DNA of 64,000 nucleotides, taken from NCBI GenBank assembly GCA_002070105.1, contig MWCQ01000009.1, positions 1 to 64,000 of the forward strand. Reading direction: 5' to 3'. Each line of letters begins with the position of its first letter. The first letter of the stretch is position 1. Below are positions 1 through 64,000 of the stretch, one piece after another. Below the pieces are notes generated by a model, which had not been told where the DNA came from, did not search any database, and saw only the letters and a program-made list of their open reading frames with translations. The position numbers and the translations under genes were made by a program. The stretch is from Firmicutes bacterium ADurb.Bin193. GTDB taxonomy: Bacteria > Bacillota > Clostridia > Monoglobales > Firm-18.

Positions 1-703
1 TACGCTTTTGATAGTCGTGTATCGCACGAGCCATATGCGATTTTGAAAAATCGGGCCACAAAACATTTGAAAACCAAAGCTCCGCGTATGCGCACTGCCA
101 AAGCATGAAATTTGAAAGCCTCATCTCACCGCTGGGCCTTATGATAAGGTCAACAGGCGGGTTTTGGGCGGTATAAAGACGCTTTTCGATTTCAGCCTCG
201 TTTATCTCGTCCACGCCTATCCCGCTTTTTACAATATCCTTAACCGCAGTCACTATTTCGCTTCGTCCGCCGTAATTTAAGGCTATGTTAAGCGTCATAC
301 CCGTATTTTTTTCGGTAAGCCTTTCGGTTTCGGCAATCTTCTGCCTAAGTTCATCGGAAAACACCGAAAGGTCACCGATGATTTTTATAATTACATTTTT
401 CCCGCCGAGCTCTTCCTCCGCATTGGAAAGATACTCCGAAAGAAGCGCCATAAGATGGTCAATCTCGCTCTGCGGGCGCTTCCAGTTTTCCGTCGAGAAG
501 GCATAGACCGTTAAAGCCTCGATCCCGATCTCTTCACAGAAAATCGTAATTTTTTTCAGCGTCTGTGCGCCCGCACGATGACCGAGATTCCTCGGCAGTC
601 CGCGTTTTTTCGCCCATCTGCCGTTTCCGTCCATAATTATGCCTATGTGGCGGGGAAGGTTATTAGCTTCAAGTGCGGGCTCTTTTTTCCAAAATAATGC
701 CAT
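1..703 (-). CDS. uppS: Isoprenyl (undecaprenyl) diphosphate synthase, 3' end cut by window edge
   Basis: Cis-prenyltransferase that condenses isopentenyl diphosphate to make the C55 lipid carrier for peptidoglycan and teichoic acid synthesis. I translated the minus strand from an ATG at 703-701. About 234 residues are visible and the frame is still open at base 1, so the last residues lie outside the window. Family signatures visible are IIMDGNGRWA near residue 22 (catalytic Asp), YAFSTENW, and a late IIRPSGEMRLSNF block close to the usual RTGGExRLSNF. It follows frr by about 40 bases on the same strand, the common Firmicutes order pyrH-frr-uppS-cdsA. The assignment is secure; only the C-terminus is missing. 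Confidence 0.95.
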   Translation of the reverse strand, partial: MALFWKKEPALEANNLPRHIGIIMDGNGRWAKKRGLPRNLGHRAGAQTLKKITIFCEEIGIEALTVYAFSTENWKRPQSEIDHLMALLSEYLSNAEEELGGKNVIIKIIGDLSVFSDELRQKIAETERLTEKNTGMTLNIALNYGGRSEIVTAVKDIVKSGIGVDEINEAEIEKRLYTAQNPPVDLIIRPSGEMRLSNFMLWQCAYAELWFSNVLWPDFSKSHMARAIHDYQKR

Positions 704-746
704 ATTTATTCTCAGCCCTCTTTCCGCTTTGCATAGTGCCGAATCA

Positions 747-1301
747 TCAAATCTCCAAAATTTCCTTTTCCTTCTTTTCCGTTATTTGATCGATTTCCGT
801 TATCTTCGTGTCGGTAAGCTTTTGAATTTCGGCTTCGAGGCTTGTTAAATCGTCCTCGGTTATTTCGTTTTTCTTCTTCATATTCTTGACAAAGTCAATT
901 GCCTCACGCCTTATGGAGCGGATATGAACCTTGCCCTCCTCGGACTTTTTATGGAGGGTTTTTACAAGCTCCTTCCTTCTTTCCTCTGTCGGAGTGGGGA
1001 AGTTTAGCCTGATTACCTTACCGTCGTTTTGCGGATTTATTCCGATATCCGACTTGTTTATTGCCCTTTCGATGTCGGACAGAATACTCGCATCCCACGG
1101 CTGAATCACAAGCAGATGAGGCTCAGGCACGGAAATATTCGCAACCTGTGCAATAGGCACAGGCGTTCCGTAGTATTCGACCGTAACCTTGTCAAGTATC
1201 GACGGGTTCGCCCTGCCCGCACGAAGAGTGGCAAGCTCTGCCACGAAATATCCTATTGATTTTTCCATCTTCCGATCAAATTCCAAAAGTGCGTCATCCA
1301 T
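747..1301 (-). CDS. frr: Ribosome recycling factor
   Basis: Splits the post-termination 70S complex together with EF-G. The product is 184 residues, the standard length. It has the expected LRAGRANPSILDKV block near residue 27, YYGTPVPIAQVA, and the basic NFPTPTEERRKELVK segment in the middle. It is 13 bases downstream of pyrH and upstream of uppS on the same strand, so it is very probably cotranscribed with both. Nothing unusual seen. Confidence 0.97.
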   Translation of the reverse strand: MDDALLEFDRKMEKSIGYFVAELATLRAGRANPSILDKVTVEYYGTPVPIAQVANISVPEPHLLVIQPWDASILSDIERAINKSDIGINPQNDGKVIRLNFPTPTEERRKELVKTLHKKSEEGKVHIRSIRREAIDFVKNMKKKNEITEDDLTSLEAEIQKLTDTKITEIDQITEKKEKEILEI

Positions 1302-1314
1302 TATAAACTCCTCC

Positions 1315-2028
1315 TTATCGTACTATTGTTCCTATTGTTTCTCCTCTTATCGCCTTGGTTATGTTTTCGGGATGGTCAAGTCCGAAAACCAAAATCGGGA
1401 TATTGTTGTCCATGCAAAGCGATGTGGCTGTTGAGTCCATTACACCTAAACCTCTGTTTATCACATCAAGATAATTTATCGAGTCAAACTTTGCCGCCTG
1501 TGAGTTTATGTTGGGGTCGCTGTCATATACGCCGTCAACCTTTTTCGCCAGAAGAATTACATCCGCATCTATTTCCGCTGCACGAAGCGCCGCCGCGGTA
1601 TCGGTTGTAAAGTAAGGATTGCCCGTTCCGCATGCGAATATAACAACCCTCGATTTTTCAAGATGGCGGATTGCCCTGCCCCTTATATAGGGTTCTGCCA
1701 TTGCGCGCATTTCCACCGCCGTCTGTACCCTTGTGGGAACGCCTCTTTGCTCAAGAGCATCCTGAAGGGCAAGTGCGTTGATAACCGTCGCCAACATTCC
1801 CATATGGTCCGCTCTTGTGCGGTCCATATTCTGACCCATTCTGCCGCGCCAGAAGTTTCCTCCCCCGCACACTATACCGATTTGAACGCCTATGTCCGTA
1901 CATTTTTTAATCTCGTCCGTTATGGCGTTTATGGTGCCCTCGTCAAGACCAAAGCCCTTGTCGCCGGCAAGCGCCTCACCGCTTATCTTTATGATTACTC
2001 TTTTGTATTTAGGCATAACCTGTTTCAT
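1315..2028 (-). CDS. pyrH: UMP kinase
   Basis: Bacterial UMP kinase of the amino-acid-kinase fold; converts UMP to UDP with ATP. The 237-residue product shows KISGEAL near the N-terminus, the GGGNFWRG glycine loop, [18 protein letters not shown], and the C-terminal FGLDHPENI segment. The ATG at 2028 overlaps the galU stop as ATGA, with GGAG only two bases upstream. A second in-frame ATG four codons later (MPKYKRV) has that GGAG about 14 bases upstream, so the exact start is open. It is probably translationally coupled to galU and feeds UTP to nucleotide-sugar synthesis. Confidence 0.96.
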
Positions 2029-2897
2029 CTCTCCTTTTTGATTATCTTTTCCAAATAGTCCAAAAGCTCGCCTTTAAGTTCTTCACGCTTTAACGCAAAC
2101 TCAACGGTAGCCTCCAAAAAGCCCATTCTGTTTCCGACATCATAGCGCCTGCCCGAAAACTCATAGGCGTACATGGGCTCAACCCCCGACAAAACCTTCA
2201 AAGCGTCTGTAAGCTGTATCTCTCCGCCCGCGCCGGGCTTTGTTTTTTCAAGTATATCAAATATGGTCGGAGTTATTATATACCTTCCCAGTACCGCAAT
2301 ATTGCTCGGCGCTTTGTCCACCGACGGCTTTTCGACAAGGCTGTTTACCTTATAAACACGGTCGCTCTCGATTTCGCAGTCCACAATCCCGTACTTGCTG
2401 ACCTCTTGCTCATCAACATGCTGCACACCTATAACAGAGGTGTTGTAAACATTGAACACATCAATCATCTGTTCAAGACACGGGGGAGTGGAATCTACAA
2501 TATCATCACCCAGCAAAACCGCAAAGGGCTGGTTTCCCGCAAAGGTTTTTGCGCACAGAATCGCATGACCGAGCCCCTTGGGCTCCTTCTGCCTTATATA
2601 ATGAATGTTAGCCATGTTGGAGATATGGCGGACCTGCTCCAAAAGCTCATCTTTCCCCGATTTTAAAAGCTCGTTCTCAAGCTCATACGACTTGTCAAAG
2701 TGGTCCTCAATCGCACGCTTGCTTCTTCCCGTAACTATTATAATGTCCTCTATCCCCGATGCAACCGCCTCTTCAACGATATACTGTATCGTGGGTTTGT
2801 CGACTATCGGGAGCATCTCTTTGGGCTGTGCCTTTGTTGCGGGAAGGAAACGCGTTCCGAGTCCCGCCGCAGGAATAATTGCCTTTGTAATCTTCAT
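2025..2897 (-). CDS. galU: UTP-glucose-1-phosphate uridylyltransferase
   Basis: Makes UDP-glucose from UTP and glucose-1-phosphate for cell-wall polymers and glycolipids. The 290-residue product carries the nucleotidyltransferase signature [20 protein letters not shown] at residues 9-28, the [13 protein letters not shown] block, LLGDDIVDS (metal-binding Asp) and SLVEKPS (substrate-binding Lys). It is the first gene of the galU-pyrH-frr-uppS run, behind a plausible promoter at 2984-3012. Linking galU to pyrH is not the most common arrangement but is metabolically sensible. Confidence 0.95.
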
Positions 2898-2983
2898 GAA
2901 CCCGTCATCAGCCTTTCTGTCCGATTATTTTTGCTCTGCTTATGCAGGCATGATTTTCAAACCTACTCATACAAACCATTCTT

Positions 2984-3012
2984 ATTCTACCAAAAAATGC
3001 CCCGAAAGTAAA
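2984..3012 (-). promoter_or_regulatory. Probable sigma-A promoter of galU-pyrH-frr-uppS
   Basis: On the minus strand, TTTACT (3012-3007) and TAGAAT (2989-2984) are separated by exactly 17 bases, about 90 bases upstream of the galU ATG. This lies in the 351-base divergent region between galU and rplM (2898-3248). Apart from this promoter and the rplM promoter, I see only AT-rich sequence there. Confidence 0.55.
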
Positions 3013-3157
3013 GTATAACTTTGGTAAGTTTTTCGTTTTTCACACACGATCTTTAGGAAAAATGTAAATTCATAATTCAGCATAATCGAGAATAAACGAA
3101 TATAACCGAGAAAATAAGAGTTTTGAAATTATAAATTAAAAATTCGAAAAAAAGTTC

Positions 3158-3187
3158 TTGACATATGGAGTAACTATGTATTAAAAT
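3158..3187 (+). promoter_or_regulatory. Probable sigma-A promoter of rplM-rpsI
   Basis: A perfect -35 TTGACA (3158-3163) is followed 18 bases later by TAAAAT (3182-3187). The 5' leader to the rplM ATG would be about 55 bases. Some Firmicutes have an autoregulatory L13 leader there, but I could not recognise its structure by eye. Confidence 0.65.
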
Positions 3188-3248
3188 GGTTTGGGTAAAT
3201 TTAATAATAGTATTTATGTAAGGCGGATTACAAAGAGGAGGTAATAAA

Positions 3249-3686
3249 ATGAGCACCTTTATGGCAAAGGCAAAAGAGCTTGACAGGCAATGGCATATTA
3301 TAGATGCCGCAGGCAAGCCTTTAGGAAGAGTTGCCGCCGCCGCTGCCGTCATTCTTCGCGGAAAGCACAAGCCCACCTATACTCCGCACACCGACTGCGG
3401 CGATTTTGTTATTATCATTAACACGGACAAGGCAATTCTTACCGGAAACAAACTTGAAAACAAAATGTGGTATCGCTACACGGGCTACTCCGGCGGGCTT
3501 AAAGCGGTAAAATACCGTGACCTTATGGCTACCCGTTCCGATAAGGCGATGGAGCTTGCGGTATGGGGAATGCTCCCCCACAACACGCTCGGCAGGGCTT
3601 CGTTCCGTAAACTTCATGTCTATAAAAACGATCAGCACAAGCATCAGGCCCAAAAACCGGTTGTCTGGGACCGTGAAATAAAATAA
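3249..3686 (+). CDS. rplM: 50S ribosomal protein L13
   Basis: Large-subunit ribosomal protein acting early in 50S assembly. The 145-residue product has the L13 features WHIIDAAGKPLGRVA near residue 15, YTPHTDCGDFVIIIN, and the signature region WGMLPHNTLGRASFRKLHVY. The ATG at 3249 is preceded by GAGGAGGT at an ideal distance, which decides the start. It is followed after 19 bases by rpsI, the universal L13-S9 pair. Confidence 0.98.
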   Translation: MSTFMAKAKELDRQWHIIDAAGKPLGRVAAAAAVILRGKHKPTYTPHTDCGDFVIIINTDKAILTGNKLENKMWYRYTGYSGGLKAVKYRDLMATRSDKAMELAVWGMLPHNTLGRASFRKLHVYKNDQHKHQAQKPVVWDREIK

Positions 3687-3705
3687 GTCAGGAGAGGTGA
3701 TATAA

Positions 3706-4098
3706 ATGGCAGCAGTTTCTTATTATGGCACAGGCAGACGAAAAAAATCAATAGCAAGGGTTCGCCTTATACCCGGCACCGGCGCTATCACCATAAACAA
3801 GCGTGATATAGACGATTTCTTCGGGCTTGAAACGCTTAAGCTTATTACCCGTCAGCCCCTTGAGACCACAAAAACCGTCGGCAAGTTCGATGTTATCGCA
3901 ACCGTTACGGGCGGCGGCGTTACGGGGCAGGCAGGTGCAATACGCCTCGGCATAGCACGCGCTCTTTTAGAGGTCGACGAGTCTTTCCGCTCTCCGCTTA
4001 AAGCTCAGGGCTTGCTGACCCGTAACCCAAGGATGAAGGAGCGTAAAAAATACGGTCTTAAGGCCGCAAGGCGTGCACCGCAATTTTCAAAGAGATAA
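3706..4098 (+). CDS. rpsI: 30S ribosomal protein S9
   Basis: Small-subunit protein whose C-terminal tail reaches P-site tRNA. The 130-residue product is full length. It begins with [16 protein letters not shown], contains the [22 protein letters not shown] signature, and ends in the required basic tail APQFSKR. It has a GGAGAGGTGAT ribosome binding site and is cotranscribed with rplM. Confidence 0.98.
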
Positions 4099-4102
4099 TT
4101 TT

Positions 4103-4138
4103 TACCTATATTTGCATAATTTTCCAAAAATATGGGTA
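4103..4138 (+). terminator. Possible weak terminator after rpsI
   Basis: An imperfect hairpin pairs TACCTATATTT (4103-4113) with AAATATGGGTA (4128-4138), 10 of 11 pairs plus one G:U. The following sequence TCTTATCT is only mildly T-rich, so termination would be inefficient. Confidence 0.35.
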
Positions 4139-4169
4139 TCTTATCTATGTAGGAGAAAACATATAAGGG

Positions 4170-4198
4170 TTGCAAATTTCTTATTCATGGCGTATAAT
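4170..4198 (+). promoter_or_regulatory. Strong sigma-A-like promoter of the 3D-domain protein
   Basis: TTGCAA (4170-4175) and a perfect TATAAT (4193-4198) are separated by 17 bases, about 120 bases upstream of the gene's ATG at 4322. Confidence 0.6.
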
Positions 4199-4321
4199 GA
4201 TATAGAACCTATGTTTCTCCAAAAAAGGATTAGGGTTTCAGTTTCACCAATGGTTTTTTAAAGTGTATCTTCAAAATGTCACCAAATGTTGTTCCCTTTT
4301 CCGAACAATCAGGAGGTAAAT

Positions 4322-5359
4322 ATGCATTTGTATGGCAAAGAGGTTAAGCCGCTTCGTGCATGGCGCCTCATCGTTATGGCGGTTTTTGTCCTGACGGTAG
4401 GCGCACTTGCGATAAACGGGCTGGTTTACGCAATGTCAAAGCAGGTGGAAATCGTAGATGATAACGGTTATTATGAAAAGTTTATCACCTACAAGGCTAC
4501 TGCCGCAGATATTCTGGCAGAAAAAGAAGTAGTGCTTCAAAGTGACGATGAAATAAATTTTGCACCGGACAAAAAGGTACCGGACGGCGCAAGGATAACC
4601 GTCAGCAGGGCGGTTATGGTCAAGATTGACGACGGCGGAAACGAATATTTAAAGCGTACGGCGAAAAAGACCGTGGGAGCGCTTTTACAAAGCCTCGGCA
4701 TTGACGCAAACGCAGGCATCAAGCTCAATACAGGCACGGACAGCTCTGTTGTTGAGGGAATGACCCTTAAAATAGTTTATGTTAAGGAAGAGCTTGTCAC
4801 GGCCGAGGAGGTAATCCCATACAAGGTTACCAAAAAATCCACCACAAAGCTTGAGCCGGGTAAGACAAGAGTATTGCAGGAAGGCTCCGAAGGGCTTTCC
4901 AAAAATGTGTACAAGGTGTCTTACGAAAACAACAAGGAGGTAGCGCGTGAGCTTGTAGAGAAAACTGTTGTTACCGCCGCAAAAGAGAAAATCGTAGAAT
5001 ACGGCGCCGCCCAGCCAAAGGTTGCGATTGTATACGGAACAGGAAGCATTGTTTCGCGAAGCGGTGAGTTCAGGTACAAGGGCGTCATTACATGCAGCGC
5101 CTCGGCGTACTGCATAAAGGGGCGCACCGCCACGGGTACAACAACAAAAGTCGGGACCGTTGCCGTTGACCCCAAGGTTATCCCACTAGGCACGCGCCTT
5201 TACATTGAGGCACCCGACGGGTCGTGGACCTACGGTTCTGCCGTTGCCGCCGATACGGGAGGGGCTATAAAGGGCAATAAAATTGACCTTTATATGGAAA
5301 CCTATCAGGAGGCAATTAAATTCGGCAGACGCACGGCAAAGGTTTATATTTTAGAATAA
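4322..5359 (+). CDS. Membrane-anchored G5/3D-domain cell-wall protein (YabE-like)
   Basis: Likely peptidoglycan-remodelling enzyme facing the cell wall. The start is ATG 4322, directly behind AGGAGGTAAAT; an upstream in-frame codon at 4286 lacks a ribosome binding site. The 345-residue product has a short basic N-terminus and one membrane segment at about residues 11-36. Two DUF348-like repeats follow (ITYKATAADILAE; KRTAKKTVGALLQSLG), then a G5-like domain (VTAEEVIPYKV to AAKEKIVEYG). It ends in a 3D domain with the Asp motif AADTGGAIKGNKIDLY. This order matches the YabE/Rpf-like family, in which the 3D domain resembles lytic transglycosylases; activity here is inferred. It stands alone between rpsI and the fatty-acid locus. 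Confidence 0.85.
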   Translation: MHLYGKEVKPLRAWRLIVMAVFVLTVGALAINGLVYAMSKQVEIVDDNGYYEKFITYKATAADILAEKEVVLQSDDEINFAPDKKVPDGARITVSRAVMVKIDDGGNEYLKRTAKKTVGALLQSLGIDANAGIKLNTGTDSSVVEGMTLKIVYVKEELVTAEEVIPYKVTKKSTTKLEPGKTRVLQEGSEGLSKNVYKVSYENNKEVARELVEKTVVTAAKEKIVEYGAAQPKVAIVYGTGSIVSRSGEFRYKGVITCSASAYCIKGRTATGTTTKVGTVAVDPKVIPLGTRLYIEAPDGSWTYGSAVAADTGGAIKGNKIDLYMETYQEAIKFGRRTAKVYILE

Positions 5360-5373
5360 AATAAGACAACCAA

Positions 5374-5424
5374 AAAGGGTCGAAGCAAAGCGATTGACAA
5401 AAAATCGTTTTACTTCGACCCTTT
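5374..5424. terminator. Bidirectional terminator-like hairpin
   Basis: A long hairpin pairs AAAGGGTCGAAG (from 5375) with CTTCGACCCTTT (ending 5424), extended inward by a CGATT/AATCG pairing. It sits between the convergent ends of the 3D-domain gene (5359) and the MarR gene (5476). T-tracts are short on both sides, so efficiency is uncertain. Confidence 0.55.
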
Positions 5425-5475
5425 CGTATGCTCTGTAAGGTAATGGTCTTGACCGCCGTGCATTGTGATGCGTCC

Positions 5476-5922
5476 CTATATCTTGTTATTGGCACCCTCA
5501 AAAAAGTCGTTAAGTTTTGAAAGCGCATGGAAAAGGGTTTCCATTTCCTCTGCCGTAAGGTTTTCCGTTGCCTTATTTACCATTCTTTCGTGGAAGCGGT
5601 CGTGAAGCTTGCACATTACCCTTCCGAATCGGGTCAGGGAAAGCAGAACTATCCGACGGTCGGACATAGAACGCTCACGCCGGATACAGCCCTTTTTCTC
5701 AAGCCTGTCCGCCGCAGATGTCATTGTAGCAAGCGTAACACCCATAGCATCGGCAATATCCGTCATTTTTTTGTTGCCGTCCAGCCCTATCTGCTCAATC
5801 GTATGAAAATCGTTTATGGTAAGGTTGCTCTTAGGCTCGTTGAGACACCTTTGTTCATAGCTTAGAATGTGATTAAATATCCGCGTAAGAAATATATTTA
5901 TATCCTTTTTATAATCCGGCAT
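5476..5922 (-). CDS. MarR-family regulator of the fatty-acid locus (FabT-like)
   Basis: Winged-helix repressor, 148 residues, the normal MarR length. The helix-turn-helix region reads MTDIADAMGVTLATMTSAADRLEKKG at about residues 53-78, followed by the wing SMSDRRIVLLSLT. It lies 47 bases downstream of fabD on the same strand, and the rest of the fab operon is divergent from fabD. In Streptococcus and Lactococcus the MarR protein FabT sits in the fab cluster and represses it with acyl-ACP as corepressor. A similar role here is inferred from position, not demonstrated. Its likely target is the motif pair at 7020-7048. Confidence 0.85.
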   Translation of the reverse strand: MPDYKKDINIFLTRIFNHILSYEQRCLNEPKSNLTINDFHTIEQIGLDGNKKMTDIADAMGVTLATMTSAADRLEKKGCIRRERSMSDRRIVLLSLTRFGRVMCKLHDRFHERMVNKATENLTAEEMETLFHALSKLNDFFEGANNKI

Positions 5923-5969
5923 TTCCCTTTCGCCTCCTGTTTCTATTCCTTCGCAAAGGTCACACCTTA

Positions 5970-6902
5970 TTATACATCTGCCAAATCAAGAAATGCAATA
6001 CTGTCCGCACTCGACAGGCTCGTTGTCGACAGTGTCCGGTCTATTTTCCTGTTAAAGCCAGACAGGGTCTTTTTACAGCCTATCTCATAAAACTCCGTAC
6101 ATCCCGCCGCCACAAGACATGCTATCTCGTTTTTCCACAGCACTGGGCTTGTCATGTGCCGTGCAAGATATTCGGGGATATTCGTTCCGATAAAAGCGCC
6201 GCCGTATACATTGGAAAAAAATATTCCGTCCGGCAAATTAAAGGCAAATCCCCTTAAAAATTCGTAAAACTCCTTCGCCGCGTCCTCCATGTGCTTTGAG
6301 TGGAACGCACCGTTAACCGCAAGCCTTACCGCCTTTAGCGCGCCATTTTCCATACACTCCTGCGCCGCTATTGCCGCACTTTCCTCGTCGCCCGCGATAA
6401 CAAGCTGACCGGGGCAATTATAGTTGACCGGCGCAACATACCCCTCGGTTTTTGCGCAAACCTCTTCTATTACATTATCCTCAAGCCCGATAATTGCGTA
6501 CATCGCACCCCTTTTTTCCTCGGCGCACTTTTGCATAAGCTCTCCGCGCTTTTTGACTATTGTAAAGCCATCCTCAAGCGAAACCACGCCCGAAGCGCAA
6601 AGCGCGCTGTACTCTCCGAGAGAAAAGCCTGCGTAGTAATCGGGCTTAAAGCCCTTTTCGCTCAGTATATTATAAATCGCCATAGAAACGGTAAAAACAG
6701 CGATTTGCGAATTTTGGGTAAGGTCAAGGCGTTCCTCCCCGGTATCGAAGCAAAGCTCTTCGAGCGAAATGCCCAAAACCTCGCTTCCCGTCTTAAAAAC
6801 CCTGCGCGCGGGCTCAAAGCCGTCGTATATATCCCTTCCCATTCCCTGAAACTGAGAGCCCTGTCCCTCAAACATAAAACATCTTTTACTCATACCATGC
6901 AC
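5970..6902 (-). CDS. fabD: Malonyl-CoA:ACP transacylase
   Basis: Transfers malonyl from CoA to acyl carrier protein, supplying the extender unit. The 310-residue product has MFEGQGSQ at the N-terminus, the nucleophile elbow GFSLGEYSAL (Ser around residue 94; the usual GHSLG has Phe here) and AFHSKHM with the catalytic His near residue 201. The ATG at 6902 has AAGGA seven bases upstream; another Met three codons in is possible. It is divergent from fabH and in tandem with the MarR gene, whereas many Firmicutes have fabD inside the fabH-K-D-G-F run. Confidence 0.94.
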   Translation of the reverse strand: MHGMSKRCFMFEGQGSQFQGMGRDIYDGFEPARRVFKTGSEVLGISLEELCFDTGEERLDLTQNSQIAVFTVSMAIYNILSEKGFKPDYYAGFSLGEYSALCASGVVSLEDGFTIVKKRGELMQKCAEEKRGAMYAIIGLEDNVIEEVCAKTEGYVAPVNYNCPGQLVIAGDEESAAIAAQECMENGALKAVRLAVNGAFHSKHMEDAAKEFYEFLRGFAFNLPDGIFFSNVYGGAFIGTNIPEYLARHMTSPVLWKNEIACLVAAGCTEFYEIGCKKTLSGFNRKIDRTLSTTSLSSADSIAFLDLADV

Positions 6903-6972
6903 CGTTCCTTTAGTTTTGTAAAATAACCGCTGAATGACAAAGCGGTTACGACCGTTCCCTACAAATCTCCCC

Positions 6973-7001
6973 TTGACAATTAAAGCAAATAATAATATAA
7001 T
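6973..7001 (+). promoter_or_regulatory. Consensus sigma-A promoter of the fabH-accA operon
   Basis: A perfect TTGACA (6973-6978) and perfect TATAAT (6996-7001) with a 17-base spacer. Such an ideal promoter usually implies negative control, here by the motif pair immediately downstream. Confidence 0.8.
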
Positions 7002-7019
7002 TAAGTAACTTGAAAATTA

Positions 7020-7048
7020 TTAGATTCTCTAACTATTTGACTATCTAA
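7020..7048. promoter_or_regulatory. Candidate operator: two TCTAA motifs in the fabD/fabH intergenic region
   Basis: The dyad TTAGATTCTCTAA (7020-7032) is followed 16 bases on by TTTGACTATCTAA (7036-7048), identical at 10 of 13 positions. The outer arms ATTAGAT and ATCTAAT are themselves inverted. The pair lies just downstream of the fabH promoter and abuts the minus-strand fabD -10 box. The neighbouring MarR protein is the obvious candidate to bind it; the binding itself is inference. Confidence 0.5.
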
Positions 7049-7049
7049 T

Positions 7050-7077
7050 TTTATATCACAAAAAATATAAATTGCAA
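7050..7077 (-). promoter_or_regulatory. Probable sigma-A promoter of fabD-marR
   Basis: On the minus strand, TTGCAA (7077-7072) and TATAAA (7055-7050) are separated by 16 bases. Transcription would start near 7043, inside the candidate operator, giving fabD a leader of about 140 bases. Confidence 0.5.
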
Positions 7078-7082
7078 GAGGG

Positions 7083-8030
7083 GTGAAGATAATTAATTTA
7101 CAGATTAAAGGAACGGGAAGTTTTCTCCCCGACTATATACTTACCAATGCGGAACTTGAAACAATGGTGGATACATCGGACGAGTGGATAACCGACAGAA
7201 CAGGCATAAAAGAAAGGCGTATATGCAAAGAAAACACGGTCAGCGAAATGGCCGTGGGTGCGGCGGAAAGGGCGCTTTATAGCGCGCAGATTTCCGCCTG
7301 CAACATAGACCTTATAATTGCCGCTACCATAACACCCGACTTTTTTACGCCTTCGCTTTCGTGTATTGTCCAGAAGGAAATAGGCGCTGAAAATGCCTTT
7401 TGCTTTGACATTAATGCCGCCTGTACCGGCTTTGTATACGCTTTGGACATTGCGGACTGTTATGTAAAAACGGGCAGGGCGAAAAATATTTTGATCGTCG
7501 CATCCGAGGCAATTTCAAAAATCACCGATTATACCGACCGAAATACCTGTGTTCTATTCGGAGACGGCGCGGGGGCGGTTGTCGCAACGGCCGGCGAAGG
7601 GCATGGGCTTATTGACAGCTATATAAAAGCAATCGGAGCGATGGGCGATGTTCTTGTTTCGTCAACCTGCAAGGAAGACAGCTTTATCAAGATGAACGGA
7701 AAGGAAGTATATAAATTCGCCGTCAGCGCATGCAGTGAGGCAATAAATGCGCTTACCTCTAAAAACGGCATTACATTCGGTGATTTAAAATACATTGTAC
7801 CTCATCAGGCAAACGACAGGATAGTCGGCGCAGTGGCGGCAAAGCTGGGTTGGGACAAGGAAAAATTCTTTATGAATGTCGAAAAATACGGCAACACCTC
7901 AAGCGCAAGTATTCCCATCTGTCTTGACGAGATGAACAAGGGCGGTATGCTCTCGCACGGCGACAAAATAATATTGGTGGGCTTCGGCGCGGGTCTTACC
8001 TACGGCGGAGTTCTTTTGGAGTGGTTATAG
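7083..8030 (+). CDS. fabH: 3-oxoacyl-ACP synthase III
   Basis: Starts each fatty acid by condensing an acyl-CoA primer with malonyl-ACP. The 315-residue product has the thiolase fold with catalytic Cys in INAACTGFVYALD (near residue 112), His in VPHQANDRI and Asn in KYGNTSSASIP. The only conventional start is GTG at 7083, but the purine-rich AGAGGGG lies directly against it with no spacing, so initiation is unusual (leader-dependent, or at a rare codon a few bases on). It is the first gene of the plus-strand fab-acc operon. Confidence 0.94.
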   Translation: MKIINLQIKGTGSFLPDYILTNAELETMVDTSDEWITDRTGIKERRICKENTVSEMAVGAAERALYSAQISACNIDLIIAATITPDFFTPSLSCIVQKEIGAENAFCFDINAACTGFVYALDIADCYVKTGRAKNILIVASEAISKITDYTDRNTCVLFGDGAGAVVATAGEGHGLIDSYIKAIGAMGDVLVSSTCKEDSFIKMNGKEVYKFAVSACSEAINALTSKNGITFGDLKYIVPHQANDRIVGAVAAKLGWDKEKFFMNVEKYGNTSSASIPICLDEMNKGGMLSHGDKIILVGFGAGLTYGGVLLEWL

Positions 8031-8032
8031 AG

Positions 8033-8130
8033 TTTAAATAAAGCGTTCGGATGCGCAGCACTTTTCCGAACATATCCCTTCGCCGCGCGAGCGGAATTCA
8101 TTTCCGCCGAAGCGTGAAATTAATAACAGG
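8033..8130 (+). repeat. Palindromic intergenic repeat, copy A
   Basis: This segment between fabH and fabK contains TTCGG/CCGAA (8046-8070) and GCGGAA/TTCCGC (8091-8107) hairpins and ends GCCGAAGCGTGAAATTAAT. It aligns along its length with 11530-11627 (same order of blocks, shared 15-base core CGCCGCGCGAGCG) and its tail with 31741-31800. It is non-coding and sits within an operon. Confidence 0.75.
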
Positions 8131-8177
8131 GGCAGGCTTTTGTTGATGTTTTGCGTATGAAAGGAGTTTAGGGCAAC

Positions 8178-9131
8178 ATGATAAATATGGAAACAAGGCT
8201 TACGAGGCTTCTTAAAATTAAATACCCCGTAATTCAAGGCGGTATGGCATGGGTTGCGGACGAACATCTTGCGGCGGCCGTGTCCAATGCGGGCGGGCTA
8301 GGGCTTATCGCCGGCGGCGGTGCGCCGAAGGAAGTTATCAGGGATAAAATTATAAAGGCAAAAACTCTAACCGACAAGCCCTTCGGTCTAAATATTATGC
8401 TTATGTCGCCCTTTGCTGATGACCTTGCGGTTCTTGCGGTTGAGGAGGGCGTTAAAATTATAACCACAGGGGCGGGAAGCCCTAAAAAATATATTGATAT
8501 GTGGAAGGAAAACGGTATTACGGTTATCCCCGTCGTCGCCTCGGCGGCGCAGGCAATTAAAATGGAAAGCATCGGCGCGGACGCGGTTGTCGGCGAGGGC
8601 TGTGAGGCGGGCGGACATATCGGAGAGCTTACTACCATGTCGCTTATCCCCCAGCTTGTAAACGCGGTTTCAATCCCCGTCGTTGCGGCGGGCGGAATCG
8701 CAAGCGGTGCGGGGGTTGCGGCGGCGTTCATGCTCGGCGCGGAGGGTGTACAATGCGGAACCTGCTTTATCGCCTCAACGGAGTGTACCGCTCACCAAAA
8801 TTATAAGGATATGGTTGTTAAGGCATCGGACATTTCCACAACAGTAACGGGAAGGTCAACGGGTCATCCCGTGCGGTCATTAAAATCTCCGCTGTCGAGG
8901 AAGTATCAGGCGATGGAGAAAAACGGTGCGACCTTTGAGGAGCTTGAAAACCTGGCGCTCGGCTCTTTGGGAAGGGCAGTTACGGAGGGCGATATTTCGA
9001 CGGGAACCTTTATGGCGGGACAGATAGCGGGGCTTGTTAAGGATATTAAGCCCTGCAAAAACATTATCGAGGATATGCTTTCGGAGGCTTTAAGTATAAT
9101 GAAAAATAATTTCGTGAGGTTTGGGGGGTAA
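8178..9131 (+). CDS. fabK: Enoyl-ACP reductase II (FMN type)
   Basis: FMN-dependent reductase that performs the last step of each elongation cycle, in place of FabI. The 317-residue product is a 2-nitropropane-dioxygenase/FabK-type TIM barrel: YPVIQGGMAWVAD near residue 15, GEGCEAGGHIGE with the conserved His, VVAAGGIASG (phosphate/FMN loop), and the TGRSTGHPVRSLKSP segment. ATG 8178 has GGAG 11 bases upstream. No FabI is visible in the window, so FabK is probably the main enoyl reductase. Confidence 0.94.
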   Translation: MINMETRLTRLLKIKYPVIQGGMAWVADEHLAAAVSNAGGLGLIAGGGAPKEVIRDKIIKAKTLTDKPFGLNIMLMSPFADDLAVLAVEEGVKIITTGAGSPKKYIDMWKENGITVIPVVASAAQAIKMESIGADAVVGEGCEAGGHIGELTTMSLIPQLVNAVSIPVVAAGGIASGAGVAAAFMLGAEGVQCGTCFIASTECTAHQNYKDMVVKASDISTTVTGRSTGHPVRSLKSPLSRKYQAMEKNGATFEELENLALGSLGRAVTEGDISTGTFMAGQIAGLVKDIKPCKNIIEDMLSEALSIMKNNFVRFGG

Positions 9132-9133
9132 CT

Positions 9134-9862
9134 ATGGTTGCGCTTGTTACAGGCTCGTCAAGAGGTATAGGGCGGGCGACGGCAATCGAGCTTGCAAAAT
9201 GCGGTTTTGATATTGCGGTTAACTATTGCGGGAACAAGGAAAAGGCCGAGGAAACGGCAGAGCTTTGCAGACAACACGGAGTACGGGCAGAGGTCTTTTG
9301 CGCGGATGTTTCGGATTTTTCCGCCTGCGGTGAGATGGTTGCCGCCATTGAAAAAGAGCTTGGATTTATCGATGTTCTTGTGAACAATGCGGGGATTACG
9401 CGGGACGGACTTTTGATGCGTATGGACGAGGAGCAGTTTGATGCGGTTTATTTTACAAACCTGAAAAGCGTATATAACCTTTCAAAACTTGTAATTTCCC
9501 GAATGATGAAAAACCGTTTCGGAAGGATTATAAACATTTCATCGGTTGCGGGGATTTACGGCAATGCGGGGCAGGTTAATTACTCCTCCGCAAAGGCGGG
9601 AGTTATAGGCTTTACAAAGGCTCTTGCGAAGGAAGCGGGTTCGAGGGGGATAACGGTAAACGCCGTTGCGCCAGGTTTTATCGAAACGGATATGACCGCT
9701 TCGCTTCCCGATAGTTTTAAAGAAGAGGCTCTTTCAAGAATCAGCTTAAAGCGTTTCGGAAATGCGGAGGAAATTGCGAAAACAGTCGCATTTCTCGCCT
9801 CGGAAGATGCATCATATATTACCGGACAGACTATTGAGGTTTCGGGAGGTATATCTCTATGA
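9134..9862 (+). CDS. fabG: 3-oxoacyl-ACP reductase
   Basis: NADPH-dependent SDR that reduces 3-ketoacyl-ACP. The 242-residue product has the Rossmann signature VTGSSRGIGRA (residues 5-15), NNAGITRDGLLMRM, catalytic Ser in ISSVAGIYGN and the YSSAKAG Tyr/Lys pair. It is two bases downstream of fabK and overlaps fabF by an ATGA junction, so translation is coupled. Confidence 0.96.
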   Translation: MVALVTGSSRGIGRATAIELAKCGFDIAVNYCGNKEKAEETAELCRQHGVRAEVFCADVSDFSACGEMVAAIEKELGFIDVLVNNAGITRDGLLMRMDEEQFDAVYFTNLKSVYNLSKLVISRMMKNRFGRIINISSVAGIYGNAGQVNYSSAKAGVIGFTKALAKEAGSRGITVNAVAPGFIETDMTASLPDSFKEEALSRISLKRFGNAEEIAKTVAFLASEDASYITGQTIEVSGGISL

Positions 9863-11094
9863 ACAAGGTTGTAATAACCGGAATGGGTGTAATTTCTCCG
9901 CTCGGAAACGATGTTGAAACTTTTTTTGATAATCTTGCCGCAGGGAAAAACGGAATTTCATATATCGAGTCCTTTGATGCTTCCGACAGCAAGGTTAAAC
10001 TTGCGGCGGAGGTTAAGGACTTTTCGCCCGAAGAGCTTTTTGAGAAAAAAGAGGCAAAAAGAATGGACCGCTATTGTCAGTTTGCGATGGCGGCTTCGAT
10101 GTATGCAATGACTGACAGTAAGCTTGATGTCGGGCTTTGTGACGAGTACCGAAGCGGCGTTATCATCGGGAGCGGAATCGGCGGTATGACGACCTATGAG
10201 TCGGAGCATATAAAGTTTATCGAAAAAGGAGCGGGTCGGGTTTCTCCGCTTTTTATCCCTATGATGATAAGCAACATCGCATCGGGGACGGTTTCAATAA
10301 AGTATGGATTTAAGGGGGCTAATTTCTGCCCCGTTACTGCCTGCGCATCCGGCGCACACGCCATAGGCGAGGCGTTTCGGCTTATTAAGCACGGGTATAT
10401 GGACATAGTTATTACAGGCGGCGCCGAAGCGACCATAACGCCGTTTGCTGTTGCGGGATTTGCGAACATGACCGCTCTTTCTACATCGGATGACCCCAAT
10501 GCGGCAAGCCTTCCCTTTGATATTCGCAGAGACGGCTTTGTAATGGGCGAGGGTGCGGGAATACTTGTTTTGGAAAGCGAGCAGAGCGCAAAGAAAAGAA
10601 ACGCAAGAATATATGCCGAGCTTGCGGGATACGGCGCCACGGGGGATGCGTATCACATCACAAGCCCCGACCCCGAGGGTAAGGGAGCGGCGCGCGCAAT
10701 GACCGATGCGATAAATGAAGCGGGAATTGCACCCGGGGACATAGACTATATAAACGCACACGGAACGGGAACGCCGCTTAATGATAAGTTTGAAACAACC
10801 GCCATAAAAGCGGCATTGGGAGACCATGCATATAAAACCAGCATTTCATCCACCAAGTCAATGACGGGGCATCTTCTCGGTGCGGCGGGCGCCATTGAGG
10901 CGATTATATCGGTAATGGCAATCAACAAGGGCATTGTTCCGCCTACAATCAACTGCATCCGGCCCGACCCCGAGCTTGACCTTGACTATACACCGCTTAA
11001 GGCAAGAGTAAAGACGGTAAATAATGTTATTAGCAACTCCCTGGGCTTTGGCGGACACAACGCGGCCCTTCTTATAAGGAGGTACGAAGGATGA
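9859..11094 (+). CDS. fabF: 3-oxoacyl-ACP synthase II
   Basis: Elongating ketosynthase. The 411-residue product has the Cys-His-His triad: [12 protein letters not shown] (Cys near 163), [12 protein letters not shown] and [13 protein letters not shown]. Start and stop both overlap neighbours (fabG and accB), so the fab and acc parts belong to one transcript. No acpP gene was found in this cluster, although FabF often neighbours it. Confidence 0.97.
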
Positions 11095-11531
11095 ATTTTG
11101 AAGAGCTGAAAAAGTTTACATTTGAGCTTATCGAAAAGATTGAAAACAGCGGAATCGAATGCGTAAGCGTGGAATTTGAGCAGACGAAAATTTCCGTTGT
11201 AAACAGCGGTAGGTTACTTACAAGCTCTGTTGCAACGGAAAACGCATACTCTTCCTCCGCTGCGGACACGGCGCCTGCGGCTTTTACAGCAGCTAATAAA
11301 AATACCGTCAACGCGCCGATGGTGGGGACTTTTTACAGGGCTCCCGCACCTGATGCAAAGCCGTTTGTAGAAGTTGGCGACAAAATCTGCAAGGGCGAAA
11401 CAATCTGCATTATTGAAGCAATGAAGCTTATGAACGAAATAGAGTCTGACAAAAGCGGTGTTGTCAAAGAAATCCTTGTTCAAAACGGGGATGTGGTGGA
11501 ATTCGGGCAGCCGCTTATTGTAGTGGAATAA
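11091..11531 (+). CDS. accB: Biotin carboxyl carrier protein of acetyl-CoA carboxylase
   Basis: Carries biotin between AccC and the AccAD transferase. The 146-residue product has an N-terminal helical region, an Ala/Thr/Ser-rich linker at about residues 50-70, and the biotinyl domain [15 protein letters not shown] to the C-terminus with the biotinylation motif [10 protein letters not shown] (Lys about 111). It overlaps fabF by four bases. The stretch to fabZ holds repeat copy B. Confidence 0.96.
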
Positions 11532-11630
11532 ATAAAGCGTTTCGGCGCGTAGCGCTTTCCGAAACGCATCCGCTCGCCGCGCGAGCGTGAGCGAAGGCGG
11601 AATTTATTTTCGCCGAAGCGTTAAATTAAA
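11530..11630 (+). repeat. Palindromic intergenic repeat, copy B
   Basis: Copy of the 8033-8130 element between accB and fabZ. It contains three successive hairpins: GCGTTTCGG/CCGAAACGC, CGCTCGC/GCGAGCG with a three-base loop, and GGCG/CGCC around an AT core. Its ends, AAAGCGTTTCGGCG and CGCCGAAGCGTT, are near-inverted repeats of each other. No ORF; the internal GAGCGTGAGCGAAGG stretch is absent from copy A. Confidence 0.75.
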
Positions 11631-11646
11631 TGGGGTGTGAATATAT

Positions 11647-12069
11647 ATGCTTGAAAGACACCAAATTGAAGCTATAATTCCGCACAGAAAGCCCATGCTT
11701 CTTATTGACAGGATTTTGAAGGTTAGTGCGGGGGAGTATGCAATAGGCGAGATGACCGTTATAGGTAACGAGTTCTTTTTCGGGGGGCATTTTCCCGATA
11801 ATCCCGTTATGCCCGGCGTTATTATAATAGAGGCAATGGCGCAGACCGGCGCGGTAAGCATACTTATGCTTGACGAATTCAAAGGGAAAACGGGCTATTT
11901 CGCGGGGATTGACAATGCACGCTTTAAGGCAAAGGTTTTACCCGGTGACAAACTTACGCTTGAGGTTAGAATAACAAAACGGAAGGGACCAATCGGTGTC
12001 GGAGAGGGCGTTGCATATGTCGACGGTAAAAAGGTCGCTTATGCTACCCTGACATTTGCGATAGGGTGA
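11647..12069 (+). CDS. fabZ: 3-hydroxyacyl-ACP dehydratase
   Basis: Hot-dog-fold dehydratase of the elongation cycle. The 140-residue product has the catalytic His in GGHFPDNPVMPGV (near residue 47) and Glu in IIIEAMAQTGA, plus the characteristic IPHRKPMLLIDRI start. It lies between accB and accC in the same operon; its end runs into the accC ribosome binding region. Confidence 0.96.
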   Translation: MLERHQIEAIIPHRKPMLLIDRILKVSAGEYAIGEMTVIGNEFFFGGHFPDNPVMPGVIIIEAMAQTGAVSILMLDEFKGKTGYFAGIDNARFKAKVLPGDKLTLEVRITKRKGPIGVGEGVAYVDGKKVAYATLTFAIG

Positions 12070-12077
12070 GGGGTTTT

Positions 12078-13427
12078 ATGTTTAAAAAGATACTTATCGC
12101 CAATCGGGGCGAAATCGCCGTCAGAATTATAAGAACCTGCCGTGATATGGGCATTATCAGCGTTGCCGTGCACTCTGAGGCGGACCGTGACGCACTTCAT
12201 GTTCAGATTGCGGACGAATCCGTCTGCATAGGCAAGGCACATGCAAAAGACAGCTATCTCAATATGGACAGGATTATATCCGCCGCCCTTGCTACGGGGG
12301 CGGAAGCAATACACCCGGGGTTCGGCTTTCTGTCAGAAAACTGCAAGTTCGCCGAAAAATGCGAGGAGTACGGGCTTGTGTTTATCGGACCGAGCCATAG
12401 GTCAATGCGCCTTATGGGCGATAAAATCGAAGCGAGAAAAACCGCCCATGCGGCAGGCGTGCCCATAACCCCCGGCTCTACCGGCGAGGTTTCATCGTTT
12501 GAGGAGGCGCTAAAAATCGCAAACCGCATCGGCTATCCGCTTATGATTAAAGCGGCGGCGGGCGGCGGCGGGCGCGGGATAAGAAGGGTTGAAGGCGCCG
12601 ACGGATTTGAGGCTTTATACAACGCCGCAAAAAATGAGGCAGTCGCCTGCTTTGGCGACGGAAGGCTTTACATTGAAAAATATATAGTAAACCCAAGGCA
12701 TATTGAGGTTCAGGTTCTTGCGGACAGCCATGGGAATACGGTGCATCTTTACGACAGGGACTGCACTGTCCAGCGCAGGCATCAGAAAATGCTTGAGGAG
12801 GCGCCCTCATCCTATATAAACGACAAGGTCAGGGAAAAGATGGGAAAGTGCGCTGTGGAAATTGCCCGCCGTTGCGGGTATGTCAATGCGGGAACGGTTG
12901 AATTTTTGGTTGACAAAAACAGAAATTTTTATTTTTGCGAGATGAACACAAGAATCCAGGTGGAACACCCCGTTACGGAATCGATAATAGGGATTGACCT
13001 GATAAGAGAACAGATCAGAATCGCCGCGGGTGAAAAACTTCCGTTCTCTCAAAAGGATATAAAAATACGCGGCTTCGCAATGGAGTGCCGAATAAACGCC
13101 GAGGACGCGTCAAAAAACTTTGCGCCCGCCCCCGGCACGATACTTGAAATGCACCAGCCCGGCGGAATAGGCGTGAGGGTTGACAGCGGTGTTTATCAGG
13201 GCTATACAATCCCGCCCTTTTACGACAACATGATTTCAAAGTTAATCGTGACGGGCGAGACGAGGGCCGACTGTATTATGAGAATGAAGCGCGCCGTTTC
13301 GGAATATCTGTTCTATGGAATAACCACAAACATAGACTTTCATATAAGCGTTCTGAATAATGAAAAGTTTGTTTCGGGCGAATACGGTACGGATTTTTGC
13401 GATGAATTGTCGGGTGAGCTTAAATGA
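12078..13427 (+). CDS. accC: Biotin carboxylase subunit of acetyl-CoA carboxylase
   Basis: ATP-grasp enzyme that carboxylates the biotin on AccB. I place the start at ATG 12078 ([18 protein letters not shown]) behind GAGGGG; a GTG at 12066 would add four residues. The 449-residue product has [11 protein letters not shown], the glycine-rich ATP loop [59 protein letters not shown] and [10 protein letters not shown]. Length is typical. The stop overlaps accD by four bases. Confidence 0.97.
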
Positions 13428-14209
13428 ACAATATAATGAATATGTTTAAAAAGACAAGGTATGCCACCATACCTGTCGTTCAGGAAAAGAAGGAACCGCA
13501 AAGGCCTTTAGACCCTGATTCCGAAAGACTGAACTCCAAACGAAGGATTGAGCTTACCGCCGACGCAGAGAGTTTTGAGCCCATGTTTGAAAACATACGG
13601 TCGGAAAATCCGCTCGGCTTTGAGGGCTATGACGAAAGGCTTGCCATGCTTTGCGAAAAGACAAATCTTACGGAGGCGGTTACAACAGGGGTTTGCACCG
13701 TTGAGGGCGTGAAAACCTGTATTGCCGTTATGGACAGCGAGTTTTTAATGGGCTCTATGGGCAGTGTCGTGGGTGAACGCCTTACCTGCCTTTTTGAGTA
13801 TGCAACCGAAAACTCTCTTCCCGTTGTCGTGTTCTGCGCCTCGGGCGGTGCGAGAATGCATGAGGGAATTTTTTCGCTTATGCAGATGGCGAAGGTTAGC
13901 GGAGCGGTGTGGAAGCATTCCCAGGCGGGGCTTCTTTATATCAGCGTTCTTACAGATCCTACAACCGGCGGCGTTACCGCAAGCTTTGCCATGCTTGGCG
14001 ATATTATTATTGCCGAGCCCAACGCGCTTGTCGGCTTTGCGGGAAGGCGGGTTATCGAGGGCACAATAAGCCAAAAACTCCCCGACAACTTTCAACGCGC
14101 CGAGTTCCTTTTAGAGCATGGTTTTGTTGATATATTATGCAAGCGGAATGAGCTTCGCACTACCATTGGGAAAATGTTAAAGCTTCATACCGGGGAGGAC
14201 ACAAAATGA
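13424..14209 (+). CDS. accD: Acetyl-CoA carboxylase carboxyltransferase beta subunit lacking the zinc finger
   Basis: Beta half of the carboxyltransferase that moves CO2 from biotin to acetyl-CoA. The catalytic crotonase-like core is intact: [32 protein letters not shown] and [11 protein letters not shown]. At 261 residues it is about 30 shorter than typical AccD (around 290). The missing part is the N-terminal Cys4 zinc ribbon: residues 10-50 run [17 protein letters not shown] then directly into RRIELTAD, with no CxxC pair at all. It overlaps accC and accA by ATGA junctions. The call is firm; the zinc-finger loss is the oddity. Confidence 0.93.
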
Positions 14210-15006
14210 GAAGTCCGTATGAAAAGATGCAAATAGCGAAAAATGTTTCAAGACCGAATTTTTACAGCTATGTAAACGCAGTATTCGATGACTTTACGGA
14301 GCTTCACGGTGACAGGCTTTTCGGCGACGACAGCGCCATTGCGGGCGGAATTGCAAGGCTTGGTAAAATTCCCGTAACGGTTATCGGAACGGTTAAGGGC
14401 AACACCACAAACGAAAATATTCAGCGCAACTTCGGAATGCCAAACCCTGAGGGCTACCGCAAGGCGCTTCGGCTTATGCAACAGGCGGTAAAATTTCACC
14501 GCCCCGTTATCTGCCTTATCGATACACCCGGGGCATATCCCGGAGTAGGTGCGGAACAGCGTGGACAGGGCGAGGCGATTGCGAAAAACCTTATGTCTAT
14601 GATGTCATTAAAAACGCCTGTGATAAGCGTAATAACAGGCGAGGGCGGAAGTGGCGGTGCGTTGGCGCTTGCTGTGGCGAACACGGTTTATATGCTCGAA
14701 AACGCTGTTTACTCGGTTATTTCGGCAAACGGCTTTGCGTCTATTCTGTGGAAGGATGCTAAAAGGGAAAAAGAGGCGGCGGAGCTTATGAAGATGACCG
14801 CGCAGGACCTTTATGCGTTTAAGGTTGTGGATAAAATTATTCCGGAGCATCCCGACGGAGCTCACATCTCGCCCGAAATTACCTTTACCGCACTTAAAAA
14901 GGAGCTTACAAAGGATATTAAAAAGCTGACATCAATGAGTGAGGACGATATTTTAACAGGAAGATATGAAAAATTCCGAAGCTTCGGAGTTTTTACCAAG
15001 ATATAA
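14206..15006 (+). CDS. accA: Acetyl-CoA carboxylase carboxyltransferase alpha subunit
   Basis: Alpha half of the carboxyltransferase. The 266-residue product has the conserved ARHPxRP-like opening replaced by [19 protein letters not shown], then [53 protein letters not shown] and a C-terminal helix pair. It is shorter than E. coli AccA (about 319), lacking the N-terminal helix, which is common in Firmicutes. Last gene of the operon, followed by a clear terminator. Confidence 0.95.
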
Positions 15007-15010
15007 GACT

Positions 15011-15046
15011 AAAAAGGATGCCGAACAATTAAAGTTAGGTATCCTT
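15011..15046 (+). terminator. Rho-independent terminator of the fab-acc operon
   Basis: AAAAAGGATGCC and GGTATCCTTTTT form a 12-pair stem with one G:T pair, ending in a T-tract, immediately after the accA stop. Confidence 0.85.
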
Positions 15047-15074
15047 TTTGATTTATAATATTTCTACTATTTTC

Positions 15075-15103
15075 TTTACATATTTTGTATTATTATGTAT
15101 AAT
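15075..15103 (+). promoter_or_regulatory. Strong promoter driving the small inverted-repeat element
   Basis: TTTACA (15075-15080) and perfect TATAAT (15098-15103) with a 17-base spacer. The predicted start near 15110 coincides with the left end of the inverted repeat AGCAGATGA. Confidence 0.7.
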
Positions 15104-15109
15104 GCAATA

Positions 15110-15316
15110 AGCAGATGACAGGAAATTGAAGGACGGTTAGCCAACTCCGTAAAGGAGGTGCTGCTATGAAATACATACCAAAAATTATTTTTTAGTTTTT
15201 GCGTTTCTTATAGCTTTTACTATAAAAGTAAAGTAACCGCCCTCCGGTCAAGGTAAGCGGCTACTAAACCCAATTATTTTGGCTAACCGTTCATACGGTT
15301 TAGCCTATCATCTGCT
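15110..15316 (+). ncRNA. Predicted small structured transcript bounded by an inverted repeat (type I toxin-like)
   Basis: The ends are inverted copies: AGCAGATGACAGG (15110-15122) against CCTATCATCTGCT (15304-15316, 12 of 13), and ACGGTTAGCC (15133-15142) against GGCTAACCGT (15281-15290). An RNA from the promoter at 15075-15103 would close on itself 5' to 3'. A strong AAAGGAGG (15151-15158) could pair with the later CCTCC near 15241. The right end carries TATAAT on the minus strand, directly before the same AGCAGATGA, so a convergent antisense start is possible. Compact folded mRNAs with buried ribosome sites are typical of type I toxin genes; the function here is inferred. Confidence 0.5.
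15166..15236 (+). pseudogene. Tiny hydrophobic peptide gene, interrupted by -1 frameshift at a T6 run
   Basis: ATG 15166 follows AAAGGAGGTGCTGCT, one of the best ribosome sites in the window, yet the frame stops after nine residues (MKYIPKIIF, TAG at 15193). The T6 run at 15188-15193 sits on the stop. A one-base backward slip, or one extra T, gives a 23-residue peptide that continues LVFAFLIAFTIKVK and ends at TAA 15234-15236: one hydrophobic helix with a basic tail, the shape of type I toxin peptides. It could be a broken gene, a sequencing homopolymer error, or real slippage; these cannot be separated from sequence alone. Confidence 0.45.
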
Positions 15317-15319
15317 ATT

Positions 15320-15451
15320 ATTATACCATAAAAGCGAAGCGAATTATGGTATAATTGCACATCGCCGTTTCCGAGCGCTTTTTGCGAGGAAAATTTCGGC
15401 GGTGCAATAAATTCCACGCGGAGCGTATAATAAACGCTTGCGTTTATTATA
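15320..15451. repeat. Cluster of three perfect palindromes downstream of ileS
   Basis: Three hairpins follow each other: ATTATACCATAA/TTATGGTATAAT (15320-15355), TTGCAC..CGCCG/CGGCG.GTGCAA (15355-15407), and TATAATAAACGC/GCGTTTATTATA (15426-15451) with a two-base loop. They lie between the small transcript and the end of ileS. They resemble mobile-derived palindromic units and may also help terminate the long minus-strand operon. No coding potential seen. Confidence 0.6.
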
Positions 15452-15496
15452 TCATAATTTATAAGTTTGTCAAGTGTTTGACCGATTATTTCTTTT

Positions 15497-18232
15497 TTAT
15501 TCCAAAACAGATGCGCAGCGCTCGCACAAATCCTCATGGCGTTTTCCTACATCGTCCGTAAATGTCCAGCATCTTGCGCATTTTGTTCCCTTTGCGGGGG
15601 AGACCTTTACGGAAAGTCCGCTTTCGGCCTTTTCAAGTGATACGCCCGATGTTATCATAACCGTGGGTAGCTCTGAAAGCACGGACTTTACGAAATCATA
15701 ATTTTTATCGTCCGCAAAAATGGTAATCTCCGCGCCCAGCGAGCTTCCGATAATTTTATCCTGACGCGCAAGTTCAAGCTCCTTTGAGGCTATATCGCGA
15801 AGCTCTAGTATTCTGTCCCACTTTTCCTCAAGCTCCGCCGAATAAAACGAACTGTCAACGGTCGGGAGAAGCGCAAACATAACACTCTGTTTATTATCGC
15901 CTTTGCGGTGGGGCATAAACTGCCAGATTTCCTCTGCGGTAAACGCCAGAATCGGCGCAAGCATTTTTACAAGGCTGTCAAGTATGATAAACATTGCGCT
16001 TTGCGCACTGCGGCGCAGGGCGGAATCGGGCTTTTCGCAATATGTTCTGTCCTTTATTATGTCAAGATAAAAATTACTTAAATCAACCACGCAGAAATTA
16101 TGGATTGCATGGTATAAAACATGGTATTCATACCTGTCATACGCCGATAAAACTTTTTCTATAAGCTTGTTAAGCCGCATAAGCGCCCATCTGTCTATTT
16201 CGGTAAACTCCGTCGTCATGTCTTTATCGGGGTCGAAATCCGACAGCGAGCCGAGTATATACCTTGCGGTGTTTCTGATTTTTCGGTAAACTTCTGAAAG
16301 CTGTTTTAATATGTCCTTTGAAATACGCACATCCGACTTATAGTCCGCCGACGCCGCCCAAAGCCTTAAAATGTCCGCTCCGTACTCGTTTATGATTTCA
16401 AGCGGCGGAAGACCGTTGCCAAGCGACTTGCTCATCTTCCTCTTTTCCTCGTCGATTACAAAGCCGTGAGTCAAAACCGTCCTGTAAGGCGCGGTTTTGT
16501 TTTTAGCGACCGATGTAAGCAGCGACGACTGGAACCAGCCTCTGTACTGGTCGTTCCCCTCAAGATACATATCAGCGGGGAAGGAAAGTTCTTCCCTCGT
16601 TTCCAAAACGGCACTGTGGGAGGAGCCGCTGTCAAACCACACATCCATCGTGTCGGTTTCCTTGGTAAAGCTTGTGCCTCCGCAGGAGCATTTGAAGCCC
16701 TTGGGAAGAAGCTCGCCCGGTTCAAGCTCAAACCACGAATCCGAGCCTTTTTCGCCGAAAACCTTTGCGACCGAGCTTATCGCTGCCTCGTCGATAATCG
16801 GATTTTTGCACGATTCGCAGTAGAAAATCGGGATGGGAACACCCCACATACGCTGGCGCGAGATGCACCAATCCTTCCTGTCTTCGACCATGCTCGAAAT
16901 TCTGTCCTCGCCCCAGGCGGGAATCCAGTTTACTTTTTTAATCGACTCCAAAGCATCCTGCTTAAAATCGTCAACCGATGCAAACCACTGCTCCGTCGCA
17001 CGATATACTATCGGCTTTGAGCACCTCCAGCAATGGGGATATGAATGATTTATGGTCGCAACGGCAACAAGCATACCCTTTTTCTTAAGCTCGTCGATTA
17101 TTGCGGCGTTGGATTTTTCGTAGTACATGCCCGAAAACTGACCCGCATATTCGTTTAAATAACCCTTTCCGTCAACAGGCACAATCATGGGGACATCATA
17201 TCCGCGGCAGGCTTCATAGTCCTCCGCACCGTGACCCGGCGCGGTATGAACACAGCCCGTACCCGCCTCGGCGGTAACATGTCCGCCCGTAATCACAAGA
17301 GAATCTCTTTCCAAAAACGGGTGGGCGCAGACGATATATTCAAGCTCGCTGCCCTTATACCTTCCCACCGTTTGCGCATTCTCTATTCCCGCCGCCTCGC
17401 ATACAGAAGCGACAAGCTCACTTGCTATAACATAAATTTCATCGCCCGATTTTACAAGCGAATACTCAAAATCAGGGTTAACCGAGATCGCAACATTGCC
17501 CGGAAGCGTCCATGTTGTTGTAGTCCAAATTATAAAATAGACCTTATCCTTAAAATCACCGAAAAGGCCCTTGTCGTCCTTAACCGCAAATTTTACAAAA
17601 ATCGAATCGGTTATGTCGTCCTGATACTCAATTTCCGCCTCGGCAAGCGCGGTTTCGCAGTCGGTGCACCAGTACACCGGCTTTAACCCCCTGTATATAT
17701 AGCCCCGCTTTGCCATCTCGCCGAAAATTTCTATCTGCTTTTTCTCATATTCCGGCGCAAGCGTAAGGTAGGGGTTTGCCCAGTCGCCCAATATTCCGAG
17801 ACGCTTAAACTGTGCCTTTTGGTTTTCTACATATAAAAGCGCAAAATCACGGCAGACCCTTCTGAACTCCACCGGAGAAACCTCGCTTTTATCAATGCCG
17901 AGCTTTTTAATCGCCTGACGCTCAATGGGAAGCCCGTGGGTGTCCCAGCCGGGTACATACGGTGTGCAATAACCCGACATGGTCTTTTGCCTTATAACGA
18001 TATCCTTCAGGATTTTGTTAAGAGCATGACCGATATGAATATCGCCGTTGGCAAAGGGCGGACCGTCATGAAGTATGAATTTCGGTTTGTCCTTCCCCTC
18101 CTCCATAAGCTTTTTGTAAATATCCGCCTCTTCCCACATTTTAAGCGTTTCAGGCTCCCTCTGGGGCAGCCCCGCACGCATTGGAAACTCCGTATTTGGC
18201 AAGTTCAGCGTCTTGCCGTAATCTTGTGCCAT
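15497..18232 (-). CDS. ileS: Isoleucyl-tRNA synthetase
   Basis: Class I synthetase charging tRNA-Ile, with editing. The start is ATG 18232 (MAQDYGKTLNLP) behind AAAGGAGTGGAG; the longer open frame upstream reads through divIVA. The 911-residue product has the HIGH motif in ANGDIHIGHALNKIL near residue 58, the GWDTHGLPIE block, the editing domain with TAPGHGAEDYE, KMSKSLGNG near 600, and a C-terminal zinc ribbon (CARCW and CERCASVLE). It is the last gene after divIVA, as in B. subtilis. No T-box leader fits in the 19-base gap to divIVA. Confidence 0.97.
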   Translation of the reverse strand: MAQDYGKTLNLPNTEFPMRAGLPQREPETLKMWEEADIYKKLMEEGKDKPKFILHDGPPFANGDIHIGHALNKILKDIVIRQKTMSGYCTPYVPGWDTHGLPIERQAIKKLGIDKSEVSPVEFRRVCRDFALLYVENQKAQFKRLGILGDWANPYLTLAPEYEKKQIEIFGEMAKRGYIYRGLKPVYWCTDCETALAEAEIEYQDDITDSIFVKFAVKDDKGLFGDFKDKVYFIIWTTTTWTLPGNVAISVNPDFEYSLVKSGDEIYVIASELVASVCEAAGIENAQTVGRYKGSELEYIVCAHPFLERDSLVITGGHVTAEAGTGCVHTAPGHGAEDYEACRGYDVPMIVPVDGKGYLNEYAGQFSGMYYEKSNAAIIDELKKKGMLVAVATINHSYPHCWRCSKPIVYRATEQWFASVDDFKQDALESIKKVNWIPAWGEDRISSMVEDRKDWCISRQRMWGVPIPIFYCESCKNPIIDEAAISSVAKVFGEKGSDSWFELEPGELLPKGFKCSCGGTSFTKETDTMDVWFDSGSSHSAVLETREELSFPADMYLEGNDQYRGWFQSSLLTSVAKNKTAPYRTVLTHGFVIDEEKRKMSKSLGNGLPPLEIINEYGADILRLWAASADYKSDVRISKDILKQLSEVYRKIRNTARYILGSLSDFDPDKDMTTEFTEIDRWALMRLNKLIEKVLSAYDRYEYHVLYHAIHNFCVVDLSNFYLDIIKDRTYCEKPDSALRRSAQSAMFIILDSLVKMLAPILAFTAEEIWQFMPHRKGDNKQSVMFALLPTVDSSFYSAELEEKWDRILELRDIASKELELARQDKIIGSSLGAEITIFADDKNYDFVKSVLSELPTVMITSGVSLEKAESGLSVKVSPAKGTKCARCWTFTDDVGKRHEDLCERCASVLE

Positions 18233-18251
18233 GGGTATCTCCACTCCTTTG

Positions 18252-19004
18252 TTATTCTTCCTCTGTTGCAGCACTGCTGTTTTCCGTTGCTGCTGAATAT
18301 TCGTCCGTGTCTTTATCGTCTTCCTCGTCCTCGTCGCCCGAGACAAGTTCGTATATATCCGTATTTGTACTTACATCAGCCTTCGAAGCCTCCCCGGCAG
18401 GCTCGGGTTTTTCCTCCGTATCCACCGGTTCCGGTATAGTTTCGGGCTGGGTTGTATTCTCCGAATCGGCTTTTATTTCAGGAATATCCCCGGTAAACGC
18501 CTGCTTTTCAATCTCCTCAAGCGCCTCTTTAACCCCCACAAGCTCCGCAAGGGTTTTCTCGGAGGTTGAGATGTTCGAAAGAAGGTCAAGCTGTGAGTTT
18601 AACAGTGCGGTCATCCTTGCACGGTAGACATCAATGCTCCTTTTGATTTCGTCATACTTGTATGAAATCTTTTTAACCTCTTCATGCCCGTCGTTTATAA
18701 TCTTTTTGGCGGTAAGCTGTGCCTCGCTTATTATAAGCTCCGCCATTTCCCTCGCCGACGCCTGAACCTTTTCGCCGGTGCTCTGCGCCACAACAAGCGT
18801 GTTTTTAAGCGTGTCCTCAAGAGCCTTGTAATGGTCGAGCGTTTCCTGCATCGAGCTTATTTTGTCACGGGCTTCTATCCCTTCGCGGTAAAGCTTTTCG
18901 TAGCTGTCGATAACAAGATTTAAAAACTCGTCAACCTCGGTCGGGCTGTAACCTCTGAATTCTTTTTTGAATACCTTGTTTTGAATGTCAAGCGGTGTTA
19001 TCAT
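18252..19004 (-). CDS. divIVA: DivIVA-family septum/pole protein
   Basis: Coiled-coil protein that binds curved membrane and recruits division or cell-wall factors. The 250-residue product begins with the family signature MITPLDIQNKVFKKEFRGYS and YSPTEVDEFLNLVIDSYEKL, followed by long coiled coil to about residue 170. The last 80 residues are acidic and low-complexity (many Glu, Asp, Thr), longer than in B. subtilis DivIVA (164 residues). It sits between ylmH and ileS, the standard place. Confidence 0.94.
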   Translation of the reverse strand: MITPLDIQNKVFKKEFRGYSPTEVDEFLNLVIDSYEKLYREGIEARDKISSMQETLDHYKALEDTLKNTLVVAQSTGEKVQASAREMAELIISEAQLTAKKIINDGHEEVKKISYKYDEIKRSIDVYRARMTALLNSQLDLLSNISTSEKTLAELVGVKEALEEIEKQAFTGDIPEIKADSENTTQPETIPEPVDTEEKPEPAGEASKADVSTNTDIYELVSGDEDEEDDKDTDEYSAATENSSAATEEE

Positions 19005-19016
19005 TTTAACTCCCCC

Positions 19017-19796
19017 TTATAAAAATCTCTTTATTGTAACGGCTGTTCGGCCCTTTTTTGTTTCATTGCGTATTTCAAAGAGCTCAAGCCTTCCGATACC
19101 CTTTACGGATATAATCTGTTTTTCGCGCACTATATGGCTTGGACTTTCTATAACCTCCCAGTTAACCGATACCCTTCCCGACTTTATCAGCGAGGCGGAA
19201 TCGCTTCTCGATAAATTAATGCCCGCGCTTAAAATGCAGTCAAGACGCAGTGACGGAACGGTACTTCGAATTTCTTTGTATCTTTTTTCGGGGGTTATAA
19301 TCTCATTATCATCGCACATTAACAAATGCACGGGCGTATTTGCGACACTTTCAAGATTTGACATGATATATTCCCCGATATCCGAGCAACAGACAATATA
19401 TGCGCCGCCTTCCATCGGAATAATATCCCCGATTTTCTCACGCCTTATCCCAAGCGAAAGGAGCGAACCGAGCCAGTCACGGTGGGATAAAGAGACCTCT
19501 TTATTTATGCTTGCCTTTATAATGCAAATTCCGTAGTCAAAATCATCGCCGTCGGGAGAAAAAGAAATAACCCGTCGTTCCGCTTCGTCATACCCTCCAT
19601 AAGCAGAAAAACAAACACTACAGCATTTGCTAAGCGCCCGTTGCGCCAGCAAAAGCTCGTGTCCGTTTAAAAACTGCGTGGACTTAACCGAATGGTGTTG
19701 TCGGGCACCTTGTGCAATATCGTAAAGCCGACAAAGCAATTTGCGTTCATCGTCGTTTTTTGCGAACGCAAGCATTTCCTCCCTTTCCTTTGTCAT
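19017..19796 (-). CDS. YlmH-type S4-domain RNA-binding protein
   Basis: The 259-residue product has an N-terminal YlmH domain (ERRVISFSPDG) and a C-terminal S4 RNA-binding domain, LRLDCILSAGINLSRSDSASLIKSGRVSVNW near residues 175-206. YlmH belongs to the conserved division-linked cluster, and family members have been tied to ribosome rescue and to division phenotypes. It overlaps the yggT gene at its start by four bases. The family is firm, the cellular role less so. Confidence 0.9.
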   Translation of the reverse strand: MTKEREEMLAFAKNDDERKLLCRLYDIAQGARQHHSVKSTQFLNGHELLLAQRALSKCCSVCFSAYGGYDEAERRVISFSPDGDDFDYGICIIKASINKEVSLSHRDWLGSLLSLGIRREKIGDIIPMEGGAYIVCCSDIGEYIMSNLESVANTPVHLLMCDDNEIITPEKRYKEIRSTVPSLRLDCILSAGINLSRSDSASLIKSGRVSVNWEVIESPSHIVREKQIISVKGIGRLELFEIRNETKKGRTAVTIKRFL

Positions 19797-20074
19797 ATCG
19801 GAAGTGAGGTAATGATAATACGCTGAAGCAGGTTTATAAGAAGAAACGCTACAATAGGCGAAAAGTCAATCATAATCTGCCTTCCTCCCATTGACTTTTC
19901 TATAAGCATACGGATAGGCGACAAAACAGGCTCCGTAAGATTATTAATAATATCAATAAACCTGTTGTTTCCGAGAGGAATCCAGGACAGTATAACCCTT
20001 ATAAGTATCAATAATTCAACAACATCCAAAAACTTTACAAGTGCATATGCAACCATTTTATTCTCCGTTTCCAA
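19793..20074 (-). CDS. YggT-family membrane protein (YlmG)
   Basis: The 93-residue product has two membrane spans (about residues 8-30 and 65-90) around the family motif RVILSWIPLGNNRFIDIINNLTEPVLSPIRMLI. It lies between sepF and ylmH, as in other Firmicutes. The molecular function of YggT/YlmG proteins is not settled. Confidence 0.9.
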   Translation of the reverse strand: METENKMVAYALVKFLDVVELLILIRVILSWIPLGNNRFIDIINNLTEPVLSPIRMLIEKSMGGRQIMIDFSPIVAFLLINLLQRIIITSLPI

Positions 20075-20092
20075 GGATTCGACGAGCGCAGC

Positions 20093-20521
20093 TTAATACG
20101 ACCAGGGGAAAACGCCCTTGCTTCGAAGCTCGTCCTTAAAATCGCCCATAATTCCCACATTATACGGCGCGATAAGGAAAATTCCGCTCGAGATCTTTTG
20201 AATGTTCCCGTCAAGCGAAAATACGGCGCCGCTTAAAAAGTCAACAATTCTTCTTGCAATTTCCCTTTCAACGCCCTCTAAATTTATAACAACGGGCTTT
20301 TTGGATTTAAGGTGCTCGGCTATGTCCCTCGCCTCTTCAAAGCTCTCGGGAGAAACGACAACAACCTTAAGCTGTGTTGTGGTATGTATATTTACAACCT
20401 TGCCCTTCTTTACGGTAAATTCTCTTTCGTCCTCACGGTTTGCACCGAGGAAATCCTGCTCCTCGTCGATATCGGTATCAAAGCCGACAAAGCTTTTAAA
20501 CTTATTTAAGAATGAACTCAT
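20093..20521 (-). CDS. sepF: Cell division protein SepF
   Basis: FtsZ-interacting, membrane-binding division protein. I place the start at ATG 20521 (MSSFLNKFKSFVGF) because AGGGGGAA precedes it; the open frame continues upstream without a ribosome site. The 142-residue product has the amphipathic N-terminal membrane helix, an acidic linker, and the SepF fold with VVVSPESFEEARDIAEHLKS, VINLEGV and DFLSGAVFSLDGNIQKIS. Between yggS and yggT, standard order. Confidence 0.95.
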   Translation of the reverse strand: MSSFLNKFKSFVGFDTDIDEEQDFLGANREDEREFTVKKGKVVNIHTTTQLKVVVVSPESFEEARDIAEHLKSKKPVVINLEGVEREIARRIVDFLSGAVFSLDGNIQKISSGIFLIAPYNVGIMGDFKDELRSKGVFPWSY

Positions 20522-20541
20522 TTGTATATTCCCCCTAATAA

Positions 20542-21234
20542 TTATAAATTGTAGTTTCTTCTTCCGAAGATGCCTGTCCCGATTCGGACGACATTCGCAC
20601 CGCACTCTATCGCAATCTCAAAATCGCCCGACATGCCCATGGACAGGGTTGTCATATGTATATTATGGTATTTTTTCCCCCCAATGTCAATAAGTAAATT
20701 GTTACAATTTTCGTACAATTTTGCAGTTTCGGCCCTTGTCGCGCCTAAAGGTGCGATAGTCATAAGCCCGCAAACCTTTATGTTTTGCATATTCTGAACG
20801 CCCCCGATAAATTCTTCGATATAATCGGGGGATATGCCGAACTTTGTCGCTTCGCCTGAAATATTTATCTCGATAAGAATATCCTGGACGATACCACGGG
20901 CCTTTGCCCTTTTGTCAATCTCCTGTGCAAGCCTTATACTGTCCACCGAATGGATTAAACCGACCTTGCCGACTATGTACTTTACCTTATTTGTTTGAAG
21001 ATGACCGATAAGGTGCCATGCGGCGCCAGAAACAAGCGGGTATTTTTCGGTAAGCTCCTGAACCCTGTTCTCTCCCAAAACCTTGACTCCCGCGGCAATA
21101 GCCTCGTTAATCTGCGGCACGCCGACGGTTTTTGTGACCGCGACAAGTGTTATATCCTTAAGGCTTCTTCCGCTTCTTTGCGCCGCCGCTTCAATCTTTT
21201 CGTTTATGATTTTTATATTATCACTAATGCTCAT
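20542..21234 (-). CDS. YggS-family PLP homeostasis protein (YlmE)
   Basis: Alanine-racemase-fold protein that binds pyridoxal phosphate without known catalysis. The 230-residue product has the PLP Lys in ITLVAVTKTVGVPQINEAI (Lys near residue 35), GENRVQELTEKYP, WHLIGHLQTNKVKYI, LIEINISGEATKFG and LSMGMSGDFEIAIECGANVVRIGTGIFG. The start overlaps the upstream HlyD-like gene by ATGA. Confidence 0.94.
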   Translation of the reverse strand: MSISDNIKIINEKIEAAAQRSGRSLKDITLVAVTKTVGVPQINEAIAAGVKVLGENRVQELTEKYPLVSGAAWHLIGHLQTNKVKYIVGKVGLIHSVDSIRLAQEIDKRAKARGIVQDILIEINISGEATKFGISPDYIEEFIGGVQNMQNIKVCGLMTIAPLGATRAETAKLYENCNNLLIDIGGKKYHNIHMTTLSMGMSGDFEIAIECGANVVRIGTGIFGRRNYNL

Positions 21235-22493
21235 CTTATAAACTTCCCGTCCTCTATACCACTGCCCGATATGATAACCTCGTCGTATAAAAGCAGTCCG
21301 TTTTTCATTTTATTATCCTCTTTTGCGATTACATATTCGTCACTGCTGTGGAGTATTTCGATTCTTCGAAACGCCGCGATCGAATCCTTTTTTATGTAAA
21401 CGCCTCTTTCGCCGTCGTCCCTTACCCTTACGGCGCTTTTGGGGACCTTGAAGCCGCCGTAGGTTTTTCGCACTATTTCCGCCGAAAGCCGCCTTGCGGA
21501 ATATATGTTGTCGTCATACTGCCCGCATGAGATAACGACACCGACTTTTCCGCTTTGCTCCTCCGAGATTGCATCGATATTCGCATCCAAAAGCCTGTCG
21601 GAAAGTTCGGGGAAGCGAAGCTGTATGTAGTCGCCCACCTTAAGACCCGCAAGGCTTTTTGCATCGACCGCCGCCGCAAAATACCACTCATAATTGTCTA
21701 CAATCTTTACTATCGGCTCACCCTTTTTCGCGGAGGATACCTTTATGGGATTTATGCCGTCCGCTTTGGACAGAACCTCCGGCGTTATAAGAACTCTGTC
21801 GGATACATCGAAAAACCCCTCAAATCCGTCGATGGCCGAGCTGAAAACGCCCGAGGCGGGGGCAATTATATCAACCCTTGCCGAAGAAGCCGAAGCCTCA
21901 AGCCTTCTTTTTTCTTCGATAAGCTCCTCTTTTTTACTCTTACCGAAAGTCTTTGCGCTCTCCGTCCCGGAGCGCTGCGTAACAATCCTTTCCAAATCGT
22001 TTTTATAGGTGCTTATTTTGGAGAGATTTCTGTCGTAGCAGGATTTTATTATGTCCTCAACAGTCTTTGCGGTAACGGTATCCATCATAACCGCATCTCC
22101 CAAAACAAGCCCGCTTTTCATCTCATTTCTTTCGTACTCCGCAATTTTTTCGTTTATACGGGTTATTCTGCTTTGAAGATTTTCGTCAACCTTGCCTTCA
22201 AATATTGTCGCAATTCTGTCAAACTTGCTAATGCGCTCACCCTCGCGCGCAACACAGCTTATCATTCCGTCCGTCGGCGCATTAATCACATGCTCGCGTC
22301 TTATAGCATAGCCTTCAACGCTTATTTTGTCCTCAAGGGTGCCGTAACGGATAACCTCTGTCCTTACGGGATCCTTTGACATCTCGGCAAGAATGTAAAG
22401 GCTTGTGCAAAGAACGAGGAACAAAGCTATCTTCAGTAAATAGCTTTTCTTTTTTCGTTTTCGGTTTTTGGGGTCATTATCGCTTTTCACCAT
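21231..22493 (-). CDS. HlyD-like membrane-fusion-type protein
   Basis: The 420-residue product has a basic N-terminus, one membrane anchor (about residues 18-38), a lipoyl/barrel-sandwich half (GYAIRREHVINAPTDGMISCVAREGERISKFDRIATIF), a coiled-coil hairpin (about 90-190), a second barrel half (APASGVFSSAIDGFEG) and a C-terminal beta domain. This matches HlyD-type periplasmic adaptor folds, which in Gram-positives act outside the membrane. No partner transporter is adjacent; it is linked instead to division genes, and its role is unknown. Confidence 0.75.
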   Translation of the reverse strand: MVKSDNDPKNRKRKKKSYLLKIALFLVLCTSLYILAEMSKDPVRTEVIRYGTLEDKISVEGYAIRREHVINAPTDGMISCVAREGERISKFDRIATIFEGKVDENLQSRITRINEKIAEYERNEMKSGLVLGDAVMMDTVTAKTVEDIIKSCYDRNLSKISTYKNDLERIVTQRSGTESAKTFGKSKKEELIEEKRRLEASASSARVDIIAPASGVFSSAIDGFEGFFDVSDRVLITPEVLSKADGINPIKVSSAKKGEPIVKIVDNYEWYFAAAVDAKSLAGLKVGDYIQLRFPELSDRLLDANIDAISEEQSGKVGVVISCGQYDDNIYSARRLSAEIVRKTYGGFKVPKSAVRVRDDGERGVYIKKDSIAAFRRIEILHSSDEYVIAKEDNKMKNGLLLYDEVIISGSGIEDGKFIR

Positions 22494-22513
22494 TGAATGT
22501 CAACCCCTATCCG

Positions 22514-22750
22514 TCAAGGTGTTTCGGGTTCCATAAAGTTTATCGTCTTTGAAGGAATAATCGTTGAAATTGCGTGCTTGTAAACAAGCTGCTGTTTTCC
22601 GTCGCAGTCAAGCACAACCGTAAAATTGTCAAAGCCCTTTACTATTCCCTTAAATTGAAAGCCGTTTGTCAGGAAAATCGTAACGATAAGCTTGTCCTTC
22701 CTCGCCTGATTTAAAAATACCTCTTGCAGATTAATGGCATTTTTCGTCAT
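22514..22750 (-). CDS. hfq: RNA chaperone Hfq
   Basis: Sm-like hexameric RNA chaperone. The start is ATG 22750 ([20 protein letters not shown]), fixed by TAAGGAGGT eight bases upstream. The 78-residue product has the Sm1 motif [25 protein letters not shown] and the Sm2 motif [16 protein letters not shown]. It is five bases from the end of miaA, the widespread miaA-hfq pair. Confidence 0.95.
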
Positions 22751-22755
22751 TTGCC

Positions 22756-23628
22756 CTACCTCCTTACCCAGTTTATCCCCGAATTTCTTCTGAACCACAC
22801 AAGCTGTCTTTTAGCGTATCTGCGGGTGTTTCTCTTGATTTTTTCCACCGCATCCGAAAAGGAAGCCTCACCCCTTAAATACTCCGCTGTTTCTTTATAT
22901 CCTATCGCCTGCATTGATGTTGCTTTTTCGCTTACTCCCATACCCAAAAGGCGTTTCACCTCGTCTGTAAGCCCCGCCTCAAACATCATGTCCACTCTTG
23001 CGTTTATGCGCCTGTAAAGCTCTTGCCTTTCCATCTCGATTGCATAAATTTTTGCGTCATAGGGGCTTTTTTTAAGGCGTGATTTTTTATTTTGCTCCGT
23101 TATTGTTTCACCCGTAAGGTGATACACCTCCAAAGCCCTTATTATGCGCTTTGTATCGGAAAGATGAATTTTCGCGGCGCTTTGCGGGTCTACCTTTTCG
23201 AGCATATTAAGGATATACTCGTTTCCCCTCTCACTTGCAAGCTGTTTCATCTCCCTGCGAAACTCCTCGTCCGCGCCGCCCTCGCCGTATTCGATATTAT
23301 ACACCACAGAGTCGATATATAAACCTGTACCTCCCACAAGAATGGGGATTTTTCCGCTGTCGTGTATCTGTGCGATACAGCGGTGCGCCTCCTTGCAGTA
23401 CTGTGCAACGGAGTAATTTTCCCACGGCTCTACAATATCCATAAGATGATGCGGTATTCCACCCCGCTCCTCCATTGAAGGCTTTGCGGTACCTATATCC
23501 ATGTGTTTGTAAATCTGCATGGAGTCGGCGTTTATTATCTCGCCTCCGATTTTCTGCGCCATCTCAACGGAATAAGCGGTTTTCCCCGATGCTGTCGGCC
23601 CTGTTATCACTATAAGCGGTTTCATCAT
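22756..23628 (-). CDS. miaA: tRNA dimethylallyltransferase
   Basis: Adds the isopentenyl group to A37 of UNN-decoding tRNAs. The 290-residue product has the P-loop [13 protein letters not shown] (residues 8-20), [19 protein letters not shown], the GGTGLYI motif and [14 protein letters not shown] near the end. MiaB, which methylthiolates the same base, is encoded upstream in the same run. ATGA overlap with mutL. Confidence 0.96.
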
Positions 23629-25361
23629 ACTATCCTCTTAAACATTTTTTCAATCTCATGCCTTGTAATTTCAAGCATAAGCGGTCTGCCGTGAGGACAG
23701 GTACTTACCCCGCCTTCGTTTAATACCTCATCGATAAGGGCAATGACCTCCTCCTCGCCAAGGCTTTGGTTGCCCTTTATCGCCGCCTTGCAGGCAATCA
23801 TCTCAAGCATGTCCTCAAAACCTTCGGGCATTGCTCCGCCCGGCTTGTCGATTTTTTCGATAAGCTCGCAAAGCAGGGCTTTAATCTCACTCTCCGCTAC
23901 ATCGGCGGGAATTTGTCTTACCAATACAGAATTATTTCCAAAATCTTCTGTTTCAAAACCTAAATCCGAAAATATGTTAAGGTTCTCCTTAAAGACCGCA
24001 TATTCGCCCGGAGAAAGCGTAACCGCCACGGGCGAGAGAAGGATCTGTGAAAAAGGTGTTTTCTCCGTTAACGATTTTTTAAGCCGCTCGAAAATCATAC
24101 GCTCATGCGCGGCGTGTTGGTCTATCAAAACTATTCTGTCCTCAAGCTCGACAATAATGTATGTCTTAAATAGCTGTCCGATAATTTTATAGGAGGTGTT
24201 TTCTTTTTTTGGTTGCTCCGGCGGTGTTTGGGCTATTGCGGTCATAAAGGCGCTGTCTATAAGATTAAGCGGTTCGTTAAGCGCAGAGGCAACACCAAAG
24301 CGGTTTGCGGTCGAAAACGAGGGGTTTTGTAAAACACGGTTCGGGCTTTGCAAAAAAGCCCTTCTTATATCGTCCGCCCCGGTCGCAAGCGCGCTTTTAA
24401 CCGCACGGTAAACCTCATCACACACCGCTTTTTCATTTGCGAATTTAACCTCCTGCTTTGAGGGGTGAACATTTATATCCACCATATCAAAGGGAATCTC
24501 AATATGTATGACAAAAAACGGAAAACGCCCCACCATCAAAGCATTTTCGTATGCGGATTCGACCGCATATGTAAGCGCCCTGTTTTTAACATATCTTCCG
24601 TTTACGAAAAAGCTCTGAAAGCCTCTGTTGCCGCGCGAAGCCTCAGCCTTGCCCGCAAGCCCGCTTACGGTAATGCCGTTTTCGCTTCTGCTTACCGGAG
24701 TGGAAAGCCTTGCATATTCACGCCCGTAAATACTGTAAACGCAGGACTGTATTGAGCCGTCGCCGCCGAAAAAAAGTCGATCCCTGCCGTCCGCTATATA
24801 TTTAATCGAAATGTTGGGATTTCCGAGCACAAGCCTCTCTACTATATCCGTAACCCTTGCGGTTTCTGTTCTGTCCGATTTTAAAAATTTCATGCGCGCA
24901 GGTGTGTTGTAAAACAAATCGTAAACCTCGACCGTCGTTCCGTCGGGACAGCCGCACGCCTCCTCCTTTGTCACCCTGCCCGCATCAAGCTCGACTAAGA
25001 CGCCCTCGCCATGCTTTGTTTTTGTCATAATCTTAATGCGCGAAACAGCCGCAATGCTCGACAGCGCCTCTCCCCTGAAGCCGAGGGTCGAAATGCGCTC
25101 AAGATCCGCCGCCGTGGAAATCTTGCTTGTCGCATGGCGCAAAAACGCAGTCTTGACATCGTCCGCTTCAATGCCGCTTCCGTTGTCCGTAACACGGATA
25201 TATGAAATTCCGCCGTTTTGGATTTCAACGGTAAGCGATGTTGCGCCCGCATCGATCGCATTCTCAATAAGCTCCTTCACAACCGAAGAAGAATTTTCCA
25301 CAACCTCGCCCGCCGCAATTTTGTTTGAAATGTCGTAGTCCAAAACACGAATCGCACTCAT
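23625..25361 (-). CDS. mutL: DNA mismatch repair protein MutL
   Basis: GHKL ATPase and nicking endonuclease of mismatch repair. The 578-residue product has IAAGEVVENSSSVVKELIENAIDAGA (ATP-binding Asn near 34), TLGFRGEALSSIAAVS, and the endonuclease motif DQHAAHERMIFE (about residue 400) with ACKAAIKGNQSL and CPHGRPLMLE near the end. All endonuclease motifs are present, so strand nicking is expected as in other species without MutH. Overlaps mutS and miaA by ATGA. Confidence 0.96.
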   Translation of the reverse strand: MSAIRVLDYDISNKIAAGEVVENSSSVVKELIENAIDAGATSLTVEIQNGGISYIRVTDNGSGIEADDVKTAFLRHATSKISTAADLERISTLGFRGEALSSIAAVSRIKIMTKTKHGEGVLVELDAGRVTKEEACGCPDGTTVEVYDLFYNTPARMKFLKSDRTETARVTDIVERLVLGNPNISIKYIADGRDRLFFGGDGSIQSCVYSIYGREYARLSTPVSRSENGITVSGLAGKAEASRGNRGFQSFFVNGRYVKNRALTYAVESAYENALMVGRFPFFVIHIEIPFDMVDINVHPSKQEVKFANEKAVCDEVYRAVKSALATGADDIRRAFLQSPNRVLQNPSFSTANRFGVASALNEPLNLIDSAFMTAIAQTPPEQPKKENTSYKIIGQLFKTYIIVELEDRIVLIDQHAAHERMIFERLKKSLTEKTPFSQILLSPVAVTLSPGEYAVFKENLNIFSDLGFETEDFGNNSVLVRQIPADVAESEIKALLCELIEKIDKPGGAMPEGFEDMLEMIACKAAIKGNQSLGEEEVIALIDEVLNEGGVSTCPHGRPLMLEITRHEIEKMFKRIV

Positions 25362-27973
25362 AACTTTTCAGCTCTAATCTTTAAATTATAAAGAATATTC
25401 ATCGCCTCGATAGGCGTCAGCGTCGTAACATCAAGTTTTTTAAGCTCCTCTATAACCTCGCATCCGCCGATGCCCAAAAGCCCTATCTGTCCTTCGTCCG
25501 CTATGGGTTTGGAGTTTTTTTGCTCCTTCATTCTTACAATTTCGGTTTTGTTAATATTAATATTCTCCAGAGAGGTCACAATCTCCTTCGCGCGCTTTAT
25601 TACCTCAGCCTTAACCCCCGCCAAAAGCGCAACCTCTATGCCGTAGCTGTCGTCCGCGCCGCCCCGCACTATCTTCCGAAGGAAGATAATATCATCGCCC
25701 CTTTTCTTGACCGCAACGCAGTAGTTTTTCACTCCGTCGATTTTTTCCTCAAGCTCGGTAAGCTCATGGTAGTGGGTCGCAAAAAGGGTTTTGGCCCCGA
25801 TTTTTTTGACATCCACTATGTACTCCACAACCGCCCACGCTATACTGAGGCCGTCATAGGTGCTTGTCCCCCTACCTATTTCGTCAAGAATCAAAAGGCT
25901 TTTTGAGGTTGCGTTGTTTAATATATTTGCAACCTCGTTCATCTCAACCATAAAGGTGCTCTGCCCCGAGGCAAGGTCGTCGCTCGCGCCGACTCTTGTG
26001 AAGATTTTGTCCACAACGCCTATTCTCGCCGACGATGCGGGGACAAAACTGCCCGCCTGCGCCATAAGCGTTATAAGCGCGGTCTGCCTCATATATGTCG
26101 ATTTCCCCGCCATATTGGGACCGGTTATTATCGCAAGACGGTCGGTAGAATTAAGCATGGTGTCATTGGGAACAAAAACACCTGTTTTAAGCGTTTTCTC
26201 CACAACGGGGTGGCGGCCGTCCTTAATCTCTATTTTGTCGCTTATGTCAACCTCCGGCATGCAGTAGCCGTTTTTCGACGCAACACTTGCAAAGCTGCAA
26301 AGCGCATCTATTGCCGCTATCGCCTTAGCCGTTTTTTGTATTCTTATGTTCGCCTCCGAAACCGTTTGTCTAATGTCGCAGAAAATGGAATACTCAAGCT
26401 GGCATATTCTTTCCTCTGCGCCCAGTATTTTGTCCTCGATATCCTTAAGCTCACCCGTTATGTACCTTTCACAGTTTGCAAGGGTCTGCTTCCTTACATA
26501 GTTGTCGGGCGCCATCGGAATATTCGATTTTGAGATTTCTATATAATAGCCGAAAACCCTGTTGTAGCCTATTTTAAGATTTTTAATCCCCGTCTTTTCG
26601 CGCTCTGCCGCCTCAATCGAAGCAATCCACTGTTTGCCCTCGTTTATCGCCTTGCGGAACATGTCGACCTGTTCGCTGTACCCTTCGCGGATTATACCGC
26701 CCTCACGGACGGTGAAGGGGGGATTGTCGACAATCGCACGGGCTATTATGTCGCAAATATCCTGCAGGGGGTCAATGTTTTCCGTTATTTCGGTCAGCAG
26801 AGGGGACTTTAACCTTGACATATTTTCAAGTATTGCGGGAATCGGCTTTAAGGAGCTTCCCAAAGCCAGCAAATCACGGCAGTTGGCACTCCCCGTTATT
26901 ACCCTTGACAAAAGCCGCTCGATATCCTGAATATGCGAAAGCTCCTCCCTTATCTCGTTTCGCAAAACGGTATTGTTAAAAAGCTCATTAACCGCCACAA
27001 GGCGTTTTTGAATCCTTACACAGCTTGTAAGCGGCTTTTCTAGCCAGCTTTTTAAAAGCCGCGCCCCTATTGATGTTTTTGTGTCGTCAAGCACCCAGAG
27101 CAGCGAGCCCTTTCGCTTGTTTTCGCGCATTGTGGCGGTTATTTCAAGGTTTCGCTTTGACGAATAGTCAAGCTCCATAAACTGCTCGCCTGTGTAAAAG
27201 TTTATGTCTGAAATATGCGGAAGATTGCACATCTGAGTCCGGGAAAGATACTCCAATACTGCGCCCACCGCCACCGCCGCACTCTCATGCCCCGCAACGG
27301 GAAGTTCCGAAACAGCCTTGCCGAATTGGGCGAAAAGCCTTTCCCCCGCAAAGTCGGGTGAAAAGCAGGCTATATCAACCTCGCTTATCGTACAGCCCAG
27401 GCGCTCCTTAATCTGTTCCGGCATCTTGGGATTTTCAAACAGGGCGCTGTTGGTTATTATTTCGGCAGGGCTGTAACGGGCAAGCTCGCCTATTATCGCG
27501 TTAATTTCGTTTTCAAGCTCCGTCGCATACAGGTCGCCCGTGGTAATGTCGACAAATGCTATGCCCATGGGGTTTGAGGGATAGATACCGCAAAGATAGT
27601 TGTTGTTTTTTTCGTCAAGCATCCCCGAATTTATAACCGTTCCCGCCGTTACAACCCTCTGGACCCCCCTTTTGACGATACCCGTCGCCGTGGCAGGGTC
27701 CTCAACCTGTTCGCAAATCGCAACCTTATAGCCCTTTTCGATAAGCCTGTCTATATACTGCTCGGCGGAGTGATGGGGAACGCCGCACATGGGCGCGCGC
27801 TCCTCCTGCCCGCAGTCGCGCCCCGTGAGCGTAAGCTCAAGCTCTTTTGACGCCGTTATCGCATCGTCAAAAAACATTTCATAAAAATCCCCAAGCCTAA
27901 AAAACAGTATTGTATCCTTATACTGCTCTTTAATCTCAAAATACTGACGCATCATAGGTGATAAACCCGACAT
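25358..27973 (-). CDS. mutS: DNA mismatch recognition protein MutS
   Basis: Recognises mispairs and small loops. The 871-residue product starts with SPMMRQYFEIKEQYKDTILFFRLGDFYEMF, containing the mismatch-stacking FYE motif (near residue 31). It has the connector, lever and clamp domains, Walker A in ITGPNMAGKSTYMRQ (near residue 610), Walker B in LLILDEIGRGTSTYDG and TLFATHYHELTELE. Full length. Coupled to mutL. Confidence 0.97.
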   Translation of the reverse strand: MSGLSPMMRQYFEIKEQYKDTILFFRLGDFYEMFFDDAITASKELELTLTGRDCGQEERAPMCGVPHHSAEQYIDRLIEKGYKVAICEQVEDPATATGIVKRGVQRVVTAGTVINSGMLDEKNNNYLCGIYPSNPMGIAFVDITTGDLYATELENEINAIIGELARYSPAEIITNSALFENPKMPEQIKERLGCTISEVDIACFSPDFAGERLFAQFGKAVSELPVAGHESAAVAVGAVLEYLSRTQMCNLPHISDINFYTGEQFMELDYSSKRNLEITATMRENKRKGSLLWVLDDTKTSIGARLLKSWLEKPLTSCVRIQKRLVAVNELFNNTVLRNEIREELSHIQDIERLLSRVITGSANCRDLLALGSSLKPIPAILENMSRLKSPLLTEITENIDPLQDICDIIARAIVDNPPFTVREGGIIREGYSEQVDMFRKAINEGKQWIASIEAAEREKTGIKNLKIGYNRVFGYYIEISKSNIPMAPDNYVRKQTLANCERYITGELKDIEDKILGAEERICQLEYSIFCDIRQTVSEANIRIQKTAKAIAAIDALCSFASVASKNGYCMPEVDISDKIEIKDGRHPVVEKTLKTGVFVPNDTMLNSTDRLAIITGPNMAGKSTYMRQTALITLMAQAGSFVPASSARIGVVDKIFTRVGASDDLASGQSTFMVEMNEVANILNNATSKSLLILDEIGRGTSTYDGLSIAWAVVEYIVDVKKIGAKTLFATHYHELTELEEKIDGVKNYCVAVKKRGDDIIFLRKIVRGGADDSYGIEVALLAGVKAEVIKRAKEIVTSLENININKTEIVRMKEQKNSKPIADEGQIGLLGIGGCEVIEELKKLDVTTLTPIEAMNILYNLKIRAEKL

Positions 27974-28001
27974 ACCTCACATCACCCGCCTTGCTTTTGT
28001 A

Positions 28002-28385
28002 TTAGTGACAGCCGCCGCAGTCTCCGCAGTCTCCGCCGCAACCTTCGTCCTGCGGGTATATATAAAACGAAATCGCGGTGTTAACCTCCTGCATAAGGTT
28101 GTTAAACTCTGCCGCCGATTCTATATATTCGGCAACCTTTGCGTTTTTCTTTAATTTCTCATAACCCGCCTCAAGCTCGCTCCTTATGCTATGCAACTGG
28201 TCGGGCGTAATGTCGTCGCTGTGCGCACGCCTTAAAAGCGCCTCGCGGGACACTGTGTATTCCTCAATTAGCTTTGTTGCTTCCTCATCCTGCTGCTGTG
28301 CCTGCTCGGCAGTCCTCATTCTTATAAACTCCTTGCTTTGTGCAAGCATGAGTCCGAGCTCCCTTGCTTTTTCTATTACCGACAT
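28002..28385 (-). CDS. YlbF-family protein with Cys-rich tail
   Basis: The 127-residue product is mostly helical (YlbF/YmcA fold, about residues 1-105) and ends in a cluster of cysteines, GCGGDCGDCGGCH. In B. subtilis, YlbF, YmcA and YaaT form a complex that binds iron-sulfur clusters and affects RNase Y, sporulation and competence. The tail here fits metal or cluster binding. It is four bases downstream of miaB, itself a radical-SAM Fe-S enzyme. Family call good, partners not visible. Confidence 0.85.
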   Translation of the reverse strand: MSVIEKARELGLMLAQSKEFIRMRTAEQAQQQDEEATKLIEEYTVSREALLRRAHSDDITPDQLHSIRSELEAGYEKLKKNAKVAEYIESAAEFNNLMQEVNTAISFYIYPQDEGCGGDCGDCGGCH

Positions 28386-28388
28386 CTT

Positions 28389-29699
28389 TTATCTCTCCTT
28401 TTTAATTTCTCCCGAAAGCGACCATGTCGCCGCGGCAGTTATTTTTACATCCGCAAAACTTCCGATAAGCGCTTTCTCTCCCCCGAAGTTTACGATTTTT
28501 CCGCCCTCGGTTCGCCCCGTAAGCATATTTTCGTTGGTTTTGCTTACACCCTCAGTAAGAACTCTTTGAATGCTTCCCTCAAGGGCTTTGTTCTTTTTAT
28601 ATGAAATCGCATTCTGAACCTCCAAAAGACGGTCAAAATTCGATTTTATATCGCTTTGCGACAATAGAGGCTTCATATCATACGCCGCCGTTCCCTTACG
28701 CTTTGAATATATGAAGGTAAAAAGCATGTCAAACTCAAGCGTTTTCACAAGGTTTAGGGTATCCTCAAAATCCCCGGCCGTTTCGGTGGGAAAGCCCACG
28801 ATTACATCGCTTGTAAGGGTAATGTCGGGGATCTTATCCCTTACTCTGTTTATTATGTCCGTATACCGCTCTTTTGTGTACCCTCTGTTCATATCCTTTA
28901 GGACCTTGTTGCTCCCCGACTGGAACGGGAGATGAAGCTGATTGCAAACCTTGGGATTTTTCGCAATTGTGTCGATAAGCTCGTCGGTAATGTCCTTGGG
29001 ATGTGAGGATATAAAGCGTATGCGCTCTATCCCCTCCGTTTCGGAAACACGGTTTAAAAGCTCGGAAAAAGCAAGTTTGGAATATGAATTGACATTCTGC
29101 CCCAAAAGCGTAATTTCACGATAGCCCTGCGCCGCAAGCCCATTAACCTCATTTAAGATGTCCTCAACCTCGCGGCTTCGCTCTCTGCCTCTGACATACG
29201 GAACAACACAGTATGAGCAAAAATTGTCGCACCCGTACATTATCGAAACCGTCGCACACACGGCGGAAAGCCTGTCGTGCGGATAGATTTTATCCTCTGC
29301 GCTTACGCACTCGTCCGTGTCAAACACCCGCTTCATTTGCGCGCTGTGGAGTATCTGGGGAAAGCGTGAAATGGCATGGGTTCCGAAAACAAAATCGACA
29401 TAGGGAAAGCGCTTTTTTATATGGTCGCTGACATGCTGTTGCTGTGCCATACAGCCGCAAATCCCGATCAGCAGTTCGGGTTTTTTGTCCTTTACCGCCT
29501 TTAATGCGCCGATATTTCCGTATACGCGCTTTTCGGCATTGTCACGCACGGCGCAGGTGTTGAATATAATGACATCCGCCAAACTGTTTTCGTCCGTCAT
29601 TGTATAGCCCATTTCTACGAGCATTCCGCGTATTCTCTCGGAATCGTTTTCGTTTTGCTGGCAGCCGTAGGTTATAACACGCGCCATTTTGCCCTTCAT
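28389..29699 (-). CDS. miaB: tRNA-2-methylthio-N6-dimethylallyladenosine synthase
   Basis: Radical-SAM methylthiotransferase acting on i6A37 made by MiaA. The 436-residue product has the N-terminal UPF0004 cysteines (ITYGCQQNENDSE, FNTCAVRDNAEKR, GICGCMAQQ), the radical-SAM CxxxCxxC in MYGCDNFCSYCVVPYVRGRERSR near residue 150, and a C-terminal TRAM domain (ALEGSIQRVLTEG to LIGSFADVKI). Runs into the ylbF-like gene. Confidence 0.96.
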   Translation of the reverse strand: MKGKMARVITYGCQQNENDSERIRGMLVEMGYTMTDENSLADVIIFNTCAVRDNAEKRVYGNIGALKAVKDKKPELLIGICGCMAQQQHVSDHIKKRFPYVDFVFGTHAISRFPQILHSAQMKRVFDTDECVSAEDKIYPHDRLSAVCATVSIMYGCDNFCSYCVVPYVRGRERSREVEDILNEVNGLAAQGYREITLLGQNVNSYSKLAFSELLNRVSETEGIERIRFISSHPKDITDELIDTIAKNPKVCNQLHLPFQSGSNKVLKDMNRGYTKERYTDIINRVRDKIPDITLTSDVIVGFPTETAGDFEDTLNLVKTLEFDMLFTFIYSKRKGTAAYDMKPLLSQSDIKSNFDRLLEVQNAISYKKNKALEGSIQRVLTEGVSKTNENMLTGRTEGGKIVNFGGEKALIGSFADVKITAAATWSLSGEIKKER

Positions 29700-29756
29700 A
29701 CCCGAATAATCCCCCTAATCATTCAATCCCTAAAGCGCCTTGGGTAAACCTTTATC

Positions 29757-31568
29757 TTACCTGCTTCTTGACTTGGCACGAAACTCGGCATTCAGTATCC
29801 TTTTGCGTATACGAAGGCTTTTCGGCGTTACCTCGATAAGTTCGTCATCTCCGATAAATTCAAGGCAATTTTCAAGCGAAAGTATTTCATGCGGGGTAAG
29901 CCTTAAGGCATCATCGCTTCCGCTTGCGCGGATATTTGCTACATGCTTTTTCTTGCACACATTTACGACAATGTCCTCCGGCCTTGCGTTTTCGCCTACC
30001 ACCATTCCCTCATAAACCCTTGTTCCAGCGCCAATAAAAAGCCGTCCCCGCTCCTGCGCATTGTAAAGACCGTATGTAACGGCCTCGCCGGTTTCAAAGG
30101 CTACAAGCGAACCTCTTCTGCGCAACGCGATTTCACCGCTGACGGGCTCATACCCGTCTATATAATGGTTTAATATGCCCGTACCCTTTGTATCGGTCAT
30201 AAGCTCGCTTCTGTAGCCTATTATCCCCCTTGACGGGATTTTAAATTCCACACGCGTATATCCCTGGTTTATGGGATGCATATTCGTCATCTGCGCACGA
30301 CGGCTCCCGAGCTTTTCTATAACCACGCCGGTATATTCGTCGGGAACATCAACGGTAAGCCTTTCAACAGGCTCGCAAAGCACACCGTCAATAATTTTAT
30401 TGATAACAACGGGGCGTGATACCATAAACTCATACCCCTGACGCCTCATCGTTTCGATTAAAATCGAAAGGTGAAGCTCTCCCCTTCCCGCTACCTCGAA
30501 GGAGTCGGGAGAGTCTGTTTCGGTAACGCGAAGGCTTACATTCGTTTCAAGCTCTTTTTCAAGCCGGTCTTTTATATGCCTTGAGGTAACATAAGTTCCC
30601 TCCTGTCCGGCAAACGGTCCGTTATTTACGCTGAAGGTTACGCTTATGGCAGGCTCGTCTATCTCTATCGCGGCAAGAGGCTCTATACAATCGGGGTCGC
30701 AAACCGTTTCACCTATGGAAACGCCCGTAAGCCCCGACATACAAATAATGTCGCCCGCCTGCGCAGTTTGGACTTCAACCCTCTTAAGCCCCTCAAACAT
30801 ATACATTTTCGATATTTTTCCGCTTCGAACAGCACCGTCAGCACCGCAAACCGCTACATTTTGTCCGATTTTTACGGTTCCTCTGTTTATCCTGCCCACC
30901 GCAATTCTTCCGACATAGTCATCATAATCTATGTTTGATACTATCATCTGAAAGGGCTTGTCCTTATCGCCGGGCGGCGGCGGAACATGCTTTGCAATCA
31001 TTTCAAAAAGCGGCTTCATATCCCCGCCGCGTGTTTCGGGGTCAAGCGCAGCCCAGCCTTCTCTTCCCGAAAAGTAAATAACCGGGGCGTCAAATTGGCT
31101 CTCGGTTGCATCGAGGTCCATAAAAAGCTCTAACACCTCATCCACAACCTCATAGGGTCTGGCGCCGGGGCGGTCTGTTTTATTTATAACGATAATAGGC
31201 TTTAGATTCCTTGACAAAGCCTTTTTAAGCACAAATCTTGTCTGAGGCATACAGCCCTCAAAGGCGTCAACCAAAAGAAGAACGCCGTCAACCATCTCCA
31301 TAACACGCTCTACCTCGCCGCCGAAATCCGCATGGCCCGGTGTGTCGACAATATTGATTTTAATATCACCGTACATTACGCTCGTATTCTTTGAAAGAAT
31401 GGTTATGCCTCTTTCTCTTTCCAAATCGCCGCTGTCCATGATACAGTCGGCAACCTGCTCATTTTCTCTGAATATTCCGCTTTGTTTAAGCAGCGCGTCC
31501 ACAAGAGTAGTCTTTCCGTGATCGACATGAGCTATTATTGCAACATTTCTTATGTTTTCTTTTTGCAT
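29757..31568 (-). CDS. typA: Ribosome-associated GTPase TypA/BipA
   Basis: Translational GTPase related to EF-G, involved in ribosome assembly and stress growth. The 603-residue product has the P-loop AHVDHGKTTLV (residues 13-23), switch II DTPGHADFGGEVER, NKTD, and EF-G-like domains III and V plus the BipA C-terminal domain (ERGRLFIGAGTRVYEGM, RIRKRIL near the end). First gene of the long minus-strand run, 57 bases before miaB. Confidence 0.97.
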   Translation of the reverse strand: MQKENIRNVAIIAHVDHGKTTLVDALLKQSGIFRENEQVADCIMDSGDLERERGITILSKNTSVMYGDIKINIVDTPGHADFGGEVERVMEMVDGVLLLVDAFEGCMPQTRFVLKKALSRNLKPIIVINKTDRPGARPYEVVDEVLELFMDLDATESQFDAPVIYFSGREGWAALDPETRGGDMKPLFEMIAKHVPPPPGDKDKPFQMIVSNIDYDDYVGRIAVGRINRGTVKIGQNVAVCGADGAVRSGKISKMYMFEGLKRVEVQTAQAGDIICMSGLTGVSIGETVCDPDCIEPLAAIEIDEPAISVTFSVNNGPFAGQEGTYVTSRHIKDRLEKELETNVSLRVTETDSPDSFEVAGRGELHLSILIETMRRQGYEFMVSRPVVINKIIDGVLCEPVERLTVDVPDEYTGVVIEKLGSRRAQMTNMHPINQGYTRVEFKIPSRGIIGYRSELMTDTKGTGILNHYIDGYEPVSGEIALRRRGSLVAFETGEAVTYGLYNAQERGRLFIGAGTRVYEGMVVGENARPEDIVVNVCKKKHVANIRASGSDDALRLTPHEILSLENCLEFIGDDELIEVTPKSLRIRKRILNAEFRAKSRSR

Positions 31569-31619
31569 TTGGTAACCTGCCTTAAATTCGGGTGTGTTTT
31601 TATTGCGTGTTTTCGTTAT

Positions 31620-31648
31620 ATTTTATCACAAATAAACAGTTTTAACAA
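31620..31648 (-). promoter_or_regulatory. Probable promoter of typA and the downstream run
   Basis: On the minus strand, TTGTTA (31648-31643) and TAAAAT (31625-31620) have a 17-base spacer, about 50 bases before the typA ATG. Confidence 0.5.
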
Positions 31649-31735
31649 TACTTGACTCAAATAAAATTTACAGGAGTAAACAAATTATATATTTTGTCGA
31701 ATAATGTAACTTTATTGCCGTTATATTCATAGAAT

Positions 31736-31800
31736 AAAACGAAGGCGGATTAATTCCGCCGAAGCGTAATTTCCTATGGATTATTAAAAAATAATAACAG
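31736..31800 (+). repeat. Palindromic intergenic repeat, partial copy C
   Basis: GAAGGCGGATTAATTCCGCC (31741-31760) continues GAAGCGTAATTT, matching the tail of the elements at 8033-8130 and 11530-11630. Like copy A it ends in AATAACAGG. Only the last hairpin of the element is present. It lies between typA and the next plus-strand gene. Confidence 0.6.
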
Positions 31801-31811
31801 GAGTGATATTA

Positions 31812-32369
31812 ATGAGTTGCTCGTATCCTTTTGCCGAAGGCAGAGATACCAGAAAAGATTTTTGCTGTGCTCCGAAGCATCCCAAGGCAAAGAAAATTAT
31901 ACTGGAATGCGGTCACAACCCGCAACCCGCGATATTTGATGTTGATGACGAAGAAATTTGCACCGATCAGGAATTTGTTTTGGATACCGTTAGGATTGAC
32001 ACTACATGCCTTCAAAATCCTATTGTAAAAATTGATTTTTCGAGTCTTATTGTCTTTGAGGTTGAAGGCGAAGGCGAAGAAGGAGAAAATGAGGCTGAAG
32101 TCGATTTGCTGTTTGAGCTGGTAAGAATTTGCAACGGCCATAAGGAAGTCATTCAAAGCTGGAGATATGAAAAAGAAGTCGAATCCAATGCGGAGATTGA
32201 AGTGGAAACCAGCGAACCCTTTACCGTTATTTTCTGCGACAGGGCTTGCCCCGGTTGCTGTGAGTACAAAATGATCGTAAAAGGCAAGGAATTTGACGGC
32301 GATATAGATGAATTAAGAATAGTAAATCCTGTTTTAACCGCACTTGCTCAAGGTATGTGTGACGATTAA
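31812..32369 (+). CDS. DUF4489-like Cys-containing protein
   Basis: The start is ATG 31812 behind AGGAGTGATATTA. The 185-residue product opens with a Cys-rich stretch (SCSYPFAEG, FCCAPKHPKAKKIILECGHNP), then VRIDTTCLQNPIVKIDFSSLIVF, an acidic Glu/Gly loop (about residues 82-92), and FCDRACPGCCEYKMIVKG. This pattern resembles the Clostridia DUF4489 family, recalled from general features, so moderately sure. No signal peptide; function unknown. A monocistron followed by a strong terminator. Confidence 0.65.
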   Translation: MSCSYPFAEGRDTRKDFCCAPKHPKAKKIILECGHNPQPAIFDVDDEEICTDQEFVLDTVRIDTTCLQNPIVKIDFSSLIVFEVEGEGEEGENEAEVDLLFELVRICNGHKEVIQSWRYEKEVESNAEIEVETSEPFTVIFCDRACPGCCEYKMIVKGKEFDGDIDELRIVNPVLTALAQGMCDD

Positions 32370-32451
32370 GATTAAAGGATAACATGGTAATGCAGTAATT
32401 TTCAAGGTCACAACTTATCTGAAAGCAGATGAATATTCTGTTAAATAACGG

Positions 32452-32485
32452 CCCCCTCAATCGCAGTATAAAATGATTGAGGGGG
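32452..32485. terminator. Strong bidirectional terminator
   Basis: CCCCCTCAATC and GATTGAGGGGG form a perfect 11-pair stem with a 12-base loop; TTTTTT follows a few bases on in the plus direction. It separates the convergent DUF4489-like and CPBP genes. Confidence 0.8.
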
Positions 32486-32511
32486 TCATCTTGTTTTTTG
32501 CTGATAGTAAT

Positions 32512-33318
32512 TTATATCCGCTCGGATAAAACGCCTTTATTTGTCTTAATATAACTCCCCAAAACAGCCATTCCGACCGCTAAATATACCAATGATAAAA
32601 TCGCGAATAAATAAGCATCGTCGGCTATAAAGCCTAACGAAAAATTAAAGCAATAGTGAATCCAAAACGCTATGAAAAGATTGTTGCACCTTTTCATAAA
32701 TACGCCCATTATTATAGTTAAAGCCGTCATTATGACTATATTGTCAATGACATATATTAAAAGCTGAAACCCGCTGAAATCAGTTGCGACAAACCAAAGC
32801 GGTGCATGCCAAAACGCCCAGACAATGCCTAAAACAATATTGCCTTTAACAAATCCGAATCTTTCTTCAAGCTCCGGGCGCAGATATCCGCGCCAGCCGG
32901 ACTCCTCCCCGCTTGCGCCCTGTAAAAGCGTAAAGAGAACGGCGCCGAACAGTGTAGCGGGAACAAACTCAAAATAAGATGTAAATGCTGTATTCCGAAC
33001 AATCGAAAAAATCCATACCGACAGCGCCATAACGCCTATTACGATAATCGGTGTATAAATAATAAGGCTTAAATCAATCCTATCACCGAATGCCTTTTTG
33101 TAAAAACCCCTTATAGTCATACCCGGCTTTAATTTTTTCAGCATAAAAAGCAGCACAATGGTCGGCGACCAGCTGCACAGCACCACAACCCATTGCATTA
33201 TAACGGGAGGGGCGCCAAACACCATAGACGCCAATCCGCCAAGCCCCAAAACCATTATCCAAAACAACAGGTATGCGTTTATAATGTACCTCCACATTAC
33301 ATCAAGTTTTTTATTCAT
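32512..33318 (-). CDS. CPBP-family intramembrane metalloprotease
   Basis: The 268-residue integral membrane protein has about seven hydrophobic segments. It carries the CPBP (Abi/CAAX protease) motifs: [19 protein letters not shown] (EExxxR-type, near residue 136), FWHAPLWF and a late WIHYCFNF. The EE, H and H/N residues expected for metal catalysis are present. CPBP proteins process prenylated or bacteriocin-related substrates; none is evident nearby. It overlaps the upstream permease gene by eight bases. Confidence 0.88.
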
Positions 33319-33901
33319 ATTGACTGTCCACCTCGTTTGAATAATTATTAAAAACGCTACTCTTTTGCCGCTCTATTATAAATTTCCCCGGTTTCTTTTT
33401 TGACAAAAGTTTTTGTGTAAGAAAAGCAATAGCAGTAATGCCAACCAAATCAAGCAACAGCCTTATGACCATAAACTTATATCCCATTGCCGAGCTTTCG
33501 AATAACAAGAGCGGGATTTTTGTTGTTGACCACGCCCCAAGCATAATAAATACATTTAATAGCTTACTTCCTTTTTTGAGTAATACGCCCGCCACAGGAA
33601 ATGCCGCATATAATGGTCCCGCAGCCGCAGAGCCTATAAAAAAGGCAATCAAAACTCCGGCAATTCCGGAGCCTTCCCCCATGTATCTGACCATTGTTTC
33701 ACGCTTAACCCATACATCAAGCAAACCGAGAAGAATAAATATCGGCGGGATAACCGTTAACATTTCCAGTGTATTATTCCATGTTAATTCAAGGGATTTC
33801 ATCCCTATAACAGGATACAAAACCGCAAGCGCTATGTTAATAAACAAGAGAAAAAGAAAAAATTTGTATCTCTTTGCAATTTTAAAAAGCGCTTTTATCA
33901 C
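33311..33901 (-). CDS. Half-size permease (DUF318/ArsP-like), second half
   Basis: The 196-residue membrane protein has about five spans. The recognisable block is [23 protein letters not shown], followed by [21 protein letters not shown], as in the predicted permease family that includes ArsP. Family members often have two such repeats in one chain; here they are separate genes overlapping by ATGA (33901/33898). The substrate is unknown. Confidence 0.75.
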
Positions 33902-34371
33902 ATAAATACCCCCATTACAAAAGCTACTATCAGTGAAAACGCAAAAGCAGCACTGTTTCGGATGATCGTTGCTTTGATGCCGAAGTGTTTAATTTCTATC
34001 GGCAATGTAACGATACCCACCATCATAAGTGTAGAAACAAAGGCGGCAATTTGCATGTATCCCGCACCGCTTTTCAAAAGCGCCGCCGCTAGCGGAAAGG
34101 CAACAAATCCGGGTATAAGAGTTATTGAACCTATTAATGATGCAAGCATCACCCCAAACCAGCCGGACTCGCTTCCCAATAGCTTTGATATTTGTTCGGG
34201 GGTGAGAAGCGCCAGCATAATACCGATAATTATCAGTATTGATGAAAGCTGAGGGAGTATATTTTCAAAAGCCTTCCATGCTTTTTTAAGCGCAAGCACG
34301 GTGTTTTCCCTACTTTTTATAAAAGATATTAGCAATGCCACAAACGCTATTAAATATAAACCGATAGTCAT
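33898..34371 (-). CDS. Half-size permease (DUF318/ArsP-like), first half
   Basis: The 157-residue membrane protein has about four spans with LLTPEQISKLLGSESGWFGVML, IGSITLIPGFVAFPLAAALLKSG and MMVGIVTLPIEIKHFG, the counterpart of the block in the next gene. The two products probably form one heteromeric transporter. It is the first gene of a three-gene operon with the second half and the CPBP protease. Confidence 0.75.
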   Translation of the reverse strand: MTIGLYLIAFVALLISFIKSRENTVLALKKAWKAFENILPQLSSILIIIGIMLALLTPEQISKLLGSESGWFGVMLASLIGSITLIPGFVAFPLAAALLKSGAGYMQIAAFVSTLMMVGIVTLPIEIKHFGIKATIIRNSAAFAFSLIVAFVMGVFM

Positions 34372-34409
34372 TAAATCCCGCCTTTTTGTATTGCAATAAT
34401 CATATTATT

Positions 34410-34438
34410 ATATTAAGACATAATACAGCGTTTGTCAA
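34410..34438 (-). promoter_or_regulatory. Probable promoter of the permease-CPBP operon
   Basis: On the minus strand, a perfect TTGACA (34438-34433) is followed after 17 bases by TAATAT (34415-34410), about 40 bases before the permease ATG. Confidence 0.5.
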
Positions 34439-34696
34439 TTTCGGTATTTTATATGCGGTATCAAATATCTAAAGACTTTAGCGTTCGAATATCTCATGCT
34501 TAAGGCCGGCACATCGTTAAGTCGAATACGATTAGTCCCTTTATGTTATTAAACCTGTCCGCATAAAAACAGCAGACAGGTTTATACTTTACCTTTTTAT
34601 ATTATAACAGTTGTGCTTGACTCTCCTTTACGGTCACGGATAATATTCACTACTGCACTCTTTGCGTTTTTGCCCTGTGAAACAGCCGTAGTATTG
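34439..34696. other. Intergenic region with one hairpin
   Basis: No gene is supported in this stretch. AAACCTGTC (34551-34559) pairs with GACAGGTTT (34575-34583) and may act as a weak terminator for the DUF1593 gene, about 115 bases past its stop; T-tracts are poor. An open frame overlapping the end of the DUF1593 gene here has no ribosome site. Confidence 0.4.
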
Positions 34697-36406
34697 TTAT
34701 TTTTCGATATCCGTTGTGTAAATCGGCTCAAGAATTTCGGTCGGAAGCCATATAAACATCTTTGCACGGTCAGCATTTGAAACATTGTCAAAATTGAGGT
34801 TAATGCTGTCGGTATCCTGTTTGCCGACGGTTGCAGACGAGTATTTAACGCCCGTAAGCTTACCCTCAGCGTTATATAAAGCTATTATTGTCCAATAGGT
34901 CTTGTCGGACTGACCATTGTTTCCGACAGTTCCGCTTACCGATATGTTTGAGCCGTTCCACTGCGCGTTTACATCCTGTACATAAAGGTTACTGCCCGCA
35001 GACTCATATCCCGCGGGAAGGCTTGGGTCGACATTTACAACAACCCTCTTATATCCGACTAGTGAGGGAGAGCCGTTGTCTTTAACCCTTAAAATTATGT
35101 GTATCTGTGTCGGAACGGAAACAGACGGCGCGGTAAAATCCGCGGTTGCGGCTGTATTGTTGTTTATGCTAATATTTGAGGCATAATTCCCTGCCTCTTT
35201 ATAATACATCCACTCATAGCTGAGCGTATTTCCGTCCGGATCGGTACTTGCGGTGGCATCAAGCTTTACTTGCGTGTTTGGACCGACAGTCCGTGTAAGC
35301 GCACCCTTTACGACAGCTACGGGGTTGTGGTTCGCCTGCGCATAAGACTTTACGCACCAGTCCATTCTTGCGGCAAAGTCATTCTGATAATCGGGGCGCC
35401 ACCTCCACACCGTTGCCAAATAGTTGGTTACGCCGCCCACGGTATCCTGCGTGTCCGCCCACACATTGCCGGAAAGCTTTGCGTACCTTCCGCCCCAGCC
35501 GCCCCAGTTGGGGTGGTCGGCATTACTGAGACCTATTACATCCGAAAGGAAGTAAAACATTGAAGGCGTATCGCCTTCCTTAAACTTTCGCGCGTTTGTG
35601 GCATAGGGGTATTTAGTGCCCAGCGCACCATGGTTATTGATAACATTTGTGTCAATCCATTCTTTATTCGCAATCGTTGTGTCACCGCCGTCATACATCC
35701 CCCTAAACGCCTGTTCGGTAGTACTGCCAACCGGCATATAGCTGACCACCATGAACAGATTCGGCACATTGTTTATCAGCCAGTCAACACCGGTATCCTG
35801 TTTGTTTATCGAATATACGCGCAGCTTTGAAACGAATTTTTCAAATTCAGCAGCGCTTCTGGTGTTTTTCACCTTCCATAATGCCTGTGCAAGTTCTGTC
35901 GCTCCGCCCCAAACCGCAATGTTAAGCGGGCGGGGATCATCTTTGTCGGCACAGGTGATAATCCAGTTCGAGCCTTCGGTGTCTTGGTTTGCATTTCCAA
36001 ACAGGTCGCGTGCGGTAGCGCCTGTTTTAACAATACTCTTCAAATAAGCCTCGGTTGGGTATCCGCTTTTATGCAACAGTAAATTATCACGCACCTTACC
36101 GTACTCGGTAATAATTTCATTGGCATATTTAGGATGAGGTCCTAATCCTTCACCTTTATCTTTTGCCAAAGCCGTGCATACATATCCTTCAATATCAAAC
36201 TCATTAGAATAGCACATAAGTCTGACCATAGATTGTCTGTCGTCCGGGTCGCCACCGATATCGGAAGTAACCAAAAGCCGCGGCTTTGAAGCCTCAGGGT
36301 CCGCGCTTGCAGATAAAACCGGAATACAAGATATTATCAACATAACAATCAAACAACGAGCTATAAACATTGATATAAGACCCCTTCTTGCTAGACTTTT
36401 TTTCAT
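34697..36406 (-). CDS. Secreted DUF1593 nucleoside-hydrolase-like protein with PKD-like domain
   Basis: The start is ATG 36406, seven bases after AGGGGG. The 569-residue product has a basic N-terminus and signal peptide (IARCLIVMLIISCIPVLSASADP). Next comes a DUF1593 domain opening with LLVTSDIGGDPDDRQSMVRL, resembling the Asp-rich metal site of inosine-uridine nucleoside hydrolases, and containing LNIAVWGGATELAQALW. A PKD-like beta domain follows (VKLDATASTDPDGNTLSYEW, about 395-480), then a C-terminal beta domain. Probably exported and acting on a glycosidic substrate. It is 36 bases behind gnd, so likely cotranscribed. Substrate unknown. Confidence 0.8.
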   Translation of the reverse strand: MKKSLARRGLISMFIARCLIVMLIISCIPVLSASADPEASKPRLLVTSDIGGDPDDRQSMVRLMCYSNEFDIEGYVCTALAKDKGEGLGPHPKYANEIITEYGKVRDNLLLHKSGYPTEAYLKSIVKTGATARDLFGNANQDTEGSNWIITCADKDDPRPLNIAVWGGATELAQALWKVKNTRSAAEFEKFVSKLRVYSINKQDTGVDWLINNVPNLFMVVSYMPVGSTTEQAFRGMYDGGDTTIANKEWIDTNVINNHGALGTKYPYATNARKFKEGDTPSMFYFLSDVIGLSNADHPNWGGWGGRYAKLSGNVWADTQDTVGGVTNYLATVWRWRPDYQNDFAARMDWCVKSYAQANHNPVAVVKGALTRTVGPNTQVKLDATASTDPDGNTLSYEWMYYKEAGNYASNISINNNTAATADFTAPSVSVPTQIHIILRVKDNGSPSLVGYKRVVVNVDPSLPAGYESAGSNLYVQDVNAQWNGSNISVSGTVGNNGQSDKTYWTIIALYNAEGKLTGVKYSSATVGKQDTDSINLNFDNVSNADRAKMFIWLPTEILEPIYTTDIEK

Positions 36407-36442
36407 AAAAATATCCCCCTCGGTTTTTAGCATGTGCTTTTT

Positions 36443-37894
36443 CTATACTATATATGTTGAAGCGGATGTGCTTCCGCCCTGACCTGTCCAGTTAGTGTGG
36501 AAAAACTCACCGCGGGGTCTGTCAATACGCTCATAGGTATGCGCCCCGAAATAGTCGCGCTGTGCCTGAAGAAGATTGGCGGGAAGCCTTTCACAGCGGT
36601 AGCCGTCGTAATAACAAAGTGCGGTTGTAAGCGCGGGTACGGGTATTCCGTTTTGCAGCGCCTCGGCACAAACCCTCCTCCAGCTCTCATTGGAATTGCT
36701 TAATATTTCTTCAAAATACGGGTCAAGCAAAAGGTTTTTAAGGTTCGGGTTGTTGTCAAACGCCTCTTTTATCTTGCCTAAAAATACGCTTCGTATTATA
36801 CATCCTCCGCGCCACATAAGCGCGATTCCGCCGTAATTAAGATTCCAGCCGTATGTCTTTGCGGCGGCGCTCATAAGGGTATAGCCCTGTGCATACGAAA
36901 CAATTTTCGAGGCAAACAACGCTTTTCTCAAATCGTCTATAAACGCCTTTTTGTTGCCCTTAAACGCAGGCTTCGGCCCTTTAAGGATTTTTGAAGCGAC
37001 AACGCGCTCTTCCTTAATCGCACTAAGGCATCTTGAGAATACAGCCTCACCGATTAGGGTAAGCCCGACACCCTCGTCAAGCGCGGCAATCGCCGTCCAC
37101 TTGCCTGTTCCCTTCTGACCTGCGGTATCCAGTATTTTGTCGACAAGCGCAGAGCCGTCCTCATCCTTGTATTTTAGAATATCCCTTGTTATTTCGATTA
37201 AATAGCTGTCAAGCTCGGCATTGTTCCACTCCGCAAAAACCTCGTGCATTTCGTCCGCCGACATTCCGAGGTAGTCGCGCATAAGGTGATATGCCTCGCA
37301 TATAAGCTGCATATCGCCGTACTCTATACCGTTGTGAACCATCTTTACAAAATGGCCCGCGCCACCTTCGCCGACCCAGTCACAGCAGGGTGTGCCGCCC
37401 TCGACCTTTGCACAGATTGCCTGAAATATCGGCTTAACATGGGGCCATGCCGCAGGCGAACCGCCGGGCATCATGCTCGGGCCCTTCAATGCGCCCTCTT
37501 CGCCGCCCGAAACGCCTGTTCCGATGTAGAAAAGCCCCTTGCTTTCAACATAATCCGTACGCCTTGCGGTGTCGGGAAAGTGTGAGTTTCCGCCGTCTAT
37601 TATTATATCCCCCGCCTCAAGAAGCGGTATAAGCTTTTCAATAAAATCATCAACGGGTTGCCCCGCCTTAACCATAAGCATAACACGCCTCGGCTTTTTA
37701 AGATTTGAAACAAGCTCCTCCAGCGTATATGCTCCGATTATATTTTTACCTTTTGCACGCCCTTCAATAAAATTCGTAACCTTTTCGGATGTGCGGTTGT
37801 ATACGGCAACGGTAAATCCGTGGCTTTCCATATTCATAACCAGGTTTTCACCCATTACGGCAAGACCTATAAGACCTATATCCGCTCTACTCAT
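36443..37894 (-). CDS. gnd: 6-phosphogluconate dehydrogenase, decarboxylating
   Basis: Oxidises 6-phosphogluconate to ribulose-5-phosphate, CO2 and NADPH. The 483-residue product is the long form: GLIGLAVMGENLVMNMESHGF (NADP site, residues 8-28), YNRTSEKV, IIDGGNSHFPDTARR, GVSGGEEGALKGPSMMPGG, FVKMVHNGIEYGDMQL (catalytic Lys/Asn) and a C-terminal tail RGEFFHTNWTGQGG. It sits between an HAD hydrolase and the DUF1593 gene, downstream of pfp. Confidence 0.97.
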   Translation of the reverse strand: MSRADIGLIGLAVMGENLVMNMESHGFTVAVYNRTSEKVTNFIEGRAKGKNIIGAYTLEELVSNLKKPRRVMLMVKAGQPVDDFIEKLIPLLEAGDIIIDGGNSHFPDTARRTDYVESKGLFYIGTGVSGGEEGALKGPSMMPGGSPAAWPHVKPIFQAICAKVEGGTPCCDWVGEGGAGHFVKMVHNGIEYGDMQLICEAYHLMRDYLGMSADEMHEVFAEWNNAELDSYLIEITRDILKYKDEDGSALVDKILDTAGQKGTGKWTAIAALDEGVGLTLIGEAVFSRCLSAIKEERVVASKILKGPKPAFKGNKKAFIDDLRKALFASKIVSYAQGYTLMSAAAKTYGWNLNYGGIALMWRGGCIIRSVFLGKIKEAFDNNPNLKNLLLDPYFEEILSNSNESWRRVCAEALQNGIPVPALTTALCYYDGYRCERLPANLLQAQRDYFGAHTYERIDRPRGEFFHTNWTGQGGSTSASTYIV

Positions 37895-37957
37895 TTTAAT
37901 AACCCTCTTTCTTTTTAGTGTAGTAATATTTTTAGATGCCTTACCTGCCGCACCTTG

Positions 37958-38857
37958 CTATTTTTTCCACGGCGGCGTATCGGGAAGAAGGCTGTCAAAC
38001 TTTTCGATTAGCTTCTTTTCATACTCGCCCGCATAGCTTCCGGCAAAGAATCTGTCCAGAGCCTCCTCGAAAAACAGCTGCCACGATTCGTCCTCGGCGC
38101 CCGGATTTATCGGGAAGAAAAGCGCATTATTGGCACGGGCGGATTTGTAGTCGCCGGGTGCGTCGCCTATCATCAGAACACGGTCGGGGGCATAGCCCTT
38201 TTCCTTTGCAATGGCAATGCACTCCTTTTTGGTGCCCATTTCCTGACCCGATATTACCTTTACATACTTTGCGATATCATGCTCCTCCCACTCACGGACA
38301 AGCGCCTCATGCGGTGTTGCGGAAACCACGATTATATCAGCCTTATCCTGCATTTTCTCAAAGCTCTCCACAACAAAGGGGAAGGGCGGTACGCCGCGTA
38401 CAATCTCTGCTACGCTTTTGTTTACTCCCTCCGTCCATCTCAGTGTCTGAGCCAGAATTTCATCGTCGGGATGTTTTTGTATGTATGCCCTCAGGGCAGG
38501 GTCGCCGAGCTTTGTTTCGATTTTTACCCACTCCCTAAGCGAATCTATATTGGGCGCCTTAAAGCCCCTTTTGATTGCCTCCGGCCTTTCGGATAAAAGG
38601 TCAATAACCTTTATAAGCGCGGGAAAGCGGTTAAGACCCCTGTCCTTTGAGTAAAGGTTTACATACTCCGATGCCTCTCTGGCGTATTTGGATATTGCCT
38701 GAAGGTTCCAATGGTTTATAATATTAGGCGTAAAGCACTCTTTATGCTTTACCTCCATCGTATCGAATACACATCCGTCGGAATCGATACAAACAAGAAA
38801 ATCCGATGTTTTTTCCATATCATAGAGTGGTTTTGCGGCTGAATGAATGTCTGACAT
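37958..38857 (-). CDS. HAD-superfamily hydrolase
   Basis: The 299-residue cytosolic protein has HAD motif I as VCIDSDGCVFDTME (DxD near residue 24), motif II in IIVVSATPHEALVREW, and motifs III/IV in GTKKECIAIAK and VLMIGDAPGDYKSAR. A large helical cap lies between motifs I and II. The Asp nucleophile and general acid are present, so a phosphatase or phosphonatase is expected; substrate unknown. It lies between pfp and gnd, so a sugar-phosphate substrate is plausible. Confidence 0.82.
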   Translation of the reverse strand: MSDIHSAAKPLYDMEKTSDFLVCIDSDGCVFDTMEVKHKECFTPNIINHWNLQAISKYAREASEYVNLYSKDRGLNRFPALIKVIDLLSERPEAIKRGFKAPNIDSLREWVKIETKLGDPALRAYIQKHPDDEILAQTLRWTEGVNKSVAEIVRGVPPFPFVVESFEKMQDKADIIVVSATPHEALVREWEEHDIAKYVKVISGQEMGTKKECIAIAKEKGYAPDRVLMIGDAPGDYKSARANNALFFPINPGAEDESWQLFFEEALDRFFAGSYAGEYEKKLIEKFDSLLPDTPPWKK

Positions 38858-38896
38858 TTTTTATCCTCCCTTTTGCGCGTGAGCGTCTGATTTTTA

Positions 38897-40189
38897 TTAT
38901 TTTCTATAACCCTGCGGGATATATTCCGCAAGTTTTTTGTCGGCAAATATAGGCTTAAGCCTTGCAAAGCGCATTATCCCGTCAACAAGCGGTACGCTTA
39001 CCCAGTCGTTTCCGATAAGAGGCTTTGCATATTTAACAAAGTCGTCTGTTACATCGCTTTTGTCCTTTGTAAGCCAGTTCTCCGGGAATGTCCTTTCGGA
39101 GTTTGCAACAAGCTCCAACGGAACCTTGTCATAGCGGACGGAATAAATCGGTCCGGGGTTACGCAGTATTGTGGACATAAAGCCGTTTGAACCCGATGCG
39201 GCTATTTCAACCGCCTTTTGTCCGAGGCAGTATGCCTCCTCAAGGTCAACCACGGAGGCTGTATTGATGTTTCCCCTCTGGTCGGTGCCCGGAACCTGTC
39301 CCCTCGCCGCACCGCGGGCGCGAAGTCCGACCGAATTTAGGTAGTTTACAACCTTTTGCGCTACGGTAATTTGGCTGGCGCTAAACTGGGTATGTCCGAA
39401 ATTGTCTTTGGTTTCGCCGAGGTCGCCTACATTAAGACCCTCGCTGACAACAACCAATGCACGCCCTCTTTTTTCGACAAGCGAGTTTACATCCTCGGCA
39501 ATCTCCTCAAGAGAAAGCCCCGATTCGGCCATATAAATTTTAAGCGGCATCTCCCGATTGGGATCCGCAAGCCTTGCCGCGGCGGGGATGTATCCGATTT
39601 TCCTTCCCATCGCCTGAAGCACCAAAACGGGGTCGGCAGGGCATGACCCGGCGTTTTCCTCGTTTGCGTTCTGAACCGCTACGGACCAGTATTTTGCAAC
39701 GCTTCCGTAGCCCGGCGTATGGTCAATAAGCTTAAATTCACTGTCGCCCACATCGTTGTCGATTGTTTTGGGCACTCCGACGGCGGTAAGCTCAAGCCCG
39801 CGCTCACGGGCGAGAATGCTTATTTTGTTAGCCGTATCCATTGAATCGTTTCCGCCTATGTAAAACAGATAGCCGATATTGTGGGCACGAAGGACATCAA
39901 TTACCCTTTCAAAATCCTCGGGCTGACTGCTTTTCAGCTTGTAGCGGCAGGTACCGACAGAGCCTGCGGTGGGTGTTGTCCGCAAAAGGGTGATTTCTTC
40001 GGCGCTTTGCGCGCTCAGATTTAAAAGCTCCTCCTTCAAAATACCCTCAACGCCGTGAAAACCCGCATAGACAGTGCCGAAAATATCGGGATAATCGCGG
40101 CACGCCTCTACTACCCCGCGCAATGAATTGTTGATTACGGGCGTAGGCCCGCCCGATTGTGAAACAATGACATTTTTTGGTCTTTGCAT
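38897..40189 (-). CDS. pfp: Diphosphate-dependent 6-phosphofructokinase
   Basis: Phosphorylates fructose-6-phosphate using pyrophosphate, a reversible step in glycolysis. The 430-residue product has SQSGGPTPVINNSLRG near the N-terminus, FYIGGNDSMDTANKI and GVPKTIDNDV. Asp in the GGNDS loop and Lys in PKTIDND are the residues that distinguish PPi-dependent from ATP-dependent enzymes, so PPi is the likely donor. The downstream order is HAD hydrolase, gnd, DUF1593. It has a consensus promoter. Confidence 0.92.
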   Translation of the reverse strand: MQRPKNVIVSQSGGPTPVINNSLRGVVEACRDYPDIFGTVYAGFHGVEGILKEELLNLSAQSAEEITLLRTTPTAGSVGTCRYKLKSSQPEDFERVIDVLRAHNIGYLFYIGGNDSMDTANKISILARERGLELTAVGVPKTIDNDVGDSEFKLIDHTPGYGSVAKYWSVAVQNANEENAGSCPADPVLVLQAMGRKIGYIPAAARLADPNREMPLKIYMAESGLSLEEIAEDVNSLVEKRGRALVVVSEGLNVGDLGETKDNFGHTQFSASQITVAQKVVNYLNSVGLRARGAARGQVPGTDQRGNINTASVVDLEEAYCLGQKAVEIAASGSNGFMSTILRNPGPIYSVRYDKVPLELVANSERTFPENWLTKDKSDVTDDFVKYAKPLIGNDWVSVPLVDGIMRFARLKPIFADKKLAEYIPQGYRK

Positions 40190-40251
40190 TAATCCCCGTT
40201 CCTTCCTTAATCTTAAAAAATTTGATTTTAAAGCAGAATTATTATAAAAAA

Positions 40252-40280
40252 ATTATACATTACGGGTCTGTAATTGTCAA
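40252..40280 (-). promoter_or_regulatory. Consensus promoter of pfp
   Basis: On the minus strand, perfect TTGACA (40280-40275) and perfect TATAAT (40257-40252) with a 17-base spacer, giving pfp a leader of about 55 bases. Confidence 0.75.
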
Positions 40281-40291
40281 TACAACGACAG

Positions 40292-40326
40292 CTTTATTGC
40301 AAAAAACAACGCCTTTATTGCAAAAA
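40292..40326. repeat. Tandem motif CTTTATTGCAAAAA between divergent promoters
   Basis: The same 14 bases occur at 40292-40305 and 40313-40326, 21 bases apart (two helical turns). A related inverted form, TTGCGGTAATAAAGCC, lies at about 40373-40388, followed by a GGCTTTAT arm. The spacing and position between the pfp and SDR promoters suggest a protein-binding region; the binder is unknown. Confidence 0.5.
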
Positions 40327-40335
40327 GGTTTATTC

Positions 40336-40364
40336 TTTACTTTTTCAAAATGGAGTGGTATAAT
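40336..40364 (+). promoter_or_regulatory. Probable promoter of the uronate cluster
   Basis: TTTACT (40336-40341) and perfect TATAAT (40359-40364) with a 17-base spacer. The leader of about 125 bases contains the hairpin ATAAAGCC/GGCTTTAT at 40380-40400. Confidence 0.6.
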
Positions 40365-40494
40365 AAATGCAATTGCGGTAATAAAGCCTTATCGGCTTTA
40401 TCACTATGCATTTATTGAATCGGTGTGAAGCATTTCGACTTGCGAATTGCACTTTTGATTTAATTATGACAATTGTTTTAGGAGGGATTAGTAT

Positions 40495-41346
40495 ATGAAA
40501 ATACCGTTCAATATTGATTTAAATGGAAAGGTCGCCGTTGTAACGGGCGGCGGAGGCGTTTTGTGCGCCATGTTTGCAGAAGCGCTTGCAAAATGCGGCG
40601 CAAAGGTGGCGATTCTGGATTTAAGGCTTGATGCCGCAAAGTCAGTCGCGCAAAAGATAAATGACGCTGGCGGCACCGCGATTGGCGTTGAGGCCAATGT
40701 ACTGGAACCTGAAAGTCTTAAAGCGGCAAAGGCGGTTGTAAACGAAAAGCTCGGCGCTTGCGACATACTTATTAATGGGGCCGGCGGGAACAATCCCAAG
40801 GGTACCACGACAAAGGATTACCTTTTTGCAGAGGACATAGAAAACAGTGAGGTAAAAACATTCTTCGACCTTGACCCAAAGGGAGTGGAATTTGTTTTCA
40901 ACCTTAATTTTATCGGAACACTGCTGCCCACACAGGTTTTTTCAAGGGATATGCTTAACAAAAAGGGTGCGGTAATTATAAATATATCGTCAATGAACGC
41001 TTTTTGCCCGCTTACCAGAATACCCGCATACAGCGGCGCAAAGGCGGCCGTAAGCAACTTTACCCAGTGGCTTGCTGTTCACATGTCACGCGTGGGCATA
41101 CGGGTTAACGCCATTGCTCCGGGATTTTTCATCACCGACCAAAACCGCGGACTTTTGATGAACGAGGACGGAAGCTTTACCGAAAGAGCGCAAAAGATAC
41201 TCTCGCAAACCCCCATGTCACGCTTCGGCGAGGCCGAGGAGCTTATCGGTACTCTTCTGTGGCTTACAGACAGCGGCGCATCGGGCTTTGTAAACGGAAT
41301 TGTGGTGCCTGTTGACGGCGGTTTTTCGGCATATTCGGGAGTATAA
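40495..41346 (+). CDS. SDR oxidoreductase, fructuronate/mannonate reductase-like
   Basis: The 283-residue SDR has the NAD-binding motif VVTGGGGVLCAMFAEAL (near residue 14), NGAGGNNPKG, catalytic Ser in IINISSMNAF and Tyr/Lys in YSGAKAAVSNF. The start is ATG 40495 after AGGAGGG. The insertion between NGAGG and the catalytic Ser is long. SDR-type D-mannonate oxidoreductases, which interconvert fructuronate and mannonate, share this build and often pair with UxaE, encoded three genes on. The substrate is inferred from that context. Confidence 0.8.
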   Translation: MKIPFNIDLNGKVAVVTGGGGVLCAMFAEALAKCGAKVAILDLRLDAAKSVAQKINDAGGTAIGVEANVLEPESLKAAKAVVNEKLGACDILINGAGGNNPKGTTTKDYLFAEDIENSEVKTFFDLDPKGVEFVFNLNFIGTLLPTQVFSRDMLNKKGAVIINISSMNAFCPLTRIPAYSGAKAAVSNFTQWLAVHMSRVGIRVNAIAPGFFITDQNRGLLMNEDGSFTERAQKILSQTPMSRFGEAEELIGTLLWLTDSGASGFVNGIVVPVDGGFSAYSGV

Positions 41347-41358
41347 GGAGAGGTTGTA

Positions 41359-42606
41359 ATGGTTTACAAAAGCGAAAGCAGCCTTACCGAAGCGGAGCTT
41401 CGGGAGGCGCTGAAAAAATCAATCGAGGGGAAAAATCTTAAAAAAATTCTGCTTCTTCCGCCCGATTATACAAGAATGTACAGCGGAGCGGGACAGATTA
41501 CAAGAATATACTATGAGCTTTTGTCCGATACCTGTGAGGTTGACATTATGCCCGCCCTCGGAACGCATGAGCCTATGACCCGCGAGGAATGCACCGCATT
41601 TTTCGGCGGGGCGGTTCCCTATGAAAAGCTGATTGTTCACAACTGGCGTACGGATGTCGTGAAGATCGGCGAGGTCCCCGCGGAGTTTGTCGCAGAGGTT
41701 TCGGAGGGGCTTGTCAGGGAAACGATTGATGTTGAGGTAAACAGGCTTATAGTCGATAAATCCTATGACCTTATAATTTCGATAGGTCAGGTTGTTCCCC
41801 ATGAGGTTGTGGGAATGGCGAATTATTCAAAGAATATCTTTGTCGGCTGCGGCGGGTGCAGTATGATAAGCAGTTCGCACATGCTCGGGGCATTTTACGG
41901 CATGGAGCGCGTAATGGGGCGTGACTTTTCGCCCGTGCGCCGCGTGTTTGACTATGCCGAGGAGCATTTCTTAAAGGATATACCCGTTATGTATGTTCTG
42001 ACCGTTACGACAACGGACAACGACAGCGTTCGTATTCACGGGCTTTTTGCCGGACGGGAGCGCGCTCTTTTCGAGCAGGCGGTTGCACTGAGCAGTGAGA
42101 AAAACCTTACCTATGTCGACAAGCCTCTTAAAAAAGTTGTCGTCTATCTTGACGAGCGCGAGTTCAAAAGCACATGGCTCGGAAACAAGGCTATATACCG
42201 AACACGAATGGCGATAGCCGACGGCGGCGAGCTTGTCGTCCTGGCGCCCGGCGTCAGAAGGTTCGGCGAGGACAGCGAAAACGACATATTAATAAGAAAA
42301 TACGGCTATGTCGGGCGGGAGAGGGTTTTGGAGCTTGTGCGTGAAAACAAGGATCTTCAGAACAACCTTTCCGTCGCCGCACACCTTATCCACGGCTCGT
42401 CCGACGGTCGCTTCAAGATAACCTATTGCACGGAAAAACTTTCAAAGGATGAGGTTTTGGGCGTGAACTTTTCATACGAGCCTCTTACGGACGCCCTGAA
42501 AAAATATGATATAAAAATTTTGAAAGACGGGTTTAACACGCTCCCAAGCGGCGAGGAGATATTTTATATAAGCAATCCCGCGCTCGGGCTTTGGGCATGC
42601 AGATAA
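41359..42606 (+). CDS. LarA-like (DUF2088) racemase/epimerase-type protein
   Basis: The 415-residue product resembles the nickel-pincer lactate racemase family: LLLPPDYTRMYSGAGQI near residue 32, ALGTHEPMTREEC (conserved His), VVPHEVVGMANYSKNIFVGCGGC (conserved His and a candidate cofactor Lys), and a C-terminal domain with IHGSSDGRFKITYCT. Such proteins racemise or epimerise hydroxy acids and sugar acids when the NPN cofactor is supplied by LarB/C/E, which are not in this window. It probably acts on a sugar acid, given the neighbours. Confidence 0.8.
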   Translation: MVYKSESSLTEAELREALKKSIEGKNLKKILLLPPDYTRMYSGAGQITRIYYELLSDTCEVDIMPALGTHEPMTREECTAFFGGAVPYEKLIVHNWRTDVVKIGEVPAEFVAEVSEGLVRETIDVEVNRLIVDKSYDLIISIGQVVPHEVVGMANYSKNIFVGCGGCSMISSSHMLGAFYGMERVMGRDFSPVRRVFDYAEEHFLKDIPVMYVLTVTTTDNDSVRIHGLFAGRERALFEQAVALSSEKNLTYVDKPLKKVVVYLDEREFKSTWLGNKAIYRTRMAIADGGELVVLAPGVRRFGEDSENDILIRKYGYVGRERVLELVRENKDLQNNLSVAAHLIHGSSDGRFKITYCTEKLSKDEVLGVNFSYEPLTDALKKYDIKILKDGFNTLPSGEEIFYISNPALGLWACR

Positions 42607-42619
42607 GGAGACGAATACT

Positions 42620-43456
42620 TTGGAAAAACTTATCGATTTACACACACATTCCATTAAATCCGACGGAGCAATGACACCGACGGAGGTTGTCCGCCACGCC
42701 GCATCGAAAGGGCTTTCGGCAATTTCGCTTACCGACCACGATGTAACCGACGGCGTTTCGGAGGCGGTTTCGGCGGGCAAGACTTTCGGCATTGAGGTTG
42801 TACCGGGGATTGAGCTTTCGGTACAGTCAAAAACCGAAACACATATTCTGGGGTATTTTATAGATATAACAAACTCCGTTTTGCTTGATACCCTTGTCGA
42901 GATTAAAAAGGTAAGGTACAAAAGAAATGAGGACACCGCAAAAAAGCTCCAAGAGGCGGGCTTTGATATTACCATGGAGGATGCGCTTGCGCTTGCACCC
43001 AACGGACTTGTCGGGCGGGCGCACTTTGCAAGGGTAATGGTTTCGAAGGGCTATACCTCGTCCGTTAAGGAGGCGTTTGACCTGTACCTTTCAAACGGCC
43101 GTCCCTGCTACTCCTCCACCCAGCTTTTGACGCCCCCGCAGGCAGTAGAGCTTATCAAAACGGCGGGCGGGCAGGCGTATGTTGCTCACCTTCATTTAAC
43201 CCGAATGGACGACGGAGAGCTTTATTCGTTTTTAAGCGGGCTTAAAAATGTAGGGCTTGACGGAATTGAGGGATACTACTCCGAGTATACGCCCGAAATG
43301 CAGGAGAAATATCACAAACTGGCGCACGATTTGGAGCTTAAAATATCGGGTGGCACCGATTTTCACGGGGCGATGAAGCCCCATATCGAGATAGGACGGG
43401 GTTTTGGCAATTTAAAAATACCATACAGCGTTCTGGAGGAAATGAAAAGGAATTAA
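42620..43456 (+). CDS. PHP-domain metal-dependent phosphoesterase
   Basis: The start is TTG 42620 behind AAGGAG. The 278-residue product has the PHP motifs DLHTHSIKSDGAMTPTEVV (residues 5-23), SLTDHDVTDG, VPGIELSV, a central insertion, AYVAHLHL and ISGGTDFHG. This is the YciV/TrpH-like family, whose studied members cleave 5'-phosphorylated RNA or small phosphoesters. Its place in a sugar-acid operon is unexplained. Confidence 0.85.
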   Translation: MEKLIDLHTHSIKSDGAMTPTEVVRHAASKGLSAISLTDHDVTDGVSEAVSAGKTFGIEVVPGIELSVQSKTETHILGYFIDITNSVLLDTLVEIKKVRYKRNEDTAKKLQEAGFDITMEDALALAPNGLVGRAHFARVMVSKGYTSSVKEAFDLYLSNGRPCYSSTQLLTPPQAVELIKTAGGQAYVAHLHLTRMDDGELYSFLSGLKNVGLDGIEGYYSEYTPEMQEKYHKLAHDLELKISGGTDFHGAMKPHIEIGRGFGNLKIPYSVLEEMKRN

Positions 43457-43475
43457 TCTATTAAGGAGAATAATT

Positions 43476-44936
43476 ATGAATTATGAACAATTTATACCTC
43501 AAATCGGTGCGGCATCGCCGGCACAATTCGGGGTTTTTGAAAAATCCATAAACACCGTGGGCGGTGTTACCGTTTTTATGGCAAAGGACGGTGACGAAAC
43601 CGTAATTATCTCAACGGGGGATATCGGCTTTGCGGGCGAAAGTATTACCGCAAGCGGCGTCTCGTATGTTAAAGCCCCGTTAAACCACGAAAACGCCTGC
43701 GTTTTAAGAAGGCTGTTTCCGTTCACCGCGCCCGTAAGAGTTTTGGGGCATGAGCGCAGTTTCGGCGTGGGCGACAGGCTCGGAATAGCAACGCCGGGTC
43801 ATATAAGGGTTTTTGAAGACTTTGACGCCTATCCCGTGCTCGCACAGCAATCCATGCGGGAGCTTACCCTGACCAACCGAACCTATGAGGATGTTGTTGA
43901 CTCGGCGAGTTTTTTCGTCTACCGTGACGGCTTTAAAAAGGGCTTCGGCGCCGACGGCGACCATCTTAAAACGGCGAAAGATGTCGAATATGCCCTTTCG
44001 CTCGGCTTTACAATGATAACCCTTGACTGTTCGGACCACATAAAAAACGGCGTTACAGACGAAATGTGCGCCGATTTTGTAATCCCCTCCGAATTTTCAC
44101 AAAGATATCTCGGAAAAACCTTCGATATCGGCGAGGGCGTAACTCTTACCTTCAATGAGACCGAGCTTAAAAAAATACTTATGATATACGGCGGTGCGAT
44201 AGATTTCGCCCATGAGATATACAGCGCCTTTTTCGCCTCGGGCAAATATGATGCCGATTTTGAGATTTCGATAGACGAAACCGCAACCCCCACAACCCCG
44301 CTTCAGCACTTTTTTGTTGCGTCCGAGCTTACGCGCTGCGGCGTAAAATGCGCGACTGTCGCACCCCGCTTTTGCGGTGAATTCCAAAAGGGCGTGGATT
44401 ATATCGGCGACCTTAAACAGTTTGAGGAGGAGATGGCGGTTCACAGCACAATCGCGCGCCATTTCGGCTATAAATTAAGCATACATTCGGGCTCGGACAA
44501 GTTTTCAACCTTCCCGATTATCGGCGAAAAAAACCGCGGGGTATTCCATGTTAAAACTGCGGGGACAAACTGGCTTGAGGCCATGCGGGTTGTCGCTGTC
44601 GCGGACCCATCGCTATACAGACAAATTCACAAATACGCGCTTACTGCCTTTGCGGAGGCATCAACATATTACCATGTAACTACCGACCTTAATAAAATAC
44701 CCGACATTGATAAAATGTCGGACAGCGAGCTTCCCGAGCTTTTTACCCAAAATGACCCGCGACAGCTTATTCATATAACCTATGGGCTTATTCTGAACAA
44801 AAAAACTCCTGATGGTAAGTTTGAATTTAAGGACAGGCTTTATAAGCTGTGGCGTGAAAAGGAAGATTTGTATTCCGATGCCCTATACAGCCATATAGGA
44901 AGGCATTTGACCGAACTCGGAGTAGCACGGGTATAA
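43476..44936 (+). CDS. uxaE: Tagaturonate epimerase (UxaE-like)
   Basis: The 486-residue product matches the UxaE family, which epimerises D-tagaturonate to D-fructuronate and lets galacturonate enter the glucuronate branch. Features include DGFKKGFGADGDHLKTAKDVEYA, GFTMITLDCSDHIKNG (metal-site Asp/His), an SDEL-type acidic region, and YKLSIHSGSDKFSTFPIIG with His. The residue assignment is by eye. With the SDR this makes two consecutive steps; UxuA, KdgK and KdgA are not in the window. Confidence 0.85.
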   Translation: MNYEQFIPQIGAASPAQFGVFEKSINTVGGVTVFMAKDGDETVIISTGDIGFAGESITASGVSYVKAPLNHENACVLRRLFPFTAPVRVLGHERSFGVGDRLGIATPGHIRVFEDFDAYPVLAQQSMRELTLTNRTYEDVVDSASFFVYRDGFKKGFGADGDHLKTAKDVEYALSLGFTMITLDCSDHIKNGVTDEMCADFVIPSEFSQRYLGKTFDIGEGVTLTFNETELKKILMIYGGAIDFAHEIYSAFFASGKYDADFEISIDETATPTTPLQHFFVASELTRCGVKCATVAPRFCGEFQKGVDYIGDLKQFEEEMAVHSTIARHFGYKLSIHSGSDKFSTFPIIGEKNRGVFHVKTAGTNWLEAMRVVAVADPSLYRQIHKYALTAFAEASTYYHVTTDLNKIPDIDKMSDSELPELFTQNDPRQLIHITYGLILNKKTPDGKFEFKDRLYKLWREKEDLYSDALYSHIGRHLTELGVARV

Positions 44937-44946
44937 TAATTCATTT

Positions 44947-44974
44947 AAAAGCGGGTGCATAAGCGCCCGCTTTT
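44947..44974. terminator. Bidirectional terminator between uxaE and htpG
   Basis: AAAAGCGGGTGC and GCGCCCGCTTTT form a 12-pair stem (one G:T) with loop ATAA, flanked by A and T runs suitable for both directions, between two convergent genes. Confidence 0.8.
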
Positions 44975-44984
44975 CATTATGTTT

Positions 44985-46721
44985 TCATATAGCCAAATTT
45001 TCAAGAAGGCTTGCGGTTCTTTCGATAAAGTCCGTCATCTCCTCCCCCGACAGAGAAGAATTGCTTATCCTCGCAAGATCGTAAACCTGACGGCAAATAA
45101 TATCGCGCTTGTCCTCCGGAAGCGCCGAAAGCCCTTTTATCACTTTGCTTTCGGAGTTCAAAACCAGCGTGTGGCCTTCGGGAAGTTTTGAAGAAGAAAA
45201 CATTCTCGATATATCGCTCATCCTTCTTATATGCTCCTCCTGCACAATAAGCGCGGGCAGAGGTGTTTTAAGCGGCGAGGTTGTAATCTTCAAGTCATCC
45301 TTACCCAAAGCCTTTTTGAATATCCCGATAAGCTCCTCATCATCGGAGGTTTGCTCCGGGACGGTGTCTATCCGTGTAAACTTCCACTGCTCCTTCATCT
45401 CAAGGAAGCTAATAAAGTGGATATCGATTAGATGCGGGAAAATGAGGGCGGTTTTACCCTCCTCCTTAATCATTTTTATATACTGCGCCTGCTGTGTTTC
45501 GCTTGTGGCATAGAGTATCTGTTTTTCGTTTTTCCCCGCAAATTCGACAAGGCTTACATATTCTCCGTCGGTTGTTTTTGCCTGCATTATGCCTTTCAGC
45601 TTTTCGTAAAACTTTTCGTCGCTGAGGCACCCGTATTCGATAAACGGCGCAATGTCCGCCCAGTATCCGTCAAAGCTCTCCTTATCGGACTTGTGCATGG
45701 ACAAAAGCCTGTCTGCAACCTTTTTGGTTATATGCGCCGCTATCTTCGCAACAATCTCGTCGTTTTGCAGAGCGCTCCTCGATACATTCAACGGAATGTC
45801 GGGACAGTCCAAAACGCCCTTTAACAGCATAAGAAATTCGGGTATAATCTCCTTTATGTTGTCGGCAACATATACCTGATTGTTATAAAGCTTTATTTTG
45901 CCCTGCGCCGATTCAAAATCATGGGTGAGCTTGGGAAAATACAGTATCCCCTTTAGGTTAAACGGATATTCCACATTAAGATGTATCCAAAACAGAGGGT
46001 CGTTAAAATCGCTGAAAACCCTGTGGTAAAACTCTTTATACTCATCGTCGGCGCAATCCGAGGGGGATTTTGCCCACAGCGGGGATATATCGTTAACGCA
46101 TTTTTCTTCATCATTTAAATAAATCTCATACGGAAGGAACCCGCAGTATTTCAAAAGAATTGAGCGAAGTTTCTCCTTTAACAAAAAGTCGCTTTCAGCC
46201 TCTGAAATGTGAAGCGTTATTTTGGTTCCCCTGTCAGTCTTATTGCTTTCCTTCATTGTATATTCCGTTCCGCCGTCGCACCTCCAAAGCACCGCGGGCT
46301 CGCCGGTATAAGACTTTGTTTCAAGCTCGACGGAGTCGGCTACCATAAATGCGGAATAAAAGCCAAGCCCGAAATGGCCTATGATACGGCTTTGCTCGTC
46401 CTGGTCTTTATACTTCTCCAAAAATTCCTCCGCACTCGAAAACGCAATTTGGTTTATATATTTTTTTACCTCTTCTTCAGTCATTCCGATACCGTTGTCC
46501 GTTATCGTTATCGTCTTTGCCTCCCTGTCGCATACTATGTCGATGCGGGGCGTCTCGGAAAACTCAGCCTCGCCCGCCGCGGAAAGCTTTTTAAGCTTTG
46601 AAATAGCGTCACAGCCGTTCACAACAAGTTCCCTCAAAAAAATGTCCTTGTCGGAATAAAGCCACTTTTTAATAATGGGAAAGATGTTTTTTGTGTTGAC
46701 TTTAATGCTTCCTCTGCTCAC
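44985..46721 (-). CDS. htpG: HSP90-family chaperone HtpG
   Basis: GHKL ATPase chaperone. The 578-residue product has LVVNGCDAISKLKKL (ATP-binding Asn; the usual ELISNASDA is altered to ELVVNGCDA), ITDNGIGMTEEEV, GHFGLGFYSAFMVAD and SRSALQND. It is shorter than E. coli HtpG (624), and the charged linker and C-terminal dimerisation domain look compact. No CIRCE element is present upstream. Convergent with uxaE. Confidence 0.94.
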   Translation of the reverse strand: MSRGSIKVNTKNIFPIIKKWLYSDKDIFLRELVVNGCDAISKLKKLSAAGEAEFSETPRIDIVCDREAKTITITDNGIGMTEEEVKKYINQIAFSSAEEFLEKYKDQDEQSRIIGHFGLGFYSAFMVADSVELETKSYTGEPAVLWRCDGGTEYTMKESNKTDRGTKITLHISEAESDFLLKEKLRSILLKYCGFLPYEIYLNDEEKCVNDISPLWAKSPSDCADDEYKEFYHRVFSDFNDPLFWIHLNVEYPFNLKGILYFPKLTHDFESAQGKIKLYNNQVYVADNIKEIIPEFLMLLKGVLDCPDIPLNVSRSALQNDEIVAKIAAHITKKVADRLLSMHKSDKESFDGYWADIAPFIEYGCLSDEKFYEKLKGIMQAKTTDGEYVSLVEFAGKNEKQILYATSETQQAQYIKMIKEEGKTALIFPHLIDIHFISFLEMKEQWKFTRIDTVPEQTSDDEELIGIFKKALGKDDLKITTSPLKTPLPALIVQEEHIRRMSDISRMFSSSKLPEGHTLVLNSESKVIKGLSALPEDKRDIICRQVYDLARISNSSLSGEEMTDFIERTASLLENLAI

Positions 46722-46769
46722 TTTTAATACCTCCGCATTCAGACAATTGTCCGAGTATTATGATAAATC

Positions 46770-46798
46770 ATTTTAGCAAATTCACATTTTTCTGTCAA
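46770..46798 (-). promoter_or_regulatory. Probable promoter of htpG
   Basis: On the minus strand, perfect TTGACA (46798-46793) and TAAAAT (46775-46770) have a 17-base spacer, about 50 bases before the htpG start. An overlapping plus-strand pair, TTCACA (46781) and TATAAT (46805) with an 18-base spacer, would serve the SOD gene. Confidence 0.6.
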
Positions 46799-46842
46799 GG
46801 CGAATATAATTCAAAGAAACGATTTTTTATGAGGTGATTTTT

Positions 46843-47274
46843 ATGATCAGAAACAGAATTATCGCATTTATTTCGGGAGGGAAAAGCTATCCGGATTTAA
46901 AGGGGACGGTAACATTTCGGCCGATGATGAACGGAACATTGGTCAGCGCAAGCATTTCGGGACTTCCCGGCAGCAACGGCTTTCACGGCTTTCATCTTCA
47001 CGAAGGCGGAGAGTGTGACTTTGAACATAATTTCGAAAGCGCAAAGGGGCACTATAACCCCGAAAATAAAAAACATCCCTACCATGCGGGAGATTTTCCT
47101 CCGCTTCTTTCGGCAGGCGGGTCGGCTTTTTCGGAGTTTTACACAGACCGCATTACGCCTAACGATGCGGTGGGGAAAACGGTTATTATTCACTCCGCGC
47201 CCGACGATTTTCGCACGGACCCCTCGGGAAATTCGGGCAACAGAATCGCATGCGGGGTTGTTAGGAAAATATAA
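46843..47274 (+). CDS. sodC: Cu/Zn superoxide dismutase-like protein without signal peptide
   Basis: The start is ATG 46843, five bases after GAGGTGA. The 143-residue product has the SOD metal ligands: FHGFHLHEGGEC (two Cu His), KGHYNPENKKHPYHAGD (bridging His, Zn His and Asp) and VIIHSAPDDFRTDPSGNSGNRIACG (Cu His, active-site Arg, second disulfide Cys). All catalytic residues are present. There is no signal sequence or lipobox, whereas most bacterial Cu/Zn SODs are exported; the N-terminus starts at the fold. It is divergent from htpG. Confidence 0.88.
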   Translation: MIRNRIIAFISGGKSYPDLKGTVTFRPMMNGTLVSASISGLPGSNGFHGFHLHEGGECDFEHNFESAKGHYNPENKKHPYHAGDFPPLLSAGGSAFSEFYTDRITPNDAVGKTVIIHSAPDDFRTDPSGNSGNRIACGVVRKI

Positions 47275-47352
47275 TTTATACTGACTTAAAAAGTGTTTTT
47301 TTACGGCGAAACCATATACGGACAGGCTTTTTGTATGAACACTAAATTATAA

Positions 47353-47679
47353 TCAGACCTTCCATAAATATTTTTCAAGGTCCACACAGTAAGATTCATC
47401 CACCGCAACACCCTCACCTTCGAGAAGCGTTTTTTGAACCTCAATCCCTCCGAAGGCAAAGCCTCCGCTTAAATAGCCCTTGCGGTTTACCACTCTGTGA
47501 CACGGGATTATTCCGGGGCGGGGGTTTACATGAAGCGCCCACCCGACTACCCTTGCACTCCTCGGCGAGCCGCATTTCGAAGCAATCTGACCGTATGTTG
47601 CAACTTTTCCCAACGGGATTTGCATTACAGTTTCATATACCCTTTCAAAAAAATCCACAGAAGCCCCACTCCCTCGCAA
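47353..47679 (-). CDS. MGMT-family DNA-binding-domain protein (alkyltransferase-like)
   Basis: The 108-residue product is just the C-terminal domain of O6-alkylguanine transferases: IPLGKVATYGQIASKCGSPRSARVVGWALH, the active-site PCHRVVNRKGYLSGGF, and a final helix. The reactive Cys is present in PCHR, unlike ATL proteins where it is Trp, so methyl transfer is possible although the N-terminal domain is missing. Single gene with no obvious partner. Confidence 0.85.
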   Translation of the reverse strand: MRGSGASVDFFERVYETVMQIPLGKVATYGQIASKCGSPRSARVVGWALHVNPRPGIIPCHRVVNRKGYLSGGFAFGGIEVQKTLLEGEGVAVDESYCVDLEKYLWKV

Positions 47680-47908
47680 TTAAGACGATAAATAGAAATC
47701 TTTTATTATTATAAGGCTTTTTTAATACTCTGTCAACGAAACACATTGATACGGCAATTTCGCACAATTTAGTGTTTAGGCGTGCAGCGCAATTTCCGAT
47801 AAATTAAAAAAGCTTTTCGCTTGCGAAAAGCAACCATAATTCTTCATTTTTCATTTTTATTTCTTATTTCGAAAAGCCTGTTTAAGAAAAGAATAATAAA
47901 TAAAAAAC
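47680..47908. other. Intergenic region with a small palindrome
   Basis: No gene is supported. GCTTTTCGCTTGCGAAAAGC near 47811-47830 is a perfect hairpin with a two-base loop. The rest is AT-rich. Confidence 0.5.
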
Positions 47909-47937
47909 AATGACTGGTCTTATTAAAACCAGTCATT
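47909..47937 (-). terminator. Terminator of the DUF6514-like gene
   Basis: AATGACTGGT and ACCAGTCATT form a perfect 10-pair stem with a nine-base loop; T-runs follow on both strands. It sits directly beyond the stop codon at 47943. Confidence 0.8.
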
Positions 47938-47942
47938 ATTTT

Positions 47943-48287
47943 TTATGCAGTTGACGAAACCTCATTACAATTATTAAACCTTCCTTTTTTATCGACTATG
48001 TCATCAATTATTTCTTCTAATGTCAAGGGTGTTACGGAATTATCACTAAGTAATCTGGCGATATTGTAAATCATTTTTTCGGACACGCAGATCTCATTCA
48101 TCGTCTTTATTTCAGTATATTTGATGCCCTCTCTCCTCTGTGTTTTTACAATTTCTATACCATATGTGGAAATATTTATACTTTCATTTTGAGTTTGATT
48201 CTCAATAATATAATACTCAAGCTCAAAAGGCTCTTCCACTCCGTCCGCCACAGACACCGACATAGTTGAAAACAAAAACTTATTCAT
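47943..48287 (-). CDS. DUF6514-like small protein
   Basis: The start is ATG 48287 (MNKFLFSTMSVSVADGV) behind GGAGGTGATT; the frame stays open upstream without a ribosome site. The 114-residue product contains a beta-rich part (YYIIENQ, STYGIEIVKTQR) and a helical part ending MIYNIARLLSDNSVTPLTLEEIIDDIVD. This resembles a Clostridia family usually labelled DUF6514, in which the YGIEI and VTPxxLxEIVDD blocks recur; moderately sure. Function unknown, no membrane segment. Confidence 0.6.
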   Translation of the reverse strand: MNKFLFSTMSVSVADGVEEPFELEYYIIENQTQNESINISTYGIEIVKTQRREGIKYTEIKTMNEICVSEKMIYNIARLLSDNSVTPLTLEEIIDDIVDKKGRFNNCNEVSSTA

Positions 48288-48615
48288 TTTAATCACCTCC
48301 GTTTCAAAAAATATTTGTTTAGCGGAAAATATAATCCGCATGCACTTACACTTACATCAAAAGCCAATGGCCCCGAAAACCACTTCTATCCCCGGACATT
48401 TTATTTGAATTTTTATGTACTTTTTTATGATAATTTTTAATGTTTATGCATCACAATTTTTTTGTTTTTTAGGTGACTGCAATAATTATACAATATACAA
48501 ATACTATATTCTACTGCTTTCCATCGCAAATTAACTAATATTTCGACATTATTCAACATAAAACAACATGTTTTTGTATATATTTGTCGAATTATAATAT
48601 TTATTTTTTGTATTT
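48288..48615. other. AT-rich intergenic region, nothing recognised
   Basis: About 330 bases between the DUF6514-like gene start and the end of the Ca2+-ATPase gene. Strongly AT-rich with no gene, terminator or clear promoter that I can defend. Confidence 0.4.
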
Positions 48616-51117
48616 TTAATCAGCGTTTTGCATATCTTTGAAATTAATGCATTTTTTCTGAATCTCCGAAATCACCGAAGGAATTATGCTCAAAAGCGCT
48701 ACAATACCCCACTGAAACACCGTAAGGGGAACAACTTTAAAAAGCCTTGATAACACCGGTACGGCAACTACCGCAACCTGCATAATACAGCAAATGACGA
48801 ATGCACCTATCAGATAATTGTTTCGTTTTATCCCTGTGGAAAAGACTGATTTTCCGCTTCGAACATCAAACGAATGAACAAGCTGGGAAATGCTTAAAAC
48901 ACAAAACGCCATGGTTCTTCCCGTTACAAGGTCAAATCTTGACATACCGATACTAAAGGCAATAAGCGAAACAAGCCCTATAATACAGCCCTCGAGAAAA
49001 ATGGTAAGACCGAGCCCGTCCTGAAAAATACCGCTCTTTTTGCTTTTCGGCTTGCAAAGCATTATATCCCTGTCAATCTCATCCATGCCAAGAGCGATTG
49101 CGGGGAGGGAGTCGGTAACAAGGTTTACCCACAAAAGCTGTATTGCAAGAAGGGGTGCGGGCCAGCCAAAGAATATCGCAATAAAAATCGTCAGAATTTC
49201 GCCTATGTTTGACGAGAGCAGAAAATGCACCGATTTTCTTATATTGTCATATATTCCTCTGCCTTGCCTTACCGCCTCCACTATCGTAGAAAAATTATCA
49301 TCCGCCAAAACCATATCCGCCGCACCCTTTGCAACCTCCGTACCGTTTATACCCATTGCACAGCCGATGTCGGCGGTCTTGAGCGCGGGTGCGTCATTTA
49401 CCCCGTCGCCCGTCATTGCAACTATTGCGTTTCTTTTTTGAAAAGCCCTTACGATTCGCAGCTTGTCTTCGGGTGAGACCCTTGCGAATACGCTGTAACC
49501 GAATATATCCGCTTCAAGACGATTATCGGGAATCAGCGCAAGCTCCTTCCCCGTTATTGCCCTGTCGCCCGTTCGCATTATCCCAAGCTCATTTGCTATG
49601 GCGCATGCGGTGTGAATATGGTCGCCCGTTATCATCACGGTTTTTATTCCCGCCCTACGGCACAGCTTAACCGCCTCCTTAGCCTCAGGCCGGACGGGGT
49701 CTGCCGTACCGATAAGTCCGGCGAAAATAAGCCCTCTTTCGGGGTCTTCGGGAACGGCATTTACATCACGGTATGCAACGCCCAAAACCCTAAGCGCATC
49801 CTTTGCCATTTCGCTGTTTTGGTCGAGTATTCTTTTTTTCTCCTCATCCGAAACGGCGCATTTTTCAATAAGAACATCGGGCGCACCCTTTGTTATTATT
49901 CTGAATCCGCTCCCTGTTTTACACACAACCGTCATTAGCTTTCGCTTCGAATCAAACGGAATTTCCGAAACGCGGGGGATATTCGGTACATTCCCCGCTT
50001 TGGCGAGTATCGCCCTTTCGGTCGGGTCGGTACCGTTACAGCACAGCGCCGCAAGGGTTATTGCATTTCCGTCGTCGCAGGCTGTTTTGACAACCGTTAT
50101 TTTGTTTTGGGTCAAGGTGCCTGTTTTGTCCGAGCATATAACAGATGCGCTTCCGAGCGTTTCCACGGCGGGAAGCTTCCTGATTATTGCGTTTTTGCCC
50201 GACATCCTTTTAACGCCTATCGCAAGGACAACCGTCACAATTGCGGGAAGCCCCTCCGGTATTGCCGCAACCGCAAGACTTACCGAGGTCATAAACATAT
50301 CGAATGCGGGCATTTTCCTCATAAAGCCTAAAATGAAAATGAGTGTGCATATCGCAAGAATTCCCGTTCCCAAAGCCCTGCCTATATCCGCAAGGCGTAC
50401 CTGGAGCGGTGTTTTGTTGTTTTCGTCCGATGCTATCATTTTAGCAATTCTTCCGACCTGGGTATTCATTCCCGTTTCAACCGCCACAGCCTCCGCCCGC
50501 CCGCTTACCACAAGCGTTGTGGCAAAAAGCATGTTGCTTTGGTCGCCTATATGCAGCTTACCTCCGATAGCATCGGCATGCTTATCCTGAGGAAGCGACT
50601 CACCGGTAAGCGCCGACTCCTCGGTCTTCAGGTTCGTACATTCGATAATTCGTGCGTCAGCGGCTATGTAATCGCCCGTTTCAAGAATCAATATGTCCCC
50701 CGGAACTACATCCTCACATGATACAACCATTATCTCGCCGCCGCGCCTTACCTTTGCGTGAGGGGCTGATAGCTTTTTAAGCGCCTCAATCGCTTTTTCC
50801 GCCCTGCTCTCCTGTGCTACGCCGATTACGGCGTTTAAAGTCACAATCGCAAGTATAATTGCCGGATCGGCAAAATCCCTTTCCCCGCGAAGCAGAGACA
50901 TTAAAAACGAAACAGCAGCCGCCGCCAAAAGAATAATTATCATAAAATCGCCAAGTTGCTGTGTAATTTTTCGGAGGACGGACCTGCCCTCCTTTTGCTC
51001 CAAAGCATTTTTTCCGTAAATGCCGAGCCTTAATCCGTGCTCCTCCTTTTCAAGCCCTCTTTTACTTGTTTTAAGATGTTCAAATACCGAATTAACCGTC
51101 TGCTCATACCATATCAT
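48616..51117 (-). CDS. P-type Ca2+-transporting ATPase
   Basis: Membrane pump, 833 residues, P2-type (SERCA/PMCA-like). It has the actuator motif TGESLPQ near residue 170, TM4 AIPEGLPAIVTVVLAIGV with the Ca-binding Glu, the phosphorylation motif CSDKTGTLTQNK near 330, MTGDGVNDAPALKTADIGCAMG, and TM6 LWVNLVTDSLPAIALGMDE with Asn and Asp ligands. The Asn/Asp pair supports Ca2+ over Na+/K+. Slightly shorter than SERCA, with a reduced nucleotide domain. The next gene upstream on this strand, the LiaF-like one, is about 190 bases away and ends in its own terminator. Confidence 0.92.
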   Translation of the reverse strand: MIWYEQTVNSVFEHLKTSKRGLEKEEHGLRLGIYGKNALEQKEGRSVLRKITQQLGDFMIIILLAAAAVSFLMSLLRGERDFADPAIILAIVTLNAVIGVAQESRAEKAIEALKKLSAPHAKVRRGGEIMVVSCEDVVPGDILILETGDYIAADARIIECTNLKTEESALTGESLPQDKHADAIGGKLHIGDQSNMLFATTLVVSGRAEAVAVETGMNTQVGRIAKMIASDENNKTPLQVRLADIGRALGTGILAICTLIFILGFMRKMPAFDMFMTSVSLAVAAIPEGLPAIVTVVLAIGVKRMSGKNAIIRKLPAVETLGSASVICSDKTGTLTQNKITVVKTACDDGNAITLAALCCNGTDPTERAILAKAGNVPNIPRVSEIPFDSKRKLMTVVCKTGSGFRIITKGAPDVLIEKCAVSDEEKKRILDQNSEMAKDALRVLGVAYRDVNAVPEDPERGLIFAGLIGTADPVRPEAKEAVKLCRRAGIKTVMITGDHIHTACAIANELGIMRTGDRAITGKELALIPDNRLEADIFGYSVFARVSPEDKLRIVRAFQKRNAIVAMTGDGVNDAPALKTADIGCAMGINGTEVAKGAADMVLADDNFSTIVEAVRQGRGIYDNIRKSVHFLLSSNIGEILTIFIAIFFGWPAPLLAIQLLWVNLVTDSLPAIALGMDEIDRDIMLCKPKSKKSGIFQDGLGLTIFLEGCIIGLVSLIAFSIGMSRFDLVTGRTMAFCVLSISQLVHSFDVRSGKSVFSTGIKRNNYLIGAFVICCIMQVAVVAVPVLSRLFKVVPLTVFQWGIVALLSIIPSVISEIQKKCINFKDMQNAD

Positions 51118-51243
51118 TTGAATCCTCCGCTCTTAATTATGGTGTAGTATTATACATCTATACTTATGATAGGGTAAAAGCAAATATGCAGGGGTTGTCT
51201 TAACCTGTCCATAAATTTTGGCACAACACTTTTCTGACATAAA

Positions 51244-51277
51244 AAAGCCGTATTTCATAAAATCGAAATACAGCTTT
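51244..51277 (-). terminator. Terminator of the LiaF-like gene
   Basis: AAAGCCGTATTTC and GAAATACAGCTTT form a 12-of-13-pair stem; read on the minus strand it is followed by TTTTTT. It lies between the LiaF-like gene and the Ca2+-ATPase gene. Confidence 0.7.
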
Positions 51278-51309
51278 CTTTTATACTCTTAAAATTCTTA
51301 AGTTTTTTG

Positions 51310-51987
51310 TCAAATACTCCTCGGCTTATTGTAAATCTCAATCCCGCCGCAAAGCGTGCTTCCCGCTATCGTTAAAACGGTTCTGGGATTCTGCGGGCTT
51401 ACCGTCCTGTTTTCACAGCCGCCGAAAACAGGTGTTACGCGAGCCAAAACGCCCCAGTCCTCAGGTACGATTATTTCAATCCCGCCGAAAACGGCATTTA
51501 CATCCATGTGGCACACGGATAGATTTGTGTCTGCGTTCCGAAGGTCAACCTTAATACCGCCAAAAGCTACATTTAAATCACCGTATTCAAAATTGTTGCT
51601 TGAACAAACAAGCTCCGAACCTGAAAAAAACGCATTTGCTTCTATTTTGTTGTCGGCAACCGACATATCCCGATAGCCTGTTTTTCTTTTAAAGATGAAT
51701 CGCGCGCCTATTAAAATAATCGTTCCGGGCACCAGTATCTTCCACGGATCAAAATCACCCAAAAAACCGGCGTATTTGCACAAAAACAGTTCACCCACAA
51801 CAACCAAAAATCCGTCCAATGCGCTCACTCTTTTTTTGACAATTATGTTGGATAAACCCATCCCGACCATAAAAAGCGGAATAATATAATGCCAAAGCGT
51901 GCCGGTGTCCATAAACCCGAGATTCTGAAGAAGCATGATTACCCCTATCAGAATTACCATCGCTCCGAAAAAGTATCTTGATTTCAA
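51310..51987 (-). CDS. LiaF-like membrane protein (LiaF/DUF5668 type)
   Basis: The 225-residue product has four short membrane spans in residues 1-95 (GAMVILIGVIMLLQNLGF; WHYIIPLFMVGMGLSNI; ILVPGTIILIGARFIFK) and a C-terminal beta-helix-like domain with repeated AFGGIKVDL, VFGGIEIIV, VFGGCENR and LCGGIEIYN. This is the LiaF C-terminal fold, linked in Bacillus to cell-envelope stress sensing; no LiaR/S pair is adjacent. Confidence 0.82.
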   Translation of the reverse strand: MKSRYFFGAMVILIGVIMLLQNLGFMDTGTLWHYIIPLFMVGMGLSNIIVKKRVSALDGFLVVVGELFLCKYAGFLGDFDPWKILVPGTIILIGARFIFKRKTGYRDMSVADNKIEANAFFSGSELVCSSNNFEYGDLNVAFGGIKVDLRNADTNLSVCHMDVNAVFGGIEIIVPEDWGVLARVTPVFGGCENRTVSPQNPRTVLTIAGSTLCGGIEIYNKPRSI

Positions 51988-52019
51988 AGCGCTTTAACCC
52001 CCTTTATAATAAAAATAAT

Positions 52020-52838
52020 TCAGATAAACAAAAGAAGACTAACGGCCATAACCGCCATTCCTCCTATAAGCCCGTAAACCGTAAGATGTGCCTCGCCATA
52101 TTCTCTTGCGGTCGGCAACAGCTCGTCCAATGAAATGAAAACCATTATCCCCGCAACAATCGCAAACAACACCCCGAATGTTATGTCATTGAAAAAGCGG
52201 GCGAATAAAAGATATCCGATAAGCGCGCCCGCAGGCTCGGCCAGACCCGACATAAAAGACATCCAAAACGCCTTTTTTCTGTTCCCTGTTGCGAAATAGA
52301 CGGGAATTGATACAGCAAGCCCCTCAGGTATATTATGTAATGCAACCGCAATTGCTATTGCAATTCCGAGCGTTGGCTTTGACAGCGAAGATGTAAAGGT
52401 TGCAAGACCCTCGGGGAAATTATGTATCGCAATGGCAAGAGCGCTCATAATCCCCATTCGCATAAGGCTCTTACTGTTTTTTTGCGCTTTGTCCGCCGAT
52501 TCGTCCATTTCCTCAACCGTATGAAGCTCATGAGGATTCCCCAAAGAAGGCACAAGCCTGTCAATCGCTGCCGCAAGAAGTATGCCTGCGAAAAAAGACA
52601 GCACAACCGCCCAGTTCCCGCGCTGAACACCTAATCCGGCAACAAGGCTGTTCTTTGCCTTTGCGAAAATGTCAATCATCGAAACATATATCATTACGCC
52701 TGCAGAAAAACCGAGGGTTACGGAAAGAAACCTCTTGTTTGTCTTTTTGCTTAAAAGCGCTATTAAACTTCCGATCCCTGTGGAAAGCCCCGCAAACAAG
52801 GTCAGGCCAAACGCAAACAATACAGCTTTTGCATCCAT
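52020..52838 (-). CDS. ZIP-family metal (zinc) transporter
   Basis: The start is ATG 52838 (MDAKAVLFAFG) after GGAGGTG. The 272-residue protein has eight hydrophobic segments with the paired metal-site motifs IAIHNFPEGLATF and VALHNIPEGLAVS in TM4 and TM5, a His-containing loop (NPHELHTVEEMDESADK) and LDELLPTAREYGEAH. It resembles ZupT-type importers of Zn2+ and other divalent metals. No Zur site was recognised. Confidence 0.92.
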   Translation of the reverse strand: MDAKAVLFAFGLTLFAGLSTGIGSLIALLSKKTNKRFLSVTLGFSAGVMIYVSMIDIFAKAKNSLVAGLGVQRGNWAVVLSFFAGILLAAAIDRLVPSLGNPHELHTVEEMDESADKAQKNSKSLMRMGIMSALAIAIHNFPEGLATFTSSLSKPTLGIAIAIAVALHNIPEGLAVSIPVYFATGNRKKAFWMSFMSGLAEPAGALIGYLLFARFFNDITFGVLFAIVAGIMVFISLDELLPTAREYGEAHLTVYGLIGGMAVMAVSLLLFI

Positions 52839-53160
52839 TCGAGAAGCACCTCCGTAAGGAACACTGTTTTGCAACTTCAATTATATGAATTATTTTCCTT
52901 TAAGTCAACAAATATTTTTAAGACTCCCGCCCGATTCCGAAACGGTCCGCGCTTTAACGCGGCTTTTTTTGTATTAAATTAAACTTTTCTGTTTATTTAT
53001 ACAAACTCATTTGGTTATTTTTATGCAAATTTTTTATGTATTTTCGTTGATTTTTGTCAATTTTTATGATATGATTATAATTATAAGAGAGGTTTTATGC
53101 CATACTTTATAAAGGTTTTTTTGATAGAATTATAATATCGCTTAAGGATTGGTATCTGAC
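52839..53160. other. Intergenic region with an orphan hairpin and a promoter
   Basis: On the plus strand, CCGCG (52947-52951) and CGCGG (52958-52962) form a GC-rich stem followed by seven T residues (52964-52970), the shape of a terminator, yet no plus-strand gene ends here. Further on, TTGTCA (53054-53059) and TATAAT (53076-53081) with a 16-base spacer make a likely promoter of the EAL gene. Nothing else is recognised. Confidence 0.5.
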
Positions 53161-55503
53161 ATGATTAAAAAAACAAGGCATAGCTTCATCAAAGTAAAAT
53201 TAAATATTATTCTTTTTGTTTTTTCCCTTTTTATTTTCCATGCCCACTCTCTTACCCATGCGGTTTCCGAAGATAAGAGCATTAACACGCGCTCCGATAT
53301 TTCAGACAGTGTCTTATCTTTAAAACAATTCAATCAGCATCAGCCCGACTTCACGGATGAAGAAATCGAATACATTGCAAAGAGCAAAAAAATCAGGGCT
53401 GTTTATGATCCTAACTGGTTCCCGTTCGAATATACCGATACAAGCCTGGGTGTCTTTTCGGGTGCATCGGCATCAATTTTTGAACTTATATCCATATATT
53501 CCGGACTTGAATTCGAATTTATACCCGTTGAGGACGCAAATCTTCGGTTTAGAATGGTTAACGAAGGCTATGCCGATGTAATTTGCGGTGTTTTGTGGGG
53601 CGGATCGGAATATCCGGGGCTTACACTTACCAAACCGTACTGCGAATGTCCTCTTGTCCTTATCGGTAATTATAACACGGTCATTGACGAGGATACTACT
53701 CTTTTGCTTTCGCAAAATCGTTCTCCCATGAAAAGCTACATAAACTCAAAATACCCGAACCTTAATATAGATACATCACATACAATCAGCGAATGTATTG
53801 AGATAATCAAAACGCAGAATAATGCCGTATTGGTTGCAAACTCGTATACTGCCAACGCAATTCTTTTAAACATCGAAAACAAAGCACTTAAGGCTGTTTC
53901 CATAACCAATGATTCATATCCTATCAGCATAGGGCTTCCTTACAATGCAAATCCTGTCCTGCTTTCAATTCTGAACAAGTCCGTATCGCAAATATCAGAG
54001 TCCGATAAAAACCATTTGATGCTTGATGCAAATGCGCTTATTGCTCAAAACATTTCTGTTTTTTCCATATTAAAAATGTATTTCATACCTATACTTATAT
54101 CGCTTATTACGCTTATTCTTTCTTTTATCGCAATGTGTGTGCACAACAAAAGAAAAGGCTTTAAGAATCTTATGCATTTAGCATTTACAGACCCTCTTAC
54201 GGGAGGCGACAGCCTTGCAAAATTCAAGTCTGATGCCGAAGAACTTTTTTCAAAAAACGGAACTTCGGGTTATTCAATCGTCAGTCTTGATATAGACAGG
54301 TTCAAGTATATTAACGATATATACGGGTATACCGAGGGTGACAATGTTTTAAGAAATATCCACTCCATATTAAACTCCCATATCACGGAGGGAGAGCTTT
54401 GCGCAAGGGTTTCTTCCGACTGGTTTGTTCTTCTTTTGAGATCCTCCCGCCGGAAAGTGCTGACCAAGAGGATTGAGACAATATTTGATGAGGTTTCGAG
54501 GTATAAACGCTCTGATGAAAGCCCTTACAACATTGTTTTAAAGTGCGGTATTTACATAGCAAGCTCTAAGGACAGCGACATAAATATTATGCTTGACAAA
54601 GCGTTCATGACAAGGGGTTCCGTAAAGCCGGGGCACAAAAGCGCTCTTGCCTTTTACAGTGATTCTCTCAAAAACAGAATGTTCAACGAAAAGGCAATCG
54701 AAAATCAAATGCAGAAGGCTGTCGAAAACAATGAGTTTATTATATACCTGCAACCGAAATACGACCTTAAAACATACAATATTTCAGGTGCGGAAGCCCT
54801 TGTGCGCTGGAGGCGGACAAACAAGGACATAATGAATCCCGAGGAGTTTATACCGATTTTTGAAAGAAACGGATTTATAATTCTGCTTGATTTGTATGTT
54901 TTTGAATCGGTCTGCAAGCAAATCCGCAAGTGGATTGACCGGGGCAGTGCGCCGATTAAAATTTCGTCCAACATTTCACGGGTTAACCTGACACAGCCTG
55001 ATTTTATCGAAAAGTATAAGGCAATCATCGAAAAATACAATGTTCCGCCGGAGTATCTTGAGCTTGAACTTACCGAAAGCGCAATTCTCGAAAATTATGA
55101 GGCGCTTGAGGTTATTGTCGATAAAATTAAGAAAATGGGTGTTTCGATTTCCATCGACGACTTCGGAAGCGGTTACTCCTCTCTTTCCATTATAGCAACG
55201 ATACCCATTGATACTCTTAAAATCGACAGAAATTTTATACTGAAAAACTATGATACCGCAAACGGAAGAATAGTCATTAAGAAAATTGTCGAGCTTGCAA
55301 AGGAGCTTAAGCTTACCGTTGTTACCGAGGGTGTTGAAACAATGGAGCAGGAGGATTTTCTTCGCAGCATAGGTTGCGACATTGCGCAGGGCTTTATGTT
55401 CTCCGCGCCTGTTCCCATTAACGATTTTAACAGATTCCTTTCCGAGTATGACCCTCAGATTCTTAAAAGCCAGAGAATTAAAGGCGGTAGCTTTTCGGTG
55501 TAG
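53161..55503 (+). CDS. Periplasmic-sensor GGDEF/EAL protein with degenerate GGDEF (likely c-di-GMP phosphodiesterase)
   Basis: I use ATG 53161; a TTG at 53149 abuts the AAGGA and is unlikely. The 780-residue product has an N-terminal membrane segment or signal (LNIILFVFSLFIFHAHS). Next is a solute-binding family 3-like sensor domain, about residues 65-290 (IRAVYDPNWFPFEY, VNEGYADVICGV), then a membrane span at 303-325. The GGDEF fold is about 345-500, but its active-site motif reads SSDWF (about 418-422). The EAL domain, from about 510, has EALVRW (544), ELTESA, SIDDFGSGYSS, LKIDR and VVTEGVET. It probably binds an extracellular ligand and degrades c-di-GMP; the GGDEF domain may only bind GTP. 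Confidence 0.9.
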   Translation: MIKKTRHSFIKVKLNIILFVFSLFIFHAHSLTHAVSEDKSINTRSDISDSVLSLKQFNQHQPDFTDEEIEYIAKSKKIRAVYDPNWFPFEYTDTSLGVFSGASASIFELISIYSGLEFEFIPVEDANLRFRMVNEGYADVICGVLWGGSEYPGLTLTKPYCECPLVLIGNYNTVIDEDTTLLLSQNRSPMKSYINSKYPNLNIDTSHTISECIEIIKTQNNAVLVANSYTANAILLNIENKALKAVSITNDSYPISIGLPYNANPVLLSILNKSVSQISESDKNHLMLDANALIAQNISVFSILKMYFIPILISLITLILSFIAMCVHNKRKGFKNLMHLAFTDPLTGGDSLAKFKSDAEELFSKNGTSGYSIVSLDIDRFKYINDIYGYTEGDNVLRNIHSILNSHITEGELCARVSSDWFVLLLRSSRRKVLTKRIETIFDEVSRYKRSDESPYNIVLKCGIYIASSKDSDINIMLDKAFMTRGSVKPGHKSALAFYSDSLKNRMFNEKAIENQMQKAVENNEFIIYLQPKYDLKTYNISGAEALVRWRRTNKDIMNPEEFIPIFERNGFIILLDLYVFESVCKQIRKWIDRGSAPIKISSNISRVNLTQPDFIEKYKAIIEKYNVPPEYLELELTESAILENYEALEVIVDKIKKMGVSISIDDFGSGYSSLSIIATIPIDTLKIDRNFILKNYDTANGRIVIKKIVELAKELKLTVVTEGVETMEQEDFLRSIGCDIAQGFMFSAPVPINDFNRFLSEYDPQILKSQRIKGGSFSV

Positions 55504-55549
55504 AAAATATGCCGTGCTTGTCATACAAATCTTATGATAATTGGAAAAA

Positions 55550-55581
55550 ACGACCGACCTGCTCGCTTGCAGGTCGGTCGT
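55550..55581. terminator. Strong bidirectional terminator
   Basis: ACGACCGACCTGC and GCAGGTCGGTCGT form a perfect 13-pair stem with a six-base loop; T-rich tails exist on both strands. It serves the EAL gene and the convergent SASP gene. Confidence 0.9.
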
Positions 55582-55596
55582 CCTTTATTTTTCAAG

Positions 55597-55791
55597 TTAT
55601 TTTAAGCCGCTTTCGTATGCCTGTATCATCTTTTTAACCATCTGTCCGCCAACCGAGCCTGCCTGTTTTGATGTCAGGTCGCCGTTATAACCGGCCTTTA
55701 GTGTTACGCCTACCTCGGAAGCTGATTCCATCTTAAATCTGTTAAGTGCATCCCTTGCCTGGGGTACAAGTGTTCTGTTGTTGTTTGCCAT
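55597..55791 (-). CDS. Alpha/beta-type small acid-soluble spore protein
   Basis: Coats and protects DNA in the dormant spore. The 64-residue product has the family layout: LVPQARDALNRFKMESASEVGV with the germination-protease cleavage site after the Glu of SEVGV, then LKAGYNGDLTSKQAGSVGGQMVKKMIQAYES. It has an AAGGAGATG ribosome site and a sporulation-type promoter just upstream. It is direct evidence that the organism forms endospores. Confidence 0.95.
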   Translation of the reverse strand: MANNNRTLVPQARDALNRFKMESASEVGVTLKAGYNGDLTSKQAGSVGGQMVKKMIQAYESGLK

Positions 55792-55829
55792 ATAAGTGCA
55801 TCTCCTTTATCATTTTTTTTACTTTGCAA

Positions 55830-55860
55830 TAGTATTTTAAACCGACAAAGGATTTATATA
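55830..55860 (-). promoter_or_regulatory. Sigma-G-like promoter of the SASP gene
   Basis: On the minus strand, TATATA (55860-55855) and AATACTA (55836-55830) are separated by 18 bases, close to the forespore consensus TGNATA and CATACTA. SASP genes are sigma-G regulated in Bacillus and Clostridia. Confidence 0.5.
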
Positions 55861-55916
55861 CTGGAAATATTTTTATATTAATAAATTTCGCGCAATTTAA
55901 TTATTAACAAAAGCAA

Positions 55917-55947
55917 AAAGCTGACCCATTGGCTACGGGTCAGCTTT
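55917..55947 (-). terminator. Terminator of the tandem-OB SSB gene
   Basis: AAAGCTGACCC and GGGTCAGCTTT form a perfect 11-pair stem with a nine-base loop; the minus-strand continuation is TTTTTGCTTTTG. It lies 20 bases beyond the stop at 55969. Confidence 0.8.
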
Positions 55948-55968
55948 CAATATATTATATTCTTTGAT

Positions 55969-56646
55969 TCAAATACATTCAGCGGGCTCGGGATCGGATT
56001 CAAGCGAAATTTTAGATATCGAAACCTCATACGCCGTTTTTGTAACCGTTTCGTCCTCGCATATTTTTTTCTGATACTCCCTGCTTTGTATTCTCCCCTT
56101 AATCGCAACCTTGTCGCCTACTTGAAGCGAGCCTGCGAATTTTGAATTTCTGCCCCATGCGATACACGGTATGTAATCCGACTTGTTATATGTCCTGTTT
56201 ACGGCAACCAAAAGGTCTGTTATTTCCCTCCCGAACGGAGTTGTCCGATAAACAGGCTGTTTACAAATAAAGCCTATAAGGTTAATTTCGTTTATGCATC
56301 GTTTTGCCTCGTCCTCCGTTTCGATATCACAAAGCCTTTCACATTGCTCCGCCGGTAAGATTTCCTTTGCAAAAACGGTAAGCTTAAGCTTGTTTCCGAC
56401 ATCGGTATAATTGTTGTAAGAGCGAAACTGTCCGATTATGTACACATTATCGCCCGGCTTAAAATTCTTGCCGTATGTAAGCTGTTCGGATGCTGTAATT
56501 ATAATGATATCCGATACTCCCGAAAGTCTTGCTATATCAAGAGAGAAATTATAAAATTTTTCGTAATAAACCTCATGGCTGAATACAAACTCCGTGCATA
56601 TTTTTCCGACAAGTACGACGCTGTTGTTTGTCTGTAAGTTCTGCAA
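55969..56646 (-). CDS. Single-stranded-DNA-binding-like protein with two OB folds
   Basis: The 225-residue product has two SSB-like OB domains in one chain: residues about 8-95 (VVLVGKICTEFVFSHEVYYEKFYNF, DNVYIIGQFRSYNNY) and about 118-216 (INLIGFICKQPVYRTTPFGREITDLLVAVNR, PCIAWGRNSKFAGSLQVGDKVAIKGRIQSREYQKK). The C-terminus ends DPEPAECI, not the DDDIPF-like tip that recruits partners in normal SSB, so this is a specialised paralogue and not the main SSB. It lies among spore genes; a role in sporulation or special replication is possible but unproven. Confidence 0.78.
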   Translation of the reverse strand: MQNLQTNNSVVLVGKICTEFVFSHEVYYEKFYNFSLDIARLSGVSDIIIITASEQLTYGKNFKPGDNVYIIGQFRSYNNYTDVGNKLKLTVFAKEILPAEQCERLCDIETEDEAKRCINEINLIGFICKQPVYRTTPFGREITDLLVAVNRTYNKSDYIPCIAWGRNSKFAGSLQVGDKVAIKGRIQSREYQKKICEDETVTKTAYEVSISKISLESDPEPAECI

Positions 56647-56734
56647 GGCTGGTCACTCTCCGTTCAATCGTATGTTTTGTAATATGTTTATTCAACAAAT
56701 GTTAAAATATGCCATTTCAAAACCGAAAACGAAC

Positions 56735-57061
56735 TCAGAACACAAACTCCGAAAGTCTGTCAAGCGACACGCCGCTGATAAGCAGAACGGCAGACATAAG
56801 CAGTATCATTTCCGCATCAATTTCTCCGCTTATATAAACGGAAAACTCCTGAGGCTCTATTACCCTGCCGTCCAAATCGGTTATCGAACGCTGCAGGCAC
56901 AAAACGACCTTACTCTCCTCAATGCTTGACACGGTAAGTGTCGCCCTGCTGTTAAGTCCATAGGTGACCACATAGGCTTCTTTGTCAATAAGGACATTTG
57001 TCGAAGATGTAATGTCCGTATTGACCAATACAATTCTGCCGGATTTTCCGTAGCCTTCCAT
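56735..57061 (-). CDS. Unrecognised 108-residue protein
   Basis: I do not recognise this family. The ATG at 57061 has GGGGTG six bases upstream and no other gene competes on this stretch, so it is probably real. The product is beta-rich (GRIVLVNTDITSSTNVLID, ATLTVSSIEESKVVLCL, EFSVYISGEI) and ends in a hydrophobic segment MILLMSAVLLISG. It is upstream of the SSB-like gene on the same strand, separated by 88 bases, and divergent from dpaA. A spore-related role is only suggested by location. Confidence 0.55.
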   Translation of the reverse strand: MEGYGKSGRIVLVNTDITSSTNVLIDKEAYVVTYGLNSRATLTVSSIEESKVVLCLQRSITDLDGRVIEPQEFSVYISGEIDAEMILLMSAVLLISGVSLDRLSEFVF

Positions 57062-57131
57062 ATAAACACCCCACAGCCATATCTTGTGCAGATATTCGGT
57101 TTTATATGCAGATAAAAGGCTTTATACGGTT

Positions 57132-57161
57132 GCACATATAAATAAAAAATAACATAATATA
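57132..57161 (+). promoter_or_regulatory. Sigma-K-like promoter of dpaA-dpaB
   Basis: GCAC (57132-57135) and CATAATATA (57153-57161) are 17 bases apart, fitting the late mother-cell consensus (AC-type -35, CATANNNTA -10). In B. subtilis the spoVF (dpaAB) operon is under sigma-K. The start lies about 120 bases before the dpaA codon. Confidence 0.6.
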
Positions 57162-57286
57162 TAATAGATTTCGGGGGGCCTTAAAAAACACGCCTTAATG
57201 CCATGAAATGCGGAAAAAAGGCAGTTGCGGACAACATGTCGTATTGTATCGGCTTGTAACTCATCCCGACAGGAGGTATTAAAGAC

Positions 57287-58159
57287 TTGAATAAAAAAAT
57301 ATTTATCATCGGAGGGGATTTGCGTCAGGTTAATGTTGCAAATATGCTTTCCGATTATCAATACAAAGTGAGCGTATTCGGATTCGGCAAAAATATGGAC
57401 TTTGCAAAGGGAGTGAAGGTTGAAAAAACGCTTGAGAACGGCCTTTCGGATGCGGATATTATTGTATTGCCGCTTCCTTGCTGTGTTGACAATGAAACGG
57501 TAAATATGCCGATGTCCGACGATGTGGTTTTGATATCGGAGCTGTTTAAAGCGGTAAATAAGAATCAGATAATAGTAGCGGGAATGGTCAGTGAAAAAAT
57601 TGCGGAGCTTGCTAAAATATATAACATATACATAGCAGACTATTTTAAGCGTGAAGAGCTTGAAATATCCAACGCTATACCGACTGTTGAGGGCGCTATT
57701 CAAATAGCAATGGAGGAAACGCCCTTTACCATACACAACAGTCGCTGTCTGGTTGTCGGCTATGGAAGGATAGGCAGGCTTCTTTGTGCGGCGCTTAAAA
57801 GCCTTGGCGCCGATGTAACCGTTTCCGCAAGAAAATGCTCGGATTTCGCATGGATAAATGCCTTCTCGTATCACTGCGTTCACACCTCACAGCTTGAAAA
57901 AGCAATATCCGATATGGATATTGTTTTTAACACGGTACCCCATCCCGTGCTTGACAAAACGGTATTGGAAAAAGTAAGCCCCGATTGCTTAATAATAGAT
58001 TTGGCAAGCAAGCCGGGCGGAGTCGATTTCGAAGCGGCGTCAATGCTCGGACGAAAAGTAATATGGGCGCTGTCGCTTCCGGGTAAGGTAGCTCCCGTTA
58101 CGGCAGGAAAAATGATAACCGAGACAATAATTAACCTGTTGGAAGAACTGGGGGTGTAA
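57287..58159 (+). CDS. dpaA: Dipicolinate synthase subunit A
   Basis: Mother-cell enzyme that, with DpaB, converts dihydrodipicolinate to dipicolinic acid, the spore-core chelator of calcium. The start is TTG 57287 after AGGAGGT. The 290-residue product has an N-terminal nucleotide-binding-like region (IFIIGGDLRQVNVANML) and a Rossmann domain CLVVGYGRIGRLLCAALKSLGADVTVSAR near residue 150, with DLASKPGGVDF and LPGKVAPVTAGK near the end. It is followed three bases later by dpaB. Confidence 0.95.
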   Translation: MNKKIFIIGGDLRQVNVANMLSDYQYKVSVFGFGKNMDFAKGVKVEKTLENGLSDADIIVLPLPCCVDNETVNMPMSDDVVLISELFKAVNKNQIIVAGMVSEKIAELAKIYNIYIADYFKREELEISNAIPTVEGAIQIAMEETPFTIHNSRCLVVGYGRIGRLLCAALKSLGADVTVSARKCSDFAWINAFSYHCVHTSQLEKAISDMDIVFNTVPHPVLDKTVLEKVSPDCLIIDLASKPGGVDFEAASMLGRKVIWALSLPGKVAPVTAGKMITETIINLLEELGV

Positions 58160-58162
58160 AGA

Positions 58163-58753
58163 TTGGAACTTAAGAATGCGAGAATCGGATTTGCACTTAC
58201 CGGCTCGTTTTGTACCATACCCGATATGCTTGTAACGCTTGAAGAGCTTGTCGGGCTTTGTGCGGATGTTATTCCGATAATGTCGGAAATAGTATATACA
58301 ACGGATACCCGTTTTTTCAATGCGAAAGATTTAATAAGACATGTTGAGGAAATAACCAAAAAGGAGGTTATACACTCAATTAAAGCGGCGGAGCCGATCG
58401 GTCCGCAAAAGCTTATGGATGCGCTTGTAATCGCGCCCTGTACAGGCAACACCCTCTCGAAAATCGCAAACGGAATAAATGACACCACGGTAACCATGGC
58501 GTCAAAGGCACATCTTCGAAACAAAAGACCTCTTATTATTGCCGTTTCCACAAATGACGGACTTGGAATAAACGCAAAAAACATCGGACAGCTCTTAAGC
58601 GTAAAAAATATATTTTTTGTCCCGTTTTCACAGGATGATGCGGTTAAAAAGCCAAACTCGCTTATAGCGAAGCCCGAGCTTGTAATTCCGACGATTGCGG
58701 AAGCGCTAAAAGGCGAACAGCTGCAACCCGTTTTATATAACATCCCTGTATAA
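58163..58753 (+). CDS. dpaB: Dipicolinate synthase subunit B
   Basis: Flavoprotein-like partner of DpaA. The start is TTG 58163 with GGGGGTG upstream. The 196-residue product has IGFALTGSFCTIPDMLVTLEEL (residues 8-29), DALVIAPCTGNTLSKIANGINDTTVTMASKAH and RPLIIAVSTNDGLG, the Dfp/flavoprotein pattern. Forms the spoVF pair with dpaA. Presence of both genes indicates dipicolinate is made by the dedicated synthase and not by the Etf route used by some Clostridia. Confidence 0.95.
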   Translation: MELKNARIGFALTGSFCTIPDMLVTLEELVGLCADVIPIMSEIVYTTDTRFFNAKDLIRHVEEITKKEVIHSIKAAEPIGPQKLMDALVIAPCTGNTLSKIANGINDTTVTMASKAHLRNKRPLIIAVSTNDGLGINAKNIGQLLSVKNIFFVPFSQDDAVKKPNSLIAKPELVIPTIAEALKGEQLQPVLYNIPV

Positions 58754-58824
58754 TACGCCATTGCGTTTGTTTTTTGTTTACAAGACAGCATATGTTTGGT
58801 ATAATAAGCCAAGAGGTGAAAAAT

Positions 58825-60129
58825 TTGAGCCGTTTTACTCCGACCGAATATGTAAACAGTATATATGATATAGATATTACAAAACTGAAAAATGACGGAA
58901 TCAAGGTTTTGGTATTGGATATCGACAATACCCTGGTCCCCGCCAAAGTAAGAGTTCCGACGGAATTTGTACTTAAGTGGATTGAGGAGGCAAAGGCTAT
59001 CGGCTTGGAGGTTATACTGCTTTCGAACAATTCCAAGGGGCGTGTCGATGAATTTAACAGCACCCTCGGGCTTTACGCTATACATAGAGCGTACAAGCCT
59101 CTTAAAAGGTGCTTTAACCGGATTATGGAAAAATACGGTGTTACAAGGTGTGAAATATGTATGATAGGCGACCAGATTTTTACCGATATATGGGGCGCCA
59201 ACAATGCGGGTGTAATGTCGATACTGGTTATGCCGATGTCTGCGGAGGAGGGTCTGGGAATACGGTTTAAAAGGATAATCGAAAACATTGTGATTAAAAA
59301 ACACAGGAAGGACACATACTGTCTTATAGGCAACCCTGTTGCGCACAGCAAGTCGCCCGTTTTGCATGAGGCGGTATATAAATATTACGGCATAAATGCC
59401 AGATACCTGCTTTGCCGCGTAAGGCGAGAGGATTTGGGCTGTACGGTGGCGCAATTCAAAAGAACGGGTGTAAAGGGGTTTAACATTACAGTGCCCTACA
59501 AGCAGGATATCATACCTTTTTTAGACAGCGTTACCGAACACGCAAAGAAAATCGGCTCGGTAAACACGGTTAAAATTGAGGGCGGAAAAACGGTGGGCTA
59601 CAATACTGACGGTGACGGATTTGTAAAACAGCTTTTGTCCGACAATACGGAAATAGCGGACAAGCGCATTAAGATGATCGGCGCGGGGGGCTCCGCTCCC
59701 GCTCTGGTATATGCGCTTATATCACAGGGCGCGAAAAGCATTATCATATATAACAGAACCTTTCAAAAGGCCGAGGATATCGCAAGCGGATATGAAAATG
59801 TTTATGCAAAGCCTCTTTGCGATTTTACCGCGGATGAGTGCGACATACTTATAAACACAACCTCGGTGGGTCTTTCGCCCGACCGGGATAAATCTCCTGT
59901 CGAAAGCCTTGACGGAATATCCGAAAGCACGGTGGTATACGACATTATATACAGCCCGCCTGTTACGAAATTTATGGAGATGGCGCAAAAGAAAGGGTGC
60001 AAGGCATACAACGGCTTGAAAACCCTTGTTTATCAGGGGCTTATTGCGGACGAAATATGGTTTTCACGGGACATAACAGACGATACCCTCGTAGAAGGTA
60101 TTTTAAGGGAGATGAAGGACAAAAGGTGA
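58825..60129 (+). CDS. aroE: YqeG-type HAD phosphatase fused to shikimate dehydrogenase
   Basis: One chain of 434 residues joins two usually separate proteins. Residues 1 to about 155 are a YqeG HAD-IIIA phosphatase: TPTEYVNSIYDI, LDIDNTLVP (catalytic Asps near 31-33), LLSNNSKGRV and GDQIFTDIWGAN. Residues from about 163 are AroE: IGNPVAHSKSP, FNITVPYK (catalytic Lys), NTDGDGF, IGAGGSAPA (NADP loop), NTTSVGL and GLKTLVYQG. I choose TTG 58825 because GAGGTGA precedes it and the protein then begins like other YqeG; 58774 would add 17 residues. There is no internal ribosome site between the domains. AroE reduces 3-dehydroshikimate. Confidence 0.9.
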   Translation: MSRFTPTEYVNSIYDIDITKLKNDGIKVLVLDIDNTLVPAKVRVPTEFVLKWIEEAKAIGLEVILLSNNSKGRVDEFNSTLGLYAIHRAYKPLKRCFNRIMEKYGVTRCEICMIGDQIFTDIWGANNAGVMSILVMPMSAEEGLGIRFKRIIENIVIKKHRKDTYCLIGNPVAHSKSPVLHEAVYKYYGINARYLLCRVRREDLGCTVAQFKRTGVKGFNITVPYKQDIIPFLDSVTEHAKKIGSVNTVKIEGGKTVGYNTDGDGFVKQLLSDNTEIADKRIKMIGAGGSAPALVYALISQGAKSIIIYNRTFQKAEDIASGYENVYAKPLCDFTADECDILINTTSVGLSPDRDKSPVESLDGISESTVVYDIIYSPPVTKFMEMAQKKGCKAYNGLKTLVYQGLIADEIWFSRDITDDTLVEGILREMKDKR

Positions 60130-61019
60130 GTACAAAAATAAGGTTCGGTACCGCGGGAAACCCCGAAAGCTTTTATGAAAAAGGAGGAAAATCCTCGCTC
60201 GAAATGCCGAAATGGCTTTCGGATATGGGTCTTAGCGCATACGAATATCAATGCGGAAGGGGCGTCAAAATATCCTCCGAAAGCGCAAAGGCGCTGAGGA
60301 AAGAGGCGAAAAAGCACGGGGTTAGTTTAAGCGTTCACTCACCGTATTATATAAATATATCGTCGGACGACGATGCGAAAATCGAAAGCTCGATGAATTA
60401 TATAATGCAGTCCGCAAGGGCGGCGGCAAATATGGGTGCAAAGCGAATCGTCCTGCACATGGGCTCTGCGGGGAAAATGACAAGAAGGGCGGCAATGGAA
60501 ATATCAAAGCGGACGGTTTTGCGCGCGCTTTCGGAAATGGACAACGAAGGGCTCGGCGATATAAGCCTGTGCCCGGAAACAATGGGCAAGATAAACCGAA
60601 TGGGAACTCTCGACGAGGTTTTGGAGCTTTGCAGGCTTGACGAGAGGCTTATCCCCACAATAGATTTCGGTCATCTTAATTCAAGAGGCCTCGGAAATCT
60701 TGTAACCGTCGAAGATTTTCGGGAGGTTACCGCAAGGATTAAAAAGGTTTTGGGCGGTTACAGGGCGAAAAACTTTCATACCCATTTCAGTAAAATAGAG
60801 TTTACAAGCGCCGGAGAAAAAAGGCATCTGACTTTTGCCGCTACCGAATACGGCCCCGAATTCGGGCCTTTTGCAAAGGTTTTGGTAGAGGACGGGCTTA
60901 CCCCCGTAATAATATGCGAGTCGGCGGGCACTCAGGCTGAGGACGCCGCCGAAATGAAAAGAATCTATGAGGAGGCGTTAAAAAATGCGGATAATGGTGA
61001 TAAACGGACCGAATCTTAA
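60126..61019 (+). CDS. TIM-barrel (endonuclease IV-like) protein
   Basis: The GTG at 60126 overlaps the aroE stop as GTGA. The 297-residue product has the AP-endonuclease/xylose-isomerase barrel pattern: SVHSPYYINISS (His), RIVLHMGSAG (His), SLCPETMGK (Glu), IPTIDFGHLNSRG (Asp and His), NFHTHFSKIE (His) and VIICESAG (Glu). These correspond to the trinuclear zinc site of Nfo, and related archaeal/Firmicutes proteins are annotated deoxyribonuclease IV. Nuclease versus sugar-phosphate role undecided. It overlaps aroQ by 35 bases. Confidence 0.82.
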   Translation: MSTKIRFGTAGNPESFYEKGGKSSLEMPKWLSDMGLSAYEYQCGRGVKISSESAKALRKEAKKHGVSLSVHSPYYINISSDDDAKIESSMNYIMQSARAAANMGAKRIVLHMGSAGKMTRRAAMEISKRTVLRALSEMDNEGLGDISLCPETMGKINRMGTLDEVLELCRLDERLIPTIDFGHLNSRGLGNLVTVEDFREVTARIKKVLGGYRAKNFHTHFSKIEFTSAGEKRHLTFAATEYGPEFGPFAKVLVEDGLTPVIICESAGTQAEDAAEMKRIYEEALKNADNGDKRTES

Positions 61020-61416
61020 TATGCTCGGAACCCGTGAGCCCCAGACCTACGGACAGGAAACTCTTGAGTCCGTCAACGAAAGAATCAAAAGGCGCGCCGA
61101 GCAGCGCGGCCTTTCGGCTGACTTTTTCCAGTCCAACGACGAGGGCGAGCTTGTGAGCAAAATACAGTCCTGCCGTGAGGGGTATGACGGAATTATTATC
61201 AATGCGGGGGCATATACCCATTACAGCTATGCCATTCGCGACGCTATAACGGCGGTGGGAGTGCCGACCGTTGAGGTGCATATTTCAAACATATATGCCC
61301 GTGAGGAATTCAGGCAAACATCCGTTATTTCGGCAGTTTGCCGCGGGATTATTTGCGGCTTCGGAACAAACGGTTATCTTCTTGCCGTAGATGCTCTTGC
61401 GGAGCTTTCGAAATGA
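60985..61416 (+). CDS. aroQ: Type II 3-dehydroquinate dehydratase
   Basis: Third step of the shikimate pathway, directly before AroE. The 143-residue product has VINGPNLNMLGTREPQTYG (residues 5-23), FFQSNDEGELVSKIQ, INAGAYTHYSYAIRDAI and VEVHISNIYAREEFRQTSV, with the active-site Tyr, Arg and His. AGGAGG precedes the ATG, and the coding start lies inside the upstream barrel gene. ATGA overlap with the next gene. Confidence 0.97.
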   Translation: MRIMVINGPNLNMLGTREPQTYGQETLESVNERIKRRAEQRGLSADFFQSNDEGELVSKIQSCREGYDGIIINAGAYTHYSYAIRDAITAVGVPTVEVHISNIYAREEFRQTSVISAVCRGIICGFGTNGYLLAVDALAELSK

Positions 61417-62462
61417 GAGTAAAAGCGGTACAGGAAATACTTAAAAAGCATGGAACGGACGGTATTCTCATCACCTCAACGGAAAACAGGCGCTATGTAA
61501 GCGGGTTTACGGGCGGCGACGGCATTATTCTTATAACGCTGTCGGATTCCGTGCTTTTTGTCGACGGACGGTACACAATTCAGGCACAGCTTGAGGCAAA
61601 GGAGTTTACGGTAATCACCTTTAAAACAAAGCCGTACGGTCTTTTGAAGGATTACAACTTAAAAAACCTGTTTATAGAGGATACAAAGCTTCCGCTTTCG
61701 GATTATAAGTCATTAAAGGAAACTCTTTTGGGAACCTGCTTTCACAACGGCTCATGGGTTTTGGACGAGCTACGTATGATAAAATCACCAGACGAGGCGG
61801 AAAAAATAAAAAAGGCGGCCGAAATTGCCGACAACGCCTTTTCTCATATACTAAATTTCATAAAAGAGGGAATGAGCGAAAGGGATATTGCCCTTGAGCT
61901 TGAGTTTTTTATGCGCAGCAGGGGGGCGGAGGGTATTTCGTTTGACACAATCATCGCCTCCGCCGAGAGAAGCGCGCTTCCTCACGCCTCTTTGACCGAC
62001 AGAAAAATTGCTTTAGGCGATGTACTGCTTATAGATTTCGGCTGTAAATTCGAGGGCTATTGCTCCGACATGACAAGAACCGTTGCGGTGGGAAAAGCCT
62101 CCGATGAGTTTAAAAAGGTTTATAAAACCGCTCTCACCGCGCAAAACGAGGCGCTGTCCAATATAAAGGCGGGTGCGCCCTGCCGTGATATTGATGCCTA
62201 TGCGCGCAGGGTGATTGAGAGTGCGGGCTATGGCGCGTATTTTGCACATTCACTCGGTCACGGGGTCGGACTTAATGTGCATGAAAAGCCCGTTGTTTCC
62301 ACCGGCTCGGACGGGGTTTTATGCTCAGGCAATGTAATAACTGTCGAGCCCGGCATATACCTTCAAAATAAATTCGGCGTAAGGATTGAGGATTTGGTTT
62401 TGGTTACGGATACGGGTTTTGATAATTTCACACATTCCCCGAAAGAGCTTATAATCATATAA
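61413..62462 (+). CDS. M24-family Xaa-Pro aminopeptidase
   Basis: Metallopeptidase that removes residues next to proline. The start is ATG 61413, overlapping the aroQ stop. The 349-residue product has a creatinase-like N-terminal domain (HGTDGILITSTENRRYVSGFTG) and a pita-bread catalytic domain with LIDFGCKFEGYCSDMTRTVAVG (two metal Asp), HSLGHGVGLNVHEKP (His), VITVEPGIYL (Glu) and GVRIEDLV (Glu). All five metal ligands are present. The pairing with efp downstream is common. Confidence 0.94.
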   Translation: MRVKAVQEILKKHGTDGILITSTENRRYVSGFTGGDGIILITLSDSVLFVDGRYTIQAQLEAKEFTVITFKTKPYGLLKDYNLKNLFIEDTKLPLSDYKSLKETLLGTCFHNGSWVLDELRMIKSPDEAEKIKKAAEIADNAFSHILNFIKEGMSERDIALELEFFMRSRGAEGISFDTIIASAERSALPHASLTDRKIALGDVLLIDFGCKFEGYCSDMTRTVAVGKASDEFKKVYKTALTAQNEALSNIKAGAPCRDIDAYARRVIESAGYGAYFAHSLGHGVGLNVHEKPVVSTGSDGVLCSGNVITVEPGIYLQNKFGVRIEDLVLVTDTGFDNFTHSPKELIII

Positions 62463-62511
62463 CGGCAACCTTCTGACATACCGTAATGCCTCTTGCTGTC
62501 TATCCCCTATT

Positions 62512-62598
62512 TATATACGGAAGGTATCGGGGCTTTTGTTGGCGGCTTCGGTGCCTGCAAGGCTTTTGATTGCCATCCTTCTTCCTCTTCCGTATATA
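62512..62598. other. Structured non-coding element upstream of efp
   Basis: TATATACGGAAG (62512-62523) and CTTCCGTATATA (62587-62598) form a perfect 12-pair stem around a GC-rich 63-base loop that contains smaller hairpins (GGC..GCC, GCCTTGCAGGC-like). The region 62463-62755 otherwise holds the efp promoter. It fits neither a terminator nor a known riboswitch that I can name. Confidence 0.45.
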
Positions 62599-62677
62599 TT
62601 TCTTTCAAACTAAAAACGCGAAAACAGTCATCGGTAAGCCTTTTTTCGCAATAACATTATACACTTAAAAATTTTTC

Positions 62678-62706
62678 TTGAATTTTTTTTGATTATAGTA
62701 TAAAAT
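62678..62706 (+). promoter_or_regulatory. Probable promoter of efp
   Basis: TTGAAT (62678-62683) and TAAAAT (62701-62706) are 17 bases apart, about 45 bases before the efp ATG. Confidence 0.5.
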
Positions 62707-62755
62707 GTATGCGACTTAAATGTATGAAGTAATATTATAAACGGAGGTATTTCCA

Positions 62756-63313
62756 ATGATATCAGCGGGAGAATTCAGGAACGGAGTCACATTCGAATTG
62801 GACGGCAATGTCTATCAGGTAGTGGAGTTTCAGCATGTTAAGCCGGGCAAGGGCGCTGCTTTTGTAAGAACCAGACTTAAAGATATTATTAACGGCGCTA
62901 CGGTTGAAAAGACCTTCAGACCCACCGACAAGATGCCCAAGGCGCATATTGAGCGCAAGGATATGGAATACTCTTATAATGACGGCGGCCTTTACTATTT
63001 TATGGACAAGGAAACCTTTGAGCTTGTACCCATCAACGCCAGCGAGATCGGCGATGCGCTTAAGTTTGTCAAGGAAAACGAAACAGTCAAGATTTTAAGC
63101 TACAAAGGTTCGATATTCGGTATTGAGCCTCCGAACTTTGTGGAGCTTGTGGTTACGGATACGGAGCCGGGTGTCAGAGGCGACACGGCGCAGGGCGCGA
63201 CAAAGCCGGCAACGCTTGAAACAGGTGCAACAATAAGCGTTCCGCTTTTTATAAATCAGGGTGACAGGATCCGTATCGACACAAGAACCGGCGAATATAT
63301 GGAGCGTGCATAA
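62756..63313 (+). CDS. efp: Elongation factor P
   Basis: Relieves ribosome stalling at proline stretches. The 185-residue product has the three-domain layout: KOW-like domain I with the tip loop [15 protein letters not shown] (the Lys of the tip near residue 32, usually modified), domain II ([20 protein letters not shown]) and OB domain III ending [26 protein letters not shown] ribosome site. Standard length. Confidence 0.97.
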
Positions 63314-63346
63314 GCCAAAGAAATTATATTTTAGGAGGACAAAGGA

Positions 63347-63736
63347 ATGTCAATTATTTCAGAAAAGGTATCATATCTGCGTGGTCTTGCCGAGGGTATG
63401 AAATTAAACACTGAAAGTAACGAGGGAAAGCTTATTTCCGAGATACTGGGTGTTTTGGACGAGGTTGCGGAAGATATTAAGTATCTTGAAGACTCCCAGG
63501 AGGAGCTTTTCGACAGAGTGTATGAGCTTGAGGAAGATGTTTACGACAATGAATACGAATACGACTACTATAATAACGAGGATGACGACGGCTACTGTCT
63601 TAAATGCCCCAACTGCAACGACGAGTTTGTTTTAGGCTCCGACGAGTTTGAGAGCGACGATGATATTATATGCCCGCGCTGCGGCGAGACTATTGAGTTC
63701 GACTGTGACTGTGACGACTGTGATGACAGCGAATAA
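63347..63736 (+). CDS. CD1247-type acidic zinc-ribbon protein
   Basis: The 129-residue product has a helical N-terminal domain (ISEKVSYLRGLAEGMKLNTESNEGKLI to about residue 60), a very acidic Tyr/Asp/Asn-rich linker, and a zinc-ribbon with CLKCPNCNDEFVL and CPRCGETIEFDCDC. Similar proteins next to efp occur across Clostridia under the name CD1247 N-terminal domain. Function unknown; the acid tail suggests protein or nucleic-acid contacts. Confidence 0.8.
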   Translation: MSIISEKVSYLRGLAEGMKLNTESNEGKLISEILGVLDEVAEDIKYLEDSQEELFDRVYELEEDVYDNEYEYDYYNNEDDDGYCLKCPNCNDEFVLGSDEFESDDDIICPRCGETIEFDCDCDDCDDSE

Positions 63737-64000
63737 CAAGCATAAAAAGCAGTTTTTGCCGTTTATTATAGCGCTTGTTGCCGTTTGTGCCGACCAGTAT
63801 ACGAAAACGCTTGCGCGCACAGAGCTTTCGGGGGGAAGCGTGCCTGTTGTCGAGGGCGTGTTCCATTTAACCTATGTCGAAAACACGGGCGCCGCCTTCG
63901 GAATCTTTCAAAACTCCAACGGTTTTTTTATCGTTTTGGTGTCGGCGATACTACTCGGAATAATTGTTTCGCTTTATCTTTTAAAGCCCCAAAGCCTTCT
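63723..64000 (+). CDS. lspA: Lipoprotein signal peptidase II, 5' part
   Basis: Aspartyl membrane protease that removes the signal peptide of prolipoproteins. The frame from ATG 63723 overlaps the end of the previous gene by 14 bases and runs off the right edge, showing 92 residues. Features are a first membrane segment with ADQYTK (conserved Asp), LTYVENTGAAFGIF, the LspA signature, and a second membrane span. The later catalytic Asp pair is outside the window. The start lacks a good ribosome site, so it probably relies on coupling. Confidence 0.9.
   Translation, partial: MTANNKHKKQFLPFIIALVAVCADQYTKTLARTELSGGSVPVVEGVFHLTYVENTGAAFGIFQNSNGFFIVLVSAILLGIIVSLYLLKPQSL

Follow-up and report, generated by a model that had tools for sequence, protein, structure and literature searches.

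What is the intergenic element that lies between two converging gene ends in the DNA of Firmicutes bacterium ADurb.Bin193, bounded by inverted repeats and carrying a -10 box at either end, and is this copy still at work? The window, by which we mean the whole stretch of 64,000 nucleotides that was analysed (contig MWCQ01000009.1, positions 1 to 64,000), had been the subject of an earlier note, which read the element as a structured toxin mRNA opposed by a convergent antisense RNA. On one side are fatty-acid/acetyl-CoA carboxylase genes, the accA-like ORF ending at 15006, and on the other an isoleucyl-tRNA-synthetase-like ORF on the minus strand, ending at 15497, these names being taken from our reading of the ORFs. 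The paired ends, the near-consensus forward promoter and the TATAAT at each end that the note had reported were all found as described. The sense promoter TTTACA-17-TATAAT (15075 to 15103, plus strand; -35 at 15075-15080, -10 at 15098-15103) agrees with the consensus at 11 of 12 positions, and its distance to GGTTAGCC is equal to that in relatives. It lies upstream of the 5' arm of a closing helix (AGCAGATGACAGG and ACGGTTAGCCAA, 15110 to 15144, plus strand), the 3' arm of which, consisting of TTGGCTAACCGT, a local hairpin and CCTATCATCTGCT, occupies 15279 to 15316 on the same strand. The repeats are nested in order, 15110-15122 pairing with 15304-15316 (12 of 13 positions match) and 15133-15144 with 15279-15290 (12 of 12). 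Between the arms are a Shine-Dalgarno hairpin, CTCC-GTAAA-GGAGG (15145 to 15158, plus strand), AAAGGAGG, an ATG at 15166 that begins a broken peptide ORF (15166 to 15236, plus strand), and a stop-codon hairpin (15232 to 15265); the minus-strand TATAAT is found past the right arm, at 15325-15320. Folding of the predicted transcript, one of the checks that the note had proposed, gave -75.7 kcal/mol (z -8.1), and none of 200 shuffles was as stable. By itself the inverted-repeat 13-mer is nothing unusual for the window (2 matches at up to 2 mismatches, where 1.25 are expected); what makes the element significant is that the repeats are paired and nested, and that this arrangement is conserved.

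When 60 related genomes were searched at the DNA level, several proved to carry full-length relatives. One genome (G018) holds a five-unit tandem array (locus L050, G018:C1:2361000-2365000) whose units encode nearly identical peptides; in one unit a single sequence of about 70 nt, present in inverted orientation on the two sides, has replaced both arms, as though a match between them were required. A contig pattern scan with GGTTAGCC..GGAGGTG..GGCTAACC yielded 48 loci, almost all of them built like the window element, from Clostridia, Sporomusa, Lachnospira, Evtepia, Dysosmobacter, Peptococcaceae and one Coriobacteriia record, and the reversed pattern had no match in any genome listed. The order in the family is sense promoter, 5' arm, Shine-Dalgarno hairpin, ORF of 22-30 amino acids, stop-codon hairpin, complementary 3' arm and convergent antisense promoter. 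A covariance model, R1, was built from 17 members, with no Hol_Tox locus in the training set; two pattern matches that it did not support (L077 and L080) were set aside as chance. In the covariance search that the note had also proposed, R1 matched, within the window's order, 37 of 51 genomes (including 17 of the 21 good ones), with a maximum of 24 matches per genome and some loci matched on both strands; the window's own genome has a single R1 locus, with one match per strand. Within a sample of Bacillota, 21 of 249 genomes were matched, mostly at loci with Hol_Tox-like peptides such as MTVFEALTLMISFAGLVVLILSVKKD. R1 also detected, full-length and with E values reaching 1e-13, Pfam Hol_Tox loci from clostridial families other than its own, none of them used in training.

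Relative to this family the window copy has two lesions. The antisense promoter of the family matches the consensus at all 12 positions in 35 of 61 elements and at 11 or more in 53 (control mean 7.7 of 12), and its distance to the anchor is nearly fixed at about 25-32 nt; the sense promoter is weaker, with a family mean of 9.6 (controls 7.7). The note had called the minus-strand -35 poor, which holds at the present site only: there a 126-bp REP/MITE-like repeat (15326 to 15451), inserted at TATTATA within the antisense promoter, has split it. Comparison of the sequences places the antisense -10 (15320 to 15325, minus strand) apart from its -35, and the original TTGACA-16-TATAAT now lies displaced at 15473-15446 on the minus strand. 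When the window flanks are joined without the repeat, TTGACA-16-TATAAT is followed by AATAGCAGATGATAGG, which is the arrangement and spacing of the family. Further copies of the repeat occur in the source genome, one tandem with a period of 126 (G000, C1:269406-269698), and nearly all copies looked at are bordered by TATTATA, so that the repeat may insert at TATAATA-like -10 boxes. The second lesion is in the ORF. The tiny frame noted at ATG 15166 is present, and proved to be part of a longer, frameshifted one: the zero frame reads MKYIPKIIF (15166-15195) up to a TAG that falls inside a T6 run, after which the -1 frame is open to the TAA at 15234-15236 (MKYIPKIIFLVFAFLIAFTIKVK), with a family-like end (compare MRRYIAKIIVCIILIIVFLLTFTTNVK, from the open ORF of relative L108).

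With a frameshift in its ORF and a break in its antisense promoter, the window copy is most likely inactive. That it still functions, by -1 frameshifting at U6A or phase variation of the T6 run, with antisense read-through from the displaced promoter, appears unlikely. The open -1 frame, the intact displaced promoter and a paralogue similarly broken at a T9 run (L056, G021:C9) would all suit such function, but in most intact relatives the frame runs without a break, UUU followed by UAG makes a weak slippage site, and two independent lesions suggest decay. The break at T6 could also be an assembly error; error, slippage and antisense read-through are each possible. The paralogue reads MWNALLKVIVSIIIFF up to a stop, and its run, like that of the window, might allow slippage-prone switching. 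We return, then, to a copy that looks decayed, and to what intact copies encode.

Values of pN/pS ranged from 0.28 to 0.50 in four groups of relatives' peptides, and although these figures may be affected by the overlapping RNA constraints, they point to purifying selection on the peptide. Searches of protein family libraries with peptides of the window's subfamily returned no toxin family match, only sub-threshold noise, and peptides of the window type did not reach the curated cut-off of Pfam PF16935 (Hol_Tox); a Sporomusa locus from the pattern scan that has the same RNA frame (L071) does pass it. Four paralogous loci (L089, L096, L099 and L107) carry a Hol_Tox-like frame, TTFYEVLSLLLSAISVYIAWRSWKGNKK or close to it, with an ACG start instead of ATG. 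Eight loci (L095, L097, L098, L102, L109, L112, L114 and L115) encode non-hydrophobic, alternating peptides of the MPITLTFHVLHWTVTIRVKSRNRH type, with pN/pS of 0.5, and the non-hydrophobic peptides of some loci may not be membrane toxins. One could imagine a structured mRNA under antisense control that encodes a small regulatory or membrane peptide rather than a toxin, as toxicity itself is only predicted, the peptides vary widely, the amphipathic non-hydrophobic MPITLTFHVLHWTVTIRVKSRNRH among them, and the loci are multicopy and chromosomal. We consider this decidedly unlikely: Pfam Hol_Tox peptides occur on the same RNA frame, the peptides include small, lysine-tailed hydrophobic ones, and the greater strength of the antisense promoter over the sense promoter follows the logic of a toxin-antitoxin pair.

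For such a pair, the ends of the two RNAs can be predicted from T-runs. Past the stop-codon hairpin the antisense side has 5.4 T per 10 nt, against 3.1, and past the 3' arm the sense side has 9.4 per 16 nt, against 5.1 (p 1e-9 and 6e-11). From this asymmetry we predict that the antisense RNA terminates at the stop codon and that the mRNA runs on past the 3' arm before ending, which is also the situation in bsrG/SR4. Among 56 loops, a YUNR motif is present in 51 on the antisense side and in 30 on the sense side, a count made without a shuffled control. The par/Fst system of pAD1 likewise has convergent promoters, a hairpin crossed by both RNAs and a sequestered Shine-Dalgarno sequence. However, par has direct repeats, DRa and DRb, transcribed from both sides, a shared terminator and an Fst toxin with PXXXG, whereas the arms here are inverted, the T-runs point to separate terminators and PXXXG is absent from the family peptides. 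That the locus is of the par/Fst type was rejected as highly improbable on account of its inverted repeats and asymmetric termination signals.

The remaining evidence for a bsrG/SR4-like arrangement concerns the arms, for which regions outside the locus-finding anchors were compared in 28 sequence clusters. The pairing energy is -25.2 kcal/mol for arms of the same element, compared with -14.5 for crossed arms, and no value as low as that of the own arms was reached in 20,000 permutations; the paired ends are conserved in related genomes, as the note's proposal demanded. Covariation was found across the inner helix, the Shine-Dalgarno hairpin and the stop-codon hairpin (44 double-change cells, 14.6 in shuffles) and, with the outer arm included, in a 17-sequence alignment (41, against 13.6), in excess of all 500 shuffles. 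The 5' arm covaries in alignment A2, as does the 3' arm with which it coevolves; relatives keep the Shine-Dalgarno hairpin with 85-87% of cells paired, and 5-6 of the 9 pairs of the stop-codon hairpin covary. Arm pairing is also stabler as sense RNA than as antisense RNA. An initial strand test gave this result in 26 of 28 clusters, and a crossed-arm control was added because of the effect of composition: the sense advantage was 4.6 kcal for own pairs and 1.9 for crossed pairs (0 of 20,000 permutations), composition bias making up about 40% of the difference. The ratio of G.U to A.C was 41:10 in own arms, against 950:516 (p 0.024), and the sense duplex was the stabler in 35 of 35 loci found by R1, a largely independent set examined without the crossed control. 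Because wobble pairs favour the sense RNA, the repeat is best read as the closing helix between the 5' and 3' ends of a toxin mRNA. Self-pairing of GGUUAGCC between the two RNAs was considered as well and dropped, the strand test having favoured intramolecular pairing. That the repeats are the ends of a MITE or insertion-sequence remnant with incidental promoters, as might be suggested by the inverted repeats at the termini, the numerous copies within a genome and the tandem arrays, is scarcely credible and was rejected, since the arms vary between lineages yet remain matched to each other, the wobble bias is to the sense strand, and promoter, Shine-Dalgarno hairpin, ORF and terminator are all conserved.

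The note knew of no named family with this layout, which turns out to be that of bsrG/SR4 from B. subtilis SPbeta and of clostridial holin-like-toxin loci. In SPbeta bsrG we read the order 5' arm, Shine-Dalgarno hairpin, lysine-tailed ORF, stop-codon hairpin, 3' arm and terminator. In that system there is a helix P1, pairing takes place at the 3' end, RNase III cuts close to the stop codon and the antitoxin promoter is 6-10-fold stronger; in other Bacillus species bsrG loci are reported to encode a different toxin (PMC6562991, PMC7430163). The closing helix, a Shine-Dalgarno sequence in a short helix, the stop-codon hairpin and, in the family, a convergent antisense promoter beyond the 3' arm, with the antisense RNA over the 3' end and the stronger antitoxin promoter predicted, are common to both. 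The window and most relatives differ in having no Hol_Tox peptide and in scoring below the BsrG gathering threshold, and a U-rich stretch takes the place of bsrG's second terminator hairpin, which lies outside P1. No Rfam family matched the window at gathering, and RF01412 BsrG gave no match there at all. With RF01412 (gathering 55 bits) the clostridial Hol_Tox locus L133 reached 55.4 bits, and L059 and L062, of the window's family, gave full-length but weak matches of 22.3 bits. R1 did not detect SPbeta bsrG, and the link between the family and bsrG therefore runs through intermediates. A weak full-length match of 22.7 bits (gathering 45) was also seen between 15096-15230 and the Listeria sRNA rli28.

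Clostridial Hol_Tox loci (PF16935), which R1 finds full-length, have the same arms, promoters and terminators, with a toxin (MTxYEAxxLMI...) unlike the MKYI, MEYV and MWN peptides. The B. subtilis txpA/RatA system, compared by description and not by sequence, has a convergent antisense RNA that overlaps the mRNA at its 3' end, its Shine-Dalgarno sequence in a short helix and a very strong ribosome binding site, but its toxin is longer, at 59 amino acids. CD2517.1-RCd8 and similar systems of C. difficile are likewise clostridial, convergent and of type I, and their small hydrophobic peptides have lysine tails; they differ in that the toxins, of 34-53 amino acids, are without homology, and in their association with CRISPR arrays or prophages. 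In hok/Sok and aapA1/IsoA1, long-range folding keeps the full-length mRNA inert; these differ in antisense position and processing, and we know of no sequence relation between them and the window's family. Inert full-length mRNA of this kind is described in PMC6733600. Taken with the coevolving arms, the conserved antisense promoter, the strand-specific T-runs, the selection on the peptide and the Hol_Tox loci found by R1, these comparisons suggest that the layout is bsrG/SR4-like and of a kind already known. The window very probably holds a degenerate copy of such a type I toxin-antitoxin locus; the structured toxin mRNA with convergent antisense RNA that the note proposed is supported by comparative evidence for the family, and the window copy looks decayed.

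Transcription, control of translation and toxicity are predicted here from sequence, as follows. In intact relatives the weak promoter would give a toxin mRNA of about 210-260 nt, the ends of which would pair in the long closing helix, and with its Shine-Dalgarno sequence in a hairpin it would be poorly translated. From the convergent promoter, which is stronger, almost perfect and situated immediately beyond the 3' arm, would come an antisense RNA of about 90 nt that spans this arm and terminates at the stop-codon hairpin. Pairing would probably begin at the hairpin loop, with its antisense-side YUNR, open the 3' arm and mark the mRNA for RNase III. Should the antisense RNA fail, a membrane peptide of 22-30 amino acids would be made.

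Type I systems are hard to find, their toxins being tiny and diverse, and a review reports that few of them have been found in Clostridia by homology searches (PMC6563280). No published description of the frame was found in the literature searched, in which most subscription journals lay outside coverage. What appears new is that the frame can be recognised as an RNA family, one for which Rfam has no entry; that it is abundant in Clostridia, intact versions being common in those of the gut and for the most part unannotated; and that it is combined with several peptides unrelated to one another, non-hydrophobic ones included. With an RNA model based on the frame, many unannotated loci come to light in one order and can be connected with holin-like toxins, and the exchange of toxins on one RNA frame becomes open to test. 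In the window, a split antitoxin promoter and a broken toxin frame occur together naturally, as would be expected of an addiction module. We suggest, tentatively and at somewhat less than even confidence, that in Bacillota a single conserved RNA frame acts as a cartridge in which unrelated micro-toxins can be exchanged, whether Hol_Tox peptides, several other hydrophobic ones or non-hydrophobic amphipathic ones of the MPITLTFHVLHWTVTIRVKSRNRH type. If this is true, the RNA and not the toxin would define the family, and the MPITLTFHVLHWTVTIRVKSRNRH-type peptides would represent a type I toxin of a new kind.
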